NCBI GenBank assembly: GCA_902801625.1
Contig: CADCJI010000003.1
Span: forward strand, 1 to 64,000
From: an uncultured Bacteroidia bacterium
GTDB taxonomy: Bacteria > Bacteroidota > Bacteroidia > Bacteroidales > F082
DNA: 64,000 bases
Reading direction: 5' to 3'
Under the pieces are notes generated by a model. The model had not been told where the DNA came from, did not search any database, and saw only the letters and a program-made list of their open reading frames with translations. The translations under genes were made by a program, and so were the position numbers. Shown here one piece after another: positions 1 to 64,000 of this stretch. Each line of letters starts with the position of its first letter. The stretch's first letter is position 1.

Positions 1-663
1 CTCGATGAGGGCTTTGTGAGACACAACCACGTTCTTGAACTCTTGGTTGATCTTCACGACTTTGAATTCCATCACGCTGTCAACAAACACGTCGTAGTCA
101 CGAATGGGCTTGACGTCGATTTGTGAACCGGGCAGGAAGGCTTCGAGGCCGAACACTTCGACGATGAGGCCACCCTTGGTACGGCTCTTGACATAACCGT
201 TGACGATTTCGCCACTTTCGTAAGCTTCGTTGACGCGATCCCACGACTTGAGGAGTTCGGCTTTCTTGTGTGACAGGATGAGTTGGCCGTTGGGACCTTC
301 TTGGTTCTCAACATAGACTTCCACCTTGTCGCCCACCTTCAGGTTGGGGTTGGTGCGGAATTCAGCAACAGGAATAACACCATCCGACTTAAAGCCGATG
401 TTAACCACGACTTCACGCTCGGTGATAGCAACAACTGTGCCTTCAATAACCTCGTGGTCAGCCACTTGGCTCATTGTGCCTGCATAACGCTCTTCAAGCT
501 TGGCGCGTTCGTCAGCTGAGTAGTTGTCGAACTTTTTGTGTGATGAAGTCCAATCGAAATCTGCGGCGGGAACCGGTTTCGGTCTTGGAGTTCTGACTTT
601 CTTTTCAACTGGCTTTTCTTCTGCTGGCATAGCCTCGTTGATGATGTTTTCGTTTTCTTCCAT
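1..663 (-). CDS. rpsA: 30S ribosomal protein S1 (5' part, cut by window edge)
   Basis: Reading the minus strand from the ATG at 661-663 gives 221 codons with no stop before the window edge, so only the N-terminal part is present. After an acidic and Pro/Lys-rich leader (residues 1-50) come two S1 (OB-fold) repeats, about residues 72-137 (EGTVVAITEREVVVNIGFKS) and 153-221 (GYVKSRTKGGLIVEVFGLEA). S1 binds mRNA at the 30S subunit and helps to start translation, which matters in Bacteroidota where Shine-Dalgarno pairing is weak. The family normally has four to six repeats, so most of the gene lies outside. The start is supported by the long leader and promoter upstream. Confidence 0.97.
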   Translation of the reverse strand, partial: MEENENIINEAMPAEEKPVEKKVRTPRPKPVPAADFDWTSSHKKFDNYSADERAKLEERYAGTMSQVADHEVIEGTVVAITEREVVVNIGFKSDGVIPVAEFRTNPNLKVGDKVEVYVENQEGPNGQLILSHKKAELLKSWDRVNEAYESGEIVNGYVKSRTKGGLIVEVFGLEAFLPGSQIDVKPIRDYDVFVDSVMEFKVVKINQEFKNVVVSHKALIE

Positions 664-800
664 GTAAATAAATTGATAAAAATTGTACCCGCATGCGTTC
701 CAGACACCCACCCACGAGGAGGTTAAACTTTTGATTTACAACTCAAACCGCTGATTTTGCAATCCGTCTGGAGCGCGGCTTGAATTGGGCTGCAAAAATA
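664..800 (-). promoter_or_regulatory. rpsA promoter and structured 5' leader
   Basis: The box TATTTTTG (reverse complement at 793-800) fits the Bacteroidota -7 consensus TAnnTTTG and implies a leader of about 120 nt. The leader can form a long-range stem: 766-776 pairs with 695-705 with 10 of 11 base pairs (GCGCUCCAGAC with GUCUGGAACGC on the transcript). The 60 nt between hold shorter pairings. Such a leader is a plausible site for autogenous control of S1; that role is inference. Confidence 0.55.
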
Positions 801-902
801 GGAATTATTTCCATATAAAATACATCCTAACGAATTATTTTTCAATCTTTTTCACAAACCCCACAATCAGCTCCAACACCGCAACATCTTTCCACAACAA
901 AG

Positions 903-920
903 GGCGACCCTTAGGCCGCC
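903..920 (-). terminator. hairpin downstream of WG-repeat gene
   Basis: On the minus strand GGCGGCC-TAAG-GGTCGCC forms a 7-bp stem (one G-U pair) followed by CTTTGTTG. It lies about 110 bp after the stop of the gene at 1033-2055 and before the rpsA promoter. A second small palindrome (CTTCCG/CGGAAG, 966-982) lies between. Nothing else was seen in the gene-free stretch 801-1032. Confidence 0.45.
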
Positions 921-1032
921 TCTTTTGTCTGGTGGATTCCGCATTGCAAATGCTTATTTTCACGCCTTCCGAAATTCGGAAGAACGGGGGAAAAAGCCCT
1001 TATTAAGCCAGTGGATCGATGATTTGAGGATT

Positions 1033-2055
1033 TTACTCGTCAACTTCTTCATCAATTGTGTTGTTCTCTGTTTCATCAGTCGTAAACACCCCATTTCTAT
1101 CCACATAGCCCATCACGCCTGTTTCATAGTCACCGATTCTTACCAAGGCCCTACCCGATTCATCAAAAGGATTAGCTCCGTCAAACTGAGGTTTGATCAC
1201 TACATTGCCGGAAGTATCCATATAGCCCCACCCGGATGCATCAATCACGAAGGCTGCCAGACCTTCCGAGAATATGCCGACTGCACGGAAACGTGGCTCG
1301 ATGACCATCTCGCCGTTCTTGTCGATGAAGCCCCAAAGGCCGTCAACCTCCACTGCGGCCAAGCCTTCAAAGAAACAGTCGATGTTGTCGTAAGCAGGCG
1401 CAATCACTATCTCCCCTGTCTTGTCGATGAAGCCCCATTTGTGGTCAATGACAACACCAGCCAAGCCTTCGTTGAAGCGGCGCACCGCTTTGAACTGAGG
1501 CTTTATGGCCAGACGGCCCTCCTCATCAAAGAAGCCCCACAGTCTCCCTTTACGGACTGGAAGCATGTCCTCAGAGTACCATTCCATTTCGTCGTATGTC
1601 GGTTCGACAATCCAGCCTGTTTTGTCCATTATCCCAAATTTCCCATCGTATTTTATTGGCAAAACTTTGTCGCAACCATACCAATCATAGACGCGTTTCG
1701 TTGGCTCAAGCAGCCATTTCCCGTCCCGGGTCTTGACACCCACCTTGTCGATGTACCTCAAGACATAAAAGCCGTCGTGCAAAAACAACTCTGCTTTTTT
1801 CTGGGGCTTCACTATCCAGCCGTTTGAATCAGCCAGACCTATTTTCCCGTTTACACGAATGCGTCCCCAGCCATCCTTGAAATCGTCAATCACCCAGGAA
1901 TCCTCATTCTTTTGGAACTCAACAACGGTTTTACCGCTGTTATTGATCATAGATACTTTACCATCGTTCTCGACGAACGACACTTGCCCGAAGGCGTTTG
2001 CCATGGCCAACCATACCATGGAAGCCAAACAAATTATTCTAATTGTTGTTTTCAT
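1033..2055 (-). CDS. secreted WG-repeat protein
   Basis: A 340-residue protein with a signal peptide (residues 1-23, ending ANAFGQ) and then about eight WG repeats of roughly 34 residues, each around a core such as WGFIDKTGEIVI followed by P-x-F/Y-D and a G-L-A segment. The C-terminus is acidic (DEEVDE). WG repeats are a beta-rich module of unknown function that is common in secreted proteins of Bacteroidota. The next gene upstream (2189-3901) is a longer WG protein, so the two are probably duplicates that have diverged. There is no lipobox, so it is probably periplasmic or exported. An 11-base G/C homopolymer lies 65-75 bp before the start codon. Confidence 0.85.
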   Translation of the reverse strand: MKTTIRIICLASMVWLAMANAFGQVSFVENDGKVSMINNSGKTVVEFQKNEDSWVIDDFKDGWGRIRVNGKIGLADSNGWIVKPQKKAELFLHDGFYVLRYIDKVGVKTRDGKWLLEPTKRVYDWYGCDKVLPIKYDGKFGIMDKTGWIVEPTYDEMEWYSEDMLPVRKGRLWGFFDEEGRLAIKPQFKAVRRFNEGLAGVVIDHKWGFIDKTGEIVIAPAYDNIDCFFEGLAAVEVDGLWGFIDKNGEMVIEPRFRAVGIFSEGLAAFVIDASGWGYMDTSGNVVIKPQFDGANPFDESGRALVRIGDYETGVMGYVDRNGVFTTDETENNTIDEEVDE

Positions 2056-2119
2056 TGTTTTTTACCTTGATTTTGTGCAGGGCAGAACTATTAAATGTGA
2101 GACGTGGAATGTACGAAAT

Positions 2120-2130
2120 GGGGGGGGGGG
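2120..2130. repeat. 11-base poly-G tract
   Basis: Eleven G in a row on the plus strand (poly-C on the transcribed strand) between the terminator of the upstream WG gene and the start codon of the downstream one. Tracts of this length are prone to slippage in replication and in sequencing. Confidence 0.9.
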
Positions 2131-2145
2131 ATTATGGTAAGAAAT

Positions 2146-2172
2146 TCCCCGAAACCATTATGGTTCGGGGTA
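2146..2172 (-). terminator. hairpin after long WG-repeat gene
   Basis: CCCCGAAACCA and TGGTTCGGGG form a stem with one bulged base and a TTA loop, flanked by T-rich sequence on the plus side and by AATTTCTT on the minus side. It starts 17 bp after the stop codon of the gene at 2189-3901. Confidence 0.55.
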
Positions 2173-2188
2173 TTTTTAATATTAGGTA

Positions 2189-3901
2189 TTATTTCTCTCT
2201 CCAAACAAATTGGCCTGTTTTGTCGATGTATGCCCGTTTATGGTCTAGAACGACAAGTGCCAAACCATTCTCAAAGGGATTTGCTTCATCAAACTGTGGA
2301 TTAATTACAATCTTCCCGGTTTCATCAATCCAACCATATTTCCCTTCTTTTTCAATTCTGGCCAGGCCTTCCGAGAAAGAATATGCATCCTCGTATTGTG
2401 GCTGGATTACCATTTTTCCTGCTTTGTCGATATAGCCCCATTTGCCGTCTTTTTCAATCCTGGCCAGACCATCCGAGAAACCATACGCATCCTCGTATTG
2501 TGGCTGGATTACCATTTTTCCTGCTTTGTCGATATAGCCCCATCTACCGTCTTTCATAACAGGAGCCAAATCTTCAGAATACCAATCCACTGAATCATAT
2601 TGAGGTTCAATCACCATCTTTCCTGTTTTATCAATAAAACCGAATTTTGCTTCATCATTATATTTAGCCATGCCTTCGACAAAACCATATAAATAGTTAT
2701 AATGAGGCTCAATCACCAACTTGCCAGTTTTATCGATGCAACCCCATCGTCCGTCTAATTCGACTAGCGCTAAGCCTTCATGAAATCCTAACGCATCGTC
2801 AAACCGAGACTCAACCACCTTTTTTCCTGCTTTGTCGATATAGCCCCATTTGCCATCCAACTCGACACATGCCATTCCTTCACAAAAATCACCATTATCA
2901 TCAAAACGTGACTCAACCGCCGTTTTCCCTGTTTTATCGATATAGCCCCACTTACCATCCAACTCAACACATGCCAAATCTTCATTAAAATGATACGCAT
3001 CGTCAAACTGTGGCTCAACCACCATTTTCCCTGTTTTATCGATATAGCCCCACTTACCATCCAACTCAACACGTGCCAAACCTTCACTAAAACTATATGC
3101 ATCGTCATATTGAGGCTCAATCACCAACTTGCCGGTTTTATTGATGTAACCCCAGCGTTTGTCTATTTCGACTAGTGCCAAGCCTTCAGTAAAATAACCT
3201 GCATCATCAAATTGAGGCTCAATTACCGTTTTTCCCGTTTTGTCAATCCATCCACATTTTCCATCTTTTTCAACAATCGCCAAGCCATCTTTAAATGAAA
3301 AAACCCTATCGAACTGAGGCTCAACCACCAATTTGCCGGTTTTGTCAATGAAGCCTTGTCTCTCCATACCCACCAAAGCCAGACCTTCGCTAAAACCACC
3401 TACGGTTTTAAACCGGGGCTCAATCACCATATTTCCTGTTTTGTCGATAAAACCCCAACCTCCATATTCAAATTCTTTTACCTCAGCCAGACCGTCTTCT
3501 CCGAAAGGATAAGCCTTAAAATAATCCGGCTCAATGACAAACTCACCCGTTTTATCGATATAGCCATAGTATATGTATTCTTTTACACAAGCAAGTCCAC
3601 CAGAGAAGTGAGAAACTGATAAAAACTGAGGCTCAATCACCATCTTTCCCGTTTTGTCAATGAATCCCCATTTTCCATTCTGGCTCACCGCCGCCAGGCC
3701 TTCACTAAAGAAGCTCGCATCATCATACTGAGGCTTAATGATTACCCTGCCTGTCGAATCCATAAAACCATATCTGTCATTCTCTCTAATGCAAAACAAA
3801 GCACCATTATAATCTACCTTTGACTTGCATCCTGCAAATGGTGCCACGATTGCTATTGCAATCAGCACACAAATCATAGTTCTTCTACTTTTTAAACACA
3901 T
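2189..3901 (-). CDS. lipoprotein with about 15 WG repeats
   Basis: A 570-residue protein. I start it at the ATG at 3899-3901, which opens a lipoprotein signal (MCLKSRRT..IAIVAPFAGC); the open frame extends further up but would run into the upstream esterase gene. Almost all the rest is an array of about 15 WG repeats of 34 residues, each with a G-Y/F/W-I-D-K-T/A-G-K core and a VIEPQYD-type strand. Neighbouring units are very similar; two near 2389-2592 are almost identical at DNA level, which points to recent unequal exchange. The lipid anchor places it at the envelope, possibly on the surface. Function unknown; binding or scaffolding is a guess. Confidence 0.85.
   Translation of the reverse strand: MCLKSRRTMICVLIAIAIVAPFAGCKSKVDYNGALFCIRENDRYGFMDSTGRVIIKPQYDDASFFSEGLAAVSQNGKWGFIDKTGKMVIEPQFLSVSHFSGGLACVKEYIYYGYIDKTGEFVIEPDYFKAYPFGEDGLAEVKEFEYGGWGFIDKTGNMVIEPRFKTVGGFSEGLALVGMERQGFIDKTGKLVVEPQFDRVFSFKDGLAIVEKDGKCGWIDKTGKTVIEPQFDDAGYFTEGLALVEIDKRWGYINKTGKLVIEPQYDDAYSFSEGLARVELDGKWGYIDKTGKMVVEPQFDDAYHFNEDLACVELDGKWGYIDKTGKTAVESRFDDNGDFCEGMACVELDGKWGYIDKAGKKVVESRFDDALGFHEGLALVELDGRWGCIDKTGKLVIEPHYNYLYGFVEGMAKYNDEAKFGFIDKTGKMVIEPQYDSVDWYSEDLAPVMKDGRWGYIDKAGKMVIQPQYEDAYGFSDGLARIEKDGKWGYIDKAGKMVIQPQYEDAYSFSEGLARIEKEGKYGWIDETGKIVINPQFDEANPFENGLALVVLDHKRAYIDKTGQFVWREK
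2389..2592 (-). repeat. near-identical 102-bp tandem units inside WG gene
   Basis: Two successive 102-bp (34-codon) units, starting at about 2389 and 2491, match over their first half almost base for base and encode the same GKWGYIDKAGKMVIQPQY segment. Less similar copies continue to 3780. This is recent tandem duplication and may vary in copy number. Confidence 0.8.
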
Positions 3902-3941
3902 AGTTTTCTGTTTTTTATTCGTAATATTCAATAAATTATTA

Positions 3942-5651
3942 TTATAAATCCATATTATATATTTCATCATACCATTCATCGTTCTCTTTTTGGCCGACAA
4001 TTCGTATTTTATGTTTGGTAGCGTCGTTAAAGAATATGACACGAGCCTTGTCAGACTCCGCTTCCAAAACCAAGCCACCCTGAGCCTCCCAACGACATGT
4101 TTTTACCTCACCTGCATTCATTATGTCAAACCACTGTTGCTTTCCCAAAAAACCTGAATGTATAGTCGGTCGAGGGAACATTCTCGAATATAGAAAAAGC
4201 ATTGTAGTATCCGTAATCAAAGTAAAATAATCTGTGAGTTCCTTACAATCAGCATGGAGACTATGGCGAATCACACCTGTCTTGGTATGCAACTCACTCT
4301 TTCTTCCGTGTTGCAAGGCTCGCTCGTGGATACATTTCGACCCATACATTTTGTTGCATAAAAGCTTATCGAACGGCTCCATATTAGTGAATGGATGATC
4401 GTAACCATAAGGCACTATTGGATCGGCATCACAGTGAAACGAAAGGATGGCTGTAGATGGTGAAGTCGTGTCAATCATTTCGATTTTATGTACTGCACCC
4501 CACATGTTAACAACCGTATTAATAGTAAAATCAACAGCACCTCCCCATTCATCTGCCACACTATTGATGCCGTTGAGATCCTCCAACCCCAACTCCTTAT
4601 GCATTTTGTTTTGAAGAAACGGGTGTTTACTAGCCCACTTAATATAAACTTTTTCATAGGCATCGTTTACAACTCCTGCATAAGAGCTTACAGGTCTATC
4701 TTCCTCTCTCAAAAAAGCAAGATTTAAAGCTGTAATAGCCCCAGCACTAGAACCTGCCACAAAAAGGCAACTGGGATTTATGTGATACTGTCCAGGACGA
4801 GATAGTAAATAACTCAAGGCAGCACGTGCATCTTGCAAAGCTCGATAGCCCGCCCTGTCAATACGCTTCGGTCCAAAAGGTTTAAAGCCGAGACGATAGT
4901 TGATGCTAGCCACCACATACCCGCGAGATGCAAAATAGTTAGCCCATTCCTTATATCCTGGACTCTGCTTGTCTCCATTGAAAAAAGCTCCACCGTGAAT
5001 GAGCATCAGCAAGGGACGTTGCATTGTATCGATAACCACTGGGGTATAAACGTCCATTGTCAGGGGCAAATCGTCCTTGAGGGTCATTTCCTCTTGGTCC
5101 ATCCACTTTTCCATCAAAATCGGAAAATAATCATCACAATCGTTTTCAGGTTCGGGATAACTGGTCCAATAACCCTTGGCATAAGCATAAACAACATTCG
5201 TATCGACAGTCACTTCAAACAAGCTGTCATGATAAAGATAATCACGATGCATATCCATGATGGGTGGCTGCGTCCAAGGTAGAAAACACAGTCTCCTCCA
5301 TTCTCCATCAAACAAAATTTCCACCGCCAAGGAATCTCCGCTATGATAGGTGTTGTCCATTACAATCACCGAGTCAGATCTCAGCTCTCCTTTATACAAC
5401 AACCTAGAAGTAGCTTTAAAGCTGCTAGGTTTAGCACAGAAAGACTCATCCTCAATATACCAACGCCCCTCCATAGAACTCTTTGAGACTTTATCAATAT
5501 AGAGGACAACACTTCTTTCTTTGTATTGAGCAACATAATAACTTTCATTGGACAAATTCCGAAAACTTGGTCCGACCCGATTACAAGCCGCTATAGCCAG
5601 AAAGAAGACAAATGGGGAAAAAACTATATGTTTTTTACAAGCGAGCCTCAT
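3942..5651 (-). CDS. lipoprotein alpha/beta-hydrolase (carboxylesterase type)
   Basis: A 569-residue protein with a lipobox (FFLAIAAC, Cys at about residue 23), an N-terminal beta-rich region and a carboxylesterase-like hydrolase domain from about residue 190. The oxyanion-hole motif HGGAFFNGD is near residue 217 and the nucleophile elbow GSSAG has Ser302; the run SFHCDADPIVP is a likely acid-residue region and RHSLHAD a likely catalytic His. These are features of the COG0657/COG2272 esterase group, which cleaves ester bonds, in gut bacteria often acetyl or feruloyl groups. The substrate here cannot be told. The last 110 residues lie beyond the catalytic core and may be a separate domain. It sits 40 bp upstream of the WG lipoprotein and 10 bp after an unknown lipoprotein, which suggests one envelope-directed transcript. 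Confidence 0.8.
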   Translation of the reverse strand: MRLACKKHIVFSPFVFFLAIAACNRVGPSFRNLSNESYYVAQYKERSVVLYIDKVSKSSMEGRWYIEDESFCAKPSSFKATSRLLYKGELRSDSVIVMDNTYHSGDSLAVEILFDGEWRRLCFLPWTQPPIMDMHRDYLYHDSLFEVTVDTNVVYAYAKGYWTSYPEPENDCDDYFPILMEKWMDQEEMTLKDDLPLTMDVYTPVVIDTMQRPLLMLIHGGAFFNGDKQSPGYKEWANYFASRGYVVASINYRLGFKPFGPKRIDRAGYRALQDARAALSYLLSRPGQYHINPSCLFVAGSSAGAITALNLAFLREEDRPVSSYAGVVNDAYEKVYIKWASKHPFLQNKMHKELGLEDLNGINSVADEWGGAVDFTINTVVNMWGAVHKIEMIDTTSPSTAILSFHCDADPIVPYGYDHPFTNMEPFDKLLCNKMYGSKCIHERALQHGRKSELHTKTGVIRHSLHADCKELTDYFTLITDTTMLFLYSRMFPRPTIHSGFLGKQQWFDIMNAGEVKTCRWEAQGGLVLEAESDKARVIFFNDATKHKIRIVGQKENDEWYDEIYNMDL

Positions 5652-5660
5652 GATCCTTGA

Positions 5661-6539
5661 TCATCTGCGACCACGATTACGTCTTGAATCTTCTTTTTGT
5701 GGGTCGCCCTCCAACCTACTTTTATCATAGTCACCTTTATAAAACACAAGATTGCAATTGCTCTCCGACACTTTCAAAGTACCCTCAACCCCTATTTGGA
5801 AAGTACCTCTTCTCCTTCTTTTGTCAACTATTCTTGGAAACCACTTTTCAGCAGTGCCACCTCGTCTAAAAGCCTTTCCTTCCAATTCGACGAAAACCCA
5901 ACAAAAACCTCTCTTTTCGTTTTTGCCTTCAACGACATTTACATCAACTTCGTCATTAAGTATTTCACATCCAAGATTCACTACATTGAATTTTCTATAC
6001 CATGTTTTAGCCAAGTCAATTGCATAATTCATTAAATATGGTTTAAAATCATCTTCATCTATCGAATCCAATCTTTCTTTCATATAAGAAGCTTTTAAAT
6101 CACCAACTAGATAATTCCAAGTAAGCTTCACTGTTTCGAATTTACTATTTGCGAAGGTTTTATTATTGGATTTGACCATTGACATAAATGCACAATAATC
6201 ATCATCAGCACCACCCTTGTCAATATTGGAAAGCAAATCATCCATGGCAATGAATTCGGAATTCATCTGTACCGCTTTGTCATAACAATCTGAGCACTGT
6301 TCTTTATCAGCGAATTTAGATAAAAACTCTTTGGCAGCATCTCGGGCCTCCTTTACCGAATGGAATTCTTTCGTAGACAACTCATTGTATGCTTCTCTAC
6401 ATTTTGTTTTGGAAGCTGAATTGCCATTTGGGTTCGTACCACTACTTGAACAGCCACTTAACATTAACAATGACATTGCAAAAACAAGCAACAGAGCTAA
6501 GCCTTGGGTTTTTCCTCTTGAAATCATTTCTTTTTTCAT
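5661..6539 (-). CDS. lipoprotein of unknown function
   Basis: 292 residues with a clear lipoprotein signal (LLVFAMSLLMLSGC, Cys at residue 30) followed by a low-complexity SSSGTNPNGNS linker. Residues 45-140 are rich in Lys, Asp and paired Cys (KTKCREAYNEL, EQCSDCYDKA) and look helical. Residues 190-270 are beta-strand rich. The tail is strongly basic (RLEGDPQKEDSRRNRGRR). I do not recognise the family. It ends 10 bp before the esterase gene and probably shares its transcript. A second Met at residue 5 is also a possible start. Confidence 0.7.
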   Translation of the reverse strand: MKKEMISRGKTQGLALLLVFAMSLLMLSGCSSSGTNPNGNSASKTKCREAYNELSTKEFHSVKEARDAAKEFLSKFADKEQCSDCYDKAVQMNSEFIAMDDLLSNIDKGGADDDYCAFMSMVKSNNKTFANSKFETVKLTWNYLVGDLKASYMKERLDSIDEDDFKPYLMNYAIDLAKTWYRKFNVVNLGCEILNDEVDVNVVEGKNEKRGFCWVFVELEGKAFRRGGTAEKWFPRIVDKRRRRGTFQIGVEGTLKVSESNCNLVFYKGDYDKSRLEGDPQKEDSRRNRGRR

Positions 6540-6558
6540 AGTGTTATAAATTTTAATA

Positions 6559-7602
6559 TTAATCTTTTTGCTTTTTCACATAAATACTAACCAGCCTCAC
6601 TGATGAGCCAGTATTTCTTGGCGTGAATGGAGTCACGAAAGGCACGTTTTGGTCGTCTGTGATAAAAACGGATGTTGCCGCTTTATAAGATAACGTATCA
6701 GTATCACCCTCATTTATCACCCCCATATCCATTCCCATTGAAGATGTCCAATATGAAGCGAAGCACAAACTATCGTTTACATTATTATAATAGCCTCCCC
6801 TTCTAATCCCTGCCAACGGTAAAAACACCACTCCTTTTTCTTCCAACAAATTCCATTGCTCATCAGAAAACACATTGTCAGCACAACTATTGGATTTCAC
6901 AATATCCATCCCCTTGGGATTTTTCCATTCGTCAGGAAACAACAACATGCCTTTCACGTCATGGACAATCCCAAGTGTATATGCCAATCCATGCCTATAA
7001 AAGAAAAGATATTGCCATTCCACACCATTAAGAGTACGCCATAGCGATGGTTTGTCACCTCCATTAGCGATACTATTAAAATATCCCCAGTCGGAATTGG
7101 TATATTTGCCTCCTAAACCAACTTCAGCCGGCCCATAGTCAGCATCTTGAACCGTATCGTATGGATGATAGTAAGGACTACCACAATTCCAACCACTAGT
7201 GCCCCAGCCGAAAAGATCAATCCAACCGTCATAGATCGGGGAAATGTTTTCATTGTCTTTTCCAATAAAATCGTATTGGTGTTCGGCAAAACGCCACTCA
7301 TCTAATGCGGCATTATATTGAAGATTACCCTTAGCAAAGCGAACTTGCGTATTCTCATCAACGGAAAACCAGTCTGAAAGCGCACCTTCCGTCCGATTCT
7401 TAACTATACTATCTACCATAGATTTCGCAATTCTCATCCCCAATATAATCCCAACCATAAATATAATAGAAGCGAAAAATATCAGATTGAGAATTTTTTC
7501 TCTTTTTGTTGTTCCAACAAGCAACTCTTTAAGCTTTGTTTTATTTGTGTCATTCATACACATCGTTTCCTTAACTTTAATCGTTCTTTTTTCCATATTC
7601 AT
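6559..7602 (-). CDS. membrane-anchored protein with 'GNLQY' domain
   Basis: 347 residues. A charged cytosolic N-terminus (1-38) precedes one transmembrane helix (about 39-60, LNLIFFASIIFMVGIILGM), so the large C-terminal part is exported. That part starts FSVDENTQVRFAKGNLQYN and carries WRFAEHQYDFIG, DLFGWGTSGWN, NSDWGYFNSIANGG and a closing SVRLV. The same order of motifs fills the C-terminal 260 residues of the protein at 8484-10262. This domain is frequent in secreted Bacteroidales proteins and resembles the Fibrobacter-type major paralogous domain; its function is unknown to me. It is followed by the lipoprotein at 5661-6539 with 19 bp between. Confidence 0.75.
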   Translation of the reverse strand: MNMEKRTIKVKETMCMNDTNKTKLKELLVGTTKREKILNLIFFASIIFMVGIILGMRIAKSMVDSIVKNRTEGALSDWFSVDENTQVRFAKGNLQYNAALDEWRFAEHQYDFIGKDNENISPIYDGWIDLFGWGTSGWNCGSPYYHPYDTVQDADYGPAEVGLGGKYTNSDWGYFNSIANGGDKPSLWRTLNGVEWQYLFFYRHGLAYTLGIVHDVKGMLLFPDEWKNPKGMDIVKSNSCADNVFSDEQWNLLEEKGVVFLPLAGIRRGGYYNNVNDSLCFASYWTSSMGMDMGVINEGDTDTLSYKAATSVFITDDQNVPFVTPFTPRNTGSSVRLVSIYVKKQKD

Positions 7603-7634
7603 TATTTAATTGAAGCAACATGATTCATTCTATC

Positions 7635-7919
7635 TCATTGTTTCACATCTGATAATCCTTTTTTGTCAGACCTATTTGTATCTGTTTTGAGGATAAGATA
7701 GCCAGAGCAGTCCTCGAAAAAGTCATGATCCAAAACCTTGCTGATTTCGAAGAGCAGGTGCATGGTGACGTATTGCTGTCCGCACACCTTATATATGTTA
7801 TCAGGTGTGCAATGCACTTGTCGGGCGAGCCAGGCTGCCGAGCGTCCCTGCCTTGCCAGCTCCGCCTTGATGAGCTTGCCCATGTGAAAGTCGCTATTTG
7901 TCTCCGATGTGCTCCTCAT
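7635..7919 (-). CDS. small HTH (XRE-like) protein, paralogue 1
   Basis: 94 residues. The core HMGKLIKAELARQGRSAAWL, followed by ARQVHCTPDNIYKV, reads as a helix-turn-helix in which a short helix, a turn around HCTPDN and a recognition helix can be seen. It is strongly similar to the proteins at 8029-8271 and 62694-62945. The C-terminus (LILKTDTNRSDKKGLSDVKQ) is longer than in the other two. The protein probably binds DNA as a compact regulator; targets unknown. It lies 32 bp upstream of the GNLQY membrane protein and may regulate or simply precede it. Confidence 0.7.
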   Translation of the reverse strand: MRSTSETNSDFHMGKLIKAELARQGRSAAWLARQVHCTPDNIYKVCGQQYVTMHLLFEISKVLDHDFFEDCSGYLILKTDTNRSDKKGLSDVKQ

Positions 7920-8028
7920 GCCCCAAAAAAGATGGTCAAAATTAGGTCATTTCAAAACCCATTTCACTTTTTTACACCAACTTGTTTTACCAATAATACG
8001 GAATTATTTTACCAGAAATCTATTACTG

Positions 8029-8271
8029 TTATTTAGCTTTTGCAGCAAGGAGATAATCCGAGCAGTCCCTGAAGAAGTCGTGGTCGAGTGCCTCACTAAT
8101 CATGAACAGCCTTGGCAAGGTGACCCATTGCTGGCGAAATGTCTTATAGATGTTTTCAGGCGTGCAATGCACCTGACGCGAGAGCCATGCAGCCGAGCGA
8201 CCCTGCCGTTCCAACTCTGCCTTGATGAGCCTACCCAAGTGGAATTCTTCGTTAGGATATGTGTTTTCCAT
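8029..8271 (-). CDS. small HTH (XRE-like) protein, paralogue 2
   Basis: 80 residues from the ATG at 8269-8271; the frame is open 11 codons further, but this start (MENTYPNEEFHLGRLIKAEL) lines up with the paralogue at 62945 (MENLQSNIHIGHLIQAQL). Its HTH core RQGRSAAWLSRQVHCTPENI is nearly the same as that of the gene 110 bp downstream, so the two are a tandem duplication. All three copies share a short hydrophobic stretch after the HTH (HDFF-DCSDYLL). Role as a DNA-binding regulator is inferred from the fold only. Confidence 0.7.
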   Translation of the reverse strand: MENTYPNEEFHLGRLIKAELERQGRSAAWLSRQVHCTPENIYKTFRQQWVTLPRLFMISEALDHDFFRDCSDYLLAAKAK

Positions 8272-8483
8272 ATTGCTTTGAATTATGATTAAACCATCAT
8301 TCAAAACAATAGAGGGGTTGAATAAACAATTTGTGGAATATAAAAATCAGATATTTTTAAAAATCTATTTATATTTCTGATTTACAATAAAATAAAAATA
8401 TTTACAAATATATTCAATTCTAAAATCTGTTTGCTGTAAATTTCGGTAGCAAACCGATAATCAATTAATTCTCAAAAAGAAAA

Positions 8484-10262
8484 TCAACGCCTGCCAACAT
8501 CCTGAACTAAGCGGACAGAACACGCAAAATTGCGAAATACAGTATATATCTCGATATCATCATGGCTGAACATGACATTATAAACATATTTCAAGCTCCT
8601 ACACACCGAAGTTTGATAACTGCCTATCGATCCTGCTTGTTCGACATACAGGTCTGACCTTCGGCCTGCTGCCGGCAGAAATATAGCCCCATAATATTGC
8701 AAATAGGTTTCCCAAACGCCTTGTTGCATGACATTGCCGCCGAAACTTGCATTTATCTGATTGACATTGTTCAGATGATACATTGAGCTGCTCCAATCGT
8801 CGGGAAGTAGAATCAAACCATTCACCCCCTCCACCTGAGCCTTGGCAAAACGGATGCCTGAAAGCGTGCTGCGATAATGTAAGATGAAATCCCATTCCTC
8901 ATTCGTGAGTGTACGCCATTGGTTTTCGATGTTTCCTCCGTTTGAGATGGCATTGTAGCCCCAATCTGCCATACCCGTCTGTTCATACAAATGGCTGTTC
9001 TCATTTCCATATGCCAAATAGTTTCCAACAATATTAATCATACTCCAGGGCTGATAGCTTATCGCACCGTGGTTATATCCACTGGTTCCCCAAGCGAAAA
9101 GGTCGAGCCAGTCGGGATAATTCTCTGACGCATATGCATTGCTTTCACCAATATAGTCAAACTGGTTTTCAGAGAAGCGCCATTCATTCAAAGAAGGATT
9201 GTACTGAAGGTTGCCTTGCGAAAACCACACCTGACGATTCTCTGCCACGGAAAACCGTCCATCAAGGGCGCCCAAAGGAGCTTCTATATACTCCAACGTA
9301 CTGAAACAAACCGTTTCCCCGTAATTGATGCCTTTGCTGTTTTTGGCATAGGCACGCACGTAGTAGGTGGTATTGGCTTCAAGTTCATTTAAGCCAATGA
9401 CGTAGTCGCCCAACCCTCCACCATCAGCATACACGTAACTGGCAATGTTGGGGTTAGGGTCAATGCCCCAGCAGGCACCACGCTCATAAACAGGTGCACC
9501 ACCATCGTCAACCACGTTGCACAAGCAGGATGCCGTCGTGACGGAAACGTCATTCATCCCGACGGTGACCACTGTCGGGAGGTTTACTTCCGCGCCCGTG
9601 ACCAAGTCCAGCACCGCACCATAGCTTGTGCCGCAAGCGTTTTTGGCATAGGCACGTACGTAATACTTCGTAAACGGCTCCAAGTCAATCAGCTTGCAGG
9701 TGTATTCGCCCAACCCGTTTTCGACATGGACAAGCCGATTGTCGTCGGTGGTGGGGTCGCCATAGTCGTTCCAGCACACACCTCGCTCCGTCACCGTAGC
9801 ACCGCCTTCATAGGTCACCGCGCCTTTCACCCTAGCCATCAGGCTGTCGATCATCAGCACTTCAAGGGTTTGCACTATAGGCAACTCCGTGGCGGTTGTG
9901 AACGTATACACCTCGCTGTACCAATCGGTCATGGCGCCAAAGTCGGCGATGTAGCAATAGTAATACAAGGTACCGGCCTCAAGTCCAGTGATACTCACGG
10001 TGTAGGACTTGCCGTTGAGCGAGGCCTGATAGTCGTCGGCTCCATGCAGATGTTCTTCCTCGCTCACCCTCAATTTCAGGCTGTTAATAAGGCCTGGATA
10101 GGCGTATTCGCCTCGGATACTGACACTATCGACGCCAATCTCGATTTTTTCCTTTTCTTTCAGAATCTGTATGGTTTGTGATTCGGGCAGCACATCTTTT
10201 TCGCATGACGAAAGCAACGCAACGGAACATAATAGTGCAAATAAGAAGATTTTAGAACGCAT
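8484..10262 (-). CDS. lipoprotein with Fn3-type repeats and C-terminal 'GNLQY' domain
   Basis: 592 residues from the ATG at 10260-10262; a TTG two codons upstream also opens the frame. The lipobox is LLCSVALLSSC. Three Fn3-like modules follow (about 30-125, 130-225, 228-325), marked by GLEAGTLYYYCYIADFG, LEPFTKYYVRAYAKNACG and LEANTTYYVRAYAKNSKG. From about residue 333 comes the GNLQY domain (FSVAENRQVWFSQGNLQYN ... SVRLV) shared with the protein at 6559-7602. It overlaps the outer-membrane protein gene upstream by 11 bp and so is the last gene of the sigma-factor operon. A surface-exposed binding protein is the likeliest reading. Confidence 0.8.
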   Translation of the reverse strand: MRSKIFLFALLCSVALLSSCEKDVLPESQTIQILKEKEKIEIGVDSVSIRGEYAYPGLINSLKLRVSEEEHLHGADDYQASLNGKSYTVSITGLEAGTLYYYCYIADFGAMTDWYSEVYTFTTATELPIVQTLEVLMIDSLMARVKGAVTYEGGATVTERGVCWNDYGDPTTDDNRLVHVENGLGEYTCKLIDLEPFTKYYVRAYAKNACGTSYGAVLDLVTGAEVNLPTVVTVGMNDVSVTTASCLCNVVDDGGAPVYERGACWGIDPNPNIASYVYADGGGLGDYVIGLNELEANTTYYVRAYAKNSKGINYGETVCFSTLEYIEAPLGALDGRFSVAENRQVWFSQGNLQYNPSLNEWRFSENQFDYIGESNAYASENYPDWLDLFAWGTSGYNHGAISYQPWSMINIVGNYLAYGNENSHLYEQTGMADWGYNAISNGGNIENQWRTLTNEEWDFILHYRSTLSGIRFAKAQVEGVNGLILLPDDWSSSMYHLNNVNQINASFGGNVMQQGVWETYLQYYGAIFLPAAGRRSDLYVEQAGSIGSYQTSVCRSLKYVYNVMFSHDDIEIYTVFRNFACSVRLVQDVGRR

Positions 10263-11070
10263 AACCAAGACCTATTTTAGTTTCCAAATAGTTGAATTGT
10301 GTGGTGACGGCCTCCAACGAGCCCACAAAGCCATGCCAATGAAGCTGAAGGCCGGCCGAGAGGTCGAGTCCCTGACAACTGAAAGCTGTGTTGCGATACC
10401 ATTGGCCTTCAGTGGTCTGCCAGCGCAGGGTTCGGTTGCCATAACCCAACCCGACACGGAGCAACAAAGGCCCCGGCAATCGCATCAGGCCGCCGGCCAT
10501 GACGGAAAGGCGCATCTTGGAGGTCTCACCGGTATAATTTGGATAATAGTTACCTTCGACAAAGCCTTCGCGGTCGCAGTCTCCGTCATAGCGGAAACCG
10601 CCAAAGCTGCCGTTGGTCATCAGGCTCACGAACCATCCGAAACGCTTCACCCGCCCCACGCTTACACCAAACGACGCTTGCGGACTGAAACTGTAGGCGG
10701 CATTGAGGGTGACAAATGTTTCTTTGGGCCAACGTTCTTTCAGCTTCAAGCTAAGTTTGAATCGCACGTTATCGTACTCGAACTCGTCCACCGCCAACTC
10801 TTTCAGCACATCCCACACCATGGTGTGACCAAAACCTGCCTTCACGTCGGCAACATCGCCTGTCACTTGTTGCAGAGGACCACGATAAGTGTTGCCGCCG
10901 TCCAAAGACACCGACAGCCGCACCAAATCGGCATCGGCACCGAGGTCGTATTCCACCACGATGGCTTTGCCGCGCGGATAGGCCCTTACGATGCTCGCAG
11001 TCTCTTGAGCCAAAGCACTTTGCAGCATCATGCCGCCAAGTAAGACCATTATCGCCACTATTCTTTTCAT
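10252..11070 (-). CDS. predicted outer-membrane beta-barrel protein
   Basis: 272 residues with a signal peptide (1-21, MMLQSALAQ). Residues 22-115 form a soluble domain (RAYPRGKAIVVEYDLG ... FGHTMVWDVL) with a segment resembling SLDGGNTYRGPL modules of Bacteroidales OM proteins. The rest alternates polar and aromatic/hydrophobic residues in strand-length runs and ends ETKIGLGYAF, an aromatic terminus typical of OM barrels. It starts 9 bp after the caspase gene and overlaps the Fn3 lipoprotein gene by 11 bp, so the three are probably made together at the envelope. Confidence 0.7.
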   Translation of the reverse strand: MKRIVAIMVLLGGMMLQSALAQETASIVRAYPRGKAIVVEYDLGADADLVRLSVSLDGGNTYRGPLQQVTGDVADVKAGFGHTMVWDVLKELAVDEFEYDNVRFKLSLKLKERWPKETFVTLNAAYSFSPQASFGVSVGRVKRFGWFVSLMTNGSFGGFRYDGDCDREGFVEGNYYPNYTGETSKMRLSVMAGGLMRLPGPLLLRVGLGYGNRTLRWQTTEGQWYRNTAFSCQGLDLSAGLQLHWHGFVGSLEAVTTQFNYLETKIGLGYAF

Positions 11071-11079
11071 TTCCTTTCG

Positions 11080-12321
11080 TTATTTCAACTTCATCGACCT
11101 CCAATCCTCAAAAGAGCCATTCGCCGATGGTCGCTGTGTCTTCATTCCTTGCAAGGCCGAGGTGCGGGCCACATTCTCGTTGATATAGTCAGCCAACTCG
11201 CCAGCCGTGACCTCACCATAGGTCTCTTTCAGCTTCTTCAACAGATAGTATGTGAATAAGCCGTGCGACTTCTCTTGGTAGGCGAAAGCCGTCTCGTTGC
11301 CTCGTGCCGCCGAAAAGGCGATGGCGTTGCCGTACAAGACGCCCGCCTTCGAGTTGACAGCCGCGCCGCGACTCTCGGCCATCATGTCGCCCTCACGGGT
11401 GGCACCGCTGAAGCATGCGTCGACGAAATACATCATCGATTCGACATCGGCCGATCCCAACTGGGCATAGAGCTCGTCCAAGCCATAACTCGACTCCATG
11501 TTGGAGCCGTAACCATCGACAGGCAACAAGTAGGAACTGCGGCTCGCTTCGTCGGGAATGCCGTGACCCGAATAATAGAAGATGCCCTTGGCCTCGCCGT
11601 GGAAGGCTTCCAAAGTGGCTTGGAGCCAGTCCACCTCGTAGCGGATATCGTTGAGCGTCGCATCGGTCACCATATGGACATTGGTTTCAGGGATGCCTAA
11701 CAGTGTGGTGCAATACTCCTTGAACACCTCACCGTCGTGGATGGCAAAAGGCACGTTTTGTTCCCGTTGGTAATCCTCGTTGGCGATAATGACGGCAAAG
11801 GTCTTGTCGTTCACCACATCGGCAACAGGGATGTCGATGTCGACATCCGAAGGTGTCACGCCATGGCTATACCGACTGATGTGGAAGGCGAAGAGTTGTG
11901 ACTCCACTTCGTAAAGCGACATACCGTCAAGCAAAAGTCCATCGGGAATTAATCCACTCATTTCATAGTACTGTCTCCTTGCCTCCTTCACCTTGTTTTT
12001 GGGAGCCATGACAATACGGAGCGTGTCGACGGAAGTCAGTGTCCAACTGCGGGTGACGTGCACGTTGACCACCTCGTAGCCGTTTTTCCTCGCCGTGATG
12101 TTGCGCACCACGTCGCCCACTTGATGTTTGCCGAAACACAGACGAAAACAGCCTTTCGAGTCGCTTTGTGTAGGTTGGCAATCGTGTTCAGAAGGCACGG
12201 TGAGCGTCACCCCGGCCATCAGGTTGCCTTGCTCGTCAATCTCAAGCACCTTGCCGTGTTGTACCATCTGGCCGTAACTCGTGGAGGCAAGCATCATGAT
12301 GACAAACAATAGCTTTCTCAT
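11080..12321 (-). CDS. secreted caspase-like (C14) protease
   Basis: 413 residues with a signal peptide (MRKLLFVIMMLASTSYGQ). Residues 20-110 read as a carboxypeptidase-regulatory-like beta-sandwich (DEQGNLMAGVTLTVPSEHD). The caspase p20 fold runs from about 175 (FAVIIANEDYQ) with the catalytic dyad visible as YYSGHG (His253) and DACFSG (Cys303), the order and spacing of the C14 family. YLLPVDG between them and SAARGNETA after them also fit. Caspase-like proteases cleave after Asp or after Arg/Lys; which one cannot be told. Most bacterial relatives are cytosolic, but this one is exported. It overlaps the anti-sigma gene by 4 bp. Confidence 0.85.
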   Translation of the reverse strand: MRKLLFVIMMLASTSYGQMVQHGKVLEIDEQGNLMAGVTLTVPSEHDCQPTQSDSKGCFRLCFGKHQVGDVVRNITARKNGYEVVNVHVTRSWTLTSVDTLRIVMAPKNKVKEARRQYYEMSGLIPDGLLLDGMSLYEVESQLFAFHISRYSHGVTPSDVDIDIPVADVVNDKTFAVIIANEDYQREQNVPFAIHDGEVFKEYCTTLLGIPETNVHMVTDATLNDIRYEVDWLQATLEAFHGEAKGIFYYSGHGIPDEASRSSYLLPVDGYGSNMESSYGLDELYAQLGSADVESMMYFVDACFSGATREGDMMAESRGAAVNSKAGVLYGNAIAFSAARGNETAFAYQEKSHGLFTYYLLKKLKETYGEVTAGELADYINENVARTSALQGMKTQRPSANGSFEDWRSMKLK

Positions 12322-13094
12322 GGCTGCACCTCCTTTTCCAAACTGATGAGCCAGGGCTCTGTGGCCGAAGGCCTGTAGATCTCATCCCAAGTATGATATC
12401 CAGCCTTGCTGACCATCACCCGTTGCGTCTCGTTCTGCTTCTCCAATGGAATAACAATGCGGAACTGCCCCGAGGCATCGGTGGTGGCCATAAGGTCAAG
12501 CAGGGTCACCATAGCTCCTGCGATGGGCCGACCGTTCTCGAAGTCGCACACCCGCCCAAACACCACGCCCAAATCGTTGTTGCGCCTGATGCGAAGCTTG
12601 ACGCAATGTTGTGCTTTCAGGATGGTGTCGATGGTTTGGTAGCCCTCGGCCTCGAACACAAGGTGGACTGGGTTGCCTTTCAGTCGGTAGGGTATGTCGT
12701 TGAGGAACACCGTCCTGCTTTCAGTACTGATGGAAAAACATTGCAAGGAATTGTCGGCATAATGACATTCGAGCGTGCCTTTTTTGAAAGGCAGGTTGGG
12801 AATGACAAAAGCCTTGTCTTCCATGATGTTGACTTTCATCTGTATGGGAGTAAGTAAGCACCACACCAACAAGCTGAGGCACGCCAGCAACACAAACCCG
12901 ATGATGCCAATGACATAAAAGCGTCGTTTGACATGCCGGAATCCAAGCTCATAACGAGCCATCATCAGAGCGTCCATGGCTTTTTTGTTTGAGGAGAGAT
13001 AAGCTTCCACGGCCTCTTTCTCCTCACCCGTCAGTTTACCTTCCAAGTAACAAGCCAACATCTCATCCGTGATTTGCATTGTGTCGTTTTTCAT
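12318..13094 (-). CDS. anti-sigma-like transmembrane protein
   Basis: 258 residues. The N-terminal 50 residues (DEMLACYLEGKLTGEEKEAV) resemble the cytosolic anti-sigma domain of Bacteroidota ECF systems. A transmembrane helix follows at about 60-82 (VIGIIGFVLLACLSLLVWCL). The exported part has a beta-rich region and a carboxypeptidase-regulatory-like domain near the end (GRVCDFENGRPIAGAMVTLL). Its ATG overlaps the stop of the sigma gene (4 bp), and its own stop overlaps the caspase start. The layout suggests a membrane anti-sigma that reads an envelope signal and holds the sigma factor; the caspase might act on its exported part, but that is speculation. Confidence 0.7.
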   Translation of the reverse strand: MKNDTMQITDEMLACYLEGKLTGEEKEAVEAYLSSNKKAMDALMMARYELGFRHVKRRFYVIGIIGFVLLACLSLLVWCLLTPIQMKVNIMEDKAFVIPNLPFKKGTLECHYADNSLQCFSISTESRTVFLNDIPYRLKGNPVHLVFEAEGYQTIDTILKAQHCVKLRIRRNNDLGVVFGRVCDFENGRPIAGAMVTLLDLMATTDASGQFRIVIPLEKQNETQRVMVSKAGYHTWDEIYRPSATEPWLISLEKEVQP

Positions 13095-13672
13095 AACTCG
13101 ACCCCTTTCATAATTTTGCTGACGGCACTCTTGGCTCTTTTGATCATTTTATAGACCGCCGATTCCGAGCAACCCATTTCGTCCGCGATTGTCTCAACCT
13201 GTTTGCCCACCAAAAAACCAATCAAGGCCTGACGTTCGCGAGCCTTTGGGAGCTTCTCGACCGCCTTGTAAAGCTCAAGCTTCGAGATCTCGTTGAGGAT
13301 GTCGGGGTCGTTGGTGACTGAAGTGAATTCGTCAATCAACTCGGTGTCCGACTCCTCAAGTTCGGTGGGTTGAAACGGTTTTTTCTCATTGAAGAACCTA
13401 ATGGCCACCACAGTAAGCCAAGTAGCCAACTCCGACTTGAACTCAAACTGACGCAGTCGGCGCCAATCGTCAGCCCTAAGATAAAGATAGAATTCCGTGA
13501 TGAGCTCTTCCTTCTTTACATTGGAATGGAACAAGCCCTTGGCAATATGGGCAAACATCCTGTCGCAACGGTGGAAAAAGACATACTCCACAGCCTCCTC
13601 GTCGTTGGCAAGAAGGAGGTCGACCAATTGTCGGTCCGACAAGTTGTCAAATTTCCGAAGCCGCTTCCTCAA
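13091..13672 (-). CDS. ECF-type RNA polymerase sigma factor
   Basis: 193 residues. Region 2 covers about residues 20-95 (LANDEEAVEYVFFHRCDRMF, FKSELATWLTVVAIRFF) and region 4 about 130-188 (PKARERQALIGFLVGKQVE, then ETIADEMGCSESAVYKMIKR, a helix-turn-helix). The gap between them is short, as in ECF factors. The only upstream start in frame is TTG at 13670-13672; a TATTTTTG box at 13701-13708 places the transcript start about 20 nt before it, which supports this start. First gene of a coupled operon with anti-sigma, caspase, OM barrel and Fn3 lipoprotein. Confidence 0.85.
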   Translation of the reverse strand: MRKRLRKFDNLSDRQLVDLLLANDEEAVEYVFFHRCDRMFAHIAKGLFHSNVKKEELITEFYLYLRADDWRRLRQFEFKSELATWLTVVAIRFFNEKKPFQPTELEESDTELIDEFTSVTNDPDILNEISKLELYKAVEKLPKARERQALIGFLVGKQVETIADEMGCSESAVYKMIKRAKSAVSKIMKGVEL

Positions 13673-13700
13673 AGTCGATAGATTGTGGTTTTTACGACGG

Positions 13701-13708
13701 CAAAAATA
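13701..13708 (-). promoter_or_regulatory. -7 box of sigma-factor operon
   Basis: TATTTTTG on the minus strand, 28 bp before the TTG start. Fits TAnnTTTG of the Bacteroidota housekeeping sigma factor. Confidence 0.6.
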
Positions 13709-13731
13709 AGGAAATTATAAAACTTATTGGA

Positions 13732-15087
13732 TTATTTTTCAACTTCTTTCAAAAAATCAACGATGCGCTCCAACACCTCGGGCGAAATGGTCTCCTCAAT
13801 CTCGAAATATTCGTTGGGCGAGCCCGTCTCGCAATGCTGGAAAAGATGGTTCAAGTCGGGCAACTCATGCAAGATGAGATTGGTCTTACCATTGTCAGCG
13901 ATGATTTTCTCGTATGCAGGAAGATTTTGTGAGGCAATCACTTGCAAGTCCTTGGAGCCATTCAACAGCAACGCAGGACAATTGGTCTTCACGATGGCCT
14001 CGGTGGGGTCGTACTTCAGGAAATAGTACATCCATGGCGAGGCCATTTGTCCAACCGTCTGCTCGGTCAGTTCCTCATTGAAGCCCCAACCTTTCAACAG
14101 TTGGCGCAACAGACTGTCGGCCTCTTCCCTACTGCTTGAGGCTTCGATGATGTCGAACATCTGAGCGTTAGTATTACTGTTGAATTGAACAGCTTCTTCC
14201 GGCATACCCGAAGCCCTAAGTATAGCCTTCTGCTGTTCTTTGAGCACCTCTATGCCATTCACCGAAGGGCCAGCCAAAGAAACCAGAAAAGCCACCTCGG
14301 GCCGACGCGCTGACACCATAAAGTTGATGATGCCACCTTCACTATGTCCCAAGATACCGACCTTTGAAGCGTTGATTTCCTTGCGGTTACGGAGATAGTC
14401 GAAAGCAGCCTCGGCATCGTAGGAGAAATCCATAGAGGTGGCATTTTTCACTTCACCTGTGGAGCCGCCTACACCACGGTCATCATAGCGCAACACGGCA
14501 ATGCCATGAAGGGCGCAATAATCCGCGATGACCCAGAAGGGACGGTGGTTCATCAGCTCCTCATCGCGGTCCTGCTGACCACTACCCGAAACGAGCACCA
14601 TGGCCGGAAATGGGCCATTGCCTTCGGGGATAGTCAAAGTGCCAACCAATGTATTGCCTTCTTTTTCATTGACAAAGGTCACTTCCTCGATATGATAATT
14701 GAATGGAGGCTGTGGGTCTTGGGGTCTGGCCTTTTTCTGTTCTTTTTTCTCTGCTTTGGCAAGGTTGAGCGGGAAGGTCATCCCTCTTTGCGTGAAATTG
14801 CCTTCGATACTGGAATCTTTCAAGGTGCCAGAGTATGATGCATCCATCGCGTTCATTTTAAGCTGTAATTGGCCATTTTGAAACGACACCTCGTCCACAG
14901 GAATATCAAACGCGCCTTGGGCAGGCACATCAAAAGTGGCAGAATAGCCGTTTTCAATGGACTTGATGTCGAAAGCTGTCTCTAACTTTTGTACACCTAG
15001 GTCAATCTCACCTTTCCAATAGCCCTCGATTTGGGCTTGGGATTGCAGGACAGCAAATAACAATAAGAATAAGATTTTGTTTTTCAT
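13732..15087 (-). CDS. secreted alpha/beta-hydrolase (S33 / BAAT-like)
   Basis: 451 residues with a signal peptide (MKNKILFLLLFAVLQSQAQ). Residues 20-120 form a beta-rich N-terminal domain typical of Bacteroidota hydrolases of this type (GYWKGEIDLGVQKLETAFDI). The hydrolase domain starts at about 135 with the oxyanion region LVSGSGQQDRDEE, YDDRGVGGSTG, the nucleophile elbow GHSEGG (Ser249) and a late catalytic pair (LNGSKDLQV Asp, DLNHLFQ His). An esterase or peptidase acting in the periplasm is likely; substrate unknown. Single gene, 59 bp from the sigma factor start on the same strand but with that operon's promoter upstream of its neighbour only. Confidence 0.85.
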   Translation of the reverse strand: MKNKILFLLLFAVLQSQAQIEGYWKGEIDLGVQKLETAFDIKSIENGYSATFDVPAQGAFDIPVDEVSFQNGQLQLKMNAMDASYSGTLKDSSIEGNFTQRGMTFPLNLAKAEKKEQKKARPQDPQPPFNYHIEEVTFVNEKEGNTLVGTLTIPEGNGPFPAMVLVSGSGQQDRDEELMNHRPFWVIADYCALHGIAVLRYDDRGVGGSTGEVKNATSMDFSYDAEAAFDYLRNRKEINASKVGILGHSEGGIINFMVSARRPEVAFLVSLAGPSVNGIEVLKEQQKAILRASGMPEEAVQFNSNTNAQMFDIIEASSSREEADSLLRQLLKGWGFNEELTEQTVGQMASPWMYYFLKYDPTEAIVKTNCPALLLNGSKDLQVIASQNLPAYEKIIADNGKTNLILHELPDLNHLFQHCETGSPNEYFEIEETISPEVLERIVDFLKEVEK

Positions 15088-15092
15088 AAACT

Positions 15093-15154
15093 ACGGATTA
15101 CACGGATTTTACGGATTAATTATAACTACGAATTTCACGAATCACACGAATGAA
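15093..15154. repeat. degenerate 9-bp tandem repeats (ACGGATTNN / ACGAATNNN)
   Basis: Three 9-bp units ACGGATTAC, ACGGATTTT, ACGGATTAA, then eight spacer bases, then ACGAATTTC, ACGAATCAC, ACGAATGAA, in the gap before the hydrolase start codon. It looks like a dispersed short-period repeat; I see no coding function. Confidence 0.7.
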
Positions 15155-15204
15155 TTTGGCTACTTCGCAGCTGATTACACGAATTGCCAACTACTAACTA
15201 ATAA

Positions 15205-15399
15205 TCACGGGGTCATAGGATTGTCGTCGCTCGTATAAAGCAGCATGGCGATGAAACCTATCGAAAAAACCATTACGAAACACACGCCGAACCAAATCCA
15301 AAAAGATTTACAACGGTTGCGGGCAATCAAGCCACCCGCTACAGCTTGCAGGAGGTAAAGGAATACCACGAGAATAATGATCCAAGTTTCTTTGTCCAT
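15205..15399 (-). CDS. small two-helix membrane protein
   Basis: 64 residues with two hydrophobic helices, about 6-26 (WIIILVVFLYLLQAVAGGLI) and 33-56 (FWIWFGVCFVMVFSIGFIAM), joined by a short basic loop RNRCKS. This layout and the ATG followed by charged residues make a real small membrane protein likely. Family not recognised. It lies alone between the hydrolase and the RHH gene. Confidence 0.5.
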   Translation of the reverse strand: MDKETWIIILVVFLYLLQAVAGGLIARNRCKSFWIWFGVCFVMVFSIGFIAMLLYTSDDNPMTP

Positions 15400-15496
15400 A
15401 ATGCGTTATTTTACAAGGTTAATCCTCAAGTTCTCCGCAAGGAGAACCCTATTTACGATAGATTTATGTAAGATTTGTTTCCAAAAAAAACATCAT

Positions 15497-15670
15497 TTAC
15501 TTCTTCTTCCTCCCACTCTTCTTCAACGCCTCCGCGATAATCCACTGCAGCTGTCCGTTGACGGAGCGGAATTCGTCGGCAGCCCATTTTTCCACAGCCT
15601 CCATCGTCTCGGCATCGACACGGAGCAGGAAGGTCTTGTTGTTGGTACTATTTTCTTTCTCCTTTGCCAT
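15497..15670 (-). CDS. small Arc-like ribbon-helix-helix protein
   Basis: 57 residues, MAKEKENSTNNKTFLLRVDA onward, with the RHH pattern: a beta strand (KTFLLRVD), helix A (AETMEAVEKWAADEF) and helix B (SVNGQLQWIIAEALKKS), ending in a basic tail GRKKK. Arc-type proteins bind DNA as dimers through the strand. It starts 3 bp after the CPBP protease stop, so it is the last gene of the operon that begins with the SPFH gene. Small RHH genes next to SPFH proteins are a common Bacteroidota arrangement. Confidence 0.8.
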   Translation of the reverse strand: MAKEKENSTNNKTFLLRVDAETMEAVEKWAADEFRSVNGQLQWIIAEALKKSGRKKK

Positions 15671-15673
15671 ATC

Positions 15674-16582
15674 TTATCTCTCCAATGCTTCGCCCAAAGT
15701 CATCCCAAAAAGGTTTTCTTTGGAAATGCGTTTGTCATAAACCCAGATGCACAAAATGGTTATCACCATGACAATGAAGCCCGACAGGCCAGTCATGCCG
15801 TTTAGGAAGTCGTTGCCACCCAAGGTGAAATAGATGACCGTGCCACTAACTGCATTGATAGTGCCGTGCAGGATGGCTGCCACAATCATGGACTTGGATT
15901 TCAGCACGAAATACAATTCTACGATACCCAGCAGGATGCACATCAACACCATCATCAGCACGCCCCAATACGGCTCGTTCGGGTAGTTGTGGCCCATCAG
16001 GATGAGGGGAAAATGCCAGATACCCCATACGATGCCGATGAACAAGGCGGCTTTCCAAAACTTCAGCTCGCGCAAGGCATTGACGAGATAATTGCGCCAA
16101 CCAAATTCTTCGCCAAAAGAAGCGATGGCGTTGACGGTGATGCCTGCCAGCAATCCACTGAAAACAACGGAAATCAGCATCAAATAGCTAGGCATATTAC
16201 CCAACTGCTCGCGCACCATCTCTTGTTGCTCCTCGGGAACATGATACTGATTGATGAGTTGCTCGGAGTTGTATTGCAACTCCACACCTGGCATCAATCC
16301 ATTGATGGGAATGCAGAGAAATGTCATCGCTACAGGCAAGAGCCAAGCCACCACCCAAGTCCACGACACCTTGAAGTTGACCAAGCCCGTGTGGTTGAAT
16401 TTCTCCTTGTCGATGGCTTGCAACACAAGGGCCGTGATAAGCGGGAAAAACATATACACTGCGGAGAAGATCATGAGCCCCGTTGGGGTGTCCGCTCCAA
16501 TGCCGAAGCCCCAGTGGGCCACGGCAAATATCGCCCAACTGAAGAGGCAGACAATTATTGAGTATCTTTTTGCTTTTTTCAT
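15674..16582 (-). CDS. CPBP-family intramembrane protease
   Basis: 302 residues with about seven or eight hydrophobic segments. The family's diagnostic motifs are present: EEFGWR (Glu158, Glu159, Arg163), WGIWHFPL (His190) and a third motif AILHGTINA. CPBP proteins (Rce1-like, CAAX-protease related) are glutamate intramembrane proteases; bacterial members often act in bacteriocin immunity or protein maturation, and the target here is unknown. The ATG overlaps the stop of the PH-like membrane protein by 4 bp (ATGA), which indicates coupled translation. Confidence 0.85.
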   Translation of the reverse strand: MKKAKRYSIIVCLFSWAIFAVAHWGFGIGADTPTGLMIFSAVYMFFPLITALVLQAIDKEKFNHTGLVNFKVSWTWVVAWLLPVAMTFLCIPINGLMPGVELQYNSEQLINQYHVPEEQQEMVREQLGNMPSYLMLISVVFSGLLAGITVNAIASFGEEFGWRNYLVNALRELKFWKAALFIGIVWGIWHFPLILMGHNYPNEPYWGVLMMVLMCILLGIVELYFVLKSKSMIVAAILHGTINAVSGTVIYFTLGGNDFLNGMTGLSGFIVMVITILCIWVYDKRISKENLFGMTLGEALER

Positions 16583-17505
16583 AGGTCTAACACTTTTGAA
16601 TCGAGACTTGAGATTGTAGTAAACTGTGCCTCTTTGCCCTCATTGCGGGCTTGACCCGCAATCTCCCAAGCGTTAGGGCTTCGTCTCCGCGCTTGGGAGA
16701 TGGCGGATGTTCCTCCGCCATGAGGGCATAGGGTATGAGTGTCGTTGTACCCAGTGGTTTGTCTCGAACTGATTACCGATTTCACTTGTTCAATCATCTC
16801 TAGCGTCTCCTCTTCCGTAGCGCAGTTGAGGTAATACAATTTGCCATCCGAGGTGCGCACTTCGAGGAGCGGACCGCCATCAACGCAGACAAACAATATG
16901 CATCTTTCGCCTCCTTTCTTGCGGAAATGCCCGATGCCAACATCATCGGTGGCAATGCCGTTAGTACGGATGGGAAAATCAGGCCAATCGGTCAACACAT
17001 TGACCTCGGTAATGTCGTTCATGGCAATCGAGGCACTATATCCGCCACCTTTGGCCGTGATGTAATCCTCCGACACTTCAACCGTAGCAGGTTTGGTGCC
17101 GACAAAAAAGAAGATGACCGTGGACAAAAGAATCACCGCGACCACGATAAGTGCAATTCGGCTTTTACGCCTCTCCTTCCTGCCCTCCTCACCCTGCATT
17201 CCTGCATCGTATCTCCGCGACAATAAAATGACGGCAATCACCATGGCAAAAATCACAGCCATCATCAGCGCAAAATGAACGCCTTCTGGAATATGCACCA
17301 AGGTGGACAAACCTCCCAAGAGAATTATTACCGCGCCACTGATGAGTAGCGCATTGCGCATAACGCGTTTTAAACCCTCAAGATCGACCTTGGACAAACG
17401 CTCCTTCGACATGGTGTTCACGCCCGAAATGAGCATTGGGAACTTATAGACCAACCAGCCTGTAAGAATCAAAATCACGCCCATTATTAAATCTGTCCAA
17501 AACAT
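16579..17505 (-). CDS. membrane protein with PH-like C-terminal domain, extended through a repeat
   Basis: 308 residues from the ATG at 17503-17505 (MFWTDLIMGVILILTG); the frame is open further up only because a palindromic repeat lies there. Four hydrophobic segments occupy residues 5-130, then a soluble domain about 160-257 (SEDYITAKGGGYSASIAMND ... EETLEMIEQVKSVI) resembles bacterial PH-like domains. Residues about 258-290 are encoded by a 92-bp cloverleaf repeat, so this stretch is probably a late in-frame insertion. The stop still overlaps the next start (ATGA). Partner of the similar gene at 17608-18759; both lie in the SPFH operon. Function unknown. Confidence 0.65.
   Translation of the reverse strand: MFWTDLIMGVILILTGWLVYKFPMLISGVNTMSKERLSKVDLEGLKRVMRNALLISGAVIILLGGLSTLVHIPEGVHFALMMAVIFAMVIAVILLSRRYDAGMQGEEGRKERRKSRIALIVVAVILLSTVIFFFVGTKPATVEVSEDYITAKGGGYSASIAMNDITEVNVLTDWPDFPIRTNGIATDDVGIGHFRKKGGERCILFVCVDGGPLLEVRTSDGKLYYLNCATEEETLEMIEQVKSVISSRQTTGYNDTHTLCPHGGGTSAISQARRRSPNAWEIAGQARNEGKEAQFTTISSLDSKVLDL
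16636..16727 (-). repeat. 92-bp three-armed palindromic repeat, copy 1
   Basis: Outer stem GCCCTCAT/ATGAGGGC encloses three hairpins: TGCGGG-CTTGA-CCCGCA type (16644-16660), ATCTCCCAAGC/GCTTGGGAGAT (16661-16701) and GGCGGA/TCCGCC (16702-16719). A second copy of the same length lies at 49112-49203 in the other orientation. The middle arm differs between copies by paired changes that keep the stem. This copy lies within the coding region of the PH-like protein. Confidence 0.9.
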
Positions 17506-17524
17506 AGTTCTTAAGTTTTTGAAT

Positions 17525-17595
17525 GGGGCCTTCGACAGGCTCAGGCATCCTTTACTTCCGCAAAAAGCCAAGGCCCCTGAGCCCGTTGAAGAGCC
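17525..17595. repeat. palindromic repeat of the 'CCTGAGCCTGTCGAAGG' family, copy 1
   Basis: GGCCTTCGACAGGCTCAGG and, after about 30 bases, CCCCTGAGCCCGTTGAAGAGCC form an imperfect hairpin between the two PH-like genes. Same family as the inserts in murD and murL. Confidence 0.8.
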
Positions 17596-17607
17596 ACATT
17601 CCAATAG

Positions 17608-18759
17608 CTAACTTTTTATTTTGTCTCCAATTTTATATTTCAATTCTTCGATTAATTGCTCGGTCTCCGCAGCCGTTTTCCGGTTAACGAGAATCAAGCC
17701 TGAATCAGTGTACATCATCAAGTAAGGGGCCTCTTTCCTCAACACGAAAAAATTTGCTTTAGGACCGTTTTCCAAACGATACTCGCCTCTCTTGCCACGG
17801 AACAAATTGTGACCATATATGCAATACGATGTCTCAGGCAATTCATTCACAACAAACACGGAATCAATGCTTTGATAAGGAATCGTTATGTCATAGTTTC
17901 CTTCTATGGAAAGTTTATCGGGAAGCACTTCCACTTTGCTGCCTTGGGAAGCCCAAATGTGATAACCGATGCCCAAAGACAACAACACTGCCAAGATTAC
18001 AAAGACCCATTTAGAGAAATCGCCAGTATAACGCCATCCGACAATGAACAGCGCTAAGAATAATGCCACATTAATAGTCAGTATCATAGGGGGGTCAACT
18101 AAATTTCCTAACCAATTAAACAACACCAAAGAGACTCCAAAAGACAGGTAAAAGAATATCAAACATTTTTGCATCCCCTTCTCATAATCAACGCCCTTTT
18201 GTTCTTTCATTACTTTTTGCATAAATTTGTCTCTCTCTGGATGCCGTTTCACCCGAATGGCGAGCCAAACAAAGCCAGAAACTATGAGAAGCGAAACAAC
18301 AAAAAACACAATCTTTTCAAACATAATGGATTGTTTTAGAGTTCCATTCATAACAGCTTGTTTTAGAACTGATGTATACCAGTAATATTCAGCAAAGACG
18401 AACAAACCAACTGATAGTAGCAACACGGCCGCTAAAGCAATTCTGCTCCATCTTTTGTCTTGGCTCAAAATGTATTTCCACATCATAAACAACACCACCG
18501 AAATCGTCACCATAACAATGGAAATAAGTATCGCATCAATATGGCTCTGCCATTGTGGAATGCTTATTGCCCCTGCAGACACGAGCATCATAATGCCTAA
18601 AAGCAACAATAGGATAAAGCCAAACTTTTGTCGTTCAGGCGGTAGGATAGTTTCACTCACTCTGTCCTTCCATATGATGTCGGGACGAATCTTTGCGAAT
18701 ATGGCTATGCCGATGAACGCAATGCCTATAATTAATAAGATAGTTAAAGCGATATCCAT
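17608..18759 (-). CDS. membrane protein with PH-like C-terminal domain
   Basis: 383 residues. Eight or so hydrophobic segments (first at 2-22, IALTILLIIGIAFIGIAIFA) are followed by a soluble C-terminal domain of about 100 residues (LSIEGNYDITIPYQSIDSVF ... LVNRKTAAETEQLIEELKYK). That domain has the same layout as the end of the product of 16579-17505, including the closing E-E/T-x-x-x-I-E-x-K helix, so the pair are paralogues with different numbers of helices. Bacterial PH-like domains of this type are found in many membrane proteins without known role. Neighbours: SPFH gene upstream, CPBP protease downstream. Confidence 0.65.
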   Translation of the reverse strand: MDIALTILLIIGIAFIGIAIFAKIRPDIIWKDRVSETILPPERQKFGFILLLLLGIMMLVSAGAISIPQWQSHIDAILISIVMVTISVVLFMMWKYILSQDKRWSRIALAAVLLLSVGLFVFAEYYWYTSVLKQAVMNGTLKQSIMFEKIVFFVVSLLIVSGFVWLAIRVKRHPERDKFMQKVMKEQKGVDYEKGMQKCLIFFYLSFGVSLVLFNWLGNLVDPPMILTINVALFLALFIVGWRYTGDFSKWVFVILAVLLSLGIGYHIWASQGSKVEVLPDKLSIEGNYDITIPYQSIDSVFVVNELPETSYCIYGHNLFRGKRGEYRLENGPKANFFVLRKEAPYLMMYTDSGLILVNRKTAAETEQLIEELKYKIGDKIKS

Positions 18760-18798
18760 TTGATTCTGTTTTTTTGTTGTTATTGATGTCTTTTGCCG

Positions 18799-18888
18799 CG
18801 CTTTGCGTCATTGCGAGGAGGAACGGCGAAGCAATCCAGGATGCCTGTTTTCTGGATTGCTTCGCTTCGCTCGCAATGACGCGAAGCG
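18799..18888. repeat. palindromic repeat 'GTCATTGCGAGG...CCTCGCAATGAC', copy 1
   Basis: Arms CGCTTTGCGTCATTGCGAGG and TCGCAATGACGCGAAGCG enclose GAAGCAATCCAG/CTGGATTGCTTC. Related copies lie at 40534-40625 and 47764-47855. It separates the SPFH gene from the membrane protein downstream. Confidence 0.9.
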
Positions 18889-18899
18889 GTAGTCCGTTT

Positions 18900-19844
18900 T
18901 TAATATAAGCTACCTGTATTCACTACCGGCTGTGCCGACTCGTCGGCGCAGAGCACCACCATCAGGTTGCTCACCATGGAGGCTTTGCGTTCCTCATCGA
19001 GTTCAACCACGCCTTCGTCCTTCAGCTTGTCCAAAGCCATCTTGACCATCGACACGGCGCCTTCCACAATCTTCTCACGAGCCGAGATGATGGCGGCAGC
19101 CTGCTGACGGCGCAGCATCACGGCGGCAATCTCTGGCGAATAAGCCAAATAGTTGATGCGTGCTTCAAGCACTTCCAGACCCGACATGGCCAAACGCTCG
19201 TTCAGTTTTGCCAGCAACACATCGTTGATTTCCTTGCCGCCGGCACGAAGGGTCAGTTCATCCTTTTCGGCCTCGTTTTCATCGTAGGCGTACATACCCG
19301 CCACCTCACGCAAGGCGGCATCACTCTGCACCTTGATGAAACTCTCAAAGGCCTTCATGCGGTTGGAGACCGACACCGTAGCAGTGCTACCTGCCGCACC
19401 GCCTGCCATAGTCTGCGAGTCGATTTCGAACATGGCCTTGTAGGTGTCCTTCAGTTTCCAGACCAAGATTTGGCCAATCATAATCGGGTTACCCGTCTTG
19501 TCGTTCACCTTGATGTTGTCAGGGTTGAGGTTACGGGCACGCAACGAAACCTTTTTGGAAGTCATGAAGGGATTGACCCAGTGGAAACCCGTCTTAGTGA
19601 AGGTGCCTTTGTACTTGCCGAAGAACAGCATCACCATGGCCTCGTTAGGTTCCAACTTACGGAAGCCAATGGGCCAAATGCAGGCCAGCAAAAATCCGAT
19701 GACGGAGAGGAATGGCGTTGAAAAAACACCCAATGCAAATGCGACAATACCCCAAATGCTCAGGGCAATGATAGCGAGTTCAATAAACAACGCGACGAAA
19801 CCGTTCATCGCGAAACCTTTGAATTCAAATTCTTTTGTTTCCAT
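18900..19844 (-). CDS. SPFH-domain membrane protein
   Basis: 314 residues. Two adjacent hydrophobic stretches (about 13-60) anchor the protein; the SPFH (stomatin/prohibitin) domain follows at about 60-220 (LEPNEAMVMLFFGKYKGTFT, GFHWVNPF, RARNLNPDNIKVNDKTGNPI, GLEVLEARINYLAYSPEIAA). A helical region rich in Ala, Arg and Gln (MLRRQQAAAIISAREKIVEG) is the usual oligomerisation segment. Such proteins form rings or scaffolds in the inner membrane and often partner with membrane proteases. The downstream CPBP protease and RHH regulator in the same direction fit that picture. First gene of the operon, with its own -7 box. Confidence 0.9.
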   Translation of the reverse strand: METKEFEFKGFAMNGFVALFIELAIIALSIWGIVAFALGVFSTPFLSVIGFLLACIWPIGFRKLEPNEAMVMLFFGKYKGTFTKTGFHWVNPFMTSKKVSLRARNLNPDNIKVNDKTGNPIMIGQILVWKLKDTYKAMFEIDSQTMAGGAAGSTATVSVSNRMKAFESFIKVQSDAALREVAGMYAYDENEAEKDELTLRAGGKEINDVLLAKLNERLAMSGLEVLEARINYLAYSPEIAAVMLRRQQAAAIISAREKIVEGAVSMVKMALDKLKDEGVVELDEERKASMVSNLMVVLCADESAQPVVNTGSLY

Positions 19845-19889
19845 AGTTTTATAGTTTTATGATATTATTTTGATATTATTTTGATGTGG

Positions 19890-19897
19890 CAAAAATA
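19890..19897 (-). promoter_or_regulatory. -7 box of SPFH operon
   Basis: TATTTTTG on the minus strand, 45 bp before the start codon. Between them lies a direct repeat, TGATATTATTT twice (about 19858-19881), in the leader. Confidence 0.6.
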
Positions 19898-19961
19898 CAA
19901 TAATTTTGGAACATGCAAGAAAAAATTGAACTTTTTTTGAAAATTTTTCCTTTTTATGCAT

Positions 19962-19969
19962 TATTTTTG
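19962..19969 (+). promoter_or_regulatory. -7 box of M48 protease gene
   Basis: TATTTTTG 38 bp before the start, with TTTG at 19936-19939 about 22 bp upstream as a possible -33 element. Confidence 0.6.
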
Positions 19970-20007
19970 CGGTGACAAAACGGATAACAATCAAAAACTT
20001 ATTCAAT

Positions 20008-20934
20008 ATGAAGAAATTAGCATTACTTGGAGCTTTGGCCGTCATGATGATGACCAGTTGCTCAACCTTGAAAATCGTGGACCAAAACTCCGCCATCAAC
20101 GCTGGGACTGCCGCCGTGCAAGCCTTGACCATCAGTGACGCACAAGTCAAGCAGCTGTGCAGCCAATACATGGTGGAATCCGATGGGCAAAACACCATCT
20201 TGCCTGCCGACAACAGCTACACGCAGCGCCTAAGCCGCATCATGTCGCGTTTCCACAACATCAGCAATTTGGACTTGAACTACAAGGTGTATCAATCCAA
20301 CACGGTCAACGCCTTCGCCAGCGGCGACGGTAGCGTACGCGTCTATACTGGCTTGATGGATGTAATGAATGACGACGAGGTGTTTGCTGTCATCGGTCAC
20401 GAATTGGGGCATCTTATTAATAAGGATGTACGCGACGCTTATCGTGCCGCCTATCTCGTGGTAGCCGCCCGTTACGGTATCGCTGCCGTCAACACCACGG
20501 CTGGTGCCCTATCGACGGGTTTCCTCGGCGACATCGGTCAACAGCTGGCCCAAAACGCCTACTCGCGCCGCCAAGAGACCCAAGCCGACGAGACCGCCTT
20601 CCAGTTCTGCGTCCAAAATGGTGTGGATCCTTACGCCATGTATCACGCTCTGAATGTGCTGACCCAACTTAGCGGAGAGAGCGGACAACAGAGTAAACTG
20701 GCTGAATTGCTCTCCACCCACCCCAACACCTCCAAGCGTGCCGCCCACATCAAAGACATGTGCGAATCAGCGGGTTACAAGATGAGCACAAAGAGCAACA
20801 ACAATTCATCAAATCCCAAGGGGTCTTCCACCAAGCCCAGTGTCACCAAGCCTAAGAAAAACAGCAACAACAGCGGCAACAATGACAATGGCTCAACGGG
20901 AGCGGGGAAGAAACCAACCATTAAAAAGAACTAA
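20008..20934 (+). CDS. M48-family lipoprotein metalloprotease
   Basis: 308 residues from the ATG at 20008, chosen because it opens a lipoprotein signal (MKKLALLGALAVMMMTSC). The zinc motif HELGH is at residues 131-135 with the third ligand expected in the QETQADETAFQF region (Glu/Asp downstream), as in M48 proteases such as BepA/LoiP that act on periplasmic or outer-membrane proteins. The final 55 residues are a low-complexity tail of Ser, Asn, Lys and Gly. A strong terminator follows directly. Monocistronic, with a promoter divergent from the SPFH operon. Confidence 0.9.
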   Translation: MKKLALLGALAVMMMTSCSTLKIVDQNSAINAGTAAVQALTISDAQVKQLCSQYMVESDGQNTILPADNSYTQRLSRIMSRFHNISNLDLNYKVYQSNTVNAFASGDGSVRVYTGLMDVMNDDEVFAVIGHELGHLINKDVRDAYRAAYLVVAARYGIAAVNTTAGALSTGFLGDIGQQLAQNAYSRRQETQADETAFQFCVQNGVDPYAMYHALNVLTQLSGESGQQSKLAELLSTHPNTSKRAAHIKDMCESAGYKMSTKSNNNSSNPKGSSTKPSVTKPKKNSNNSGNNDNGSTGAGKKPTIKKN

Positions 20935-20936
20935 TC

Positions 20937-20964
20937 GAAAAGCCGAGTTCGCTCGGCTTTTTTT
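20937..20964 (+). terminator. terminator after M48 gene
   Basis: AGCCGAG-TTCG-CTCGGCT followed by TTTTTTT: a 7-bp GC-rich stem with a tetraloop and a U tract. It also touches the stop codon of the convergent murD. Confidence 0.9.
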
Positions 20965-22333
20965 ATGCAATTTTGAAACCTTCAGCTAAGGCCTTGAATT
21001 TACGCCCACGCTCCTCAAAGTTCTTGTATTGGTCGTAACTGGATGCAGCGGGCGAAAGCAGGCAGACATCGCCAGGCTTGGCGTGGGTAGCGAGGTAAGT
21101 GAAAGCTTCTTCCATGGAGGCATAATAATATAAGGTCGGCCCTTCGACCCTTCGAGTGGCCTCAGGGACCGCGGGCTCAGGGACCTTAGCTTTTTGAGTC
21201 GGCCCTTCGACGGGCTCAGGGACCTCTGTGTTGCAGGTCGTTGAGCCTGTCGAAATGCCGTCTAACAAGGTCATCATCCTCTCCCCTGCTTTTCCAGTAA
21301 ACAAAAGGTGTGGCACAGGATGTTCTTTCAGATAGTCCGCCAAGGGCTGGTAGTCGATACCACGGTCGAAACCACCGAGGAGCAGAAAGTCGACGCGTCC
21401 CAAAGCCTGACATGCCGAAATGGCCGCTTGTGGAATGGTGGAGATGCTGTCGTTGACGAAGGTCACGCCACCGAAGGTACCGACTGGCTCCAAACGATGT
21501 TCCAAGGGCTTGAAAGTATAGAGATAAGGCACAAGCTCATGGACATCCACGCCATAGGCATAACACGCCAACAGAGCCGCTTTGACATTCAATAGGTTAT
21601 GCTCCCCAAGCAGCGGCAAGGCCGTGCGGTCGACCAAATCATCGATGTCAAACAAGGAGAACACGATGTTGTTGACAAAAAGCCTCCACGCCTCCTCCAT
21701 CAAAGTCTCATGGATGACGGCCGTATCGTCCTCGCCCATATAGCGCATGATGTTGAGTTTGGCCCCCGCATAGCGTTGCATAGTCCCAAAATGGTCGAGA
21801 TGTTCCTCAAAGATGTTGAGCAACACGCCCACTCGAGGACTGTTGTGCACATATTCCAACTGATGCGCCGAAAGTTCATACACTACGATGGAATCAGGCT
21901 TGATGTCTTCCATCACATCGAAACAAGGTATGCCAATGTTGCCCGTGAGGATGGCATCGCGACCAGAGGATTTCAGCAGATGATAGATGAGGCTTGTTGT
22001 GGTGCTTTTGCCTTTGGTACCCGTGATGCCTATGGTCTGCGCATGAAACTGGCTGAGAAACAAGTCGGTTTGAGAGGTAATCTCTACCCCTTTCGTGTCA
22101 AAGTCCTTCAAGGAAATGCCCGGTGTTTTGATGACGATGTCGAAGTCGTACATGGCCTCAAGATAGCCTGTGCCAAAAAATTGCACAGCCTCCATTTGGT
22201 TCTTGTCGGCCACTGCAACAACTGCTTCCGGAAGGTATTTGTTCAGAAAGCGCAAGGTCGACTTTCCCTCGCGTCCAAAACCAAGGATGAGGATGCGCTT
22301 GCCGCGCAATCGATTCAGTATCAAGTCAAACAT
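20963..22333 (-). CDS. murD: UDP-MurNAc-L-alanine:glutamate ligase (MurD type) with repeat insertion
   Basis: 456 residues. A Rossmann-type N-terminal domain (RILILGFGREGKST, 13-26), the ATP loop GTKGKST at 105-111, NIFEEHLDHF in the central domain and the C-terminal ligase domain ending SPAASSYDQYKNFEERGRKF identify a Mur ligase of MurD type, which adds glutamate to UDP-MurNAc-L-Ala in the cytosol. Residues about 358-400 (around GISTGSTTCNTEVPEPVEGP) are encoded by a palindromic repeat inserted in frame in the C-terminal domain. It overlaps murL by 8 bp. Pairing with MurL suggests the MurD2 variety, which uses L-Glu, so that MurL then epimerises it; this is inferred from context. Confidence 0.9.
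   Translation of the reverse strand: MFDLILNRLRGKRILILGFGREGKSTLRFLNKYLPEAVVAVADKNQMEAVQFFGTGYLEAMYDFDIVIKTPGISLKDFDTKGVEITSQTDLFLSQFHAQTIGITGTKGKSTTTSLIYHLLKSSGRDAILTGNIGIPCFDVMEDIKPDSIVVYELSAHQLEYVHNSPRVGVLLNIFEEHLDHFGTMQRYAGAKLNIMRYMGEDDTAVIHETLMEEAWRLFVNNIVFSLFDIDDLVDRTALPLLGEHNLLNVKAALLACYAYGVDVHELVPYLYTFKPLEHRLEPVGTFGGVTFVNDSISTIPQAAISACQALGRVDFLLLGGFDRGIDYQPLADYLKEHPVPHLLFTGKAGERMMTLLDGISTGSTTCNTEVPEPVEGPTQKAKVPEPAVPEATRRVEGPTLYYYASMEEAFTYLATHAKPGDVCLLSPAASSYDQYKNFEERGRKFKALAEGFKIA
21136..21260. repeat. palindromic repeat inside murD ('VPEPVEGPT' family)
   Basis: TCGGCCCTTCGACGGGCTCA at 21199 on and GTTGAGCCTGTCGAAATGCC at 21240 on form a hairpin; a second, degraded half unit (21136-21185) follows. 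Read in the murD frame it gives GISTGS, a short loop and VPEPVEGPT. Confidence 0.9.
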
Positions 22334-23708
22334 ATAAGCGGGATTTCAAGATTTGCTCAAATTTTGGGGGCAGGAAATGGTGGGTATTGAAACGGGATAG
22401 TATTTCTTCTACGGTCGGCCCTTCGACAGGCTCAGGGACCTTAGCAGCAGCGGTCATTGAGCCTGTCGAAATGCCCGCGTCCTTCAAACATGCTCTGACC
22501 TCTTCCACGGTGCCAACACACTCGAAAGGTTTCACAGCTGCGGTGCCGTTCAGCTCTTCCAGAATGGGTCGCAGGCTCTCGTCGGCCATCAGATCCTTGC
22601 CGAAAATGGCCGTCAACTTCTCCCTTGAAAGGAAGGGCGAGAGGATAATCCATGTGAACAGACACTTGGGACATTTGCCGCACCACGAGTCGGTCTTACT
22701 TCCCGCATTGCAACTGCGGAACACGGAATGATAGGCCTCGCATTGTGAGAACAACTTTGCAATCTGCAACTCACTCAATGGACGCAAGAAGCTGAAATAC
22801 TGTACTTCATCATTTATGTTCTCAGCCACATAGTTTCTGAAGTCACTCTCAAACTCAATGGATTTACTGTACTGATGGTTGATGTTCGTCCCAGGAACAG
22901 TGCTTTCGTTTGCGCTGTTCTCATTCGACAAAGCAATGTACATTGAACGGCTGCCGAAAGCCACCAAAATGCTGATAAAAGCCAGCAAAGCTGAAAAAGG
23001 CGTATGGCCGTTCAGATAGCCTTCCGCATTGAGTTTCAGCATGGTCGGGTCGAGGGTGCGGTTGATGATGATGAACTCGTTTTCTTTGTAACCTGCTGTC
23101 TTCACGCAGTTCAAGGTCGCGCCACGAGGATTCACGATCAATGGAATGACGGGCATTTCATTGCGCAAACACTCGAGCGTGACAACAGAATCCTTGCCGC
23201 CTCCGATGGGAACTAAAGTGCGTTCTTCAAATTGCACGCAGCTGCCCATGTCATTCCAACGGAGGCCGTGCGAGGGCATGGAATCTATGGGCAGCGTCAC
23301 AATTTCCATCAAATCCGCTTCCGAAACCGTAATGCTATTCAAATACAAAAACTCACCCAATCCATTGTAATACAATTTCTTCCAAAACGCTTTCTGCGAC
23401 TCGGTCAAGGCAAAAGGCTTCACCATAACCTTTTTCGGGCAAGCGATTTTCCAATAACTCACCAACTCGGTCATGCCGATTTGGAAAGCCAAAGTCTGCA
23501 ATTGCGCTTCGGGGATGCTGTCCCAGTCGAAGAAGGATCTTGCAGGGATTTCCAAGGTCGGACGGAAATGGTAGCGCTCGTCCAAGTTGAAGTCGAAAGC
23601 CAAGGACAGAGCGCCATTCTCTCGTTTCACCGTCTGCCTTTCGAAAGTAAATGTCGAAAATTCCCTTCGCAGGGCGTCGAATTTGGATTGATTGTCGGTT
23701 CGTTTCAA
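22326..23708 (-). CDS. murL: UDP-MurNAc-L-Ala-L-Glu epimerase (MurL type) with repeat insertion
   Basis: About 460 residues. The core holds a PP-loop-like motif VPIGGGKDSVVTLE, FSALLAFISILVAFG, LSNENSANESTVPGTNINHQ and a Cys cluster WCGKCPKCLFTW, the pattern I know from MurL, which turns the L-Glu of UDP-MurNAc-L-Ala-L-Glu into D-Glu using ATP. The neighbour murD, overlapping by 8 bp, is its known partner type. The frame opens at a TTG at 23732, but that codon lies inside a TAATTTTG promoter box (23730-23737), so I use the next TTG at 23706-23708. Residues about 412-432 come from an in-frame palindromic repeat (GISTGS..VPEPVEGPT) near the C-terminus. Confidence 0.8.
   Translation of the reverse strand: MKRTDNQSKFDALRREFSTFTFERQTVKRENGALSLAFDFNLDERYHFRPTLEIPARSFFDWDSIPEAQLQTLAFQIGMTELVSYWKIACPKKVMVKPFALTESQKAFWKKLYYNGLGEFLYLNSITVSEADLMEIVTLPIDSMPSHGLRWNDMGSCVQFEERTLVPIGGGKDSVVTLECLRNEMPVIPLIVNPRGATLNCVKTAGYKENEFIIINRTLDPTMLKLNAEGYLNGHTPFSALLAFISILVAFGSRSMYIALSNENSANESTVPGTNINHQYSKSIEFESDFRNYVAENINDEVQYFSFLRPLSELQIAKLFSQCEAYHSVFRSCNAGSKTDSWCGKCPKCLFTWIILSPFLSREKLTAIFGKDLMADESLRPILEELNGTAAVKPFECVGTVEEVRACLKDAGISTGSMTAAAKVPEPVEGPTVEEILSRFNTHHFLPPKFEQILKSRLYV
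22414..22475. repeat. palindromic repeat inside murL ('VPEPVEGPT' family)
   Basis: GTCGGCCCTTCGACAGGCTC and CATTGAGCCTGTCGAAATGC, separated by a short loop, form a hairpin. Same frame and same encoded ends (GISTGS, VPEPVEGPT) as the murD copy 1.2 kb away. Confidence 0.9.
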
Positions 23709-23729
23709 GATAAACTGGATTTTATGCCA

Positions 23730-23737
23730 CAAAATTA
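23730..23737 (-). promoter_or_regulatory. -7 box of murL-murD
   Basis: TAATTTTG on the minus strand. Its last three bases are the TTG that opens the longest murL frame, so translation must start further in. Confidence 0.55.
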
Positions 23738-23769
23738 CGAATTATCACGCGAATATCACCCAAAAACCA

Positions 23770-23777
23770 TATTTTTG
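23770..23777 (+). promoter_or_regulatory. -7 box of yqgE gene, very close to the start codon
   Basis: TATTTTTG with only four bases between its last G and the ATG at 23782. With the usual spacing the transcript would begin at or next to the start codon, i.e. be leaderless. Confidence 0.55.
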
Positions 23778-23781
23778 CAGG

Positions 23782-24372
23782 ATGGATTTAGGAGAAAAGT
23801 TTGTCATTAGGAGCAATTCGTTGGAGCCGAAACAAGGTAAAATCCTGATTTCCGAGCCTTTAATGAACGATTTCCACTTCGGGAGAGCGGTGATTTTACT
23901 CATCGACCATGTGGAATCGGAAGGCAGTTTTGGCATCATCATCAACAAGAAGCTGGAGGTACAGGTCAACCATATCGTTGACGAATTCCCCGACTTTGAG
24001 GCTCCTGTGTATCTGGGCGGTCCCGTAGCCGAAGACCAGCTTTTCTTCATCCACACCTTAGGCGAGATGATTCCCGAGTCCTACCCCATCGTCGACGGAC
24101 TCTATTGGGGCGGCGACCATGAAACCTTAGCCACTTTGATTCACACGGGCATCGCCAATGAGGACAATGTGCGTTTCTATTTGGGTTATTCAGGATGGGA
24201 TTCAGGTCAATTGGTCACTGAATTAGTGCGCAACACTTGGCTCATTGGCGACATTACAGCTGAGCAATACCTCAACACACCACCAGAGAAGATGTGGCAG
24301 TACTTTGTCAATCAGATGGGACACTCCTACGACATGTGGAAGCATTTTCCAAAGGACTTTCAAGATAATTAA
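23782..24372 (+). CDS. yqgE: YqgE/AlgH (UPF0301) family protein
   Basis: 196 residues from the ATG at 23782 (MDLGEKFVIRSNSLEPKQGK). Conserved family points: GKILISEPLMNDFHFGRAVI, GSFGIIINKK, VYLGGPVAEDQLFFIHT and YLGYSGWDSGQL. The fold is known from structures, the biochemical role is not; in Proteobacteria it is linked to alginate regulation. Divergent from murL with back-to-back promoters in a 73-bp gap. The frame is open upstream, but that part would overlap both promoters. Confidence 0.9.
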   Translation: MDLGEKFVIRSNSLEPKQGKILISEPLMNDFHFGRAVILLIDHVESEGSFGIIINKKLEVQVNHIVDEFPDFEAPVYLGGPVAEDQLFFIHTLGEMIPESYPIVDGLYWGGDHETLATLIHTGIANEDNVRFYLGYSGWDSGQLVTELVRNTWLIGDITAEQYLNTPPEKMWQYFVNQMGHSYDMWKHFPKDFQDN

Positions 24373-24419
24373 CAAAGACCATGGTAAATAATAATTAAGC
24401 AATCTATGCAGAACTATAC

Positions 24420-24497
24420 GACTATGACTTGTGACAATGACTATGACCGCTTCAACAGAAATGAAAGCAGTCATAGTCAGGGTCAGTGGTCATAGTC
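24420..24497. repeat. 'GACTATGAC / GTCATAGTC' palindromic repeat
   Basis: GACTATGACCGC at 24439 pairs with GCAGTCATAGTC at 24467, with further copies of the same word on both sides. It lies between yqgE and the M16 gene and may act as a terminator. A related nested palindrome lies at 27508-27606. Confidence 0.7.
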
Positions 24498-24565
24498 AAA
24501 AAAACAGAAAAAACAATGCAGTTTAGTTTTGAACAATTACTTAATAATCAACTAATAAATTAAAA

Positions 24566-27502
24566 ATGAGAAAATTAAACAAATTCTTTTCCAAAGGAGT
24601 GTTGTTGTTTGGTGCAACGGCACTCATGTTGCTTGCCTCATGCACACCCAAAGAAGAGGTCAAGTACAAGTATGAAACTGTAAAGGGCGACCTCAGCGAA
24701 GCCCGCATCTACACGCTCGACAACGGCCTGAAGGTCTATCTGAGCGTCAACAAGGAAGAGCCCCGTATCCAGACCTACATCGCGGTACGCACGGGTTCCA
24801 AAAACGACCCAGCCGAGACCACCGGTCTTGCCCACTATCTGGAGCACTTGATGTTTAAGGGAACAACAAATTTCGGCACCACCGATGCAGCAGCCGAAAA
24901 GCCTCTACTTGACGAGATCGAGGCCCGCTACGAAAAGTACCGCACCCTCACCGACCCTGAGGAACGCCGCATCGCCTATCATGAAATCGACTCGGTGAGC
25001 CAAGTCGCCGCTCAGTACTTCATTCCTAATGAATACGACAAACTCATGTCGGCTATCGGCGCTGAAGGCACCAATGCCTACACCTCAAATGATGTGACCT
25101 GCTACACCGAGGACATCCCCTCCAACGAAGTGGAAAACTGGGCCAAGATCCAGGCCGACCGTTTCCAGAATATGGTCATCCGAGGCTTCCATACCGAGTT
25201 GGAAGCTGTTTACGAGGAGTACAACATCGGCATCGCCCAAGACAACCGCAAAGTGTGGGAAGCCTTGAGCGCCTTGCTCTTCCCGACGCACCCTTATGGC
25301 ACCCAAACCACCATTGGAACTCAGGAGCACCTGAAGAATCCCAGCATCACCAATATCAAGAACTACTTCAACAAGTGGTATCGTCCCAACAATGTGGCCA
25401 TCTGCATGGCTGGCGATTTCAATCCTGACGAGGTCATCGCTATCATCGACAAGTATTTCGGTGCTTGGCAACCTGGCGCAGATGTGAAGCAACCCGAGTT
25501 CCCCGCTTTGGCACCCATCACTGCTCCTCATGACACCACCGTCTATGGTTTGGAAGCAGAATCCATCATGCTTGGCTGGCGTTTCGACCGTGGCAACTCA
25601 CTGCAAGCAGACACGCTTGAAGTTATCGGCTCAATGTTAAGCAACGGCACTGCGGGTCTCATCGATTTGGACATCAACCAACAGATGCAGATGCTTTATG
25701 CTTATGCGGGATCTCAAACCCTTCGCGACTACTGCAGCTTCCTCATGGGCGGCTCACCCCGTCCGGGCCAGACCCTCGAAGAAGCCCAAGCCTTAATGCT
25801 TGCCGAGATCGAGAAGCTGAAGAGTGGCGACTTCTCCGACGACCTCCTGCCTTCGGTCATCAATAATGCCAAGCTCGATTATTACAACTCTATGGAGAGC
25901 AATATGGCTCGCGCCAACATGTTTGTCGACACCTATATTAATGAGGTGCCTTGGGAACAGAGCGTTGGCCGCCTCGATCGTATCTCCAACATCACCAAGG
26001 ATCAAATCGTGGCTTTTGCCAACCGTCATTTCAATGACAACTATGTGGTGGTTTACAAGCGCCAAGGCGTAGATGAAAACCAGAAGAAGATTGACAAGCC
26101 TGCCATCACCCCCATCCCGACCAACCGCGACCTCGTGAGCGACTTCGTGACGGAAGTGCAGAATGCGGAAGTGACACCTATCCAGCCCCGTTTCGTCAAC
26201 TTCAAGAAGGACCTCACCTTCGGCAACACCGAAGCTGGCCTGCCTTACATTTATGTTCAAAATAAGGAAAACGGTCGTTTCACCTTGTCGTTCCGCTATG
26301 ATTTTGGCGAAGAGTCAGACTTGCGTTATGACATGGCGACCCAGTATCTCGAATACCTCGGCACTGACCAACTCACCAATGAGCAAATCAAACAGCAGTT
26401 CTATAAACTGGCTTGCGACTATTACATCAGCGTAGGCGCACGCAACATCACTGTCACTTTGCGTGGCTTGGGCGAGAATATGCCCGAGGCTTTGGCACTG
26501 CTTGAAAATGTGATGCAAAACGCCCAAGCTGACCCGATGGTAGCTGAGATGTGTATCCAACAATTGGAGAAGGCCCGTATGGATGCCAAATTGAACCAAC
26601 GCAGCAACTTTAGCGCCTTGGTGGATTACGGTATCTATGGTCCTTACAACCCAAGCCGCAACCAGCTTTCCATCAAGCAGCTGCGACAAATCGACCCGCA
26701 AGAGCTCCTCGACCTCCTGAAGAACCTCAAGAACTACAAGCACACCGTTCTTTATTACGGCCCAATGACCGCCCAAGACATGGCCAAAGCCGTCACCGAG
26801 AACCATCAAACCATGGCCGAGTTGCAAGATGTTCCCGAAGGCAAGCACTATGAGATGCAGCCTACACCTGAGAACGAAATCCTCATCGCCCCTTACGATG
26901 CCAAGAACATCTACATGCGTATGGTCCACAACGAGCAACGCGACTGGAACCCCGACGAGGCTGCTGTGAAGGCTTTGTTCAACGAATACTATGGAGGTGG
27001 CATGAACACCATCGTGTTCCAAGAGATGCGTGAGGCACGCGGTCTGGCTTACAACGCTTTTGCCGCATATATGGAGCCATACTACAAAGACCAAAAGGAA
27101 TATTTCTTCACCCACATCATCACGCAAAACGACAAGATGGTTGACTGCGTGACGCACTTCCTTGAGATCCTCAACGAAATGCCTGAGAGCGAACAGGCCT
27201 TTGGCATTGCCAAAGACGCTCTCACCAAGCGTTTGGCCAGCCAGCGCACCACCAAGTTCGGTCTCATCAACGCTTGGTTGAGCGCCCAAATGAAGGGTAT
27301 CGACTACGACATCAACGAGCGCATCTACAATGCTTTGCCCAACATCACCTTGCAAGACATCGTGAACTTCGAGCAAGAACAAATGGCCAACAAGCCTTAC
27401 CGTTATGTCATCCTCGGCGACGAGAAGGAGCTCGACATGAAGGCCCTCAAGGAGATTGGTCCCATCCGCCGCTTGAGCACTGAAGAGATCTTCGGGTATT
27501 AA
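24566..27502 (+). CDS. M16-family (pitrilysin-like) lipoprotein metalloprotease
   Basis: 978 residues, a lipoprotein (signal ending LMLLASC). Four-domain M16 architecture: the active N-terminal half holds the inverted zinc motif HYLEH (His90, His94) with the third ligand in ELEAVYEEYN, and the second half (from about 560) holds the inactive copy with the R/Y motif YYGGGMNTIVFQEMREARGL. Such proteins degrade peptides in the periplasm; Bacteroidota members usually come as this long single-chain form. It stands alone: repeats on both sides and convergent with the OM receptor gene. Confidence 0.95.
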   Translation: MRKLNKFFSKGVLLFGATALMLLASCTPKEEVKYKYETVKGDLSEARIYTLDNGLKVYLSVNKEEPRIQTYIAVRTGSKNDPAETTGLAHYLEHLMFKGTTNFGTTDAAAEKPLLDEIEARYEKYRTLTDPEERRIAYHEIDSVSQVAAQYFIPNEYDKLMSAIGAEGTNAYTSNDVTCYTEDIPSNEVENWAKIQADRFQNMVIRGFHTELEAVYEEYNIGIAQDNRKVWEALSALLFPTHPYGTQTTIGTQEHLKNPSITNIKNYFNKWYRPNNVAICMAGDFNPDEVIAIIDKYFGAWQPGADVKQPEFPALAPITAPHDTTVYGLEAESIMLGWRFDRGNSLQADTLEVIGSMLSNGTAGLIDLDINQQMQMLYAYAGSQTLRDYCSFLMGGSPRPGQTLEEAQALMLAEIEKLKSGDFSDDLLPSVINNAKLDYYNSMESNMARANMFVDTYINEVPWEQSVGRLDRISNITKDQIVAFANRHFNDNYVVVYKRQGVDENQKKIDKPAITPIPTNRDLVSDFVTEVQNAEVTPIQPRFVNFKKDLTFGNTEAGLPYIYVQNKENGRFTLSFRYDFGEESDLRYDMATQYLEYLGTDQLTNEQIKQQFYKLACDYYISVGARNITVTLRGLGENMPEALALLENVMQNAQADPMVAEMCIQQLEKARMDAKLNQRSNFSALVDYGIYGPYNPSRNQLSIKQLRQIDPQELLDLLKNLKNYKHTVLYYGPMTAQDMAKAVTENHQTMAELQDVPEGKHYEMQPTPENEILIAPYDAKNIYMRMVHNEQRDWNPDEAAVKALFNEYYGGGMNTIVFQEMREARGLAYNAFAAYMEPYYKDQKEYFFTHIITQNDKMVDCVTHFLEILNEMPESEQAFGIAKDALTKRLASQRTTKFGLINAWLSAQMKGIDYDINERIYNALPNITLQDIVNFEQEQMANKPYRYVILGDEKELDMKALKEIGPIRRLSTEEIFGY

Positions 27503-27507
27503 TCCGA

Positions 27508-27606
27508 CTATGGCTCATGACTATGGCCTATGGCCAATGTCATGAAAATAATGGCCGCTCTCACATAATGTGGGGGCGGCCATTGTCATAGGCCATAATC
27601 CATAGT
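27508..27606. terminator. nested palindrome / bidirectional terminator
   Basis: AATGGCCGC (27550) pairs with GCGGCCATT (27576-27584); outside it GGCCTATG pairs with CATAGGCC and GACTATGG with CCATAGTC. The nested stems lie between two convergent genes. The outer words belong to the same family as the repeat at 24420-24497. Confidence 0.7.
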
Positions 27607-27613
27607 CAAACTA

Positions 27614-30244
27614 TCACTCCAAGCTATCACCCGCCTCGCCGTCGCCTTCCTTGGCCTTTTGTTCAAGTTCCAACTTACCGAAACGTAGCGTGAAGCCTGC
27701 CGAGATATAGCGGCTGTTCAACATCTTGCGGGTGCTGTCGCTGAGATAATAGGGGTTGGTATTGCTTGAACCCGAACCAATCTTGGCACCCCAGTTGAAG
27801 ATGTCCTGCACGTTGACAAATACCGACAGGCGGCGGTTGAAGAAGTCGCTGCGGAGGCCCATGTTGAGGAAATAGCGCGCCTTGCGTTCGCTCATCAGGC
27901 TGATAGTCGGTGAGTTGTAGTTGGCCGATGCCGTGACTTGTAACTGGTTGAAGAGTTTCGCCCAAGCGTTGACGCGCACACTCCACGACCATTTGTCGCG
28001 CTCATCGATCTGATGAACGCCATTGCGGTCATACTCCATGCGATAGCCATAGTCATACACGTTGGCATACAGACGCACGTTGAAAAATCCCGTTGGACGG
28101 TAGGTCATATTGAGCGAGGTACCGTATCGCCACGAGGTACCCATATTGTAAGGAATGGAATAACTGACAATACGATCCAGATAGTCATCATACTCGGCAT
28201 CGGTCAGCCTGCTGATTTCGTTGGTGCTCCAGCGACCGTATACTTCGAGGCCGATGTTACCAAAGCGCTCGAAAAACTTCTGCCAACCGGCTTCCACATT
28301 ATGGGTATAAGCATTTTTGAGTCCAAGGGGATTACCCGTCGAATAGTTGTCATCACCATATCTGCGGAAAGTGCTGATTTGGTCTTCTCTGGGGTGCGAC
28401 ATACGCATCGAATAGTTGAGTTTCCAGTTGTGCATGCTTTCCGTGCGATAAGTCAAGTGGATAGAAGGACGTACATTGAGGAAATACAAGGTGCTGTCGT
28501 CAGCAAACGGCATATCGCTCTTGTAGTTGTAACCTATACGGTCACCGCCCAAGCCCAAGCCTGTGCTTAGGGTAAAACCACCCCAACGATGCGTCCAGTT
28601 GACATCGCCATTGACACCCGTTTCAACGCCTTTAAACTTATAAGTACGAAGTATATCGATGCTGTCATAAGTAATGCCGCCATCATTGGAATAGTAACGA
28701 TTATAGTCACTGTTACTGAGCTGATTGTCGACGCGCAAGCCATAACTAAGCTCGCCGTTTTCACTATAAGGTCTATTGTAGCGCACATCGAGATTGAAGC
28801 CATAACCCGTTTGCTTACTCAAAAGATATCGGTTTTCATCAAAGTCGGTGTAAACATCATAGAAACGGTTGTTGTAATAGTCGGAAGCATTCTTGTTGAA
28901 TCTGCCATTCAAACCGATTCGGAGATTGTGTCCCTTGTCATCAAACTTCTTGGTGTAGTCCGCTCCAAAATGGCCGAAGCCGGATTGCGAAAGGGTGGTA
29001 TCGCCCATGCTGTAGGCCAAAATGCTATCCATAGGCTGCAAATAGAAAGTCTGTTCTTCGCGACGGCTGCCGAGACTCCGGTTGTTATTATAGAAGCCCC
29101 CGCCATCGAAGGAGATATCACTCGTAGAGTCAATTTCATAGTCGATGTTCATGAAAACATTGCCGCTGATGCTACGGTTGTCCTCTTTTTGGGTCGTAGT
29201 CTTGTACCACACAGAGTCATACAACCCCTCGGTAGCGGCATCCTCGCGTTTCAGCTCCCAGCTGTCAGTGGTGTTGAGCCTGTTGCTATAACGCCCTGAA
29301 GCAAACAAATTGATACTCAGCTTCTCCTTCTTCCACATATAGCTGACCCAAGGCGAAACAAAGGGCTGATTGGATCCGTTCACGCCGAAGCTGATGAACT
29401 GGTTGCTCTTGATGTGTGCCGAAGTCACGATATTGACGACCGCTTCAGCATCGGTAGCATACTTGGCCGAAGGATTCGTGATGGTCTCAATACGGGCAAT
29501 GGCATTGGCGGGCAAGGTCTGGAGGTAGGTCTTCAGGTTCTCCTCGGTGAGTTTCGAAGGCTTGTCATTCACCCAAATCTCCACGCTCGAAACGCCACGC
29601 AAAGTGATGTTGCCTTCAACATCGACTTCCACGCCGGGCGCATTCTGCAAGGCATCCTCGGTGGTGCCAGTTTGGATTGATGGGTCTTCGCTCACATTGT
29701 AGATGAGTTTTTCACCCTCCATGGCATACAGCGGCCTTTCGGCAGCCACGGTGACCTCACCTAAAGAGGTCACACCAGGATTAATGCGCAATGTGCCCAA
29801 ATTGGTGTTATTCGTCACCTTGAAAGGATGCATATAGCTCTCATAACCGATGGCCGAAACGCGCAGCACAAACGAACCTTGCGGCACGCCAGTAAGCTCG
29901 AAAACGCCGTCCATATTGCTGATGCCTCCTTTGACCAACTCCGAGTCGATGGAGTCGAGCACGGCCACATTAACATAGGGCATAAACTCTCCCGTCTTGG
30001 CATCACGCAACACACCAACCACTTGGAAAGTATCACCTTCACGGACTTTTTTCTTCTGCCTGACAGTAGGCATGTTGCCCTCGGTCTGTCCCCACTGACG
30101 GTCACCGCCGAAAGGAGGTCTACCCCCAGGAGGTCTGCCGCCCGGAGGGCGACCTCCACCACCGGGAGGTTGTGCCATACATAAGACTGTCGTTAGGACT
30201 ATTGCCACAAAAAACAAGGATTTCAAAAAATCAGATTTCTTCAT
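27614..30244 (-). CDS. outer-membrane receptor-like beta-barrel protein
   Basis: 876 residues with a signal peptide (1-25, LCMAQ). A Gly/Pro/Arg-rich stretch (PPGGGGRPPGGRPPGG, 26-50) is followed by a carboxypeptidase-regulatory-like domain (VVGVLRDAKTGEFMPYVNVA), a plug-like region (TEDALQNAPGVEVDVEGNIT, IEIWVNDKPSKLTEENL) and a long beta-barrel ending SAGFTLRFGKLELEQK. This is the layout of TonB-dependent-receptor relatives of Bacteroidota (outer membrane beta-barrel family 3), which lack a strict TonB box. Ligand unknown; no SusD-like partner is next to it. The Gly/Pro-rich segment is unusual and probably flexible. Own promoter at 30265-30272. Confidence 0.85.
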   Translation of the reverse strand: MKKSDFLKSLFFVAIVLTTVLCMAQPPGGGGRPPGGRPPGGRPPFGGDRQWGQTEGNMPTVRQKKKVREGDTFQVVGVLRDAKTGEFMPYVNVAVLDSIDSELVKGGISNMDGVFELTGVPQGSFVLRVSAIGYESYMHPFKVTNNTNLGTLRINPGVTSLGEVTVAAERPLYAMEGEKLIYNVSEDPSIQTGTTEDALQNAPGVEVDVEGNITLRGVSSVEIWVNDKPSKLTEENLKTYLQTLPANAIARIETITNPSAKYATDAEAVVNIVTSAHIKSNQFISFGVNGSNQPFVSPWVSYMWKKEKLSINLFASGRYSNRLNTTDSWELKREDAATEGLYDSVWYKTTTQKEDNRSISGNVFMNIDYEIDSTSDISFDGGGFYNNNRSLGSRREEQTFYLQPMDSILAYSMGDTTLSQSGFGHFGADYTKKFDDKGHNLRIGLNGRFNKNASDYYNNRFYDVYTDFDENRYLLSKQTGYGFNLDVRYNRPYSENGELSYGLRVDNQLSNSDYNRYYSNDGGITYDSIDILRTYKFKGVETGVNGDVNWTHRWGGFTLSTGLGLGGDRIGYNYKSDMPFADDSTLYFLNVRPSIHLTYRTESMHNWKLNYSMRMSHPREDQISTFRRYGDDNYSTGNPLGLKNAYTHNVEAGWQKFFERFGNIGLEVYGRWSTNEISRLTDAEYDDYLDRIVSYSIPYNMGTSWRYGTSLNMTYRPTGFFNVRLYANVYDYGYRMEYDRNGVHQIDERDKWSWSVRVNAWAKLFNQLQVTASANYNSPTISLMSERKARYFLNMGLRSDFFNRRLSVFVNVQDIFNWGAKIGSGSSNTNPYYLSDSTRKMLNSRYISAGFTLRFGKLELEQKAKEGDGEAGDSLE

Positions 30245-30264
30245 GCTAACAAAAAATTAGGATG

Positions 30265-30272
30265 CAAAAATA
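30265..30272 (-). promoter_or_regulatory. -7 box of OM receptor-like gene
   Basis: TATTTTTG on the minus strand, 20 bp before the start codon and directly after the terminator of the P-ATPase gene. Confidence 0.6.
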
Positions 30273-30280
30273 GGAAAAAA

Positions 30281-30310
30281 ATGCCGCATCTGTATGGACC
30301 GATGCGACAT
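30281..30310 (-). terminator. terminator after P-type ATPase gene
   Basis: On the minus strand ATGTCGCATC and GATGCGGCAT pair (one mismatch) and are followed by seven T. It lies about 80 bp after the ATPase stop. Confidence 0.75.
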
Positions 30311-30392
30311 TTTTTTGATTACTCGAATGTGTTATAAGACACATTCTCAGGTTTCCATAGCTTTATCTATATCACTGCAGAAAGCGATAGCC

Positions 30393-32435
30393 TTATTCAC
30401 TTACCTTCAATGCCCGCATGGCATTAAGCACGGCCAGCACCGTGACACCCACATCGGCGAAGACGGCCATCCACATCGTGGCGATGCCGAAGGCAGCCAA
30501 AACGAGTACTGCAATCTTCACGCCGATAGCGAACCAGACATTCTGCTTGGCTATCCGTAGCGTGCGACGCGCAATGCGGATGGCAAGGGCAATCTTCGAT
30601 GGTTTGTCGTCCATCAATACCACATCGGCGGCTTCGATGGCGGCATCGCTGCCAAGACCACCCATGGCTATTCCCACATCTGCACGAGCCAGAACGGGCG
30701 CATCGTTGATGCCATCGCCGACAAAGGCTAGTTGAGAGTTGAGAGTTGAGAGTTTAGAGTTCAGTAATTCATCTACATAAGCCACTTTGTCGGCGGGCAA
30801 CAACTCAGCATGGTATTCGCTCAAACCAAGTTCTTTGGCCACATCCTCCCCTACTTCCTTGCGGTCGCCGGTAAGCATCACTGTGCGGTTCACGTCTAAT
30901 GATTTCAAGGCTTGAATGGCAACTGTACTGTCTTCCTTCAACTTGTCGTTGATGACAATATGACCCGCATATTCCCCATCAATTGCGACATGGATAATCG
31001 TTCCTACATGTTCGCAATCACGCCATTGTGCGCCAACAGCTTCCATCATTTTCGTGTTGCCCACACAGACCGTCCAGTTTTCCACTTTGGCCTTAATCCC
31101 TTGTCCTGCAATCTCCTCCACATCGCTCAACTTGCAGCCATCGGTAGCCTCATCAGGGAAAGCATCGCGCAAAGCCGCACCAATAGGATGCGTGGAATAA
31201 TGCTCTACATGAGCGGCTAGGTGCAACAAATGACGTTCATCACATTTCTCAGGATGCACCGCAGTGACAGCAAACTGACCATGGGTCAAGGTGCCCGTCT
31301 TGTCGAAAACCACCGTGCCGACCTTGGCCAACACATCCATATAATTAGCTCCTTTGATGAGAATGCCCTTTCGTGAAGCCCCACCGATACCGCCAAAGAA
31401 GGTCAGCGGCACGCTGATGACCAAAGCGCATGGACACGATACCACTAGAAACATCAAGGCGCGATAGAGCCAAGTGGCAAAGGTGCCAGTGAAGTCACCC
31501 GAAAACAGTGGCGGTAACAAGGCTAAGGCAATGGCGGCAAAAACTACGACAGGCGTATATATACGGGCAAATCGGGTAATGAAAGTTTCGCTTTTCGACT
31601 TGCTTTCAGTGGCATTCTCCACCAAATCAATAATCTTGGAGACAGTACTCTCACCAAAACTTTTAGTCGTGCGTACCTTGACCACACCCGAGATGTTGAC
31701 ACAGCCAGAAATGACCTCATCACCTTCGGCGATGTCACGCGGGAGGCTCTCGCCCGTCAAGGCTACCGTATTTAAAGCAGTGTTGCCCTCAATGATAATG
31801 CCGTCCAGCGGTACCTTTTCTCCAGGGCGGATGACAATTGTCTCGCCAACTGCCACATTCTCAGGACTAATGTCTTCCAATTTATCGTTATGCTCAACAT
31901 GTGCCACATCGGGACGAATGTCCATCAAATGGGCAATGCTTTCACGGCTTTTGCCCTCTGCATAGCCTTCGAAAAGCTCGCCGACTTGAAAAAACAGCAT
32001 GACGAAGACCGCTTCAGGGAACTGTGTCTCGGCACCAGGCAAGAAACCGATGCAGAGTGCCCCAATAGTTGCAATGGACATAAGGAAATGCTCGTTGAAC
32101 GCCTCGCCGTGCGCCAGTCCCTCAGCGGCTTCCTTGAGTGTGTCGAAGCCAATGATCAGATAAGGGACCAAATAGATAAGAAGCAGTTGCCAGATAGGCA
32201 AGTCGCAAAATTTCTCGATGATAACTGCAGCAACCAACAGAACTACCGTGACGGCAATTCTGATGATTTGTTGTTTCAAGCCACCCTCGTGATGGTGGTG
32301 TTCATGTTCACCGCATCCATGTTCGTGGTGATGATGATCGTGTTCATGACAATGCTCTTGCTCGTGTGAGCAGCATTCGTGTTTTCCCCCTTCGTAAGGG
32401 GGGCAGGGGGAATTCTGATGATGATTGTGTGCCAT
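30393..32435 (-). CDS. heavy-metal P-type ATPase (Zn/Cd/Co type)
   Basis: 680 residues. All P1B motifs are present: SCPCALVIS in the membrane channel, the phosphorylation site DKTGTLT (Asp378), the HP dipeptide (HYSTHPIG), TGDR and GDGINDAP. Eight helices. The N-terminus lacks a CxxC metal domain but is a His-rich tail (HEHDHHHHEHGCGEHEHHHH), which fits zinc, cadmium or cobalt export. Two stretches come from dispersed repeats read in frame: NSPCPPYEGGKH at residues 8-19 and NSKLSTLNSQLA just before FVGDGIND. Both fall in places that tolerate length change. No metal regulator gene is adjacent. Confidence 0.93.
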   Translation of the reverse strand: MAHNHHQNSPCPPYEGGKHECCSHEQEHCHEHDHHHHEHGCGEHEHHHHEGGLKQQIIRIAVTVVLLVAAVIIEKFCDLPIWQLLLIYLVPYLIIGFDTLKEAAEGLAHGEAFNEHFLMSIATIGALCIGFLPGAETQFPEAVFVMLFFQVGELFEGYAEGKSRESIAHLMDIRPDVAHVEHNDKLEDISPENVAVGETIVIRPGEKVPLDGIIIEGNTALNTVALTGESLPRDIAEGDEVISGCVNISGVVKVRTTKSFGESTVSKIIDLVENATESKSKSETFITRFARIYTPVVVFAAIALALLPPLFSGDFTGTFATWLYRALMFLVVSCPCALVISVPLTFFGGIGGASRKGILIKGANYMDVLAKVGTVVFDKTGTLTHGQFAVTAVHPEKCDERHLLHLAAHVEHYSTHPIGAALRDAFPDEATDGCKLSDVEEIAGQGIKAKVENWTVCVGNTKMMEAVGAQWRDCEHVGTIIHVAIDGEYAGHIVINDKLKEDSTVAIQALKSLDVNRTVMLTGDRKEVGEDVAKELGLSEYHAELLPADKVAYVDELLNSKLSTLNSQLAFVGDGINDAPVLARADVGIAMGGLGSDAAIEAADVVLMDDKPSKIALAIRIARRTLRIAKQNVWFAIGVKIAVLVLAAFGIATMWMAVFADVGVTVLAVLNAMRALKVSE
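30731..30763. repeat. 7-bp tandem repeat GAGAGTT inside P-ATPase gene
   Basis: GTTGAGA-type 7-mers repeated about four times, then TTTAGAGTTCAG. In the gene's frame it reads NSKLSTLNSQL, between the helix DKVAYVDELL and the conserved VGDGIND. Confidence 0.85.
32384..32415. repeat. C/G-rich palindrome (CCCCCTTCGTAAGGGGGG) inside P-ATPase gene
   Basis: CCCCCTT-CGT-AAGGGGGGCAG followed by GGGGGAATT; in the gene's frame it encodes NSPCPPYEGG, a peptide known from a widespread dispersed repeat. Confidence 0.75.
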
Positions 32436-32513
32436 ATTTTTACAGTTTTATTACTTTCTCGTGTGTTTCGGCTGCAAAAATGCGGCAAAAGTTTTGCAAC
32501 TGGGTTGCAAAGA

Positions 32514-34082
32514 TCATCTCCTCGACTTCACCACTTTTTGAACGCTGAAAGCACCATCGGTCGTCAAAACGCGAAGCAGATAAACTCCCGAAGGCAAGTC
32601 AGCCAGAGAGATTTCTGTGGCATCCAAATTCTCCGCGACTTGAGTCAGCACGCATTGCCCCACTGTATTGAACAGTTCCACCCGTTGCATATCATGACCA
32701 TCGACATACAACTTGTCACTTGTCGGATTGGGATGCACGGCAATGCGGTCATCTGAAAGCGAGCCATCTTCTTGATGGTCTTCAATGCCATCGTCGAAGA
32801 AGTGGACATGGAAGGTCAGCTCATTTCCGTTCTCTTGTATGTCGGTGATCTCGAAGCTGTTTTCGGGCGTACCATCAGTCAGATAGGGATGCGGATTGGT
32901 GTTGGGGCCAAACTTGGTGCGACCTGTGGCATGGCTGAAATGGGCATTGTTAAGGTTGCCGTTCTGGATATCGCTACTGCTGCCAGGGCGGAAAATCCAA
33001 TACTGGTTGGCAATATTGACATTGTCGAAGAAGGCATTAGCAAACATTCCATTATAATCGAGTGTGACAGTGTCGTTCCAACGCGCCACAATAAGACCCG
33101 TGCCAGGAATACCTTCATCAAAGAGGTCTTGTTTGTTACGATATTCAAACACATACCATTGCGTACTGTCAATGGCCGATTTGATGTAATAGCAGTTCTG
33201 CGACTGGCTCGACCCGACGCTCTTCAGGGTATAGACACCGTCATGGGTAATCTGTATCGGGTCGTCAGCCACATGAAGAATCTTGTTCTTATAGATAGCC
33301 GCCATTTGGTTGGGGCCATAGTTGTAACACATCATGTCCCATGAACCTGCAGGCGAGACATCCGTGTAATGGATGTAATGATACAGGTCGGGCAAATCCA
33401 GCGAGTGACCCATCTCATGCCTGAACACATGAGCATTGAAATAAGTCGGCGCTCCTTCAAACTCAAGATTGAATGTGTTGGGCTTTATTCCATTGATCTC
33501 GACGGGATAGTCGATGGAGTCATGAGGGAAATACTCCATGTGGGGCCACAAAATGGAAGCCCAAGCTCCCGTGCCACCTTTTACGACAAAGCTCACGTTG
33601 TCAATATAGCCATCGTTGTCGCCATCAAGGACCACATCATCATCAACTAGATGCAGGGAATCCACATAATGGAAAGCACGCGCCAGCAGTTCTGCTTCCC
33701 TCCTACAGATGCCCATAAACGGCAATTCTTCCTGATAACCGATAGGATTGGAAGGGCTATATGGTTCGAAATAGCCACGAGGCATGCTATCCTGATACGA
33801 AACGATTTGTCCGTTCTGAATGTTATTGGTGTACACCGTGTTATAATTGATGTGACCGTAAGTCATCGTGTTGTAGAAATTGGCAACACTCAGATAGCCC
33901 GGAGTCTTTCCATTGAACATGGTGTCAATGGAACTGAATGAATGCGTAATCTCATTATCATCGGCAAAACGCATGAAGATGACCAAATTAGTGAGATCCC
34001 TGTCCACGATTTGAGCCTTCATAATACCAGGCGAAATGCCCATGAGAAAGGCAAGCAAGAGTTTAGTGTAAATGTGTTTCAT
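32514..34082 (-). CDS. M6-family metalloprotease with T9SS sorting domain
   Basis: 522 residues from the ATG at 34080-34082 (MKHIYTKLLLAFLMGISPGI, signal peptide). The frame opens 10 codons further up, less suitable for a signal peptide. The protease domain begins RDLTNLVIFMRFADD and holds the zinc motif HEMGH at residues 222-226 with SPAGSWDMMCYN as the Met-turn region: immune-inhibitor-A-like M6 peptidase. The last 75 residues are a type A T9SS sorting domain (IAVHPNPTSDKLYVDG, GQCVLTQ, LPSGVYLLRV, QKVVKSRR), so it is secreted across the outer membrane and may be anchored there. A promoter box lies at 34102-34109. Confidence 0.92.
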   Translation of the reverse strand: MKHIYTKLLLAFLMGISPGIMKAQIVDRDLTNLVIFMRFADDNEITHSFSSIDTMFNGKTPGYLSVANFYNTMTYGHINYNTVYTNNIQNGQIVSYQDSMPRGYFEPYSPSNPIGYQEELPFMGICRREAELLARAFHYVDSLHLVDDDVVLDGDNDGYIDNVSFVVKGGTGAWASILWPHMEYFPHDSIDYPVEINGIKPNTFNLEFEGAPTYFNAHVFRHEMGHSLDLPDLYHYIHYTDVSPAGSWDMMCYNYGPNQMAAIYKNKILHVADDPIQITHDGVYTLKSVGSSQSQNCYYIKSAIDSTQWYVFEYRNKQDLFDEGIPGTGLIVARWNDTVTLDYNGMFANAFFDNVNIANQYWIFRPGSSSDIQNGNLNNAHFSHATGRTKFGPNTNPHPYLTDGTPENSFEITDIQENGNELTFHVHFFDDGIEDHQEDGSLSDDRIAVHPNPTSDKLYVDGHDMQRVELFNTVGQCVLTQVAENLDATEISLADLPSGVYLLRVLTTDGAFSVQKVVKSRR

Positions 34083-34101
34083 TAGTAAAAAGATTTGTTT
34101 G

Positions 34102-34109
34102 CAAAAATA
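34102..34109 (-). promoter_or_regulatory. -7 box of M6 protease gene
   Basis: TATTTTTG on the minus strand, 20 bp before the start codon. Confidence 0.6.
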
Positions 34110-34211
34110 CAAAACTTTAGGTTACAGAGCTCAAGAAAAGCACTGTTTCTTGTCATCGTTTCGAACGCATTAATTTCAGTGAATTTTTGACAGATGGAAT
34201 GAAAAAAGCAC

Positions 34212-34219
34212 TACATTTG
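34212..34219 (+). promoter_or_regulatory. -7 box ahead of cobalamin riboswitch 1
   Basis: TACATTTG, matching TAnnTTTG, with the riboswitch beginning about 10 bp later. Confidence 0.6.
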
Positions 34220-34227
34220 CAGCCGAT

Positions 34228-34384
34228 TTGTGGTGTCCCCTACGGACTCAATAGGGAATCGGGTGAGAATCCCGTACAGTTCCCGCTGCTGTGTTGGTTA
34301 CAACGCTTGCCATGAACGTCACTGAAAGCCTTGTCTTTCGGGAAGGCGGCAAGAAAAGACCTCAGTCAGAAGACCTACCGAGGG
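34228..34384 (+). promoter_or_regulatory. cobalamin (B12) riboswitch 1
   Basis: Conserved elements in order: GGGAATCGGGTGAGAATCCC, CAGTTCCCGCTGCTGTG, GTCACTG, GGGAAGGCGGCAAG and the B12 box AGTCAGAAGACCTACC (34365-34380). The riboswitch binds adenosylcobalamin and normally lowers expression when B12 is plentiful. Here it precedes the start codon at 34469 by about 85 nt and so controls the giant Fn3/GEVED protein. Nothing else is seen in the gene-free stretch 34110-34211. Confidence 0.95.
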
Positions 34385-34468
34385 CGTTATCTTCATTTTA
34401 GGTATTCCAACGTTTTCCAGAAGTTTTTGGGTAATGAATTGAATGTCAAACCTATAAACTTTTGTATT

Positions 34469-37400
34469 ATGTATTCAAAATTCTTTACGCGATTGTTCCT
34501 AATGATAGGAATGATTGGATTGTTTTCGGCCTCTGTCTTAGCGCAAGGCGGAGGCGAAATCGTAGAAATTGGGACAGCCACCACAGGCACGACACTATCC
34601 CCAATCTACACACCTAAAAACTATTCTTTCACTCAGCAGCTTTACACCGCCGAGGAGATTGGCACGGATGGCACCATCACGAGCATTGCCTTCCATTGGG
34701 CATTCAATGGTTCCAAAACTTTTGGTATTGACGTGTATATGAAACACACGGAAAGAGCCTACTTTGAGACCTCTGCCGACCGTATCCCCCTTTCCGCTTC
34801 CGATAAAGTGTTTACCGGCACGATTAATCCAGACCAGGATAGTTGGATTACCATTACTCTTGATGAACCTTTTGAGTATGATGGTAGCAGCAATTTGGTC
34901 ATCGCCGTTCACAGGACCTCGGGATCGCCTGGATTTAATGACTTAGACAGCAATTGGAATGTGATTCCCACATGGTATTACACTAGCACGGATAGATATA
35001 CGATGTTGTATATGGGAGACGACCAAAGTCAGTACGTCAGTCTTAGTCCTGCATACATGGCCCCAAGCAACAATCGTCCCAACATCCAAATTGAAATCGG
35101 CTCTTCCACCACCACATGCAAGGCCCCGAAAAACCTGGCAGCAAGCGATATCACAACCAATTCAGCAACCTTGTCCTGGACCGCAGGCAGCGGTGACCAA
35201 ACCGATTGGGATGTTTATTACACCACAAGCAGTGTGGCTCCCGACGAGAATACAACCCCTTCCTTCCAAGTGACCGAATGCACCAAAGTTTTGACAGGTC
35301 TCACCGCACAAACCACCTATTATGCATACGTCCGTGCATCTTGCAGCAGCGCCGACAAAAGCAGATGGATCAGCACCAACTTTACCACCACACGTGAAGC
35401 GCTTCACGTAGGCTCAGGCAATCCATACCAAACCGATTTTGAAAGCACTTGCGACTGGGCGTTTACCAATGGCACTCTGACCAACCAATGGTGCTGGGGC
35501 AGTGCCACCAACAACGGTGGACAAAAAGCCATGTACATCTCAAATGACAATGGCACCAACAATGCCTATTCCGCAAACAGCGCCGCTGTGGTATTCGCTT
35601 CCAAACTCTTCTCTTTCGACCCTGGCACCTACACTTTCGTTTATGATTGGAAAGCCAATGGAGAAAGCACCTATGACTATCTCCGTGTAGCTTTGGTTCC
35701 CGGAGATATGGAATTCACGGCTGGCACCAGTCTTCCTTCTGGTGTTGGAACCACTACCCTACCGAACGGCTGGATTGCCTTGGATGGTGGAGGAAAACTG
35801 AATCTAACCAATAGCTGGCAAAACCAGACGTTGGAAGCCACCGTTTCCGGTACCTATACCATGGTCTTTCTTTGGCGCGACGATACCAGCGGTGGAAGCC
35901 AACCTCCCGCGGCTATCGACAACATCAGCATCAGCATGATGACTTGCTCGCGGCCGACTAGTTTGGTTGCGGATGCCACCACCCTCACATGGACTCCTGG
36001 CGACGAAGGGCAAGATGCATGGGAAATCAGCCTTGGCACAACCACTAACCCTGAAAACGGCACTATCATTCCTGTAACAGGAACCCCCTCCTATACTTTC
36101 ACCAACCTCGCACTTGAAACCCAATATTACGCCTTTGTCCGCTCCGACTGCGGCACAGACGGAAAGAGTTCTTGGAGCGAAGCAGCTTCCCTCTATCTCG
36201 GATACTGCCAACCCGCACCTACCAGTGTGGACAGAAAAGGCATCACCAATGTCACTTTCGGCACTGGAAATGAAATCGTCAACAACAGCAACTATCCCAC
36301 CAGCAGCCCCTATTACGGCAATTACTCCAATTTAGTGGGTGCCGTAGCCGCAAGCGAAACTGCCGTCATCAACATTACCTACGAAACAGGCTACACCTAC
36401 GGCACACTCATCTGGGTAGACTGGAACAACAACTACGAATTGGAAGACAGTGAAATCGTATATAGCGGAACTAGCACCAACAGCAACCCCACCACCTTGG
36501 AGGCTTCTTTCACCATTCCTGCCACCCAAGCCGAGGGATACTACAGGATGCGCATCGGAGGTGCCGACTCTTATTTTGACGGCTATATTGGCGGAAATGC
36601 AACCGCCAGCCACGACCCATGCTCAGCCGGGACATACAAGGTCTTCCACGACTACACGCTTCATGTGTTACCGCTACCAGCTTGCCCCACCCCGACTTCT
36701 TTTGTCGCCAGCAATGTAGCTGCTACCACCGTCACGCTTTCGTGGACTGAAAATGGCAGTGCATCCAACTGGGTGCTGCAATATGGCACCGACGCCGACT
36801 TTGCCAGCTATACTGAAATAACGAGCGGCTTCAATGCTAACGGTAACACCATCTCCATTGGCATCACAGGACTTTCGGGTGAAACACAATACTTCGCACG
36901 TGTGAAGTCGGTCAACGGCAGCGACGCAAGCGAATGGGCAACCTGCAATTTCACCACTTTGCCCACATGCGTGGCTCCTTCAGCCTTATCTGCCTCTAAA
37001 ACCGGTACCTCTATTACCCTCAGCTGGACGGCGGGCGAACAAGGCCAAGACGCTTGGGATATCCGTTACAAGAAAAGCACCGATGATGAATACTCTTATA
37101 TCCATCTCGAAAACCAAACCTCAACTAGCTACACAATTACTGGACTCAGTCCCGTCACCACCTATAAGGTGAATGTGCGTGCCTGGTGCGATGAAGAAGA
37201 CCAGAGCAAGTGGGGAGCAGGCACGAATCAGACCTACGACCTATCCGTCACCACGGACTGCGGAGCCATCGAACTTCCCTATACCTGTGATTTTGAAGGC
37301 ACCATGCAGACCGTCAACAGCTGCAAGATACCAAGTTGCTGGAGCGTAATCGAAGGCTATCAAAACAGCTCTTACAGCTATGGCATCCCCACTGTGGCCA

Positions 37401-39103
37401 ACCAAAGTTCAAGCACCCAACCCATCGCTTATCCTCACGGAGGCAGCTATTGTCTCTATTTCCTCAACAGCACCTACTCTGGAACTTCCGAAGAGTATGC
37501 CATTCTACCTGAAGTCAGTGAAAACTACAACATGAGAGACATCCAGATTAGATTCTGGGTGAAAAGCAACAACACTGATTGCCAAATGGAAGTCGGTGTG
37601 ATGACCGACCCCAACAGTGCCAGCACATACGTCAAAATTGAAGATGTCGACATAACAAGCACTTATGCGGAAAAAACCATCAGTTTGAACAGCTATTCAG
37701 GAAACGGTCGCTACATTGCACTTAAATGTCCTGCTGCCAATATGCATTCACAAGCTTTCTATGTCGACGACATCCTTGTTGAATACATTCCTTCTTGCCA
37801 AGTCCCTGAAAACCTTGAAGCAGTAGAGGTTGGTGTGAACGAAGCCACACTGACTTGGACACCTCGTGGTGATGAGACCGCTTGGAACATTCAATACAAG
37901 AAAGCCTCCGAAAGCGAATGGAGCGAGCCGATTGCTGTGGAAGGAACCACCTACACATTGACAGGACTACAACGCTCCACCGAATATGAAGCCTGTGTAC
38001 AGGCTAACTGCGATGATAACGACCAAAGTGACTGGACGTATCCTATCAGCTTCACCACCGAATGTGGCATTTGGGCTATTGACGACACTCACGCTTTGAT
38101 TGAGAACTTTAATGGCGAGACCTTCCCACCCGACTGTTGGCAAAAGGTCAATTTCGGCGAGATGGGCGTTACCAATGGCTGGCTTCAATCTTTCAACAAT
38201 CCCTTGGATAACAACGGTGCCGTTTCGAGCGATTTCAAACACGAAACATGGCTCTTCCTGCCACAAATGCACATCGATGGAGAAGCCTTCCTCTCTTTCG
38301 ACCATCTGTTTGGCAGCGGTAACGATTACATCCCAAGTTCGGTAATGATTACCACCGATACAGACATTGATTTGGAAGACATCAAGACGGAAGGCTTCGT
38401 TGCACAACACTTTACTAGCATTTGGACCGCCAATGCAAGCAATCTTCCTTCAACGAAGCGAAACGAACTTGTCTCTTTGAGCGGCTATGATGGAGAAGAC
38501 GTTTACATTGCTTTCAGGTATGAAGGCACTTACAATTATTCAGGAAAAATATGGTACATCGACAATGTTCAAGTATATGTTCCAGTTGAACAAACGGTTG
38601 AACTTGCTCAAGGCACAAACTGGTGGTCGGCCAACCTCAACATCACCCTTGACCAACTCAAGGATGCCATCGAAGCCGCATTGGGACCGAACGGCACCGC
38701 CACAATCAAGTCGCAGAATAGCTCAATCAGCTACAGCAACGGACAGTGGAGACCTACCGACATGGACTTCGACATTCGTGAAATGTACCAAATTCTGGTC
38801 AGCACCGGATGCGAGATCACATTGACAGGCATGCATGTCAATCCTGCCAATTATGAAATCACTCTCCTCTCTGGTGTTAACTGGATTGGATTCCTTCCGA
38901 GCGAGAGCATGTCGATTGGCGATTTCTTCTCGGGACTCACTCCTGAGGTGGGCGATGTCGTCAAGTCATCGGATGGCTCTTCCTCCTTCAACGGTGAAGG
39001 CTGGAGAGGGTCATTAGAGACCCTGGAGCCTGGGCATGGTTACATCTACTATTCCAAGGCAACAGATAGTAAGACTATCACCTTCCCCACAACCGCAAAA
39101 TAA
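34469..39103 (+). CDS. giant Fn3/GEVED surface protein under B12 riboswitch
   Basis: 1544 residues from the ATG at 34469; the frame is open from a TTG inside the riboswitch, which is not used. Signal peptide 1-25 (ending SVLAQ). Then an N-terminal beta domain (26-210), Fn3 repeats near 216-302, 492-575, 738-830, 834-925 and 1110-1195, a choice-of-anchor-J-like domain at about 318-490 and again at 940-1108 and 1212-1375, and a GEVED domain at about 577-735 (GTLIWVDWNNNYELEDSEIV). The C-terminal 165 residues (AQGTNWWSANLNITLDQLKD ... KTITFPTTAK) form a separate domain; no PNP-type T9SS tail is seen. Regulation by B12 suggests a part in capture of corrinoids or of B12-bearing matter; the family itself does not show this. 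Confidence 0.85.
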   Translation: MYSKFFTRLFLMIGMIGLFSASVLAQGGGEIVEIGTATTGTTLSPIYTPKNYSFTQQLYTAEEIGTDGTITSIAFHWAFNGSKTFGIDVYMKHTERAYFETSADRIPLSASDKVFTGTINPDQDSWITITLDEPFEYDGSSNLVIAVHRTSGSPGFNDLDSNWNVIPTWYYTSTDRYTMLYMGDDQSQYVSLSPAYMAPSNNRPNIQIEIGSSTTTCKAPKNLAASDITTNSATLSWTAGSGDQTDWDVYYTTSSVAPDENTTPSFQVTECTKVLTGLTAQTTYYAYVRASCSSADKSRWISTNFTTTREALHVGSGNPYQTDFESTCDWAFTNGTLTNQWCWGSATNNGGQKAMYISNDNGTNNAYSANSAAVVFASKLFSFDPGTYTFVYDWKANGESTYDYLRVALVPGDMEFTAGTSLPSGVGTTTLPNGWIALDGGGKLNLTNSWQNQTLEATVSGTYTMVFLWRDDTSGGSQPPAAIDNISISMMTCSRPTSLVADATTLTWTPGDEGQDAWEISLGTTTNPENGTIIPVTGTPSYTFTNLALETQYYAFVRSDCGTDGKSSWSEAASLYLGYCQPAPTSVDRKGITNVTFGTGNEIVNNSNYPTSSPYYGNYSNLVGAVAASETAVINITYETGYTYGTLIWVDWNNNYELEDSEIVYSGTSTNSNPTTLEASFTIPATQAEGYYRMRIGGADSYFDGYIGGNATASHDPCSAGTYKVFHDYTLHVLPLPACPTPTSFVASNVAATTVTLSWTENGSASNWVLQYGTDADFASYTEITSGFNANGNTISIGITGLSGETQYFARVKSVNGSDASEWATCNFTTLPTCVAPSALSASKTGTSITLSWTAGEQGQDAWDIRYKKSTDDEYSYIHLENQTSTSYTITGLSPVTTYKVNVRAWCDEEDQSKWGAGTNQTYDLSVTTDCGAIELPYTCDFEGTMQTVNSCKIPSCWSVIEGYQNSSYSYGIPTVANQSSSTQPIAYPHGGSYCLYFLNSTYSGTSEEYAILPEVSENYNMRDIQIRFWVKSNNTDCQMEVGVMTDPNSASTYVKIEDVDITSTYAEKTISLNSYSGNGRYIALKCPAANMHSQAFYVDDILVEYIPSCQVPENLEAVEVGVNEATLTWTPRGDETAWNIQYKKASESEWSEPIAVEGTTYTLTGLQRSTEYEACVQANCDDNDQSDWTYPISFTTECGIWAIDDTHALIENFNGETFPPDCWQKVNFGEMGVTNGWLQSFNNPLDNNGAVSSDFKHETWLFLPQMHIDGEAFLSFDHLFGSGNDYIPSSVMITTDTDIDLEDIKTEGFVAQHFTSIWTANASNLPSTKRNELVSLSGYDGEDVYIAFRYEGTYNYSGKIWYIDNVQVYVPVEQTVELAQGTNWWSANLNITLDQLKDAIEAALGPNGTATIKSQNSSISYSNGQWRPTDMDFDIREMYQILVSTGCEITLTGMHVNPANYEITLLSGVNWIGFLPSESMSIGDFFSGLTPEVGDVVKSSDGSSSFNGEGWRGSLETLEPGHGYIYYSKATDSKTITFPTTAK

Positions 39104-39150
39104 TCTACCCAAAATCATTAATTAAATCCCTTTTTTATTTCCATGTTGTT

Positions 39151-39186
39151 GGTCGGTGGCAGGCTCCACTGCCACCGACCTTTTAA
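39151..39186 (+). terminator. terminator after giant Fn3 gene
   Basis: GGTCGGTGGCAG and CTGCCACCGACC pair perfectly (12 bp) and are followed by TTTTAAA. Confidence 0.85.
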
Positions 39187-39215
39187 ACTACCGATAATAA
39201 CTGTAGGTCAGAAAC

Positions 39216-40532
39216 ATGAAGAAACAGTATCAAGCAGTCACGGCCGAAGAAGCCGTCAAAGTCATCAAGTCGGGCGACCACGTCCACATCAGTTCGGTAT
39301 CGAACGTTCCTCAATGCCTGGTGAAAGCCTTGTGTGATAGAGGTCGCGCCGGCGAGCTCAAGAATGTTTATATCCATCACCTGCACACCGAGGGTGCCGC
39401 GCCCTACGTCAACCCCGAGTTTGAGGGTATCTTCCAACACAACGCCTTCTTCGTGGGTGCCAATGTGCGCGAAAGCGTCCAAAAAGGATTGGCCGATTAC
39501 ATCCCCGTTTTCCTCGGTGAAACCTCGAAACTCTATCGTGAACGCTACATCAAGTGCAACGTGGCGATGATCCAGGTGTGTCCGCCCGACAAGTTCGGCT
39601 ATGTGTCGCTAGGCTCGTCGGTCGATGCCACTTTGGCCGCCATGGAGAGCGCCGAGTTTGTCATCGCTGTGGTCAACAAGCACGTGCCGCGCACTTTTGG
39701 TGATGCATTGGTCCACATCAGCAGAATCAACATCTTTGTCGAAGACGACACCCCTTTACTCACTGTAGATATGCCCGAACCCAATGAAGTGGAGAAAACC
39801 ATCGGACGCTACTGCGCCGAACTCATTGAAGACGGTGCTTGCCTCCAGATGGGTATCGGTTCTATACCGAACGCCATTCTTTCGTGCCTCCACAACCACA
39901 AGGACATCGGCATCCACACCGAGATGTTCTCCGACGGTATCCTTCCCCTAGTGAAGGAAGGGGTTATCACCGGAAACAACAAAAGGCTCAACAGGGGCAA
40001 GATTGTCTCCACCTTCGTGATGGGTTCGCAGAAAATCTACAATTTCATCGACGGCAACCACGAGGTGCTGCTGATGGACGTAGAATACACCAACGACCCT
40101 TTCATCATCGCACAGCAACCCAAGATGACATCCATCAACTCGGGCATCCAGATCGACCTCTCGGGACAGGTATGTGCCGACTCTTTGGGCGAACGCATCT
40201 ATTCCGGTGTAGGCGGACAGATTGACTATGTCTATGGCGCGTCGCGTTCCAAAGGCGGCAAGGCCATCATTGCCATGCCTTCCACCACACGCAAGGGCAT
40301 CAACAAAATCGTGCCCACCTTGGATTTAGGCTCTGGCGCTGTCACCACGCGCAACCACATTCACTGGTTCGTCACCGAATACGGCGCTGTGAACCTTTAC
40401 GGACGCTCTTTGCAAGAGAGGGCCAAACTTATCATTTCCGTGGCGCATCCGCAGTTCCAGGAGATGCTTGACGAGGCCGCTTTCAAGCGTTTCGGGCCGC
40501 ATTTCCATTATTTGTGGAATAGTATCGTATAA
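39216..40532 (+). CDS. acetyl-CoA hydrolase/transferase-family CoA-transferase
   Basis: 438 residues, the length of the 4-hydroxybutyrate or butyryl-CoA:acetate CoA-transferase group. Recognisable stretches are PDKFGYVSLGSSVDATLAAM, MGIGSIPNAIL, the catalytic Glu in GIHTEMFSDG (Glu236), GVGGQIDYVYGASRSKGGKA and EYGAVNLYGRSLQERAKLII. The enzyme moves CoA between an acyl-CoA and a free acid, in gut anaerobes as part of fermentation to acetate, butyrate or propionate. Which acid is used cannot be told from motifs. It starts 30 bp after a strong terminator, with a palindromic repeat after its stop; no pathway partner is adjacent. Confidence 0.92.
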   Translation: MKKQYQAVTAEEAVKVIKSGDHVHISSVSNVPQCLVKALCDRGRAGELKNVYIHHLHTEGAAPYVNPEFEGIFQHNAFFVGANVRESVQKGLADYIPVFLGETSKLYRERYIKCNVAMIQVCPPDKFGYVSLGSSVDATLAAMESAEFVIAVVNKHVPRTFGDALVHISRINIFVEDDTPLLTVDMPEPNEVEKTIGRYCAELIEDGACLQMGIGSIPNAILSCLHNHKDIGIHTEMFSDGILPLVKEGVITGNNKRLNRGKIVSTFVMGSQKIYNFIDGNHEVLLMDVEYTNDPFIIAQQPKMTSINSGIQIDLSGQVCADSLGERIYSGVGGQIDYVYGASRSKGGKAIIAMPSTTRKGINKIVPTLDLGSGAVTTRNHIHWFVTEYGAVNLYGRSLQERAKLIISVAHPQFQEMLDEAAFKRFGPHFHYLWNSIV

Positions 40533-40533
40533 C

Positions 40534-40625
40534 CGCTTGATGTCATTGCGAGGAGGCACGACGAAGCAATCCAGGATTGTCGCTTTTTTTCTGGATTGCT
40601 TCGTACCTCGCAATGACGCAAAGCG
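40534..40625. repeat. palindromic repeat 'GTCATTGCGAGG...', copy 2
   Basis: TGTCATTGCGAGGAGGCACG to CTCGCAATGACGCAAAGCG with GAAGCAATCCAG/CTGGATTGCTTC inside, directly between the CoA-transferase stop and the marC start. Confidence 0.9.
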
Positions 40626-40650
40626 ACAACAACACTCACAAACCATTCTT

Positions 40651-41247
40651 ATGTTCACTCAAATCAACTTCGTAGAAATCTTCGGTGCCTTCATCGTGAT
40701 GGCCGCCATCATTGACATCTTCGGCTCTATTCCCATTTTCGTGAGCATGAAGGAACAAAACAAGACCATCAAAGCAGGACAAGCTTGCCTGACAGCATTG
40801 GGGTTGTTTCTTGCCTTCTTCTTCGCTGGGGACGCGCTGCTGAAACTGTTCGGAATCGATGCGGCCTCCTTTGCCGTGGCAGGTGCTTTCGTACTGTTTA
40901 TTCTCGCCGTCGAAATGATCCTCGGACGAGAAATCATCAAAAACGAGGGAGGCAAGAGCGGTGCCAGCATCGTACCCATTGCCTTCCCGCTGATTGCCGG
41001 TCCTGGTGCACTGACGGCTTTGCTCTCTCTGCGCGCCGACTATGCCGTCATCAACATCATCATAGCTCTGTTACTCAACATTTTGTTGGACTACATCGTC
41101 ATCAGCCAACTCGACAGAATCCACAAACTCTTGGGTGAGAACCTGATCTTCATTTTGCGCAAATTCTTCGGGGTTATTTTGTTGGCCATCGCGGTGAACA
41201 TGTTTGTGAACAACATTACCGTCATTATCTCGCAGGTCCCAAGATAA
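40651..41247 (+). CDS. marC: MarC-family integral membrane protein
   Basis: 198 residues with six hydrophobic helices. ATG at 40651 chosen; the longer open frame overlaps the CoA-transferase and a repeat. Family marks: FIVMAAIIDIFGSIPIFVSM, the polar signature IVPIAFPLIAGPGALTALLS and RKFFGVILLAIAVNMFVNNI. MarC (UPF0056) proteins are of unknown transport function; the early link to antibiotic resistance has not held up. A terminator follows. Confidence 0.9.
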   Translation: MFTQINFVEIFGAFIVMAAIIDIFGSIPIFVSMKEQNKTIKAGQACLTALGLFLAFFFAGDALLKLFGIDAASFAVAGAFVLFILAVEMILGREIIKNEGGKSGASIVPIAFPLIAGPGALTALLSLRADYAVINIIIALLLNILLDYIVISQLDRIHKLLGENLIFILRKFFGVILLAIAVNMFVNNITVIISQVPR

Positions 41248-41281
41248 CCGTAGAGATACTTTTTTTCTTTCATATTGTTGC

Positions 41282-41316
41282 GCCGGTGATAGTTGTGACT
41301 GTCACCGGCATTTTTT
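41282..41316 (+). terminator. terminator after marC
   Basis: GCCGGTGA and TCACCGGC, loop of 12, followed by ATTTTTTG. Confidence 0.8.
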
Positions 41317-41388
41317 GTGACACTCAAAGAAGAAGCGACCCCAAATGGAGCCGCTTCCTCACACTCAAAAATCTATATGTTCCAATTC

Positions 41389-43986
41389 TTATTGAACAAT
41401 CACTTTCTGCGTCAAACACTTGGCATCACACTTCACTGAAATGAAATAGACTCCCTTGACAACGCCACTCAAATCAAGTGTCATTACAGGGCTTAGGCAT
41501 TTACCGTTTATAACCGTTCTTCCTGCGAGGTCAAGCACCTGATACTCAAAGGCAGAATCCTCGCCAATGGTGATAGTGACCACTCCTTGAGTTGGGTTGG
41601 GATATACGGACAGATCTCCAACCGTTTCCTGCTCACCAACGGCATAGATTTCATTATACTCATCGGCACCTGCGCAAGGCGTATTGGGACGCACTTCTCC
41701 GTCGATGTCAGTGGCTGCATACTCCAAAGGATTTGCCACGATGAGACCTTCGGGGCTGGTCAAGTGGTAATCACCGTTGCCTGCAAAATGAGGTGAGCAA
41801 GTGGCACTTTGGGCATCAAAACCCGAAGTGGAAGTCCATTCAGCCAATGTCGCACAATCCGTACCAGCAAAAATGCCAACATAACCGCCCGTGAACGAAA
41901 CGCGATTGTAGTCGCAATACCGAGCCTCGCTCTCATTATTGAAGCGGAACACATAACCGTCCGTCTCGTTGACAAAGAGATTGTTATAAACATAGAGATT
42001 CGACCATTCCTTTTGCACCATCAGATTGCCCGATGCTCCCGTGCCGCTGCATAAGCCTGTGTTGTGGATGAAATAGATATAATCGCTGTCGGCATTATCA
42101 AAAGAATAGCACCAGCTTGAGGCTGCGCCTTGAAAATCGACAATGTTGTTGCGGACAATCACTGGCTCTGCTGCTGTGCCCGTGCAGGGACGGAGTTTCA
42201 CCACGGTAGCATACTTGGTGGGATGGTTCACGGTCATCACATTGTTTTCGACAAGGCAACCATAACGGCAACGGAACATATCGATGGCATTGAAGTCGGT
42301 GTGCGTGTCGTTGTTGTTGTCAATCGTATTTCCGCTGAGGGTCACATGGTCGGTGAAGGTGGTATAGATAGCCTTGCTGCACTGGTTGGTGAACGAGCAG
42401 CTCTGCACCAAGAGTCCGTCGTTGAATTGGGTCATGTCGGTGCCCTGGTAATAGAGACCTATAAAGCCATTGACAAACTCACAGCCGACAAAAGCATTAT
42501 CGGTATCCATCCAGCCGCCGGAGACACGATAAACCAGGTTCTTGTCGTTGTCGGTATTGGAAGCCTCAGAATAGCAGCCTTCAAAGCGTACCTTCTCAAA
42601 ACGGTCGTTTGAAAGTCCACCACGCAAAGTCACCACAACGGCATTTTCTTCCGAAGTGGATGACAAGGTCATGTTTTCGAAGGTCACATAATCGGCACCA
42701 TCGAGTGTGAGAGTGCTGTTTTGGGTATAACCTGCATTGCTGGTCAACACGACTTGTTGGTTGTCGGCTCCCGTGCCACGGAAGATAACGCGGTTGGAGG
42801 CGCTTGCCCCGGAGATGGCATTAAGCGTAACATATTCCTCGTATGTGCCTGAGGCAACTTCAAAAATCACTTCACCTGCAATACCCACTGACAAGGCTGA
42901 TACTGCCGCACCAAATGAAGTGAAATCAGGGTTTTGCGAAGCATCGGAATTGATAGTATAGACGCCACTGAGTTGTGATACGATGGCATTAATGACCACA
43001 TGCACGGTGAAGTCGACCGACTGGCCATCGCTGGTGGCACGCATCGTGAGGTTGGCGGTGGCTTGGTTGGCGTTTTGACGTGTCATGACCAAGATCTTGC
43101 CGCTCATCGTAGCTGTCAAAGCAGAGGGATTCGAGTTGTTGACAATGCTGTAAACGATGTTCTCATCCGGATCGTCGGGGTCGGTAGCCACACCATTGAG
43201 GTTGACTTGGAGAGTTTGCGGATAGTTGTTGAAAACTACATCCTGCACGGGATTGACAATATAAGGCGGCAGGTCGGGAGCAGCGCCACCACCATTGAAG
43301 TTGTCCATGCAGAAATAGGCAGGTGTAATCATGTTGTAGCCACTGCCTCTTGATGATGAAAGGCTAAAGGAAATGGTGGCCACATTACCCAAGGGGCTGA
43401 GATCGAACCACTCCCATGTATTAAGGACATAGTCTTCCTCATTGTTGGTAAAACGAAAGTCGGCGAGGTAGAAATCCAATGTACCCACAGTTTGACCACT
43501 GGCATTCTTACCTGTCGCTGTCACCTTAAACCAGTCAGGGTCGTTGCCTGTAGTTCCTCCGTAGGGCAGCTCGCCATACCCGCCTTGAAGAATGTCCTGA
43601 TAAGTCCACAGATTGTTGGTGACATAGCAGCCTGTGACGGTATGCAATTGCCCATCGGTGGCATAGACATCCGTCTGCACGCCCATGGTATATGCCACGG
43701 CATATTGGGTAGAGCCATCATAGCCACAGCCTGCAGCCGCAGTATACTGGGCATTAAGACCCGTTTGGCTCAGATCCGTACGATTAGAGGCCGTGAAGCC
43801 GCCCCAATAGCCGTATTGGGTAGAATTGGTAAAGAGCCAGCCGCCGCTGGGCATCTCATTTTCGCCAACAGGGGGTTGCCAGATACCACCACTACCAAGT
43901 GGCACATCTTCGAAAGTGGCAGGTTCTTGCGCCATGGCAAAGGCAGCCATGACAAGCACAAGGGATAATAGTAAACTTTTACGCAT
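41389..43986 (-). CDS. DUF4465-like / beta-helix T9SS surface protein under B12 riboswitch
   Basis: 865 residues from the ATG at 43984-43986 (MRKSLLLSLVLVMAAFAMAQ, signal peptide); the upstream open frame is riboswitch. Residues 25-245 match the DUF4465 pattern (TFEDVPLGSGGIWQPP, SGGWLFTNSTQYGYWGGFTA, WFKVTATGKN, VDFYLADFR-like TLDFYLADFRFTNNE, WEWFDLSPLG). A cadherin-like strand domain follows (255-350), then a right-handed beta-helix (about 365-760) and a T9SS sorting tail (LSVYPNPTQGVVTITIG ... LTQKVIVQ). As I recall, B12-binding BtuH proteins of Bacteroides belong to DUF4465, and the riboswitch upstream agrees with that. So a secreted or surface corrinoid-binding protein is likely. Confidence 0.85.
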   Translation of the reverse strand: MRKSLLLSLVLVMAAFAMAQEPATFEDVPLGSGGIWQPPVGENEMPSGGWLFTNSTQYGYWGGFTASNRTDLSQTGLNAQYTAAAGCGYDGSTQYAVAYTMGVQTDVYATDGQLHTVTGCYVTNNLWTYQDILQGGYGELPYGGTTGNDPDWFKVTATGKNASGQTVGTLDFYLADFRFTNNEEDYVLNTWEWFDLSPLGNVATISFSLSSSRGSGYNMITPAYFCMDNFNGGGAAPDLPPYIVNPVQDVVFNNYPQTLQVNLNGVATDPDDPDENIVYSIVNNSNPSALTATMSGKILVMTRQNANQATANLTMRATSDGQSVDFTVHVVINAIVSQLSGVYTINSDASQNPDFTSFGAAVSALSVGIAGEVIFEVASGTYEEYVTLNAISGASASNRVIFRGTGADNQQVVLTSNAGYTQNSTLTLDGADYVTFENMTLSSTSEENAVVVTLRGGLSNDRFEKVRFEGCYSEASNTDNDKNLVYRVSGGWMDTDNAFVGCEFVNGFIGLYYQGTDMTQFNDGLLVQSCSFTNQCSKAIYTTFTDHVTLSGNTIDNNNDTHTDFNAIDMFRCRYGCLVENNVMTVNHPTKYATVVKLRPCTGTAAEPVIVRNNIVDFQGAASSWCYSFDNADSDYIYFIHNTGLCSGTGASGNLMVQKEWSNLYVYNNLFVNETDGYVFRFNNESEARYCDYNRVSFTGGYVGIFAGTDCATLAEWTSTSGFDAQSATCSPHFAGNGDYHLTSPEGLIVANPLEYAATDIDGEVRPNTPCAGADEYNEIYAVGEQETVGDLSVYPNPTQGVVTITIGEDSAFEYQVLDLAGRTVINGKCLSPVMTLDLSGVVKGVYFISVKCDAKCLTQKVIVQ

Positions 43987-44094
43987 AAAAATGGTTATTA
44001 CGCATGAAACAAATACTGCAAGACCATCGCAAGAAGCCATGCTAATTGCCGCGCTTAGCGTTGCCCTTGTTCCCGAAGGCTTGCAATTGAACTC

Positions 44095-44312
44095 ACGGTT
44101 TGGCAGGTCTTCTGACTTGTCCGAGCCCTTAAAGGGCGACCCGCGCATTGTGCGAGCGGTTTTAACCCTCGCATAAAAAAGCAGGTCCCTTGCAGGGGTG
44201 AGCCTGTCGCCTTCCCATACGGATGAGCCGTACAGTGGCTGGGTTGACAGACCTTACGCGGGCTTACAGCAGCGGGCACTGTTGCCGACTTTCACGGCAT
44301 TCCCTTGGCCAA
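44095..44312 (-). promoter_or_regulatory. cobalamin (B12) riboswitch 2
   Basis: On the minus strand: GGGAATGCCGTGAAAGTCGG, ACAGTGCCCGCTGCTGTAA, GCCACTGTACGG, GGGAAGGCGACAGG and the B12 box AGTCAGAAGACCTGCC (44102-44117). A long variable arm (about 44120-44200) sits between. It ends about 110 nt before the start codon of the DUF4465-like gene, which it must control. Confidence 0.96.
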
Positions 44313-44320
44313 ACTGGGTG

Positions 44321-44328
44321 CAAAGGTA
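44321..44328 (-). promoter_or_regulatory. -7 box ahead of cobalamin riboswitch 2
   Basis: TACCTTTG on the minus strand, directly before the riboswitch; same distance as in riboswitch 1. Confidence 0.6.
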
Positions 44329-44393
44329 CGCTTTTTCCGACAGTCAAGCAAAACATCTTTTTCTAACCCAATAATTAGTGATTAAAATGCCGT

Positions 44394-44445
44394 CAAAATC
44401 CCAAAATATGGGGATTTCACAGTTTCTGGAATGGTCGTTACTTTG
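44394..44445 (+). promoter_or_regulatory. dyad-plus-promoter module, copy 1
   Basis: AAAATCCCAAAATATGGGGA (dyad ATCCC/GGGGAT) followed 26 bp later by TTACTTTGCAGC, a near-match to the -7 box. The same arrangement with the same spacing is found at 46384-46434 and 55829-55880. Confidence 0.5.
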
Positions 44446-44451
44446 CAGCAG

Positions 44452-44531
44452 ATTTTTGTCATACATTTTGGATGAGTTTTGAGTTAGTTTTACCAAGTGC
44501 GAGACGGAGCCATCTGTCTCGCATGTTTTTT
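44452..44531 (+). ncRNA. candidate small RNA with intrinsic terminator
   Basis: A transcript from the promoter box at 44438-44445 would run about 80 nt and meet the hairpin GCGAGAC-GGAGCCATCT-GTCTCGC followed by ATGTTTTTTG (about 44497-44532). No reading frame with a start codon of useful length lies within. It could instead be the attenuated leader of the gene at 44673. Confidence 0.35.
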
Positions 44532-44532
44532 G

Positions 44533-44540
44533 TATTTTTG
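44533..44540 (+). promoter_or_regulatory. -7 box after the hairpin
   Basis: TATTTTTG directly after the T run. The stretch 44541-44672 then holds only a 22-codon frame (44550-44618, MLMGLLMTIDQYVLALAKET) of doubtful meaning. Confidence 0.5.
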
Positions 44541-44672
44541 CAACAAATATGCTCATGGGGTTATTGATGACCATCGACCAATATGTGCTCGCACTTGCAA
44601 AAGAAACTATTCAATAAGAGCTGCGAATATCATGAAGGTAACGGTAATTTAACATGGAAATAAAGCAAGAAT

Positions 44673-44984
44673 ATGAAGCTATCAGCAATATTTGAAGAAA
44701 AACCTAAAAGATGGGGGTTCAGGGGAGATCCGTATTTTTGGGATTACCTTAAAGAACTAGCGGAGAATATGGATATCATTTCTCCTGACGAACTGGAAAA
44801 GTGGATAAAAGAGGAATACTTTTCACTTTCAGGCAAGGTCATGACTGACAAATATGGCGATTTTGCCGTAATAGAGCAGTTTGCTCATGGCGGAATGAGC
44901 TCCGGCGGTGTTGATAACCTATGGTGGATAGAAGAAGGAATTCCACTGCTGAAAAGCAGGTTGTCTGTCATCAATAAGAAATAG
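44673..44984 (+). CDS. small protein of unknown function
   Basis: 103 residues, MKLSAIFEEKPKRWGFRGDP onward, acidic and soluble, with no signal or membrane segment. The stretch PKRWGFRGDPYFWDYLKELA is reminiscent of small uncharacterised proteins found singly in many bacteria, some of them beside toxin genes, but I cannot name the family. Its last 14 bp overlap the end of the convergent phosphatase gene. No toxin is visible nearby. Confidence 0.55.
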   Translation: MKLSAIFEEKPKRWGFRGDPYFWDYLKELAENMDIISPDELEKWIKEEYFSLSGKVMTDKYGDFAVIEQFAHGGMSSGGVDNLWWIEEGIPLLKSRLSVINKK

Positions 44985-46245
44985 TGGCAGTTTTTATCCG
45001 TTGAACCAGTGCATCAAAGGGATAAAGACCATCACCATTGGCGTTCATGCCTTTGAGATGAATAGGAAACACCATCGGTGGGTTTTCCAAATTCAGCAAG
45101 GTCATGTTACGCAGCTGCTCAGTGCTTTGGTAAACAAGGTTGAGTGCGACAAAAGGATGTCCCTCGGTGTCTTCCCATCTCTCAATGACTAACTTACTAC
45201 CTATGGGAGTCTTTTTCTCGATGGTGTAAGGCAAGCTATAGTCTTCTACATCCAGTGAAGCCAGCACGCTACCGATGTTGGAGTCGTGTCCGCAAAGGAA
45301 GGTAAACTTTCTGCCATCTTTCTGCAGTTCTTCGAGCATCGTCCTCAAAAGCGGTCGAGCCACTTGGCGGGCCACCACAGGAGCAGTGAACAACACATCG
45401 CCGTACCAATCCTTGATGGCGGAGATGCTTTCCCAGTCTTTCCAAGTCAATGTGTGACCGAAGGCGGCCTTCACTGCATCAGGTTCCTCGTAGTATTGCA
45501 AGACAAGTGCATCGGCAGCTTGACAAGCGAGACGCAACGAGCCACCCATGCCAGGCTCGCGGTATTTGATGAGGTACACATGCGCATCATCTGTGCGGAA
45601 GTGGCAGGTGTCGCCTTCAAGACAGGCTTTGCTTTGGCCCATGTCGAGCACCCACTCCAGCACCTTGTAGTTTTCTGCCACCTTCTCCCCTATTCCGACC
45701 AATCCTTTCTCACCTCCCATTGCCGTAATCTGCTGTTGGGCAAGGGCTTTGAAACCCTCGCTGTCGTCGGTAATCTGCGGTGCAAATACGGAATCCATCT
45801 TGCCCACTTCGCAATGGTGCTCAATGCGGACATTGGCTACAGGCAGCATCCCTGAGGAGAAATACTGTGCCGTGGCTATGGTGCGCTGAAGGGAGTTGGC
45901 ATAGAAACGCATGGTACCCTCTGCAGGGATTTCGTTTTCTCGTATCATTCCCTCACTCACGAGCCATTTTCGGAAATACTGACCCATCATCGTCTCCAAT
46001 GCGCCTCCGCGCAGCGACAGCTCGCTTGGAGCCGATGACCAATGATACCATTCATGGGGCGTAATTCGCTGCAGCGTCGAGCGTCTTCCCGAAAGAGGCG
46101 AACGGATGTTGTGGCGGCTCAGCACCACGACTTGTTTGAGTGTGTAACGTTCCCTAAAATCATCATCACGCTTGACTTGGGAGAATGCAGTAAACGAGAC
46201 GCCCAGCAAAAGGAAAAGCAGTATGGTTTTAGATAGTTTTGACAT
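44971..46245 (-). CDS. secreted histidine acid phosphatase
   Basis: 424 residues from the ATG at 46243-46245 (MSKLSKTILLFLLLGVSFTA, signal peptide ending AFSQ). The catalytic motif of branch 2 histidine phosphatases is VLSRHNIRSP (Arg44, His45, Arg48), where the usual RHGxRxP has N-I in place of G-x; the proton donor pair is in LCGHDSNIG. The family includes glucose-1-phosphatase, phytase and inositol-polyphosphate phosphatases. Periplasmic or surface phosphate release is likely. The Asn for Gly change in the RHG motif is unusual but keeps the catalytic residues. A -7 box is at 46261-46268. Confidence 0.85.
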   Translation of the reverse strand: MSKLSKTILLFLLLGVSFTAFSQVKRDDDFRERYTLKQVVVLSRHNIRSPLSGRRSTLQRITPHEWYHWSSAPSELSLRGGALETMMGQYFRKWLVSEGMIRENEIPAEGTMRFYANSLQRTIATAQYFSSGMLPVANVRIEHHCEVGKMDSVFAPQITDDSEGFKALAQQQITAMGGEKGLVGIGEKVAENYKVLEWVLDMGQSKACLEGDTCHFRTDDAHVYLIKYREPGMGGSLRLACQAADALVLQYYEEPDAVKAAFGHTLTWKDWESISAIKDWYGDVLFTAPVVARQVARPLLRTMLEELQKDGRKFTFLCGHDSNIGSVLASLDVEDYSLPYTIEKKTPIGSKLVIERWEDTEGHPFVALNLVYQSTEQLRNMTLLNLENPPMVFPIHLKGMNANGDGLYPFDALVQRIKTATISY

Positions 46246-46260
46246 AGGCTTAGTTTGCTG

Positions 46261-46268
46261 CAAAAATA
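46261..46268 (-). promoter_or_regulatory. -7 box of histidine phosphatase gene
   Basis: TATTTTTG on the minus strand, 16 bp before the start codon. Confidence 0.55.
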
Positions 46269-46355
46269 CGCTTTTTTGGCGACCCAAAAAGCGAATTTTG
46301 AGTTTGTATTACCATGCGGGAGGGAAGACGATCCATGCCGTACGGTGTTTATACA

Positions 46356-46434
46356 TCCTCATTACTAATGAGGCATGAAGCCGAAAATCCCCAATGATGG
46401 GGATTGGACTGCGAGGACAAAAGCAGGACTTTTG
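46356..46434 (+). promoter_or_regulatory. dyad-plus-promoter module, copy 2
   Basis: CCTCATTACTAATGAGG, then AAAATCCCCAATGATGGGGA (arms ATCCCCA/TGGGGAT), then GACTTTTGCACC about 26 bp later as the promoter box, followed by a leader GTAATTGAACCATTCTG. The order and much of the wording recur at 55800-55904. Confidence 0.55.
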
Positions 46435-46462
46435 CACCTGTAATTGAACCATTCTGTACACT

Positions 46463-47758
46463 ATGAAACTGAAATCAATAGCAACATGTGCCTTGTTGGG
46501 TCTGACACTAAGTGTCGGCTCTTTGCAAGCACAAGATTCCATCACGACAAAGCCTCGCTTGACCATTGGCGGCTACGGTGAGGCCGTCTACACCCGCAAC
46601 TTCTATAGCGACAACATGTTCCGCTACTCCCATGCCGAGCGTTACCGCGACGCCAAAGGCCATGGCCGCATCGACTTGCCCCATGTGGTCATCAACTTAG
46701 GCTACGACTTCGGCAAGGGCTGGAGCATGGGTTCAGAAATTGAGTTTGAACACGGCGGCAGCGAAGTAGCCATGGAGATTGAGGCCGAAGAGACCGGTGA
46801 GTTCGAACACGAGATCGAGCGCGGCGGTGAAGTGGCTTTGGAGCAGTTCTGGCTCCAGAAGTCGTTTGGCAAGGGCTTCAACATCCGTATGGGACACATC
46901 GTGGTGCCCGTTGGACAGACCAACAACGCCCACTTGCCCACTGAGTTCTTTACCTGCTACCGACCCGAGGGTGAGTTCAACATCCTGCCTTGCACTTGGC
47001 ATGAGACGGGCATCAGCCTGTGGGGCAAGCTCGGCGACTGGCGCTACGAGGCTATGGTCATCCCCGCCTTGAACTCCAACATGTTCAACAACGCCAACTG
47101 GGTGAAGAATGGCTCCGCCTCTGGCTATGAGTTCCGCGTAGCCAACAACCTTGCAGGTGCCCTGCGCATCGACAACTACAGCATCAAAAACCTGCACATT
47201 GGCGTGAGCGGCTATATCGGCAACACCTTTAATAACGACATCGTCACCAACGAGTTCAGCGAGACCAGCCAATATAAAGATGTGAAAGGCACCGTCGTCA
47301 TCGGCACAGCCGAGTTCGACTACAAAGGCCACGGCCTCGTGGTGCGCGGCAACTTCGACTACGGCTACCTCAGCGATGCCAAACTCATCTCTTCATGGAA
47401 CAAGAACCAAAACCACCAGAGTTTCTCGCCCTATCCACGCTCTTTGGTCGGAGAGAAAGCCATCGCCTACGGTGGTGAGGTCGCCTACGACATCATGCAT
47501 CCTATGCACAACACCGGAGACCAAAAGCTCTACCTCTTTGGCCGCTACGATTACTACGACACCTATATCCCCACCGCCAACGCCCTCACCGACTACCAAT
47601 GGACCAACCGTCATGTGATGACCCTCGGCGTGAACTACTACCCCATCAAGCAAGTCGTCATCAAGGCGGAATATGCCAAACGCTTCTTGAAGGAGCAGTA
47701 CAACGATGAGCCGATGTTCAGCTTAGGGGTAGCTTATAGTGGGTTTTTCACGAGATAA
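46463..47758 (+). CDS. predicted outer-membrane porin of the iron-type locus
   Basis: 431 residues with a signal peptide (1-23, VGSLQAQ). Alternating strands through the whole length (LTIGGYGEAVYTRNFYSDN, GRIDLPHVVINLGYDFGKGW, EFEHGGSEVAMEIEAEETGE, GVNYYPIKQVVIKAEYAKRF) and an aromatic C-terminus (SLGVAYSGFFTR) point to a porin-like barrel, related to the phosphate-selective/OprO-like group of Bacteroidota. An acidic loop rich in Glu (residues 92-125) may bind cations. It leads a run with imelysin and a di-haem oxidoreductase, so iron or haem passage is plausible; the ligand is inferred from neighbours only. Confidence 0.75.
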   Translation: MKLKSIATCALLGLTLSVGSLQAQDSITTKPRLTIGGYGEAVYTRNFYSDNMFRYSHAERYRDAKGHGRIDLPHVVINLGYDFGKGWSMGSEIEFEHGGSEVAMEIEAEETGEFEHEIERGGEVALEQFWLQKSFGKGFNIRMGHIVVPVGQTNNAHLPTEFFTCYRPEGEFNILPCTWHETGISLWGKLGDWRYEAMVIPALNSNMFNNANWVKNGSASGYEFRVANNLAGALRIDNYSIKNLHIGVSGYIGNTFNNDIVTNEFSETSQYKDVKGTVVIGTAEFDYKGHGLVVRGNFDYGYLSDAKLISSWNKNQNHQSFSPYPRSLVGEKAIAYGGEVAYDIMHPMHNTGDQKLYLFGRYDYYDTYIPTANALTDYQWTNRHVMTLGVNYYPIKQVVIKAEYAKRFLKEQYNDEPMFSLGVAYSGFFTR

Positions 47759-47763
47759 GGACA

Positions 47764-47855
47764 CGCTTCGCGTCACTGCGAGGAACGAAGCAGTCCAGAC
47801 TTAAAGCTTTCACACTAGATTGCTTCGTCGTTCCTCCTCGCAATGACGCAAAGCG
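47764..47855. repeat. palindromic repeat 'GTCATTGCGAGG...', copy 3
   Basis: CGCTTCGCGTCACTGCGAGG to CCTCGCAATGACGCAAAGCG between porin and imelysin genes; inner GAAGCAGTCCAG/CTAGATTGCTTC has drifted. Confidence 0.9.
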
Positions 47856-47895
47856 ACGCAAATAACAAACAATAAAACTTTTAAACTATAACCAA

Positions 47896-49068
47896 ATGAA
47901 GCATTTATTCAAATCCGCAGCCATAGTCGCTGCATCCCTCCTGCTCGCAGTGAACTTCAGCTCCTGCAACAAAGATCCTCAAGACAACACCGAGGAAGTC
48001 AACAAAGCCACAAAAGAGGCCATCGTGAAACAGTACCTCAACCACACGGTGTATCCCACCTATGCCAGCTTGGCTGAAAAGACAGACGCTTTGGTGGAGA
48101 ACCTCGAAGCCTTGAAGGCCAACAAGACACAAGCCAATGTAAACACCGCCACCGTCACCTTCCTCGAAGCCCGCAAGTGGTGGGAAATGAGCGAGGCCTT
48201 CCTCTTTGGCGCCGCCTCCGACTTCGGCATCGACCCGCACATCGACTCGTGGCCGCTCGACGAAGACGCCTTCAATAACCTGATGGCCAGCCCCAACATG
48301 ATTGCCGCCCTCGCCACCGATGAAGATGGCATGGTAGCCGGTGAGCAACTCGGCAATGCCCTGCTCGGCTTCCACGGCATCGAGTTCATCCTTTTCCGTG
48401 AGGGTCAGCCCCGCAATGTGAACGAAATCACCGACGACATGATGACCTACATCGTTGCCGTTTCGCGCGACCTGCGCAACCGCTGCTTCCAACTCGAAGT
48501 GAGCTGGAACGCCGATGCACCGCAAGCCCACAAAGACCTGATGGAAGAACTGGAGTTCAACACCACCGTCAACGGAGGCGACAACACCTACGGCGAGAAC
48601 ATGCTCCAAGCCAGTCAGGCGGGTAGCACCTTCGCCACCTTCACCAACGCCCTCGAAGCCATCGCCGACGGATGCATCGACATCGCCGACGAGGTGGGTA
48701 CCTCCAAGATCGGCAAATGCCACACAGGTGAAGACGTAACCTACGTGGAGTCACCCTACAGTCAAAAGTCCATCACCGACTTTTACGACAACATCACCAG
48801 CATCAAAAACGCCTACATGGGCGGCATGGAAAGCCAACGCGATGAAGCCCTCTCGCTGCATGCCTACATCCAGGACAACAACAAGGAGCTCGACACCAAG
48901 GCCATGAATGCCATCGAAAACGCCATGACGAAGATCCAAGCCATGAAGGCTCCTTTCGTGCAGTTCTATGCCGATGCCAGCGCTGGCGAGGCCATGGAGG
49001 CCTGCCAAGACCTCTCCGATGTGATGGCCGAGGTAAAGGCCGAGTTTGGAAAGATCGACAGAAAATAA
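47896..49068 (+). CDS. imelysin-family (M75) lipoprotein
   Basis: 390 residues, a lipoprotein (LLLAVNFSSC). Mostly helical; the conserved GxHxxE motif is GFHGIEF (His160, Glu163), within a repeated four-helix layout. Imelysin-like proteins such as IrpA and EfeO-type EfeM lack proven peptidase activity and act in iron uptake at the envelope. Its partners, a porin upstream and a di-haem DUF1111 protein downstream, form a trio known from iron-regulated loci. Residues ARKWWEMSEAFLFGAASDFG are typical of the family. Confidence 0.9.
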   Translation: MKHLFKSAAIVAASLLLAVNFSSCNKDPQDNTEEVNKATKEAIVKQYLNHTVYPTYASLAEKTDALVENLEALKANKTQANVNTATVTFLEARKWWEMSEAFLFGAASDFGIDPHIDSWPLDEDAFNNLMASPNMIAALATDEDGMVAGEQLGNALLGFHGIEFILFREGQPRNVNEITDDMMTYIVAVSRDLRNRCFQLEVSWNADAPQAHKDLMEELEFNTTVNGGDNTYGENMLQASQAGSTFATFTNALEAIADGCIDIADEVGTSKIGKCHTGEDVTYVESPYSQKSITDFYDNITSIKNAYMGGMESQRDEALSLHAYIQDNNKELDTKAMNAIENAMTKIQAMKAPFVQFYADASAGEAMEACQDLSDVMAEVKAEFGKIDRK

Positions 49069-49111
49069 TAACGACACACATGAGACCAAGAAACACACAA
49101 TCGAGCCTATA

Positions 49112-49203
49112 GCCCTCATGGCGGACAAGGATCCGCCATCTCCTGAACGCGAAGACGACACCCTTCCGTTCAGGAGATTGCGGGTCAAACCCGCAATGAG
49201 GGC
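49112..49203 (+). repeat. 92-bp three-armed palindromic repeat, copy 2
   Basis: Outer stem GCCCTCAT/ATGAGGGC, arms GGCGGA-CAAGGA-TCCGCC, ATCTCCTGAACG/CGTTCAGGAGAT and TGCGGGT-CAA-ACCCGCA. Same length and order as the reverse complement of 16636-16727. It lies in the gap between imelysin and DUF1111 genes. Confidence 0.9.
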
Positions 49204-49272
49204 AAAGGGCGTTTGGGTAGTGATTCCCGGTCTCAAATCATAACAATATGAAACCCACAAAACCCAAATATC

Positions 49273-50868
49273 ATGATAAATTACAAACATCTAAGCATCT
49301 TTGCCCTTGCCAGCCTTATGGCTTTGGCCGCCTGTAATCCCAAGGAACCCATCCCCGAGGTCATCAGTGAAGAGACCTACGCCGGCGGCGAACTGGGCAC
49401 CACCTTCAACACTTCCCAATCCGCCTATGAAGACCCCACCCCTGCCGTCGAACAGGCTGGTTTGACCACTGCGTTCAAATATGGCGAGTACTTCTTTGAG
49501 CGCACCTACACGCAAAACAATGAGCCTTTCAACGGCCTCGGTCCCCTTTACATCCGCAGCAGCTGCATCGCCTGCCATCCTGGCTATGGTCACGGCATGC
49601 GCATGAACCGTTATCGCGCCGATGACTGGGGCAATGGTTACCTGCTCGTCTTTACTGACAAGAACGATACCTACCTGAGTTCCTACACCGGCATGCCTCA
49701 AACCAAGGCCGTCGCGCCCTTCAAGGCTCCCTTGGACGAGACCCAGATCCAAATCAACTGGCTGAGCTACACCGACGAGTGGGGCAACCAGTTCCCCGAT
49801 GGCGAGACCTATAACCTCACCTATCCTGAGGTCTACATTCCCGAAGAGGCCTTCTATGTGCCGCTCGAAGTAGGTGGTCAGCCCATCCCCTACAGCGACT
49901 TCGTCTGCCGTCTCGAATCGACCATCGGCATCTATGGCACTGGCTTGATCGATGCCATCCCCGACGATTCTTTGAGAGCGCAATACCAAAAGGAATACAA
50001 TGACGGCTATATGCCGAACGGCCTCAATCCCGCCATGTGGGCCGGCTCCGACTTCGCCCCGACGGGCTATTATGGTAACACCACCCATCCCAAGAAGTAC
50101 ACATACGCCCTCACGCGTGGTCCCTTGCAGGATGCCCCTGGCGCCAATGCCATCTGGAATATCACCAATGTGACGCACCACACTAAGATGGGTCACTATA
50201 TGACCGCTGCATACGCCACCAAGGCTTCTCAAGACCCCGATGTGCAGGCTGAGTTCTACAACTACTTCCCACAGTACAACCTCACAGGCAATGTGGAGAC
50301 CGACATCTACAACTACCTGATGATGAACGACCAAATCCCTGAATCCCTGAAAGTTCCCGAGATGAAGGACGAGGACTATGTCAACTTCATGGTTTGGCAC
50401 CGTGGCTTGGCCGTGCCTGCCGCCCGTAACATGGACGACCCCGAAGTGCAACGCGGCAAAGAACTCTTCAACAACATGGGTTGTGCCTACTGCCACCGTC
50501 CGTCGTGGAAGACCGGAGATGACATGTTCACCGACCCGAGCGGCTTCTTTGCCGACGGCGACGCCCGTCTGCCCCGCTATCCCAACCAAAAGATTTGGCC
50601 TTATAGCGACTACATCCAACACAAGCTCCACATGGAGAACGACATCCGCACAGGTTGGTGCCGCACCACTCCGCTCTGGGGTCGTGGTTTGAGTGCCAGA
50701 TGCACCGGACGCAGCGACCGTTTGCACGACTGCCGCGCCCAAACCGTCATCGAGGCCATCATGTGGCATGGCAACGCCCAAAGCGACGCCCGTCGCACGG
50801 TGGAGAAATTCCGCGAACTGCCGAAGAAAGACCGCGATGCTGTCGTGAAATTCATAGATGCAATTTGA
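49273..50868 (+). CDS. di-haem oxidoreductase-like lipoprotein (DUF1111)
   Basis: 531 residues, a lipoprotein (LASLMALAAC). Two haem c attachment sites are visible: SSCIACH (Cys98, Cys101, His102) and MGCAYCH (Cys404, Cys407, His408). The C-terminal run TGWCRTTPLWGRGLSARCTG and LHDCRAQTVIEAIMWHGNAQ is the signature of the family, here with Cys in place of the more common Arg/Gly positions (W-R-T-P-P; HDGRA), giving three extra Cys in a short stretch. The family is a CxxCH relative of di-haem peroxidases, often next to imelysin and thought to serve iron reduction or release. Cytochrome maturation would need CcsBA, encoded 5 kb further on. Confidence 0.88.
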   Translation: MINYKHLSIFALASLMALAACNPKEPIPEVISEETYAGGELGTTFNTSQSAYEDPTPAVEQAGLTTAFKYGEYFFERTYTQNNEPFNGLGPLYIRSSCIACHPGYGHGMRMNRYRADDWGNGYLLVFTDKNDTYLSSYTGMPQTKAVAPFKAPLDETQIQINWLSYTDEWGNQFPDGETYNLTYPEVYIPEEAFYVPLEVGGQPIPYSDFVCRLESTIGIYGTGLIDAIPDDSLRAQYQKEYNDGYMPNGLNPAMWAGSDFAPTGYYGNTTHPKKYTYALTRGPLQDAPGANAIWNITNVTHHTKMGHYMTAAYATKASQDPDVQAEFYNYFPQYNLTGNVETDIYNYLMMNDQIPESLKVPEMKDEDYVNFMVWHRGLAVPAARNMDDPEVQRGKELFNNMGCAYCHRPSWKTGDDMFTDPSGFFADGDARLPRYPNQKIWPYSDYIQHKLHMENDIRTGWCRTTPLWGRGLSARCTGRSDRLHDCRAQTVIEAIMWHGNAQSDARRTVEKFRELPKKDRDAVVKFIDAI

Positions 50869-50899
50869 TTAGCGTCTGTAGATACGTAGCGCTAATAAA

Positions 50900-50940
50900 A
50901 TGTAGAGACGTGCCATGGCGCGTCTCTACATTTTTATTTT
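50900..50940 (+). terminator. palindromic terminator after DUF1111 gene
   Basis: TGTAGAGACG-TGCCATGGCG-CGTCTCTACA followed by TTTTTATTTT; nearly perfect 15-bp arms. The rest of the 301-bp gap up to 51169 holds A/T-rich leader sequence and the promoter box at 51094. Confidence 0.85.
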
Positions 50941-51093
50941 CTCGATTTCGTTTTTCTGTCAGCAACAATATGGGCAGGCGAAAGCATAATTGTGATGGCA
51001 GTGGCTTTGATCCATGCCATCCTCTGATTCACCTACAAAATGACCTGAAATCAAAAAAACAATCGTTTTTTCATTTGGTTTCTTAAAAATCTG

Positions 51094-51101
51094 TATTTTT
51101 G
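51094..51101 (+). promoter_or_regulatory. -7 box of T9SS Fn3 giant
   Basis: TATTTTTG 68 bp before the start codon, followed by a leader without obvious structure. Confidence 0.6.
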
Positions 51102-51169
51102 CATGCTAAAAAACCGATAGAAATCTTGAAAACCCAATTATCATAGTATTAACTTAAACACAAAACAAA

Positions 51170-54100
51170 ATGAAAAGAAAGAATTTACTTTTCTTGCTGC
51201 TATTGGTATTGTTCATGCCTTGGGCAGCAAATGCACAAGAATCAATCCCTTACACCGAGGGATTTGAGAACATGAGCTCCGCCGACGACCTTGCTGCCGC
51301 TGGTTGGATTTCGTACCAAACGCACAGTGGAAGTTTCTTAGCTATTGAAACAACAGCCTCGAATGTTCACAGTGGTTCCCAGGCTCTTAAGATTGACAGC
51401 TGGAACGCTGGTAGTACTTCTGATTTTGTAGTCGTTGGACTTCCTCTGGTTGATGCAGCTATCAACACACTGCAAATCACCTTCTCTTACAAAGTTTCAA
51501 CGGGTAACGTTTATGTCGGTTATCTGACCGATGCCAACGATGCCAGCACTTTTGTGCCTTTGGAATCGTATATAGCTTCATCAAGCTACACAACTGTTAC
51601 CAAGGAACTGAACGAAGCTCCGGCCACAGCTGCCCGTATTGCTATCAAGTATCTGAATTGGTACAGATGCTATGTTGATGACATTGAGGTGAAAGCCCTG
51701 CCCACCTGTGTCAAACCAACGTTGGGCAACGCGCAATTTATCTCAGAAGAAGGAGCTTCCTTCCAATGGACCGAAAACGGAAGCGCCACCGATTGGGTGC
51801 TCGAATACAGCACTGATCAAAACTTCACAAATGCCACTTCGGTAAGCCGTAGCGGTATTTCCAGTTATGCCATTACAGGCCTCACCGCTGGAACCACTTA
51901 CTACGTCCGTGTGAAGTCTGACTGCGGCGGCGGTGACACAAGCGACTGGAGTAACACGGTTAGCTTCACCACACTCTGCGAGCCAATCAACGCCGAGGGC
52001 TACAGCGAGAACTTTGACGAGTATGAGGTGGCTTCAAACTACACCGCTCCTTCAGCTCGTGTACTGCCTGACTGCTGGAGTGCCATCAACACAACCTCTT
52101 ACAGCAGCTATTCGGTTTTCCCGACCATTTATTACTACAGCAGCACCAACTATGCCAACTCAACGCCTAACAGCTTGAAATTATATTCATACTATTCAAG
52201 CTACTCCAATTACGACCCGCAACCGCAATACGCCATCCTGCCTCCTATGAATAGCTTGGCCGGTATGCAAGTGACGCTGAAGGCCCGTGGCTACAACACC
52301 AGCAGCACCTTCAAGATTGGAACGATGAGCGACCCGAGCGACGCCAGCACCTTCACGATGATTACGGAGCAAACCGGGCTGACCACCTCCTATCAGGAAT
52401 TCGAATACGTGATTCCCGTCAACTGCCACGACAACTTCCTCGCCATCATGATTGATGCCGCCTCTTCGAGCAGAACATACAACGGTGCCTATATCGATGA
52501 CATCGTCATCACTGAGGCTCCTGCCTGCACAAAGCCCATGGGTCTGGAAGTTGTGAGTGCCTCCACCACGTCGGCCACCCTTAGCTGGACCGCTAGTGGC
52601 AACGAAACCGCTTGGCAGATTTGCCTTGACGGCGACGAAACCAACCTCATCGACGCCAACAGCAACCCCTTCACCATTGAAGGCCTCACCGCTGCCACAA
52701 GCTACACCGCCAAGGTTCGTGCCAACTGCGGCGATGAAGACTATAGCGACTGGAGCAACACGGTGACCATCGAAACCTTGTGCGATGTCATCACCATCAC
52801 CGAATCGTGGAGCGAAAACTTCAACAGCCTCACTGCGGGTATTCCCAACTGCTGGGATAACAGCGAAGGCACCACAACAGATGCCTCATACAAGTGGAGC
52901 TACTATACCACTGGCCATGATGGCGCTGGTTTGCGTTTCAACTCCTATAGCAACAGCACTGGCAACACCAACTTCCTGAAGACCCCCACCCTCAGCTTGC
53001 CTGCCGACCAGGTGATGCAGCTGACCTTCTGGTACAAGAACCCCACGGGCGGCGACTTCTCAGTCTATATCTCCACCGATGGTGGTGCGACCTACACAAC
53101 AGCCTTGGCCACTGGCCTTACCGGTGTGTCGTCATGGACCGAACATCCTGTCATCTATCTTGCTGATTATGCTGGCCAAGAAGTGGTCATCGTCTTCAAA
53201 GGTACCTCAAACTATGGTAGTGGCGATGCCTACATCTACTTGGATGACGTCACCGTTATGGAGGCACCTACTTGCCTTAAACCTACCGACGTGGAAGTGA
53301 CTACCAATGCTTTGACTGCTACCATCACTTGGGTGAGCGAAGCTGGCGAATACGATGTGGCTTATTCCACTGATAATACTGCCAACCCCGATGAAAACAT
53401 CGCTGGCACGGCTACTGAAGAGACCTACACGATGAGCGACCTCGCCCTTGGCGACCATTACTTCTGGGTGCGCGCCAACTGCGGTAGCGACGGCTACAGC
53501 GAATGGGTTGGTCCCGTCAGCGTGCATATCGGATATTGTGTGCCTACTCCCAGCAATGTGGACGGCAACGGCATCTCCAACGTGACCTTCGGCATGGGCG
53601 ACAACATTGTCAACAACGACACGCCTAAAGCCACTTACGCTGACTATTCAAGCCAAATCGGTGCTGTGCAAGCTGGTGTGGAATCCACCATTGCCATCAC
53701 CTACGCTACAGGCTACACCTACGGCACTATCATTTGGGTTGACCTCGACAACAGCCTGAGTTTCGAAGACAGCGAAATCGTTTATACTGGTACTAGCGGA
53801 GATGTCAACCCCACCACGCTGAACGCCGCCATCACCATTCCTGCCACACAAACTCCTGGCGATTATATGATGCGTATCGGTGGTGCCGACAGTGGCTTTG
53901 ATAGCTACATCAGCAATCCTTCCACCACAGCTCCTTCCGCTTGCTACAATGGCAACTGGGCTTGCTTCCAAGACTACACCCTGCGTGTGCTTGAGGCTCC
54001 TTCCTGCCTGCTGCCTACCAATGTGGCCATCAACTACACTGGCGGCACCGAAGCCACCATTAGCTGGACCAGCGATGCCGAAGCTTGGAACATGCGCGTG

Positions 54101-55732
54101 AACGGCGTTGATGTCAACGGCATCATCACCAATCCTTACCTGTTGACCGGACTTGAACTGGCCACCACCTACAGCGTGGAAGTGCAGGCCAACTGTGGCG
54201 AAGATGGCACCAGTGAATGGAGCAATGCTGTCAGCTTCACCACTGACCTCTGCATGCCTGAAAACCAATGCGAAATCAGCTACAGCTTCTATGACCAATA
54301 CGATGACAGCTGGAACGGCGCTTATATGAATATTGTGGATGCCGCAACACAAGAAGTGCTTTACGAACTGACTATGCCTGAGGTCGATGGACCTTACGAA
54401 GGCTCTTTCAATGTCTGCGACGGTCGCGACATCCAATTCGTTTGGGTGAGCGGAAGCTATCCTAGAGAATGTGGCTACGAATTCACTCACAATGGCGAGA
54501 CCATCCTTGAAAAGGCTACAAATACAGCAGCTCCCGACGCAGGTATTGTCCTCACCTACACCGTGAATTGCTCTGCTGCCCAGACCTTACCCAAGGAAAT
54601 CACTGGCTACGGTGAAGACGATGGCAACTACTACCTCATCGCTTTGCCCTTCGACGGTGGCGAAGAGGGTGTCAATCCCGAATCCATTGAGGGCATGCTT
54701 ACCGATGAATACGACCTCTACTATTTCGATGAGGCAGGCGACAATGAAGGTAATGAATGGATGAACTACAAAGTTGCTCCTTTCAACCTCGTTTCTGGCA
54801 AGGGCTACCTCTATGCCAGCAAGAATCCAACCACGATTACCTTCACCGGTAATCCTATCGAAGGCACCGAGTACAATGTCACATTGAAAAAGACAGATGG
54901 CGCTGATTGGTCGGGCTGGAACCTCGTGGGCAACCCCTTCAACGTAACTGCTTACATCGACCGCGGCTTCTATACCTTAGATAGTGATGGAAAAGAGGTC
55001 GTTATCTCTAGCAGCACCAGCATTGAACACATGGAAGGCATTTTCGTCGAAGCTAATTCCGATGGGGAGCAGATGACCTTCACCACCAACGCACCTCTCC
55101 AAGGCAAGAAACAAATCGTTCTCAACCTTACCCAAGGCCGTGGCAACACCATCGACCGTGCCATCGTCCGTTTCGGCCAAAGCCAAATGATGCCCAAGTT
55201 TATGTTGAACGAGAACCACACCAAGATGTACATCCCCAAAGACAACAAGGACTTCGCTATGGTGTCTGGAAGCAATAATGGCAGACTTCCCGTCAACTTC
55301 GAACCTGCCGAAGACGGCACTTACTTCATCAACGTCGACATCGAGAATGTGAGGGTGAAATACCTGCACCTCATCGACCGCGAGACGGGTATGGATGTTG
55401 ACCTGCTCCAGAACCCGACTTACAAGTTCGAAGCCAAGAAGGCTGAAAAGCCCAACCGCTTCGAACTGTTGTTCAAGACGGGTTCCAGCCAATTCAAGGA
55501 GGTGTTCTCCAGCTTTAGTGGAGACAACTTCAGCTTCTGCAACAATGGCAACTGGATCATCAACAACGATGGCGACGCCATCCTCCAAGTGATTGACGTC
55601 AATGGCCAAATCCTGAGCAGCGAAAGAATCAGTGGTAGTGTCAGCAAGCACATCGATGCCACTCCTGGTGTCTACATGCTCCGCCTCGTCAACGGCGAGA
55701 ACGTGAAGGTCCAGAAGATCGTTGTTGAATAA
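51170..55732 (+). CDS. giant Fn3/GEVED surface protein with T9SS sorting domain
   Basis: 1520 residues with a signal peptide (1-23, WAANAQ). Domains alternate: a choice-of-anchor-J-like domain (about 26-180), Fn3 (CVKPTLGNAQFISEEGASFQ), anchor-J-like (PDCWSAINTTSYSSY), Fn3 (LEVVSASTTSATLSWTASGN), anchor-J-like (GIPNCWDNSEG), Fn3, a GEVED domain (TIIWVDLDNSLSFEDSEIVY), Fn3, a short DQYDDSWNGAYMNI domain and a wide beta region, then a T9SS tail (ILQVIDVNGQILSSERISGS ... VQKIVVE). It is a paralogue of the B12-controlled giant at 34469-39103 but has no riboswitch. A surface adhesin or binding protein is likely; ligand unknown. Confidence 0.88.
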   Translation: MKRKNLLFLLLLVLFMPWAANAQESIPYTEGFENMSSADDLAAAGWISYQTHSGSFLAIETTASNVHSGSQALKIDSWNAGSTSDFVVVGLPLVDAAINTLQITFSYKVSTGNVYVGYLTDANDASTFVPLESYIASSSYTTVTKELNEAPATAARIAIKYLNWYRCYVDDIEVKALPTCVKPTLGNAQFISEEGASFQWTENGSATDWVLEYSTDQNFTNATSVSRSGISSYAITGLTAGTTYYVRVKSDCGGGDTSDWSNTVSFTTLCEPINAEGYSENFDEYEVASNYTAPSARVLPDCWSAINTTSYSSYSVFPTIYYYSSTNYANSTPNSLKLYSYYSSYSNYDPQPQYAILPPMNSLAGMQVTLKARGYNTSSTFKIGTMSDPSDASTFTMITEQTGLTTSYQEFEYVIPVNCHDNFLAIMIDAASSSRTYNGAYIDDIVITEAPACTKPMGLEVVSASTTSATLSWTASGNETAWQICLDGDETNLIDANSNPFTIEGLTAATSYTAKVRANCGDEDYSDWSNTVTIETLCDVITITESWSENFNSLTAGIPNCWDNSEGTTTDASYKWSYYTTGHDGAGLRFNSYSNSTGNTNFLKTPTLSLPADQVMQLTFWYKNPTGGDFSVYISTDGGATYTTALATGLTGVSSWTEHPVIYLADYAGQEVVIVFKGTSNYGSGDAYIYLDDVTVMEAPTCLKPTDVEVTTNALTATITWVSEAGEYDVAYSTDNTANPDENIAGTATEETYTMSDLALGDHYFWVRANCGSDGYSEWVGPVSVHIGYCVPTPSNVDGNGISNVTFGMGDNIVNNDTPKATYADYSSQIGAVQAGVESTIAITYATGYTYGTIIWVDLDNSLSFEDSEIVYTGTSGDVNPTTLNAAITIPATQTPGDYMMRIGGADSGFDSYISNPSTTAPSACYNGNWACFQDYTLRVLEAPSCLLPTNVAINYTGGTEATISWTSDAEAWNMRVNGVDVNGIITNPYLLTGLELATTYSVEVQANCGEDGTSEWSNAVSFTTDLCMPENQCEISYSFYDQYDDSWNGAYMNIVDAATQEVLYELTMPEVDGPYEGSFNVCDGRDIQFVWVSGSYPRECGYEFTHNGETILEKATNTAAPDAGIVLTYTVNCSAAQTLPKEITGYGEDDGNYYLIALPFDGGEEGVNPESIEGMLTDEYDLYYFDEAGDNEGNEWMNYKVAPFNLVSGKGYLYASKNPTTITFTGNPIEGTEYNVTLKKTDGADWSGWNLVGNPFNVTAYIDRGFYTLDSDGKEVVISSSTSIEHMEGIFVEANSDGEQMTFTTNAPLQGKKQIVLNLTQGRGNTIDRAIVRFGQSQMMPKFMLNENHTKMYIPKDNKDFAMVSGSNNGRLPVNFEPAEDGTYFINVDIENVRVKYLHLIDRETGMDVDLLQNPTYKFEAKKAEKPNRFELLFKTGSSQFKEVFSSFSGDNFSFCNNGNWIINNDGDAILQVIDVNGQILSSERISGSVSKHIDATPGVYMLRLVNGENVKVQKIVVE

Positions 55733-55774
55733 TATAGTTTGAAATGACGTGCTTAGGCTCGTCACAAAGGTTCA

Positions 55775-55800
55775 GTAGGGCTGCCATACGGCAGCCCTAC
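55775..55800 (+). terminator. palindrome after T9SS Fn3 giant
   Basis: GTAGGGCTGCC-ATA-CGGCAGCCCTAC: 11-bp perfect stem, of a widely dispersed type; no long T run follows. Confidence 0.65.
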
Positions 55801-55880
55801 ATCCTTATTAATGAGGACATACCCACCCAAAAATCGCCAAACATGGGGAGGTAGGACAAATATTTTTTTTCAGACATTTG
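55800..55880 (+). promoter_or_regulatory. dyad-plus-promoter module, copy 3
   Basis: CATCCTTATTAATGAGGACA, then AAAATCGCCAAACATGGGGA, then GACATTTGCAGC 27 bp later and a leader GTAATTGAAACTATACTG. The sequence parallels copy 2 block by block, including the leader. Confidence 0.55.
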
Positions 55881-55904
55881 CAGCGTAATTGAAACTATAC
55901 TGCA

Positions 55905-57077
55905 ATGAAATACGTTCGCCACATTACATCAGTCCTAGTCATCATACTCATCGCCGTCCTTGCCGTTGGAACGGTTGTCGAGAAACTACACGGGTCGGAA
56001 TTCGCACTAGCCCATGTCTATTCGGCATGGTGGTTCGTTGGTCTGTGGGCTATGATGGCAGGGCTCATCATCTATATGGCAGTGAAATGCCGACTGTGGA
56101 AACGGATGGCGGTATGTGCCCTGCATGTTTCTATCCTGCTCATCCTCCTTGGTGCCTTGCTCACCATGCTCACGGGTCAACACGGCAGGATGAAACTCGA
56201 ACCCAACCGACCCAACAGCCAGTTCTTCATCCAAGACAAGGGCGAGATCACAAAAGTGGCGCTTCCTTTCAGCCTCACTTTGGATCGTTTTGAAATTGAG
56301 ACCTACCCCGACTCAAAAATGCCTAAGGACTACATCAGCCATCTTCATCTCACTGATGGCAACACCACAACGGAGACCGTCATCTCGATGAATAACATAT
56401 TGAGACACAAGCATTACCGTTTTTACCAAAGCGATTTCGATGAGCAAGGCAACTCCATCCTCGACGTCGCCCGCGACCCTTGGGGCATCGGTGTGACCTA
56501 TGCGGGCTATGCGCTGCTTTTTGCCGCTTTGGTGGCTATTCTTATCGAACGACGAAAGACTTTCCGAGCTGTCACATGGTCGTGGCTTGCAGTGCTCGTA
56601 GTATTGATGGTAGTGCTCTACATCAGGATGCTCACCCATCCTCTGTTGCCCGTGCTGCGCTCACCCTTCTTCAGCTTCCACATCTCTACCATTGTCACGG
56701 CCTACGCCTTGTTGCTGGGCATTCTGGTAGTTGGCATCATCGCCCTCATCAAGCCGAAAGACAAAGTTCGTATGGAACGATTGAAAAGCCTTAGTACGGC
56801 GATGCTTTATCCAGCAGTGGCTTTGTTGGCCATTGGCATTTTCATCGGTGCCATTTGGGCCAACGTCTCTTGGGGTAACTATTGGTCGTGGGATCCGAAG
56901 GAAGTTTGGGCACTCATCACCCTGCTCATCTACGCTGCCCCGCTACACGAAAAGCTTTGGAAATCGTTCCAAAAGCCTATGTTTTTCCATATTTATGGCA
57001 TCCTTGCCTTTTTGAGCGTACTGATTACCTATTTCGGCGTGAACTTGCTTTTGGGCGGGGTACATGCCTATAATTGA
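55905..57077 (+). CDS. ccsA: fused cytochrome c biogenesis protein CcsBA (ResB-ResC)
   Basis: 390 residues. The N-terminal 185 residues carry three hydrophobic helices and a periplasmic domain (KVALPFSLTLDRFEIETYPD, DPWGIGVTYAGYALLF) of ResB/CcsB type; the C-terminal part is CcsA/ResC with the haem-handling motif SWGNYWSWDPKEVW (from Trp323) and the end FGVNLLLGGVHAY. The pair exports haem and attaches it to CxxCH of cytochromes c outside the membrane. Most fused CcsBA proteins are longer; this one is compact. It could mature the di-haem DUF1111 protein encoded upstream. It is preceded by the dyad-plus-promoter module shared with the porin. Confidence 0.9.
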   Translation: MKYVRHITSVLVIILIAVLAVGTVVEKLHGSEFALAHVYSAWWFVGLWAMMAGLIIYMAVKCRLWKRMAVCALHVSILLILLGALLTMLTGQHGRMKLEPNRPNSQFFIQDKGEITKVALPFSLTLDRFEIETYPDSKMPKDYISHLHLTDGNTTTETVISMNNILRHKHYRFYQSDFDEQGNSILDVARDPWGIGVTYAGYALLFAALVAILIERRKTFRAVTWSWLAVLVVLMVVLYIRMLTHPLLPVLRSPFFSFHISTIVTAYALLLGILVVGIIALIKPKDKVRMERLKSLSTAMLYPAVALLAIGIFIGAIWANVSWGNYWSWDPKEVWALITLLIYAAPLHEKLWKSFQKPMFFHIYGILAFLSVLITYFGVNLLLGGVHAYN

Positions 57078-57136
57078 TAGCTGAGACATAATACCGCATT
57101 ACTCAAATAATTCCTTTTGCAATGATAGTTTTTTCT

Positions 57137-57144
57137 TACTTTTG
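57137..57144 (+). promoter_or_regulatory. -7 box of C69 dipeptidase gene
   Basis: TACTTTTG 23 bp before the start codon. Confidence 0.6.
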
Positions 57145-57167
57145 CAAAGAATAAAACCTATCATTCT

Positions 57168-58865
57168 ATGAAAAGACTATTATTTGTTATGCTGATGGTC
57201 ATCATGGGCTGGGAGCCTGTGATGGCTTGCACTAACTTAATCGTAGGCAAGAAAGCATCCACCGATGGCAGCGTGATGTGCACCTACAACTGCGATGGTT
57301 TCGGCTTCTCCGGATCACTGTCTTACAGTCCTTCAGGACAACATGAAAAAGGCGAACTCATTGCCATCCACGGCTGGGGGCCATCCCATGAAGGACAATA
57401 TGTGAAACAAGTGGAATATACCTATAATGTGGTTGGCTTGATGAACGAAAAGCAAGTGACCATCGTGGAGACCACCTTCGACGGGCGATTGGAGCTGGTC
57501 AACCAAGAAGGCCTGTTGGACTATTTCTCTCTGATGCGTTTGGCTTTGCAGCGCTCCTCGACCGCTCGGGAAGCTATTCGTTGCATGGTAGAACTCGTTG
57601 AGGAATACGGTTATAACAGTAGCGGAGAGACCCTCACCATCTGCGACCCCAACGAGGCTTGGATCATGGAAATCATCGGTAAAGGGCCTGGCCGCAAGGG
57701 TGCCGTTTGGGTGGCCTTGCGCATCCCCGATGACTGCATCTGCGCCCATGCCAACCTGAGCCGCATCCGTCAGTTCCCGTTAGAGAAACGGTCAAAAAAC
57801 AGCATTAGCAGCAAAAACCTCAAGAAAATCAACAATCCTGAGATTGAATGCGTCTATGCCGCCGATGTGATCAGTTTCGCCAAGGAATGGGGCTATTTCA
57901 ACGGCAAGGACGAGGACTTCTCATTCCGCGATGCCTACTGCCCCATCGACTTCGAAAATGTGCGCTATGCCGATGCCCGCGTGTGGAGTTTCTTCCGCCA
58001 TCACTATAGCCACGAGGAGATGGACAAATACCTGCCCTACATCAATGGCGACTTTGAGGTCTGCGACCATTTGCCGCTTTGGATCAAACCGGACAAACCC
58101 TTGTCCTTGCGCGACTTGCAGAATGACATGCGTGACCATTTCGAAGGTACACCTTTAGATATGACCTCCGACATGACCGCTGGACCATGGGGCATGCCCA
58201 TCCGTCCGCTGCCGATGCATTTCAAGGATAACGACAGCGTCAACTACTACCGTGAGCGCCCCATCGCCACGCAACAATCCGGTTTCACCATGACCTGCCA
58301 GATGCGTTCGTGGTTGCCCAACGATGTGGGTGGCGTGACTTGGTTCAACTGCGATGACGCTAACATGGTGGCCTATGTACCGCTCTACTGCTGCATCACG
58401 CAAGTGCCCGATTGTTTCCGTCAGGAGAACAACCCACGCAACGAGTTCAGCGACAAGTCAGCTTTTTGGATGAACAACTGGGTGGCCAACATGGTCTATC
58501 CCCGCTATTCGATGATGATTGGCGACCTTCGTAAAGCACAAAACGAGCTGGAGGACTATTATTTCGACGACCAAGACAGCGTACTCACCGCCATCGAAAA
58601 GATGACGCCTGCCGACCGTCAAGGCTACCTGAACCGAAAGAGCATTGCCTACGCTGACAAGATGATGCAGCGTTGGGACAAATTGGCCAAATACCTCATT
58701 GTGAAATACAATGACCAAGTGGTGAAGCGTGTCGATAAAGATGGGAACTTCCAACGTTGGGGCTACGAAACGCCCGGTTACGACCAACAGTTCATCGATG
58801 CCATTGGCAAATCCACTGGCGACCGTTACAAACTGAAAAAAGTCATTGAACGCAGGGAAAGGTAA
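57168..58865 (+). CDS. C69-family dipeptidase
   Basis: 565 residues. Residues 1-20 are a signal peptide and Cys21 begins CTNLIVGKKASTDGSVMCTY, the N-terminal nucleophile motif of C69 (U34) Ntn-hydrolases such as PepDA. Cleavage right before the Cys would both export the enzyme and expose the catalytic residue. Other family points: EYTYNVVGLMNEKQVTI, SGETLTICDPNEAWIMEIIG and GPWGMPIRPLPMHFK. A periplasmic dipeptidase is likely; the sequence PVMAC could also be read as a weak lipobox, which would block the nucleophile, so I prefer the first. Ends 10 bp from the convergent SDR gene. Confidence 0.9.
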   Translation: MKRLLFVMLMVIMGWEPVMACTNLIVGKKASTDGSVMCTYNCDGFGFSGSLSYSPSGQHEKGELIAIHGWGPSHEGQYVKQVEYTYNVVGLMNEKQVTIVETTFDGRLELVNQEGLLDYFSLMRLALQRSSTAREAIRCMVELVEEYGYNSSGETLTICDPNEAWIMEIIGKGPGRKGAVWVALRIPDDCICAHANLSRIRQFPLEKRSKNSISSKNLKKINNPEIECVYAADVISFAKEWGYFNGKDEDFSFRDAYCPIDFENVRYADARVWSFFRHHYSHEEMDKYLPYINGDFEVCDHLPLWIKPDKPLSLRDLQNDMRDHFEGTPLDMTSDMTAGPWGMPIRPLPMHFKDNDSVNYYRERPIATQQSGFTMTCQMRSWLPNDVGGVTWFNCDDANMVAYVPLYCCITQVPDCFRQENNPRNEFSDKSAFWMNNWVANMVYPRYSMMIGDLRKAQNELEDYYFDDQDSVLTAIEKMTPADRQGYLNRKSIAYADKMMQRWDKLAKYLIVKYNDQVVKRVDKDGNFQRWGYETPGYDQQFIDAIGKSTGDRYKLKKVIERRER

Positions 58866-58875
58866 GCACCTTCTT

Positions 58876-59715
58876 TTACTTTACCGCCTTGATCTTTCCA
58901 CCCTTCCGCATCATGGCATCCCACCAACGGGCAGGCATGAGCGCATGCATAACTCTGCCAGAAATCGAAAAACGGCCGCGGGAATAGCGTGCTTTGGGGT
59001 GACGGCTGTTGACAGCGCGACTGATAGCCTTGGTGATGACGGAGGGCTTTGACAGGAAATTGGTCTTATAGAACCAATCAATGTTTTTGGCCCATTGTGT
59101 GCCGACCTCTTCGTAAGCCGTACCCGCCGACGCTTCCATGAGGTGTTTGGCTGCTATGGGTCCCCAGTCAGTCTTGATGGAACCCGGCTCAATCATCACC
59201 ACATCGATGCCAAAGGGTTTCATCTCCATGCGCAAGGCATCGCTAAAGGCCTCAACAGAGTATTTGGTCACATTGTACCAGCCACCCATATAAATCACCA
59301 TCTTGCCCGCTATCGATGAGGTGTTGATGATACGACCACTCCCCTGCTTGCGCATATAGGGCAGCACCAACTGCGTCAGTCGCGCCAAGCCGAAGACATT
59401 CACTTCCACCTGACGACGCGCATCCTCAAGCGGCACAGTCTCGATAGTACCAAAGTAACCGTATCCCGCATTGTTGACCAACACGTCAATTCGACCTTCG
59501 GCTTGTATGACGGCCTCAACGCCTTGACTCATAGACGCTTCATCGGTGACATCCATCTTGATCACCTTCACACCGTATGCCTTCAAAGGTTCCATCAGTT
59601 CCACCCTTCGGGCGGCAGCATAAACCTTATGGCCTTGTTGGGCCAAAGTCTGGGCAGCGTCGAAACCGATGCCACTGCTGGCCCCTGTAATAAGAATTAC
59701 CTTGTTCTGCTTCAT
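58876..59715 (-). CDS. short-chain dehydrogenase/reductase
   Basis: 279 residues, classical SDR: cofactor motif TGASSGIG (10-17), NNAGYG (81-86), Ser134 and the catalytic Tyr147-x-x-x-Lys151 (YNVTK). Arg36-Arg37 after strand 2 (AAARR) favours NADP(H). The C-terminus is extended and basic (MMRKGGKIKAVK). Substrate unknown. A TAATTTTG box ends only 8 bp before the start codon, so the transcript would have little or no leader. Confidence 0.92.
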   Translation of the reverse strand: MKQNKVILITGASSGIGFDAAQTLAQQGHKVYAAARRVELMEPLKAYGVKVIKMDVTDEASMSQGVEAVIQAEGRIDVLVNNAGYGYFGTIETVPLEDARRQVEVNVFGLARLTQLVLPYMRKQGSGRIINTSSIAGKMVIYMGGWYNVTKYSVEAFSDALRMEMKPFGIDVVMIEPGSIKTDWGPIAAKHLMEASAGTAYEEVGTQWAKNIDWFYKTNFLSKPSVITKAISRAVNSRHPKARYSRGRFSISGRVMHALMPARWWDAMMRKGGKIKAVK

Positions 59716-59723
59716 AATGCATG

Positions 59724-59731
59724 CAAAATTA
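59724..59731 (-). promoter_or_regulatory. -7 box of SDR gene
   Basis: TAATTTTG on the minus strand, 8 bp before the start codon: near-leaderless transcript predicted. Confidence 0.55.
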
Positions 59732-59773
59732 CAAATTCCCGCAACGATTCCGCAAGGATTCGTGTTTTTTCCG

Positions 59774-59781
59774 TAATTTTG
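59774..59781 (+). promoter_or_regulatory. -7 box of thioesterase-MMPL operon
   Basis: TAATTTTG 29 bp before the start at 59811. Confidence 0.6.
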
Positions 59782-59810
59782 CCGCTTCTTTTTACCGAGG
59801 TAAAAACACT

Positions 59811-60218
59811 ATGAATACCTACAAACACGAAGTAAAATACTACGAATGCGACCGTATGGGCGTGACGCATCATTCCAACTACGTCCGTTTCATGGAAGAG
59901 GCCCGTGTCGATTGGCTCGACCAACTGGGGTTCGGCTTCGAGAAAATCGAAGCGGAGAATGTCTTCTCCCCTGTCATTTCCATTTCTTGCGAATACAAGC
60001 ACCCTACCACCTTCAAGGACATAATTGAAATTGAGGTGAAAATCAGCAAGATGAGCGAGATGAAATTTGAGTTCGACTATACGATGCGCTCCAACGGCAA
60101 ATTGGTCTGCCTTGGACACAGTGCTCATTGCTTCATCGAAAACGGTCGTCCCGTGGCCATCTCAAAGCGCCTCCCCGACTTTTATCAATCACTAAAAAGT
60201 TATTTATCAGTTGAATAA
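59811..60218 (+). CDS. acyl-CoA thioesterase (hotdog fold, 4HBT/YbgC type)
   Basis: 135 residues from the ATG at 59811. The YbgC-type active-site stretch is YECDRMGVTHHSNYVRFMEE with Asp14 as catalytic acid, in front of the long hotdog helix. The family hydrolyses acyl-CoA thioesters. It overlaps the next gene by one base (TAATG), so an acyl substrate linked to the MMPL exporter is plausible, for example in lipid or aryl-polyene-like pathways; no other such gene is nearby. Confidence 0.88.
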   Translation: MNTYKHEVKYYECDRMGVTHHSNYVRFMEEARVDWLDQLGFGFEKIEAENVFSPVISISCEYKHPTTFKDIIEIEVKISKMSEMKFEFDYTMRSNGKLVCLGHSAHCFIENGRPVAISKRLPDFYQSLKSYLSVE

Positions 60219-62692
60219 TGCATAAAATCTTTGTTCCCATATACCATTACTTCAAAAATCACAAGATCCTGATGTACCTGATTATGGTCATCTCGTTCTT
60301 GGTATTCCTCTTATTCGGGCTGCGGCTCCATTTCGAGGAGGACATCTCTAAGCTTTTGCCTACCTCAAGTGTCGAAAGCCAGCTGGCCTTTACCTCAATC
60401 CAACTCAAGGACAAGATTTACCTTCAAGTGACCTCTGCCGATGAGCCTGTCTCCCCCAACATCCTTGCTGAACGGACTGATGAATTCATCAACCTACTCT
60501 ACGAGAAGGATTCTACGACCCATTTCATTGGCAATGTGCTTTACAAAATGGAGCCCGAGGTGGCCATCAACGCCTTGGATTTTGTGCTTGAGCACATCCC
60601 TTCTTTCATCGACACCTCTGCCTACAGTAACTTTGAGAAAGCCCTTGAGCCTGAGGCAATCCAGAACCAGATGTGGGTCAACTACGAGCAGATGATGGAA
60701 GATGAGACGGGCGACATTACCCAAGCCATCATGTACGACCCGCTCAACTTGCGTGATGTGGTGCTCGGCGATGTGATGCAAGGCGCTGTCAACGGCTTCA
60801 ACATCATCGACGGGCAACTCTTCTGCCCCGACAGCACCGTAGCCATCGCCTATCTTGCTCCCGCTTTCCAATCCTTGGATTCGAAGTCGGCCAACAAGTT
60901 CGCCAAAATGCTGAAACAAACGCAAGAGGAATTTGAAACCATCCACCCAGACATAAAAGTGCATGCCCACGGCGACCCCATCGGCAGTGTTTCGAATGCC
61001 GGACGCATCCGCTCCGACCTTGTCGTGACCGTGGGTATTTCCCTGGTTTTGATATTGATCCTTATCGGCTTGTGTTTCAGAAACCTTTCTTTCATCTGGG
61101 AGCTGTTGTTACCTATCATCTATGGCACAGCCTTCTCGTTGGCGGGGATCTTCTGGATTAAGGGCGAGATGTCGCTCATGGCCTTAGGATTGGGGGCCAT
61201 CGTGCTGGGTGTGGCCATCAGCTACAGCCTGCATGTGCTCATCCACCATTTCTTTGTCGGCGACCCCGAAAAACTGCTACAAGACGAGTCTACGCCCGTG
61301 TTCTTGAGCTGTATCACCACAGTGGGCGCTTTCTGCAGCCTGCTCTTCACCGATAGCGACCTGCTCCGCGACTTCGGTCTGTTCGCCTCCTTCGCTTTGA
61401 TAGGCTCCACGCTTTTCGCCTTGATCTTCCTGCCTCATTTCTTGCCTGCCCGCAAGGCCGACAGCAACAGCAAGACCTTCCGCCGAATCTCGCGCCTCAA
61501 CAACCTGCCTTTTGACAAAAAGCCCTGGTTCTTGATAATGATTGCGGTCATCGTAGTGATAGGCATCATTTTTTCACCTAAGGTGAAATTCGACAACGAC
61601 CTCCGCAACCTCGACTACAACTCACCCGAGGAAACCATGGCCGAAGGCCTTTATAATACGAAGAATAACGATGGCTTTTATCACTTGTATTTTGCCACCG
61701 TTTCCACCAACCTCGATGAGGCCTTGGAAGCCGACAAGACGCTCATGGTACTGCTTGATTCACTGAAGCAACAAGGTGCGGTTCATAGCTATACCGATGT
61801 CATCCCCAAGCTCTTCGTCACCCAGGCCGACCAAGAGCAGCGTATTGCCGCATGGAACGACTTCTGGACCGAAGAGAGGAAAGCCTACGCCATCTCACGC
61901 GTTGAGAAAGGGGCCTTGGAATTCGGCCTCGACCCGATGATGTTCTACGACTTCAAGGAACTTCTCGATGCCGACTACGAAGCCGCCTCGCTGATGGAAA
62001 GCGGTGTGGTGCCCGACAACCTTTTGGGCAACTTCATCGAATGCAATGCCGACAACCAATACATGGTGTTCACCGATGTCTCCATGGACTTCGATGAGAA
62101 AGACATCGCCACCGATGCCTTGGTCACCAACCCCAAGACCTTTGTTTTGGAGCCGTTCTACTACTGCAAGAGCATGGTGGAGGTCATCAACGACGACTTC
62201 AATATCGCCGTGTGGATCTCCTCGCTGTTCGTGCTGTTGATCCTCCTGATTTCCTTCCGCAACATCATCACCGCCTTGCTGTCGTTCCTTCCCATGGTGC
62301 TCAGCTGGTTCATGGTGCAGGGCTACATGGCCATCATCGGGCTTGAGTTCAACCTCATCAACATCATCATCTCCACCTTCATTTTTGGTGTGGGTGTCGA
62401 CTACAGCATCTTCATCACCGAAGGTTTGCTCAAGCAGGCGCGAACGGGTGACCGCGACGTGCTCACCTGGCACAAAGTGGCCATCTTCTTCTCGGCCATC
62501 ATTTTGGTTATCGTGGTGGCCTCGCTCCTCTTCGCCGTCCATCCCGCCATCCGTTCCATCGGTCTCAGCACCCTCATCGGAATGGCCTCAACCATAATGA
62601 TTTCGTACTCACTGTTGCCGTTCGCGTTCTGGAGGTTGATGAAGTGGCCGTGGTATAGTCGGAGTGTGATGAAAAAGGTTCAGAAGGAATGA
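60218..62692 (+). CDS. MMPL/RND-superfamily exporter
   Basis: 824 residues with twelve helices in the RND 1+5+1+5 layout: helix 1 at about 18-38, a large periplasmic loop (40-260), five helices, a second loop (about 460-660) and five closing helices. GAIVLGVAISYSLHVLIHHF and IFGVGVDYSIFITEGLLKQA are the paired helix-4 motifs with Asp/Ser residues used for proton coupling in MMPL proteins. Such transporters move lipids or hydrophobic compounds to the outer envelope. Coupled to the thioesterase. No membrane-fusion or OM partner is adjacent, as is usual for MMPL. Confidence 0.9.
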   Translation: MHKIFVPIYHYFKNHKILMYLIMVISFLVFLLFGLRLHFEEDISKLLPTSSVESQLAFTSIQLKDKIYLQVTSADEPVSPNILAERTDEFINLLYEKDSTTHFIGNVLYKMEPEVAINALDFVLEHIPSFIDTSAYSNFEKALEPEAIQNQMWVNYEQMMEDETGDITQAIMYDPLNLRDVVLGDVMQGAVNGFNIIDGQLFCPDSTVAIAYLAPAFQSLDSKSANKFAKMLKQTQEEFETIHPDIKVHAHGDPIGSVSNAGRIRSDLVVTVGISLVLILILIGLCFRNLSFIWELLLPIIYGTAFSLAGIFWIKGEMSLMALGLGAIVLGVAISYSLHVLIHHFFVGDPEKLLQDESTPVFLSCITTVGAFCSLLFTDSDLLRDFGLFASFALIGSTLFALIFLPHFLPARKADSNSKTFRRISRLNNLPFDKKPWFLIMIAVIVVIGIIFSPKVKFDNDLRNLDYNSPEETMAEGLYNTKNNDGFYHLYFATVSTNLDEALEADKTLMVLLDSLKQQGAVHSYTDVIPKLFVTQADQEQRIAAWNDFWTEERKAYAISRVEKGALEFGLDPMMFYDFKELLDADYEAASLMESGVVPDNLLGNFIECNADNQYMVFTDVSMDFDEKDIATDALVTNPKTFVLEPFYYCKSMVEVINDDFNIAVWISSLFVLLILLISFRNIITALLSFLPMVLSWFMVQGYMAIIGLEFNLINIIISTFIFGVGVDYSIFITEGLLKQARTGDRDVLTWHKVAIFFSAIILVIVVASLLFAVHPAIRSIGLSTLIGMASTIMISYSLLPFAFWRLMKWPWYSRSVMKKVQKE

Positions 62693-62693
62693 G

Positions 62694-62945
62694 CTATTCC
62701 TCGCCCATTCGCGCCTTCATTGCTGCATTGACCTCGGCTGAATAGTATTGGAAAAAGTTGAAACTCATGGCGATGGAGATTCTGAGAATCAAGTCGGCAT
62801 CGAGCGAACGCTTATTGAAGATTTTGTAGACATGGTTGCGAGTGCAAGGTATTTGCTTGGCCAACCAACCTACGCTACGCTTGTCAGCTTTCAGTTGAGC
62901 CTGTATGAGATGTCCAATGTGGATGTTGCTTTGAAGGTTTTCCAT
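62694..62945 (-). CDS. small HTH (XRE-like) protein, paralogue 3
   Basis: 83 residues. IHIGHLIQAQLKADKRSVGW then LAKQIPCTRNHVYKIFNKRS aligns with the tandem pair at 7635-7919 and 8029-8271 in length and in the helix-turn-helix, with lower identity (about 35-40% by eye). The C-terminus NAAMKARMGEE differs. It lies 1 bp after the convergent MMPL gene and divergent from the HTH-kinase pair. A -7 box (TACTTTTG) is at 62968-62975. Confidence 0.72.
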   Translation of the reverse strand: MENLQSNIHIGHLIQAQLKADKRSVGWLAKQIPCTRNHVYKIFNKRSLDADLILRISIAMSFNFFQYYSAEVNAAMKARMGEE

Positions 62946-62967
62946 CTGCTCACGTAATCGAATAGTG

Positions 62968-62975
62968 CAAAAGTA
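62968..62975 (-). promoter_or_regulatory. -7 box of HTH paralogue 3
   Basis: TACTTTTG on the minus strand, 22 bp before the start codon. Confidence 0.55.
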
Positions 62976-63049
62976 GCCCTTAACAGACTTTCATTTTTCA
63001 TCCATTTCATCCATTTGCGTTTTCTTTCGATTCCTAACATGAAATTGTT

Positions 63050-63057
63050 TATTTTTG
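63050..63057 (+). promoter_or_regulatory. -7 box of HTH-kinase pair
   Basis: TATTTTTG 18 bp before the ATG at 63076; no other start fits the spacing as well. Confidence 0.6.
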
Positions 63058-63075
63058 CCCAAAATAAGCGGAACC

Positions 63076-63642
63076 ATGTTATCCCTTCCTATCATAGCAA
63101 TGATTAAGAAGAAATCGGGGCTGGACTTCAGTAACGCCAAGGATTTCGAGGTGTTGTCGGAGTCGTTTCCAGCCAGCGACCGTTTGGGTGTCAACACCCT
63201 GAAACGACTGATGGGCTATGCCAAATCCCCTATCGCGCCACGTAAAGCCACCCTTGATGCCTTGGCGCATTATCTCGGTTCGCCTTCATGGGAAGTGCTG
63301 ACAGGTGTCCAACCCATTGAAAGCGACTGGATGGAAAAGGCTTTCTTCGCCGATGAGATTCGCGAAGGCACGACGGTGGAGGCATCATGGCTACCCAACC
63401 GTCATATCGCTTTGCTGTGTATCGGTGAAAACAAGTTTAGGGTGACCGAAAGCCTTAACGGCAAGTTGCAAGTCAACGATGAGGTGACCATCTTTAGTTT
63501 TCGTTTGGAGTATCCTTTGCAGGTGTACCAAGTCATCCGCAATGGCGAGATTGTGCGCGATGCCGCCGGTAACGAGTTGGGGTATGTAGCTGGACGCCAG
63601 AACGGCTTGACTGAACTATTCATCAAGGAGGCGTCATCATGA
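63076..63642 (+). CDS. putative DNA-binding protein paired with a protein kinase
   Basis: 188 residues. The first 85 (KKSGLDFSNAKDFEVLSESF ... TLKRLMGYAKSPIAPRKATL, DALAHYLGSPSWEVL) follow a pattern frequent in Bacteroidota proteins with a helical, HTH-like N-terminus. The rest (about 100-185) is beta-rich (FFADEIREGTTVEASWLPNR, HIALLCIGENKFRVTESLNG) and might be a sensor or binding domain. Its stop overlaps the kinase start by 4 bp (ATGA), so the two are translated together. A regulator whose activity is set by the kinase is the simplest reading, not shown. Confidence 0.65.
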   Translation: MLSLPIIAMIKKKSGLDFSNAKDFEVLSESFPASDRLGVNTLKRLMGYAKSPIAPRKATLDALAHYLGSPSWEVLTGVQPIESDWMEKAFFADEIREGTTVEASWLPNRHIALLCIGENKFRVTESLNGKLQVNDEVTIFSFRLEYPLQVYQVIRNGEIVRDAAGNELGYVAGRQNGLTELFIKEASS

Positions 63643-64000
63643 GCAATTCCGATTTCATCAGTCCTGCGCAACACGAGCAACAAGAGGTGTTATTCGACAG
63701 CGGTGGCACCTGCGACTGCTACCGTCTCGTCAAGGACAACCGTGTGTATTGCGTCAAGCGGCCCAAGAAGGACATGCGTTCTTCTGAGGCTTACATGAGT
63801 TTGTTCCGCAAGGAGTTCGAACTCGGCATCGAATTGGAGCATCCCAACATTGTGCGTTATTTTGCCTACGATGAGGACGAACAAGGCCCTTTCATCCGTA
63901 TGGATTACATTGATGGCGACAGCCTTGATGCTTTTGTGGCTCAGCATCCTGACTATTTCAAAGATAAAGGACATAGGAAACAATTCTGCGACGAGTTGTT
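63639..64000 (+). CDS. serine/threonine protein kinase (5' part, cut by window edge)
   Basis: 120 codons are present, open at the edge. The N-lobe of a Hanks-type kinase can be read: a degenerate glycine loop (FDSGGTCDCYRLV), the ATP-binding Lys40 in YCVKRPKK, a helix-C Glu in FRKEFELGIELEHPNIVRYF, and the hinge IRMDYIDGDSLD. The catalytic loop and anything beyond the kinase domain lie outside the window. No signal or membrane segment so far. Coupled to the HTH-like gene upstream. Confidence 0.8.
   Translation, partial: MSNSDFISPAQHEQQEVLFDSGGTCDCYRLVKDNRVYCVKRPKKDMRSSEAYMSLFRKEFELGIELEHPNIVRYFAYDEDEQGPFIRMDYIDGDSLDAFVAQHPDYFKDKGHRKQFCDEL

Follow-up and report, generated by a model that had tools for sequence, protein, structure and literature searches.

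A cobalamin riboswitch ahead of a family of adhesin-like surface proteins in a genus of ruminant-gut Bacteroidales, probably broken by a deletion in one genome

The gene for P0001, a giant secreted protein encoded in the 64,000-nucleotide stretch of DNA analysed here (the window), belongs to a family that in one genus stands almost without exception behind a cobalamin riboswitch. This link between riboswitch and adhesin-like protein is real at the family level, and the window's own switch is probably not working; the earlier note on this DNA described P0001 as controlled by the riboswitch, which probably holds for the family but not for the window itself, where control is probably broken. The account that we consider reasonably likely to be right is that a leader resembling that of the B12-uptake (btu) operon placed this adhesin family under B12 control in a single genus, and that the window's control was lost through a deletion. 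The positions of the relevant features are given in Table 1.

Table 1. Coordinates, strand and basis of the features of the window.
Feature	Position	Strand	Basis or remark
-7 box, TACATTTG, at aptamer start	34212..34219	+	sequence reading
Cobalamin riboswitch aptamer, 3' side truncated	34214..34395	+	RF00174, 87.5 bits, E 3.1e-20, gathering score 31.5
B12 box, AGTCAGAAGACCT	34364..34376	+	sequence reading, pattern search
Deletion junction	34376..34377	+	67–68 nt of relatives absent; 3-nt microhomology CCT
Hairpin immediately 5' of start codon	34418..34464	+	also in relatives' leaders, btu-operon leaders included
P0001, 1544-aa secreted Fn3/choice-of-anchor-J (cleaved-adhesin fold)/GEVED protein	34469..39103	+	ORF, domain and fold searches
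Conserved family core, residues 821–1371: Fn3, cleaved-adhesin fold, Fn3, cleaved-adhesin fold	36929..38581	+	
C-terminal module P0001_C, residues 1372–1544, no T9SS tail found	38582..39100	+	
12-bp stem then TTTT, in the P0001/CoA-transferase gap	39151..39184	+	intrinsic terminator by eye, no tool score
P0005, 4-hydroxybutyrate CoA-transferase-like	39216..40532	+	structure match 2oas, 2.4e-129
P0003, DUF4465 (BtuJ-type) domain, beta-helix and T9SS tail	41389..43986	-	domain and structure-profile searches
Second cobalamin riboswitch, P13 hairpin present (L004)	44085..44328	-	RF00174, 72.5 bits

The Rfam scan that the earlier note had proposed returns the cobalamin model upstream of P0001 far above the gathering score, and at that threshold the whole window holds two such riboswitches. 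Both lie away from the paralogue at 51170-55732, which is without a riboswitch, as had been stated. P0002 was considered as an orthologue lacking the switch and was rejected, since with 48% over about 277 residues it is no more than a remote paralogue. The TACATTTG motif, which we take to be the Bacteroidota-type -7 box (consensus TAnnTTTG), is seen by eye in all 22 leaders that reach that far, counting the window (L070 is cut off).

An alignment of 23 leaders (the window and 22 orthologous leaders) reveals that the window is missing a stretch directly 3' of the B12 box, which measures 67–68 nt against five relatives. Gone with this stretch are the 3' strand of P1, the P13 hairpin together with loop L13, and the 5' arm of the hairpin that follows. 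The P1 closing helix is incomplete in the window, with several mismatches flagged there by the Rfam alignment, and the 3' strand of P1 is kept in the orthologues with some mismatches. L13 of the P13 hairpin docks on L5 in a kissing interaction; no P13/L13 hairpin was found in the window copy, and each of the 33 orthologous aptamer leaders has the P13 loop motif. The riboswitch elements, once described as complete, are therefore so for the aptamer core and the B12 box but not for the P1 3' strand and P13/L13. The folding z-score is -4.98 for an intact leader of 340 nt and -1.05 for the window's leader of 258 nt. Judged from its sequence, the window's switch is damaged and B12 control of P0001 there probably broken; because the ~68-nt deletion took the responding parts, expression of P0001 in the window's genome is probably B12-independent.

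Absence of P13 is rare among all of the loci fetched, where 74 B12 boxes, 4 of them set aside as chance matches, give 70 distinct flanks. A hairpin with a CGGGA loop follows the box in 64 of these 70, and the six without it are the window copy, L172, an nrdD leader (L193) and three dehydratase-type leaders (L192, L194 and L197). A hairpin with an alternative loop is possible by eye at the P13 place in L193 and the three dehydratase-type leaders, and only the window copy and L172 (2/70) have no hairpin there. L172 (G132:C43:26071-26255) is a cobalamin riboswitch remnant without P13 that scores 24.6 bits, under the Rfam cut-off, and is another decaying switch in the genus. Most relatives can fold a further hairpin after P13, with L051 and L076 lacking one and the L046 sequence being too short. 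When 28 leaders are folded together, RNAalifold predicts both hairpins; both sides are changed in 2 of 11 pairs and the covariation term is -0.29, so that the covariation backing for P13 and the following hairpin is modest.

We searched for P0001 in 99 genomes of its genus. A first set contained 35 loci taken as orthologous by match strength and coverage, picked after the riboswitch positions were known, together with five paralogue controls; aptamers were detected with a B12-box pattern and with an aptamer HMM whose training set was the window's leader and 22 leaders of these loci, and the two agree. The aptamer is present at 33 of the 35 loci. The earlier note had allowed that orthologues might never carry the element; instead, the aptamer lies directly upstream of the start in 32 of the 34 testable loci (L050 ends inside the gene), a favourable outcome for the proposed link. 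At L071 a CoA-transferase gene lies between the aptamer and the adhesin gene, whereas at L059 the leader is short and no aptamer occurs within 805 nt upstream, its pre-gene stretch (1-806) resembling by eye the pre-aptamer stretch of the relatives. From these leaders, B12 control appears to have been lost in two lineages, the window's genome and L059. No aptamer precedes any of the five paralogue controls, all of which have 1.6 kb or more of upstream sequence.

A second set, chosen by sequence only, is the fairer one; its 78 loci with titles come largely from the same genomes as the first, and the sets are not independent. Its close group, with a threshold of 39% to the core, has 33 loci, three of which run off the contig, and among the 30 that are testable the aptamer is directly upstream in 28 (including L096, a split gene with the aptamer ahead of its first part), stands before a CoA-transferase gene in one, and is absent from one. 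It was found in none of the 45 more distant loci, at least 400 nt of upstream sequence being present in 35 of them; L159 and L161 are classed as distant with 43% and 40% over a short best segment and E values of only 2e-12 and 5e-12. The orthologous locus L054, found in G047, a genome of the genus, is part of the record LPNG01000022.1 from bacterium F082 (Bacteroidales; now named Candidatus Alcium sp. F082), and the record titles of several close relatives give ruminant sources (e.g. Roe_deer_Rumen, Sheep_Reticulum).

The leaders of the adhesin genes resemble those of the btu operons. When the sequences 3' of the B12 box are compared, alignment scores between the adhesin leader and the btu leader of the same genome are 18–41 in all ten genomes entered (10 of the 13 census genomes described below, G116 with btu only). 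Scores of the adhesin leader are at most 14 against the other leader classes found by the pattern, which excludes the nrdD, dehydratase and all but one of the CoA-transferase leaders, and btu and P0003-type leaders score 0–6 against each other (9 genomes). The hairpin preceding the start codon is common to adhesin and btu leaders, and the signal peptides of the two look alike by eye. The simplest account is that a btu leader was copied onto an adhesin gene, a direction of copying that we infer. The suggestion that control had been selectively gained or lost finds some backing on both sides, gain in the resemblance to the btu leader and loss in the window deletion and the aptamer-less L059.

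The protein itself looks like an adhesin. As the earlier note recognised, P0001 combines Fn3, anchor-J-like and GEVED domains: we matched fn3 (131.7 bits, cut-off 25), GEVED and two choice-of-anchor-J stretches (NF038128, 63.2 bits, cut-off 30). Its predicted folds match cleaved adhesins and point to adhesion, and a solved-structure profile search with the core gave mainly Fn3 chains among the 60 of 98 matches listed. No protease domain was matched with Pfam, nor any known corrinoid-binding family, DUF4465 included (Pfam to E 0.1; NCBIfam to E 0.01). No DUF4465 structure is among the fold matches listed, in which residues 1–188 of the first model are barely covered and absence excludes nothing. 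P0001 may still be a new kind of corrinoid-related surface factor, as the earlier note suggested.

No Por_Secre_tail was matched in P0001 with Pfam or NCBIfam. SprA is encoded in the window's genome, and a T9SS-like tail closes 13 of the 35 orthologous ORFs by an ad hoc pattern, several of these ORFs being cut by contig ends. Among the fetched loci, 21 ORFs with a stop contain P0001_C, and in 19 of them the module ends no more than 5 residues before the stop, without a T9SS tail; it is possibly an unrecognised sorting or docking domain. A second secreted-looking gene is found closely 3' of adhesin genes ending in P0001_C (L047, L052, L055, L057, L058, L059, L064 and L067); several of these genes close with a T9SS tail, and they are possible partners of the adhesin. 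That the two are a single broken frame was rejected, as those downstream ORFs that were inspected open with a separate signal peptide wherever the ORF start is clear, which it is not in L057 and L058.

We propose that P0001 is a member of a long surface adhesin family, combining Fn3 modules with cleaved-adhesin modules of the gingipain type, that would have acquired in one ruminant-gut Bacteroidales genus a btu-like leader consisting of aptamer, 5' hairpin and start region. With plentiful B12, the RNA of the relatives would shut the adhesin gene off through P13/L13 and the following hairpin, by termination or at translation; since a simple terminator scan did not flag the post-P13 hairpin of the relatives, termination is a mode that we only infer. 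In B12 shortage the adhesin would be made alongside the proteins for B12 uptake, the B12 binders of the DUF4465 family and enzymes that need no B12, and its likeliest use would be to attach the cell to some surface or partner that is important under B12 scarcity. Loss of the responding parts would leave the gene of the window's genome probably on without B12 control. A more specific version, which we offer tentatively as a possibility, is that of a vitamin-starvation adhesin, a gingipain-type fibre that would have come under B12 control by capturing the btu leader and would tether the cell to neighbouring corrinoid producers or to particles, or carry corrinoids itself on new jelly-roll sites, its control being broken, and the fibre made all the time, in some lineages including that of the window.

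The adhesin gene is one of several candidate members of a B12 regulon. The window's genome has four cobalamin riboswitches, ahead of P0001, P0003, a btu-type operon (two T9SS proteins, a DUF5074 propeller and a periplasmic binding protein) and the anaerobic ribonucleotide reductase nrdD (L006:10427-12811). The first gene of the btu-type operon (L005:4472-5722) encodes 416 aa with a repeated stretch, a T9SS tail and no other Pfam domain, and its relatives are the first gene behind such a riboswitch in 13/13 genomes. A census of 13 near-complete genomes, chosen for holding the orthologue, gave 51 riboswitches over the cut-off, with script-assigned first genes belonging to the adhesin family (13), the btu operon (13), P0003-like genes (11), CoA-transferases (5), TonB-dependent receptors (3; the one tested is B12-receptor-like, below the curated cut-off), nrdD (3) and a protein of 486–489 aa (3).

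The earlier note held that no B12 gene follows the riboswitch, which is correct for the next gene but overlooks P0003, which is preceded by the second riboswitch and carries a DUF4465 domain (161.5 bits, cut-off 25) whose family binds B12, binding being reported for eight distantly related members in the accessible part of PMC13398666. The N-terminal domain of P0003 matches the solved DUF4465 structures 9qpm (2.6e-24), 9fct (3e-24) and 9hmu (3.3e-17). The P0003-like proteins at L198 and L199, which likewise stand behind such a switch, seem to begin directly with the beta-helix part. An ORF-like stretch after the second riboswitch (43986-44040; MASCDGLA..FVSCVI), in frame with P0003 and continuous with it, is seen again in L204, L205 and L206; it may be a leader peptide or an RNA element.

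Other members of the regulon suggest a metabolic bypass. The 486–489-aa protein tested (L192) matches 4-hydroxybutyryl-CoA dehydratase 1u8v (E 4.3e-254) and has a CoA-transferase gene after it, and riboswitch-linked dehydratase-like genes occur in 3 of the 13 genomes (L192, L194 and L197). Adhesin and CoA-transferase genes can both stand behind cobalamin riboswitches in relatives, and the P0005-type gene has its own in L062, L065, L067, L072 and L198 (the 5/51 above). A methylmalonyl mutase family is present, and at low B12 the methylmalonyl route would stall and succinate could run via 4-hydroxybutyrate; the riboswitch-linked CoA-transferase and dehydratase-like genes suggest a B12-independent succinate-to-butyrate bypass. 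A search of the window's genome did not find the dehydratase, but this genome is a draft, and an empty search shows nothing. A single operon of P0001 and P0005 in the window was rejected in view of the strong terminator-like stem between them. Further along, at 47896-50868, an imelysin (M75) lies beside a di-haem oxidoreductase, an iron-related looking pair.

An alternative explanation for the riboswitch is that P0001 serves as a surface receptor that captures corrinoids, functionally equivalent to BtuG, BtuH or BtuJ, with its jelly-roll modules holding the corrin. The P0001 family and the btu operon share the riboswitch class in 13/13 genomes examined, and the DUF4465 B12 binders are likewise (augmented) jelly rolls, according to the part of PMC13398666 available; however, neither DUF4465 nor another B12-binding family is matched in P0001 at the thresholds given above, the listed matches of the core profile are mainly Fn3 chains, and the folds match cleaved adhesins, with the reservation on fold lists already stated, so that we consider a receptor unlikely. 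It is also conceivable, but in our view very unlikely, that the riboswitch is a hitchhiker on a copied leader that served only to supply promoter and signal peptide, its B12 response having no selected role. The btu-like 5' UTR and the similarity by eye of the signal peptides would fit such an origin, as would one clean loss (L059) and one damaged copy (the window), but selection on the switch can be argued because hardly any orthologue is without aptamer and P13.

Two further alternatives concern the window alone. Its truncated leader might still regulate, for example through the aptamer core together with the start-codon hairpin, and core, B12 box and start-proximal hairpin are indeed intact or present; this is improbable given that the P1 3' strand and P13 are gone, unlike in all 33 orthologous aptamer leaders, and that the folding z-score falls well short of that of an intact leader. 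The deletion could instead be an assembly or binning error and the true leader intact, since the genome is a draft of 62 contigs with completeness of 84.04 and many orthologous contigs end near the adhesin gene, but the 3-nt junction repeat would be too short to mislead a k-mer assembler, and we rate an error as quite unlikely.

If this is correct, the B12 regulon would include large surface adhesins besides uptake and bypass enzymes, and B12 scarcity would govern where and with whom the cell lives. Intact, damaged and lost switches before one gene family, with the likely donor leader in the same genomes, form a natural series in which riboswitch capture and decay can be traced. Among the titles listed in a full-text search of the open-licence literature, none reports a cobalamin riboswitch ahead of an adhesin or Fn3 protein. 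The accessible parts of earlier work describe uptake operons, repressed by B12, as the targets of Bacteroides B12 riboswitches (PMC12751083, PMC8941943), and reporters of the Bacteroides thetaiotaomicron btu-operon riboswitch as repressed by B12 (PMC12751083).

In comparison with the B. thetaiotaomicron btu riboswitch (RF00174), the element ahead of P0001 is alike in aptamer family, in its B12 box and in having a leader like the genus's own btu leader, but its target is a giant Fn3/cleaved-adhesin protein, and the window copy is without the P1 3' strand and P13. A cobalamin riboswitch ahead of 4-hydroxybutyryl-CoA dehydratase is described for Tannerella in the available part of PMC7160235; the same kind of enzyme and riboswitch family recur here in 3/13 genomes (one tested), although that parallel concerns other genes of the regulon and not the adhesin. 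BtuJ/DUF4465 proteins (PDB 9fct, 9hmu) are, like P0001, jelly-roll surface proteins in a B12 regulon, and the neighbouring P0003 is a member by sequence, whereas P0001 is without a DUF4465 match, reaches roughly six times the length of the 9fct chain (256 residues), and has a signal peptide without a cysteine as read. The predicted folds of P0001 modules resemble the cleaved-adhesin (K) domains of Lys-gingipain from Porphyromonas gingivalis (4itc, 3km5, 3m1h), but P0001 has no protease domain match, and its modules alternate with Fn3 and stand behind a cobalamin riboswitch.
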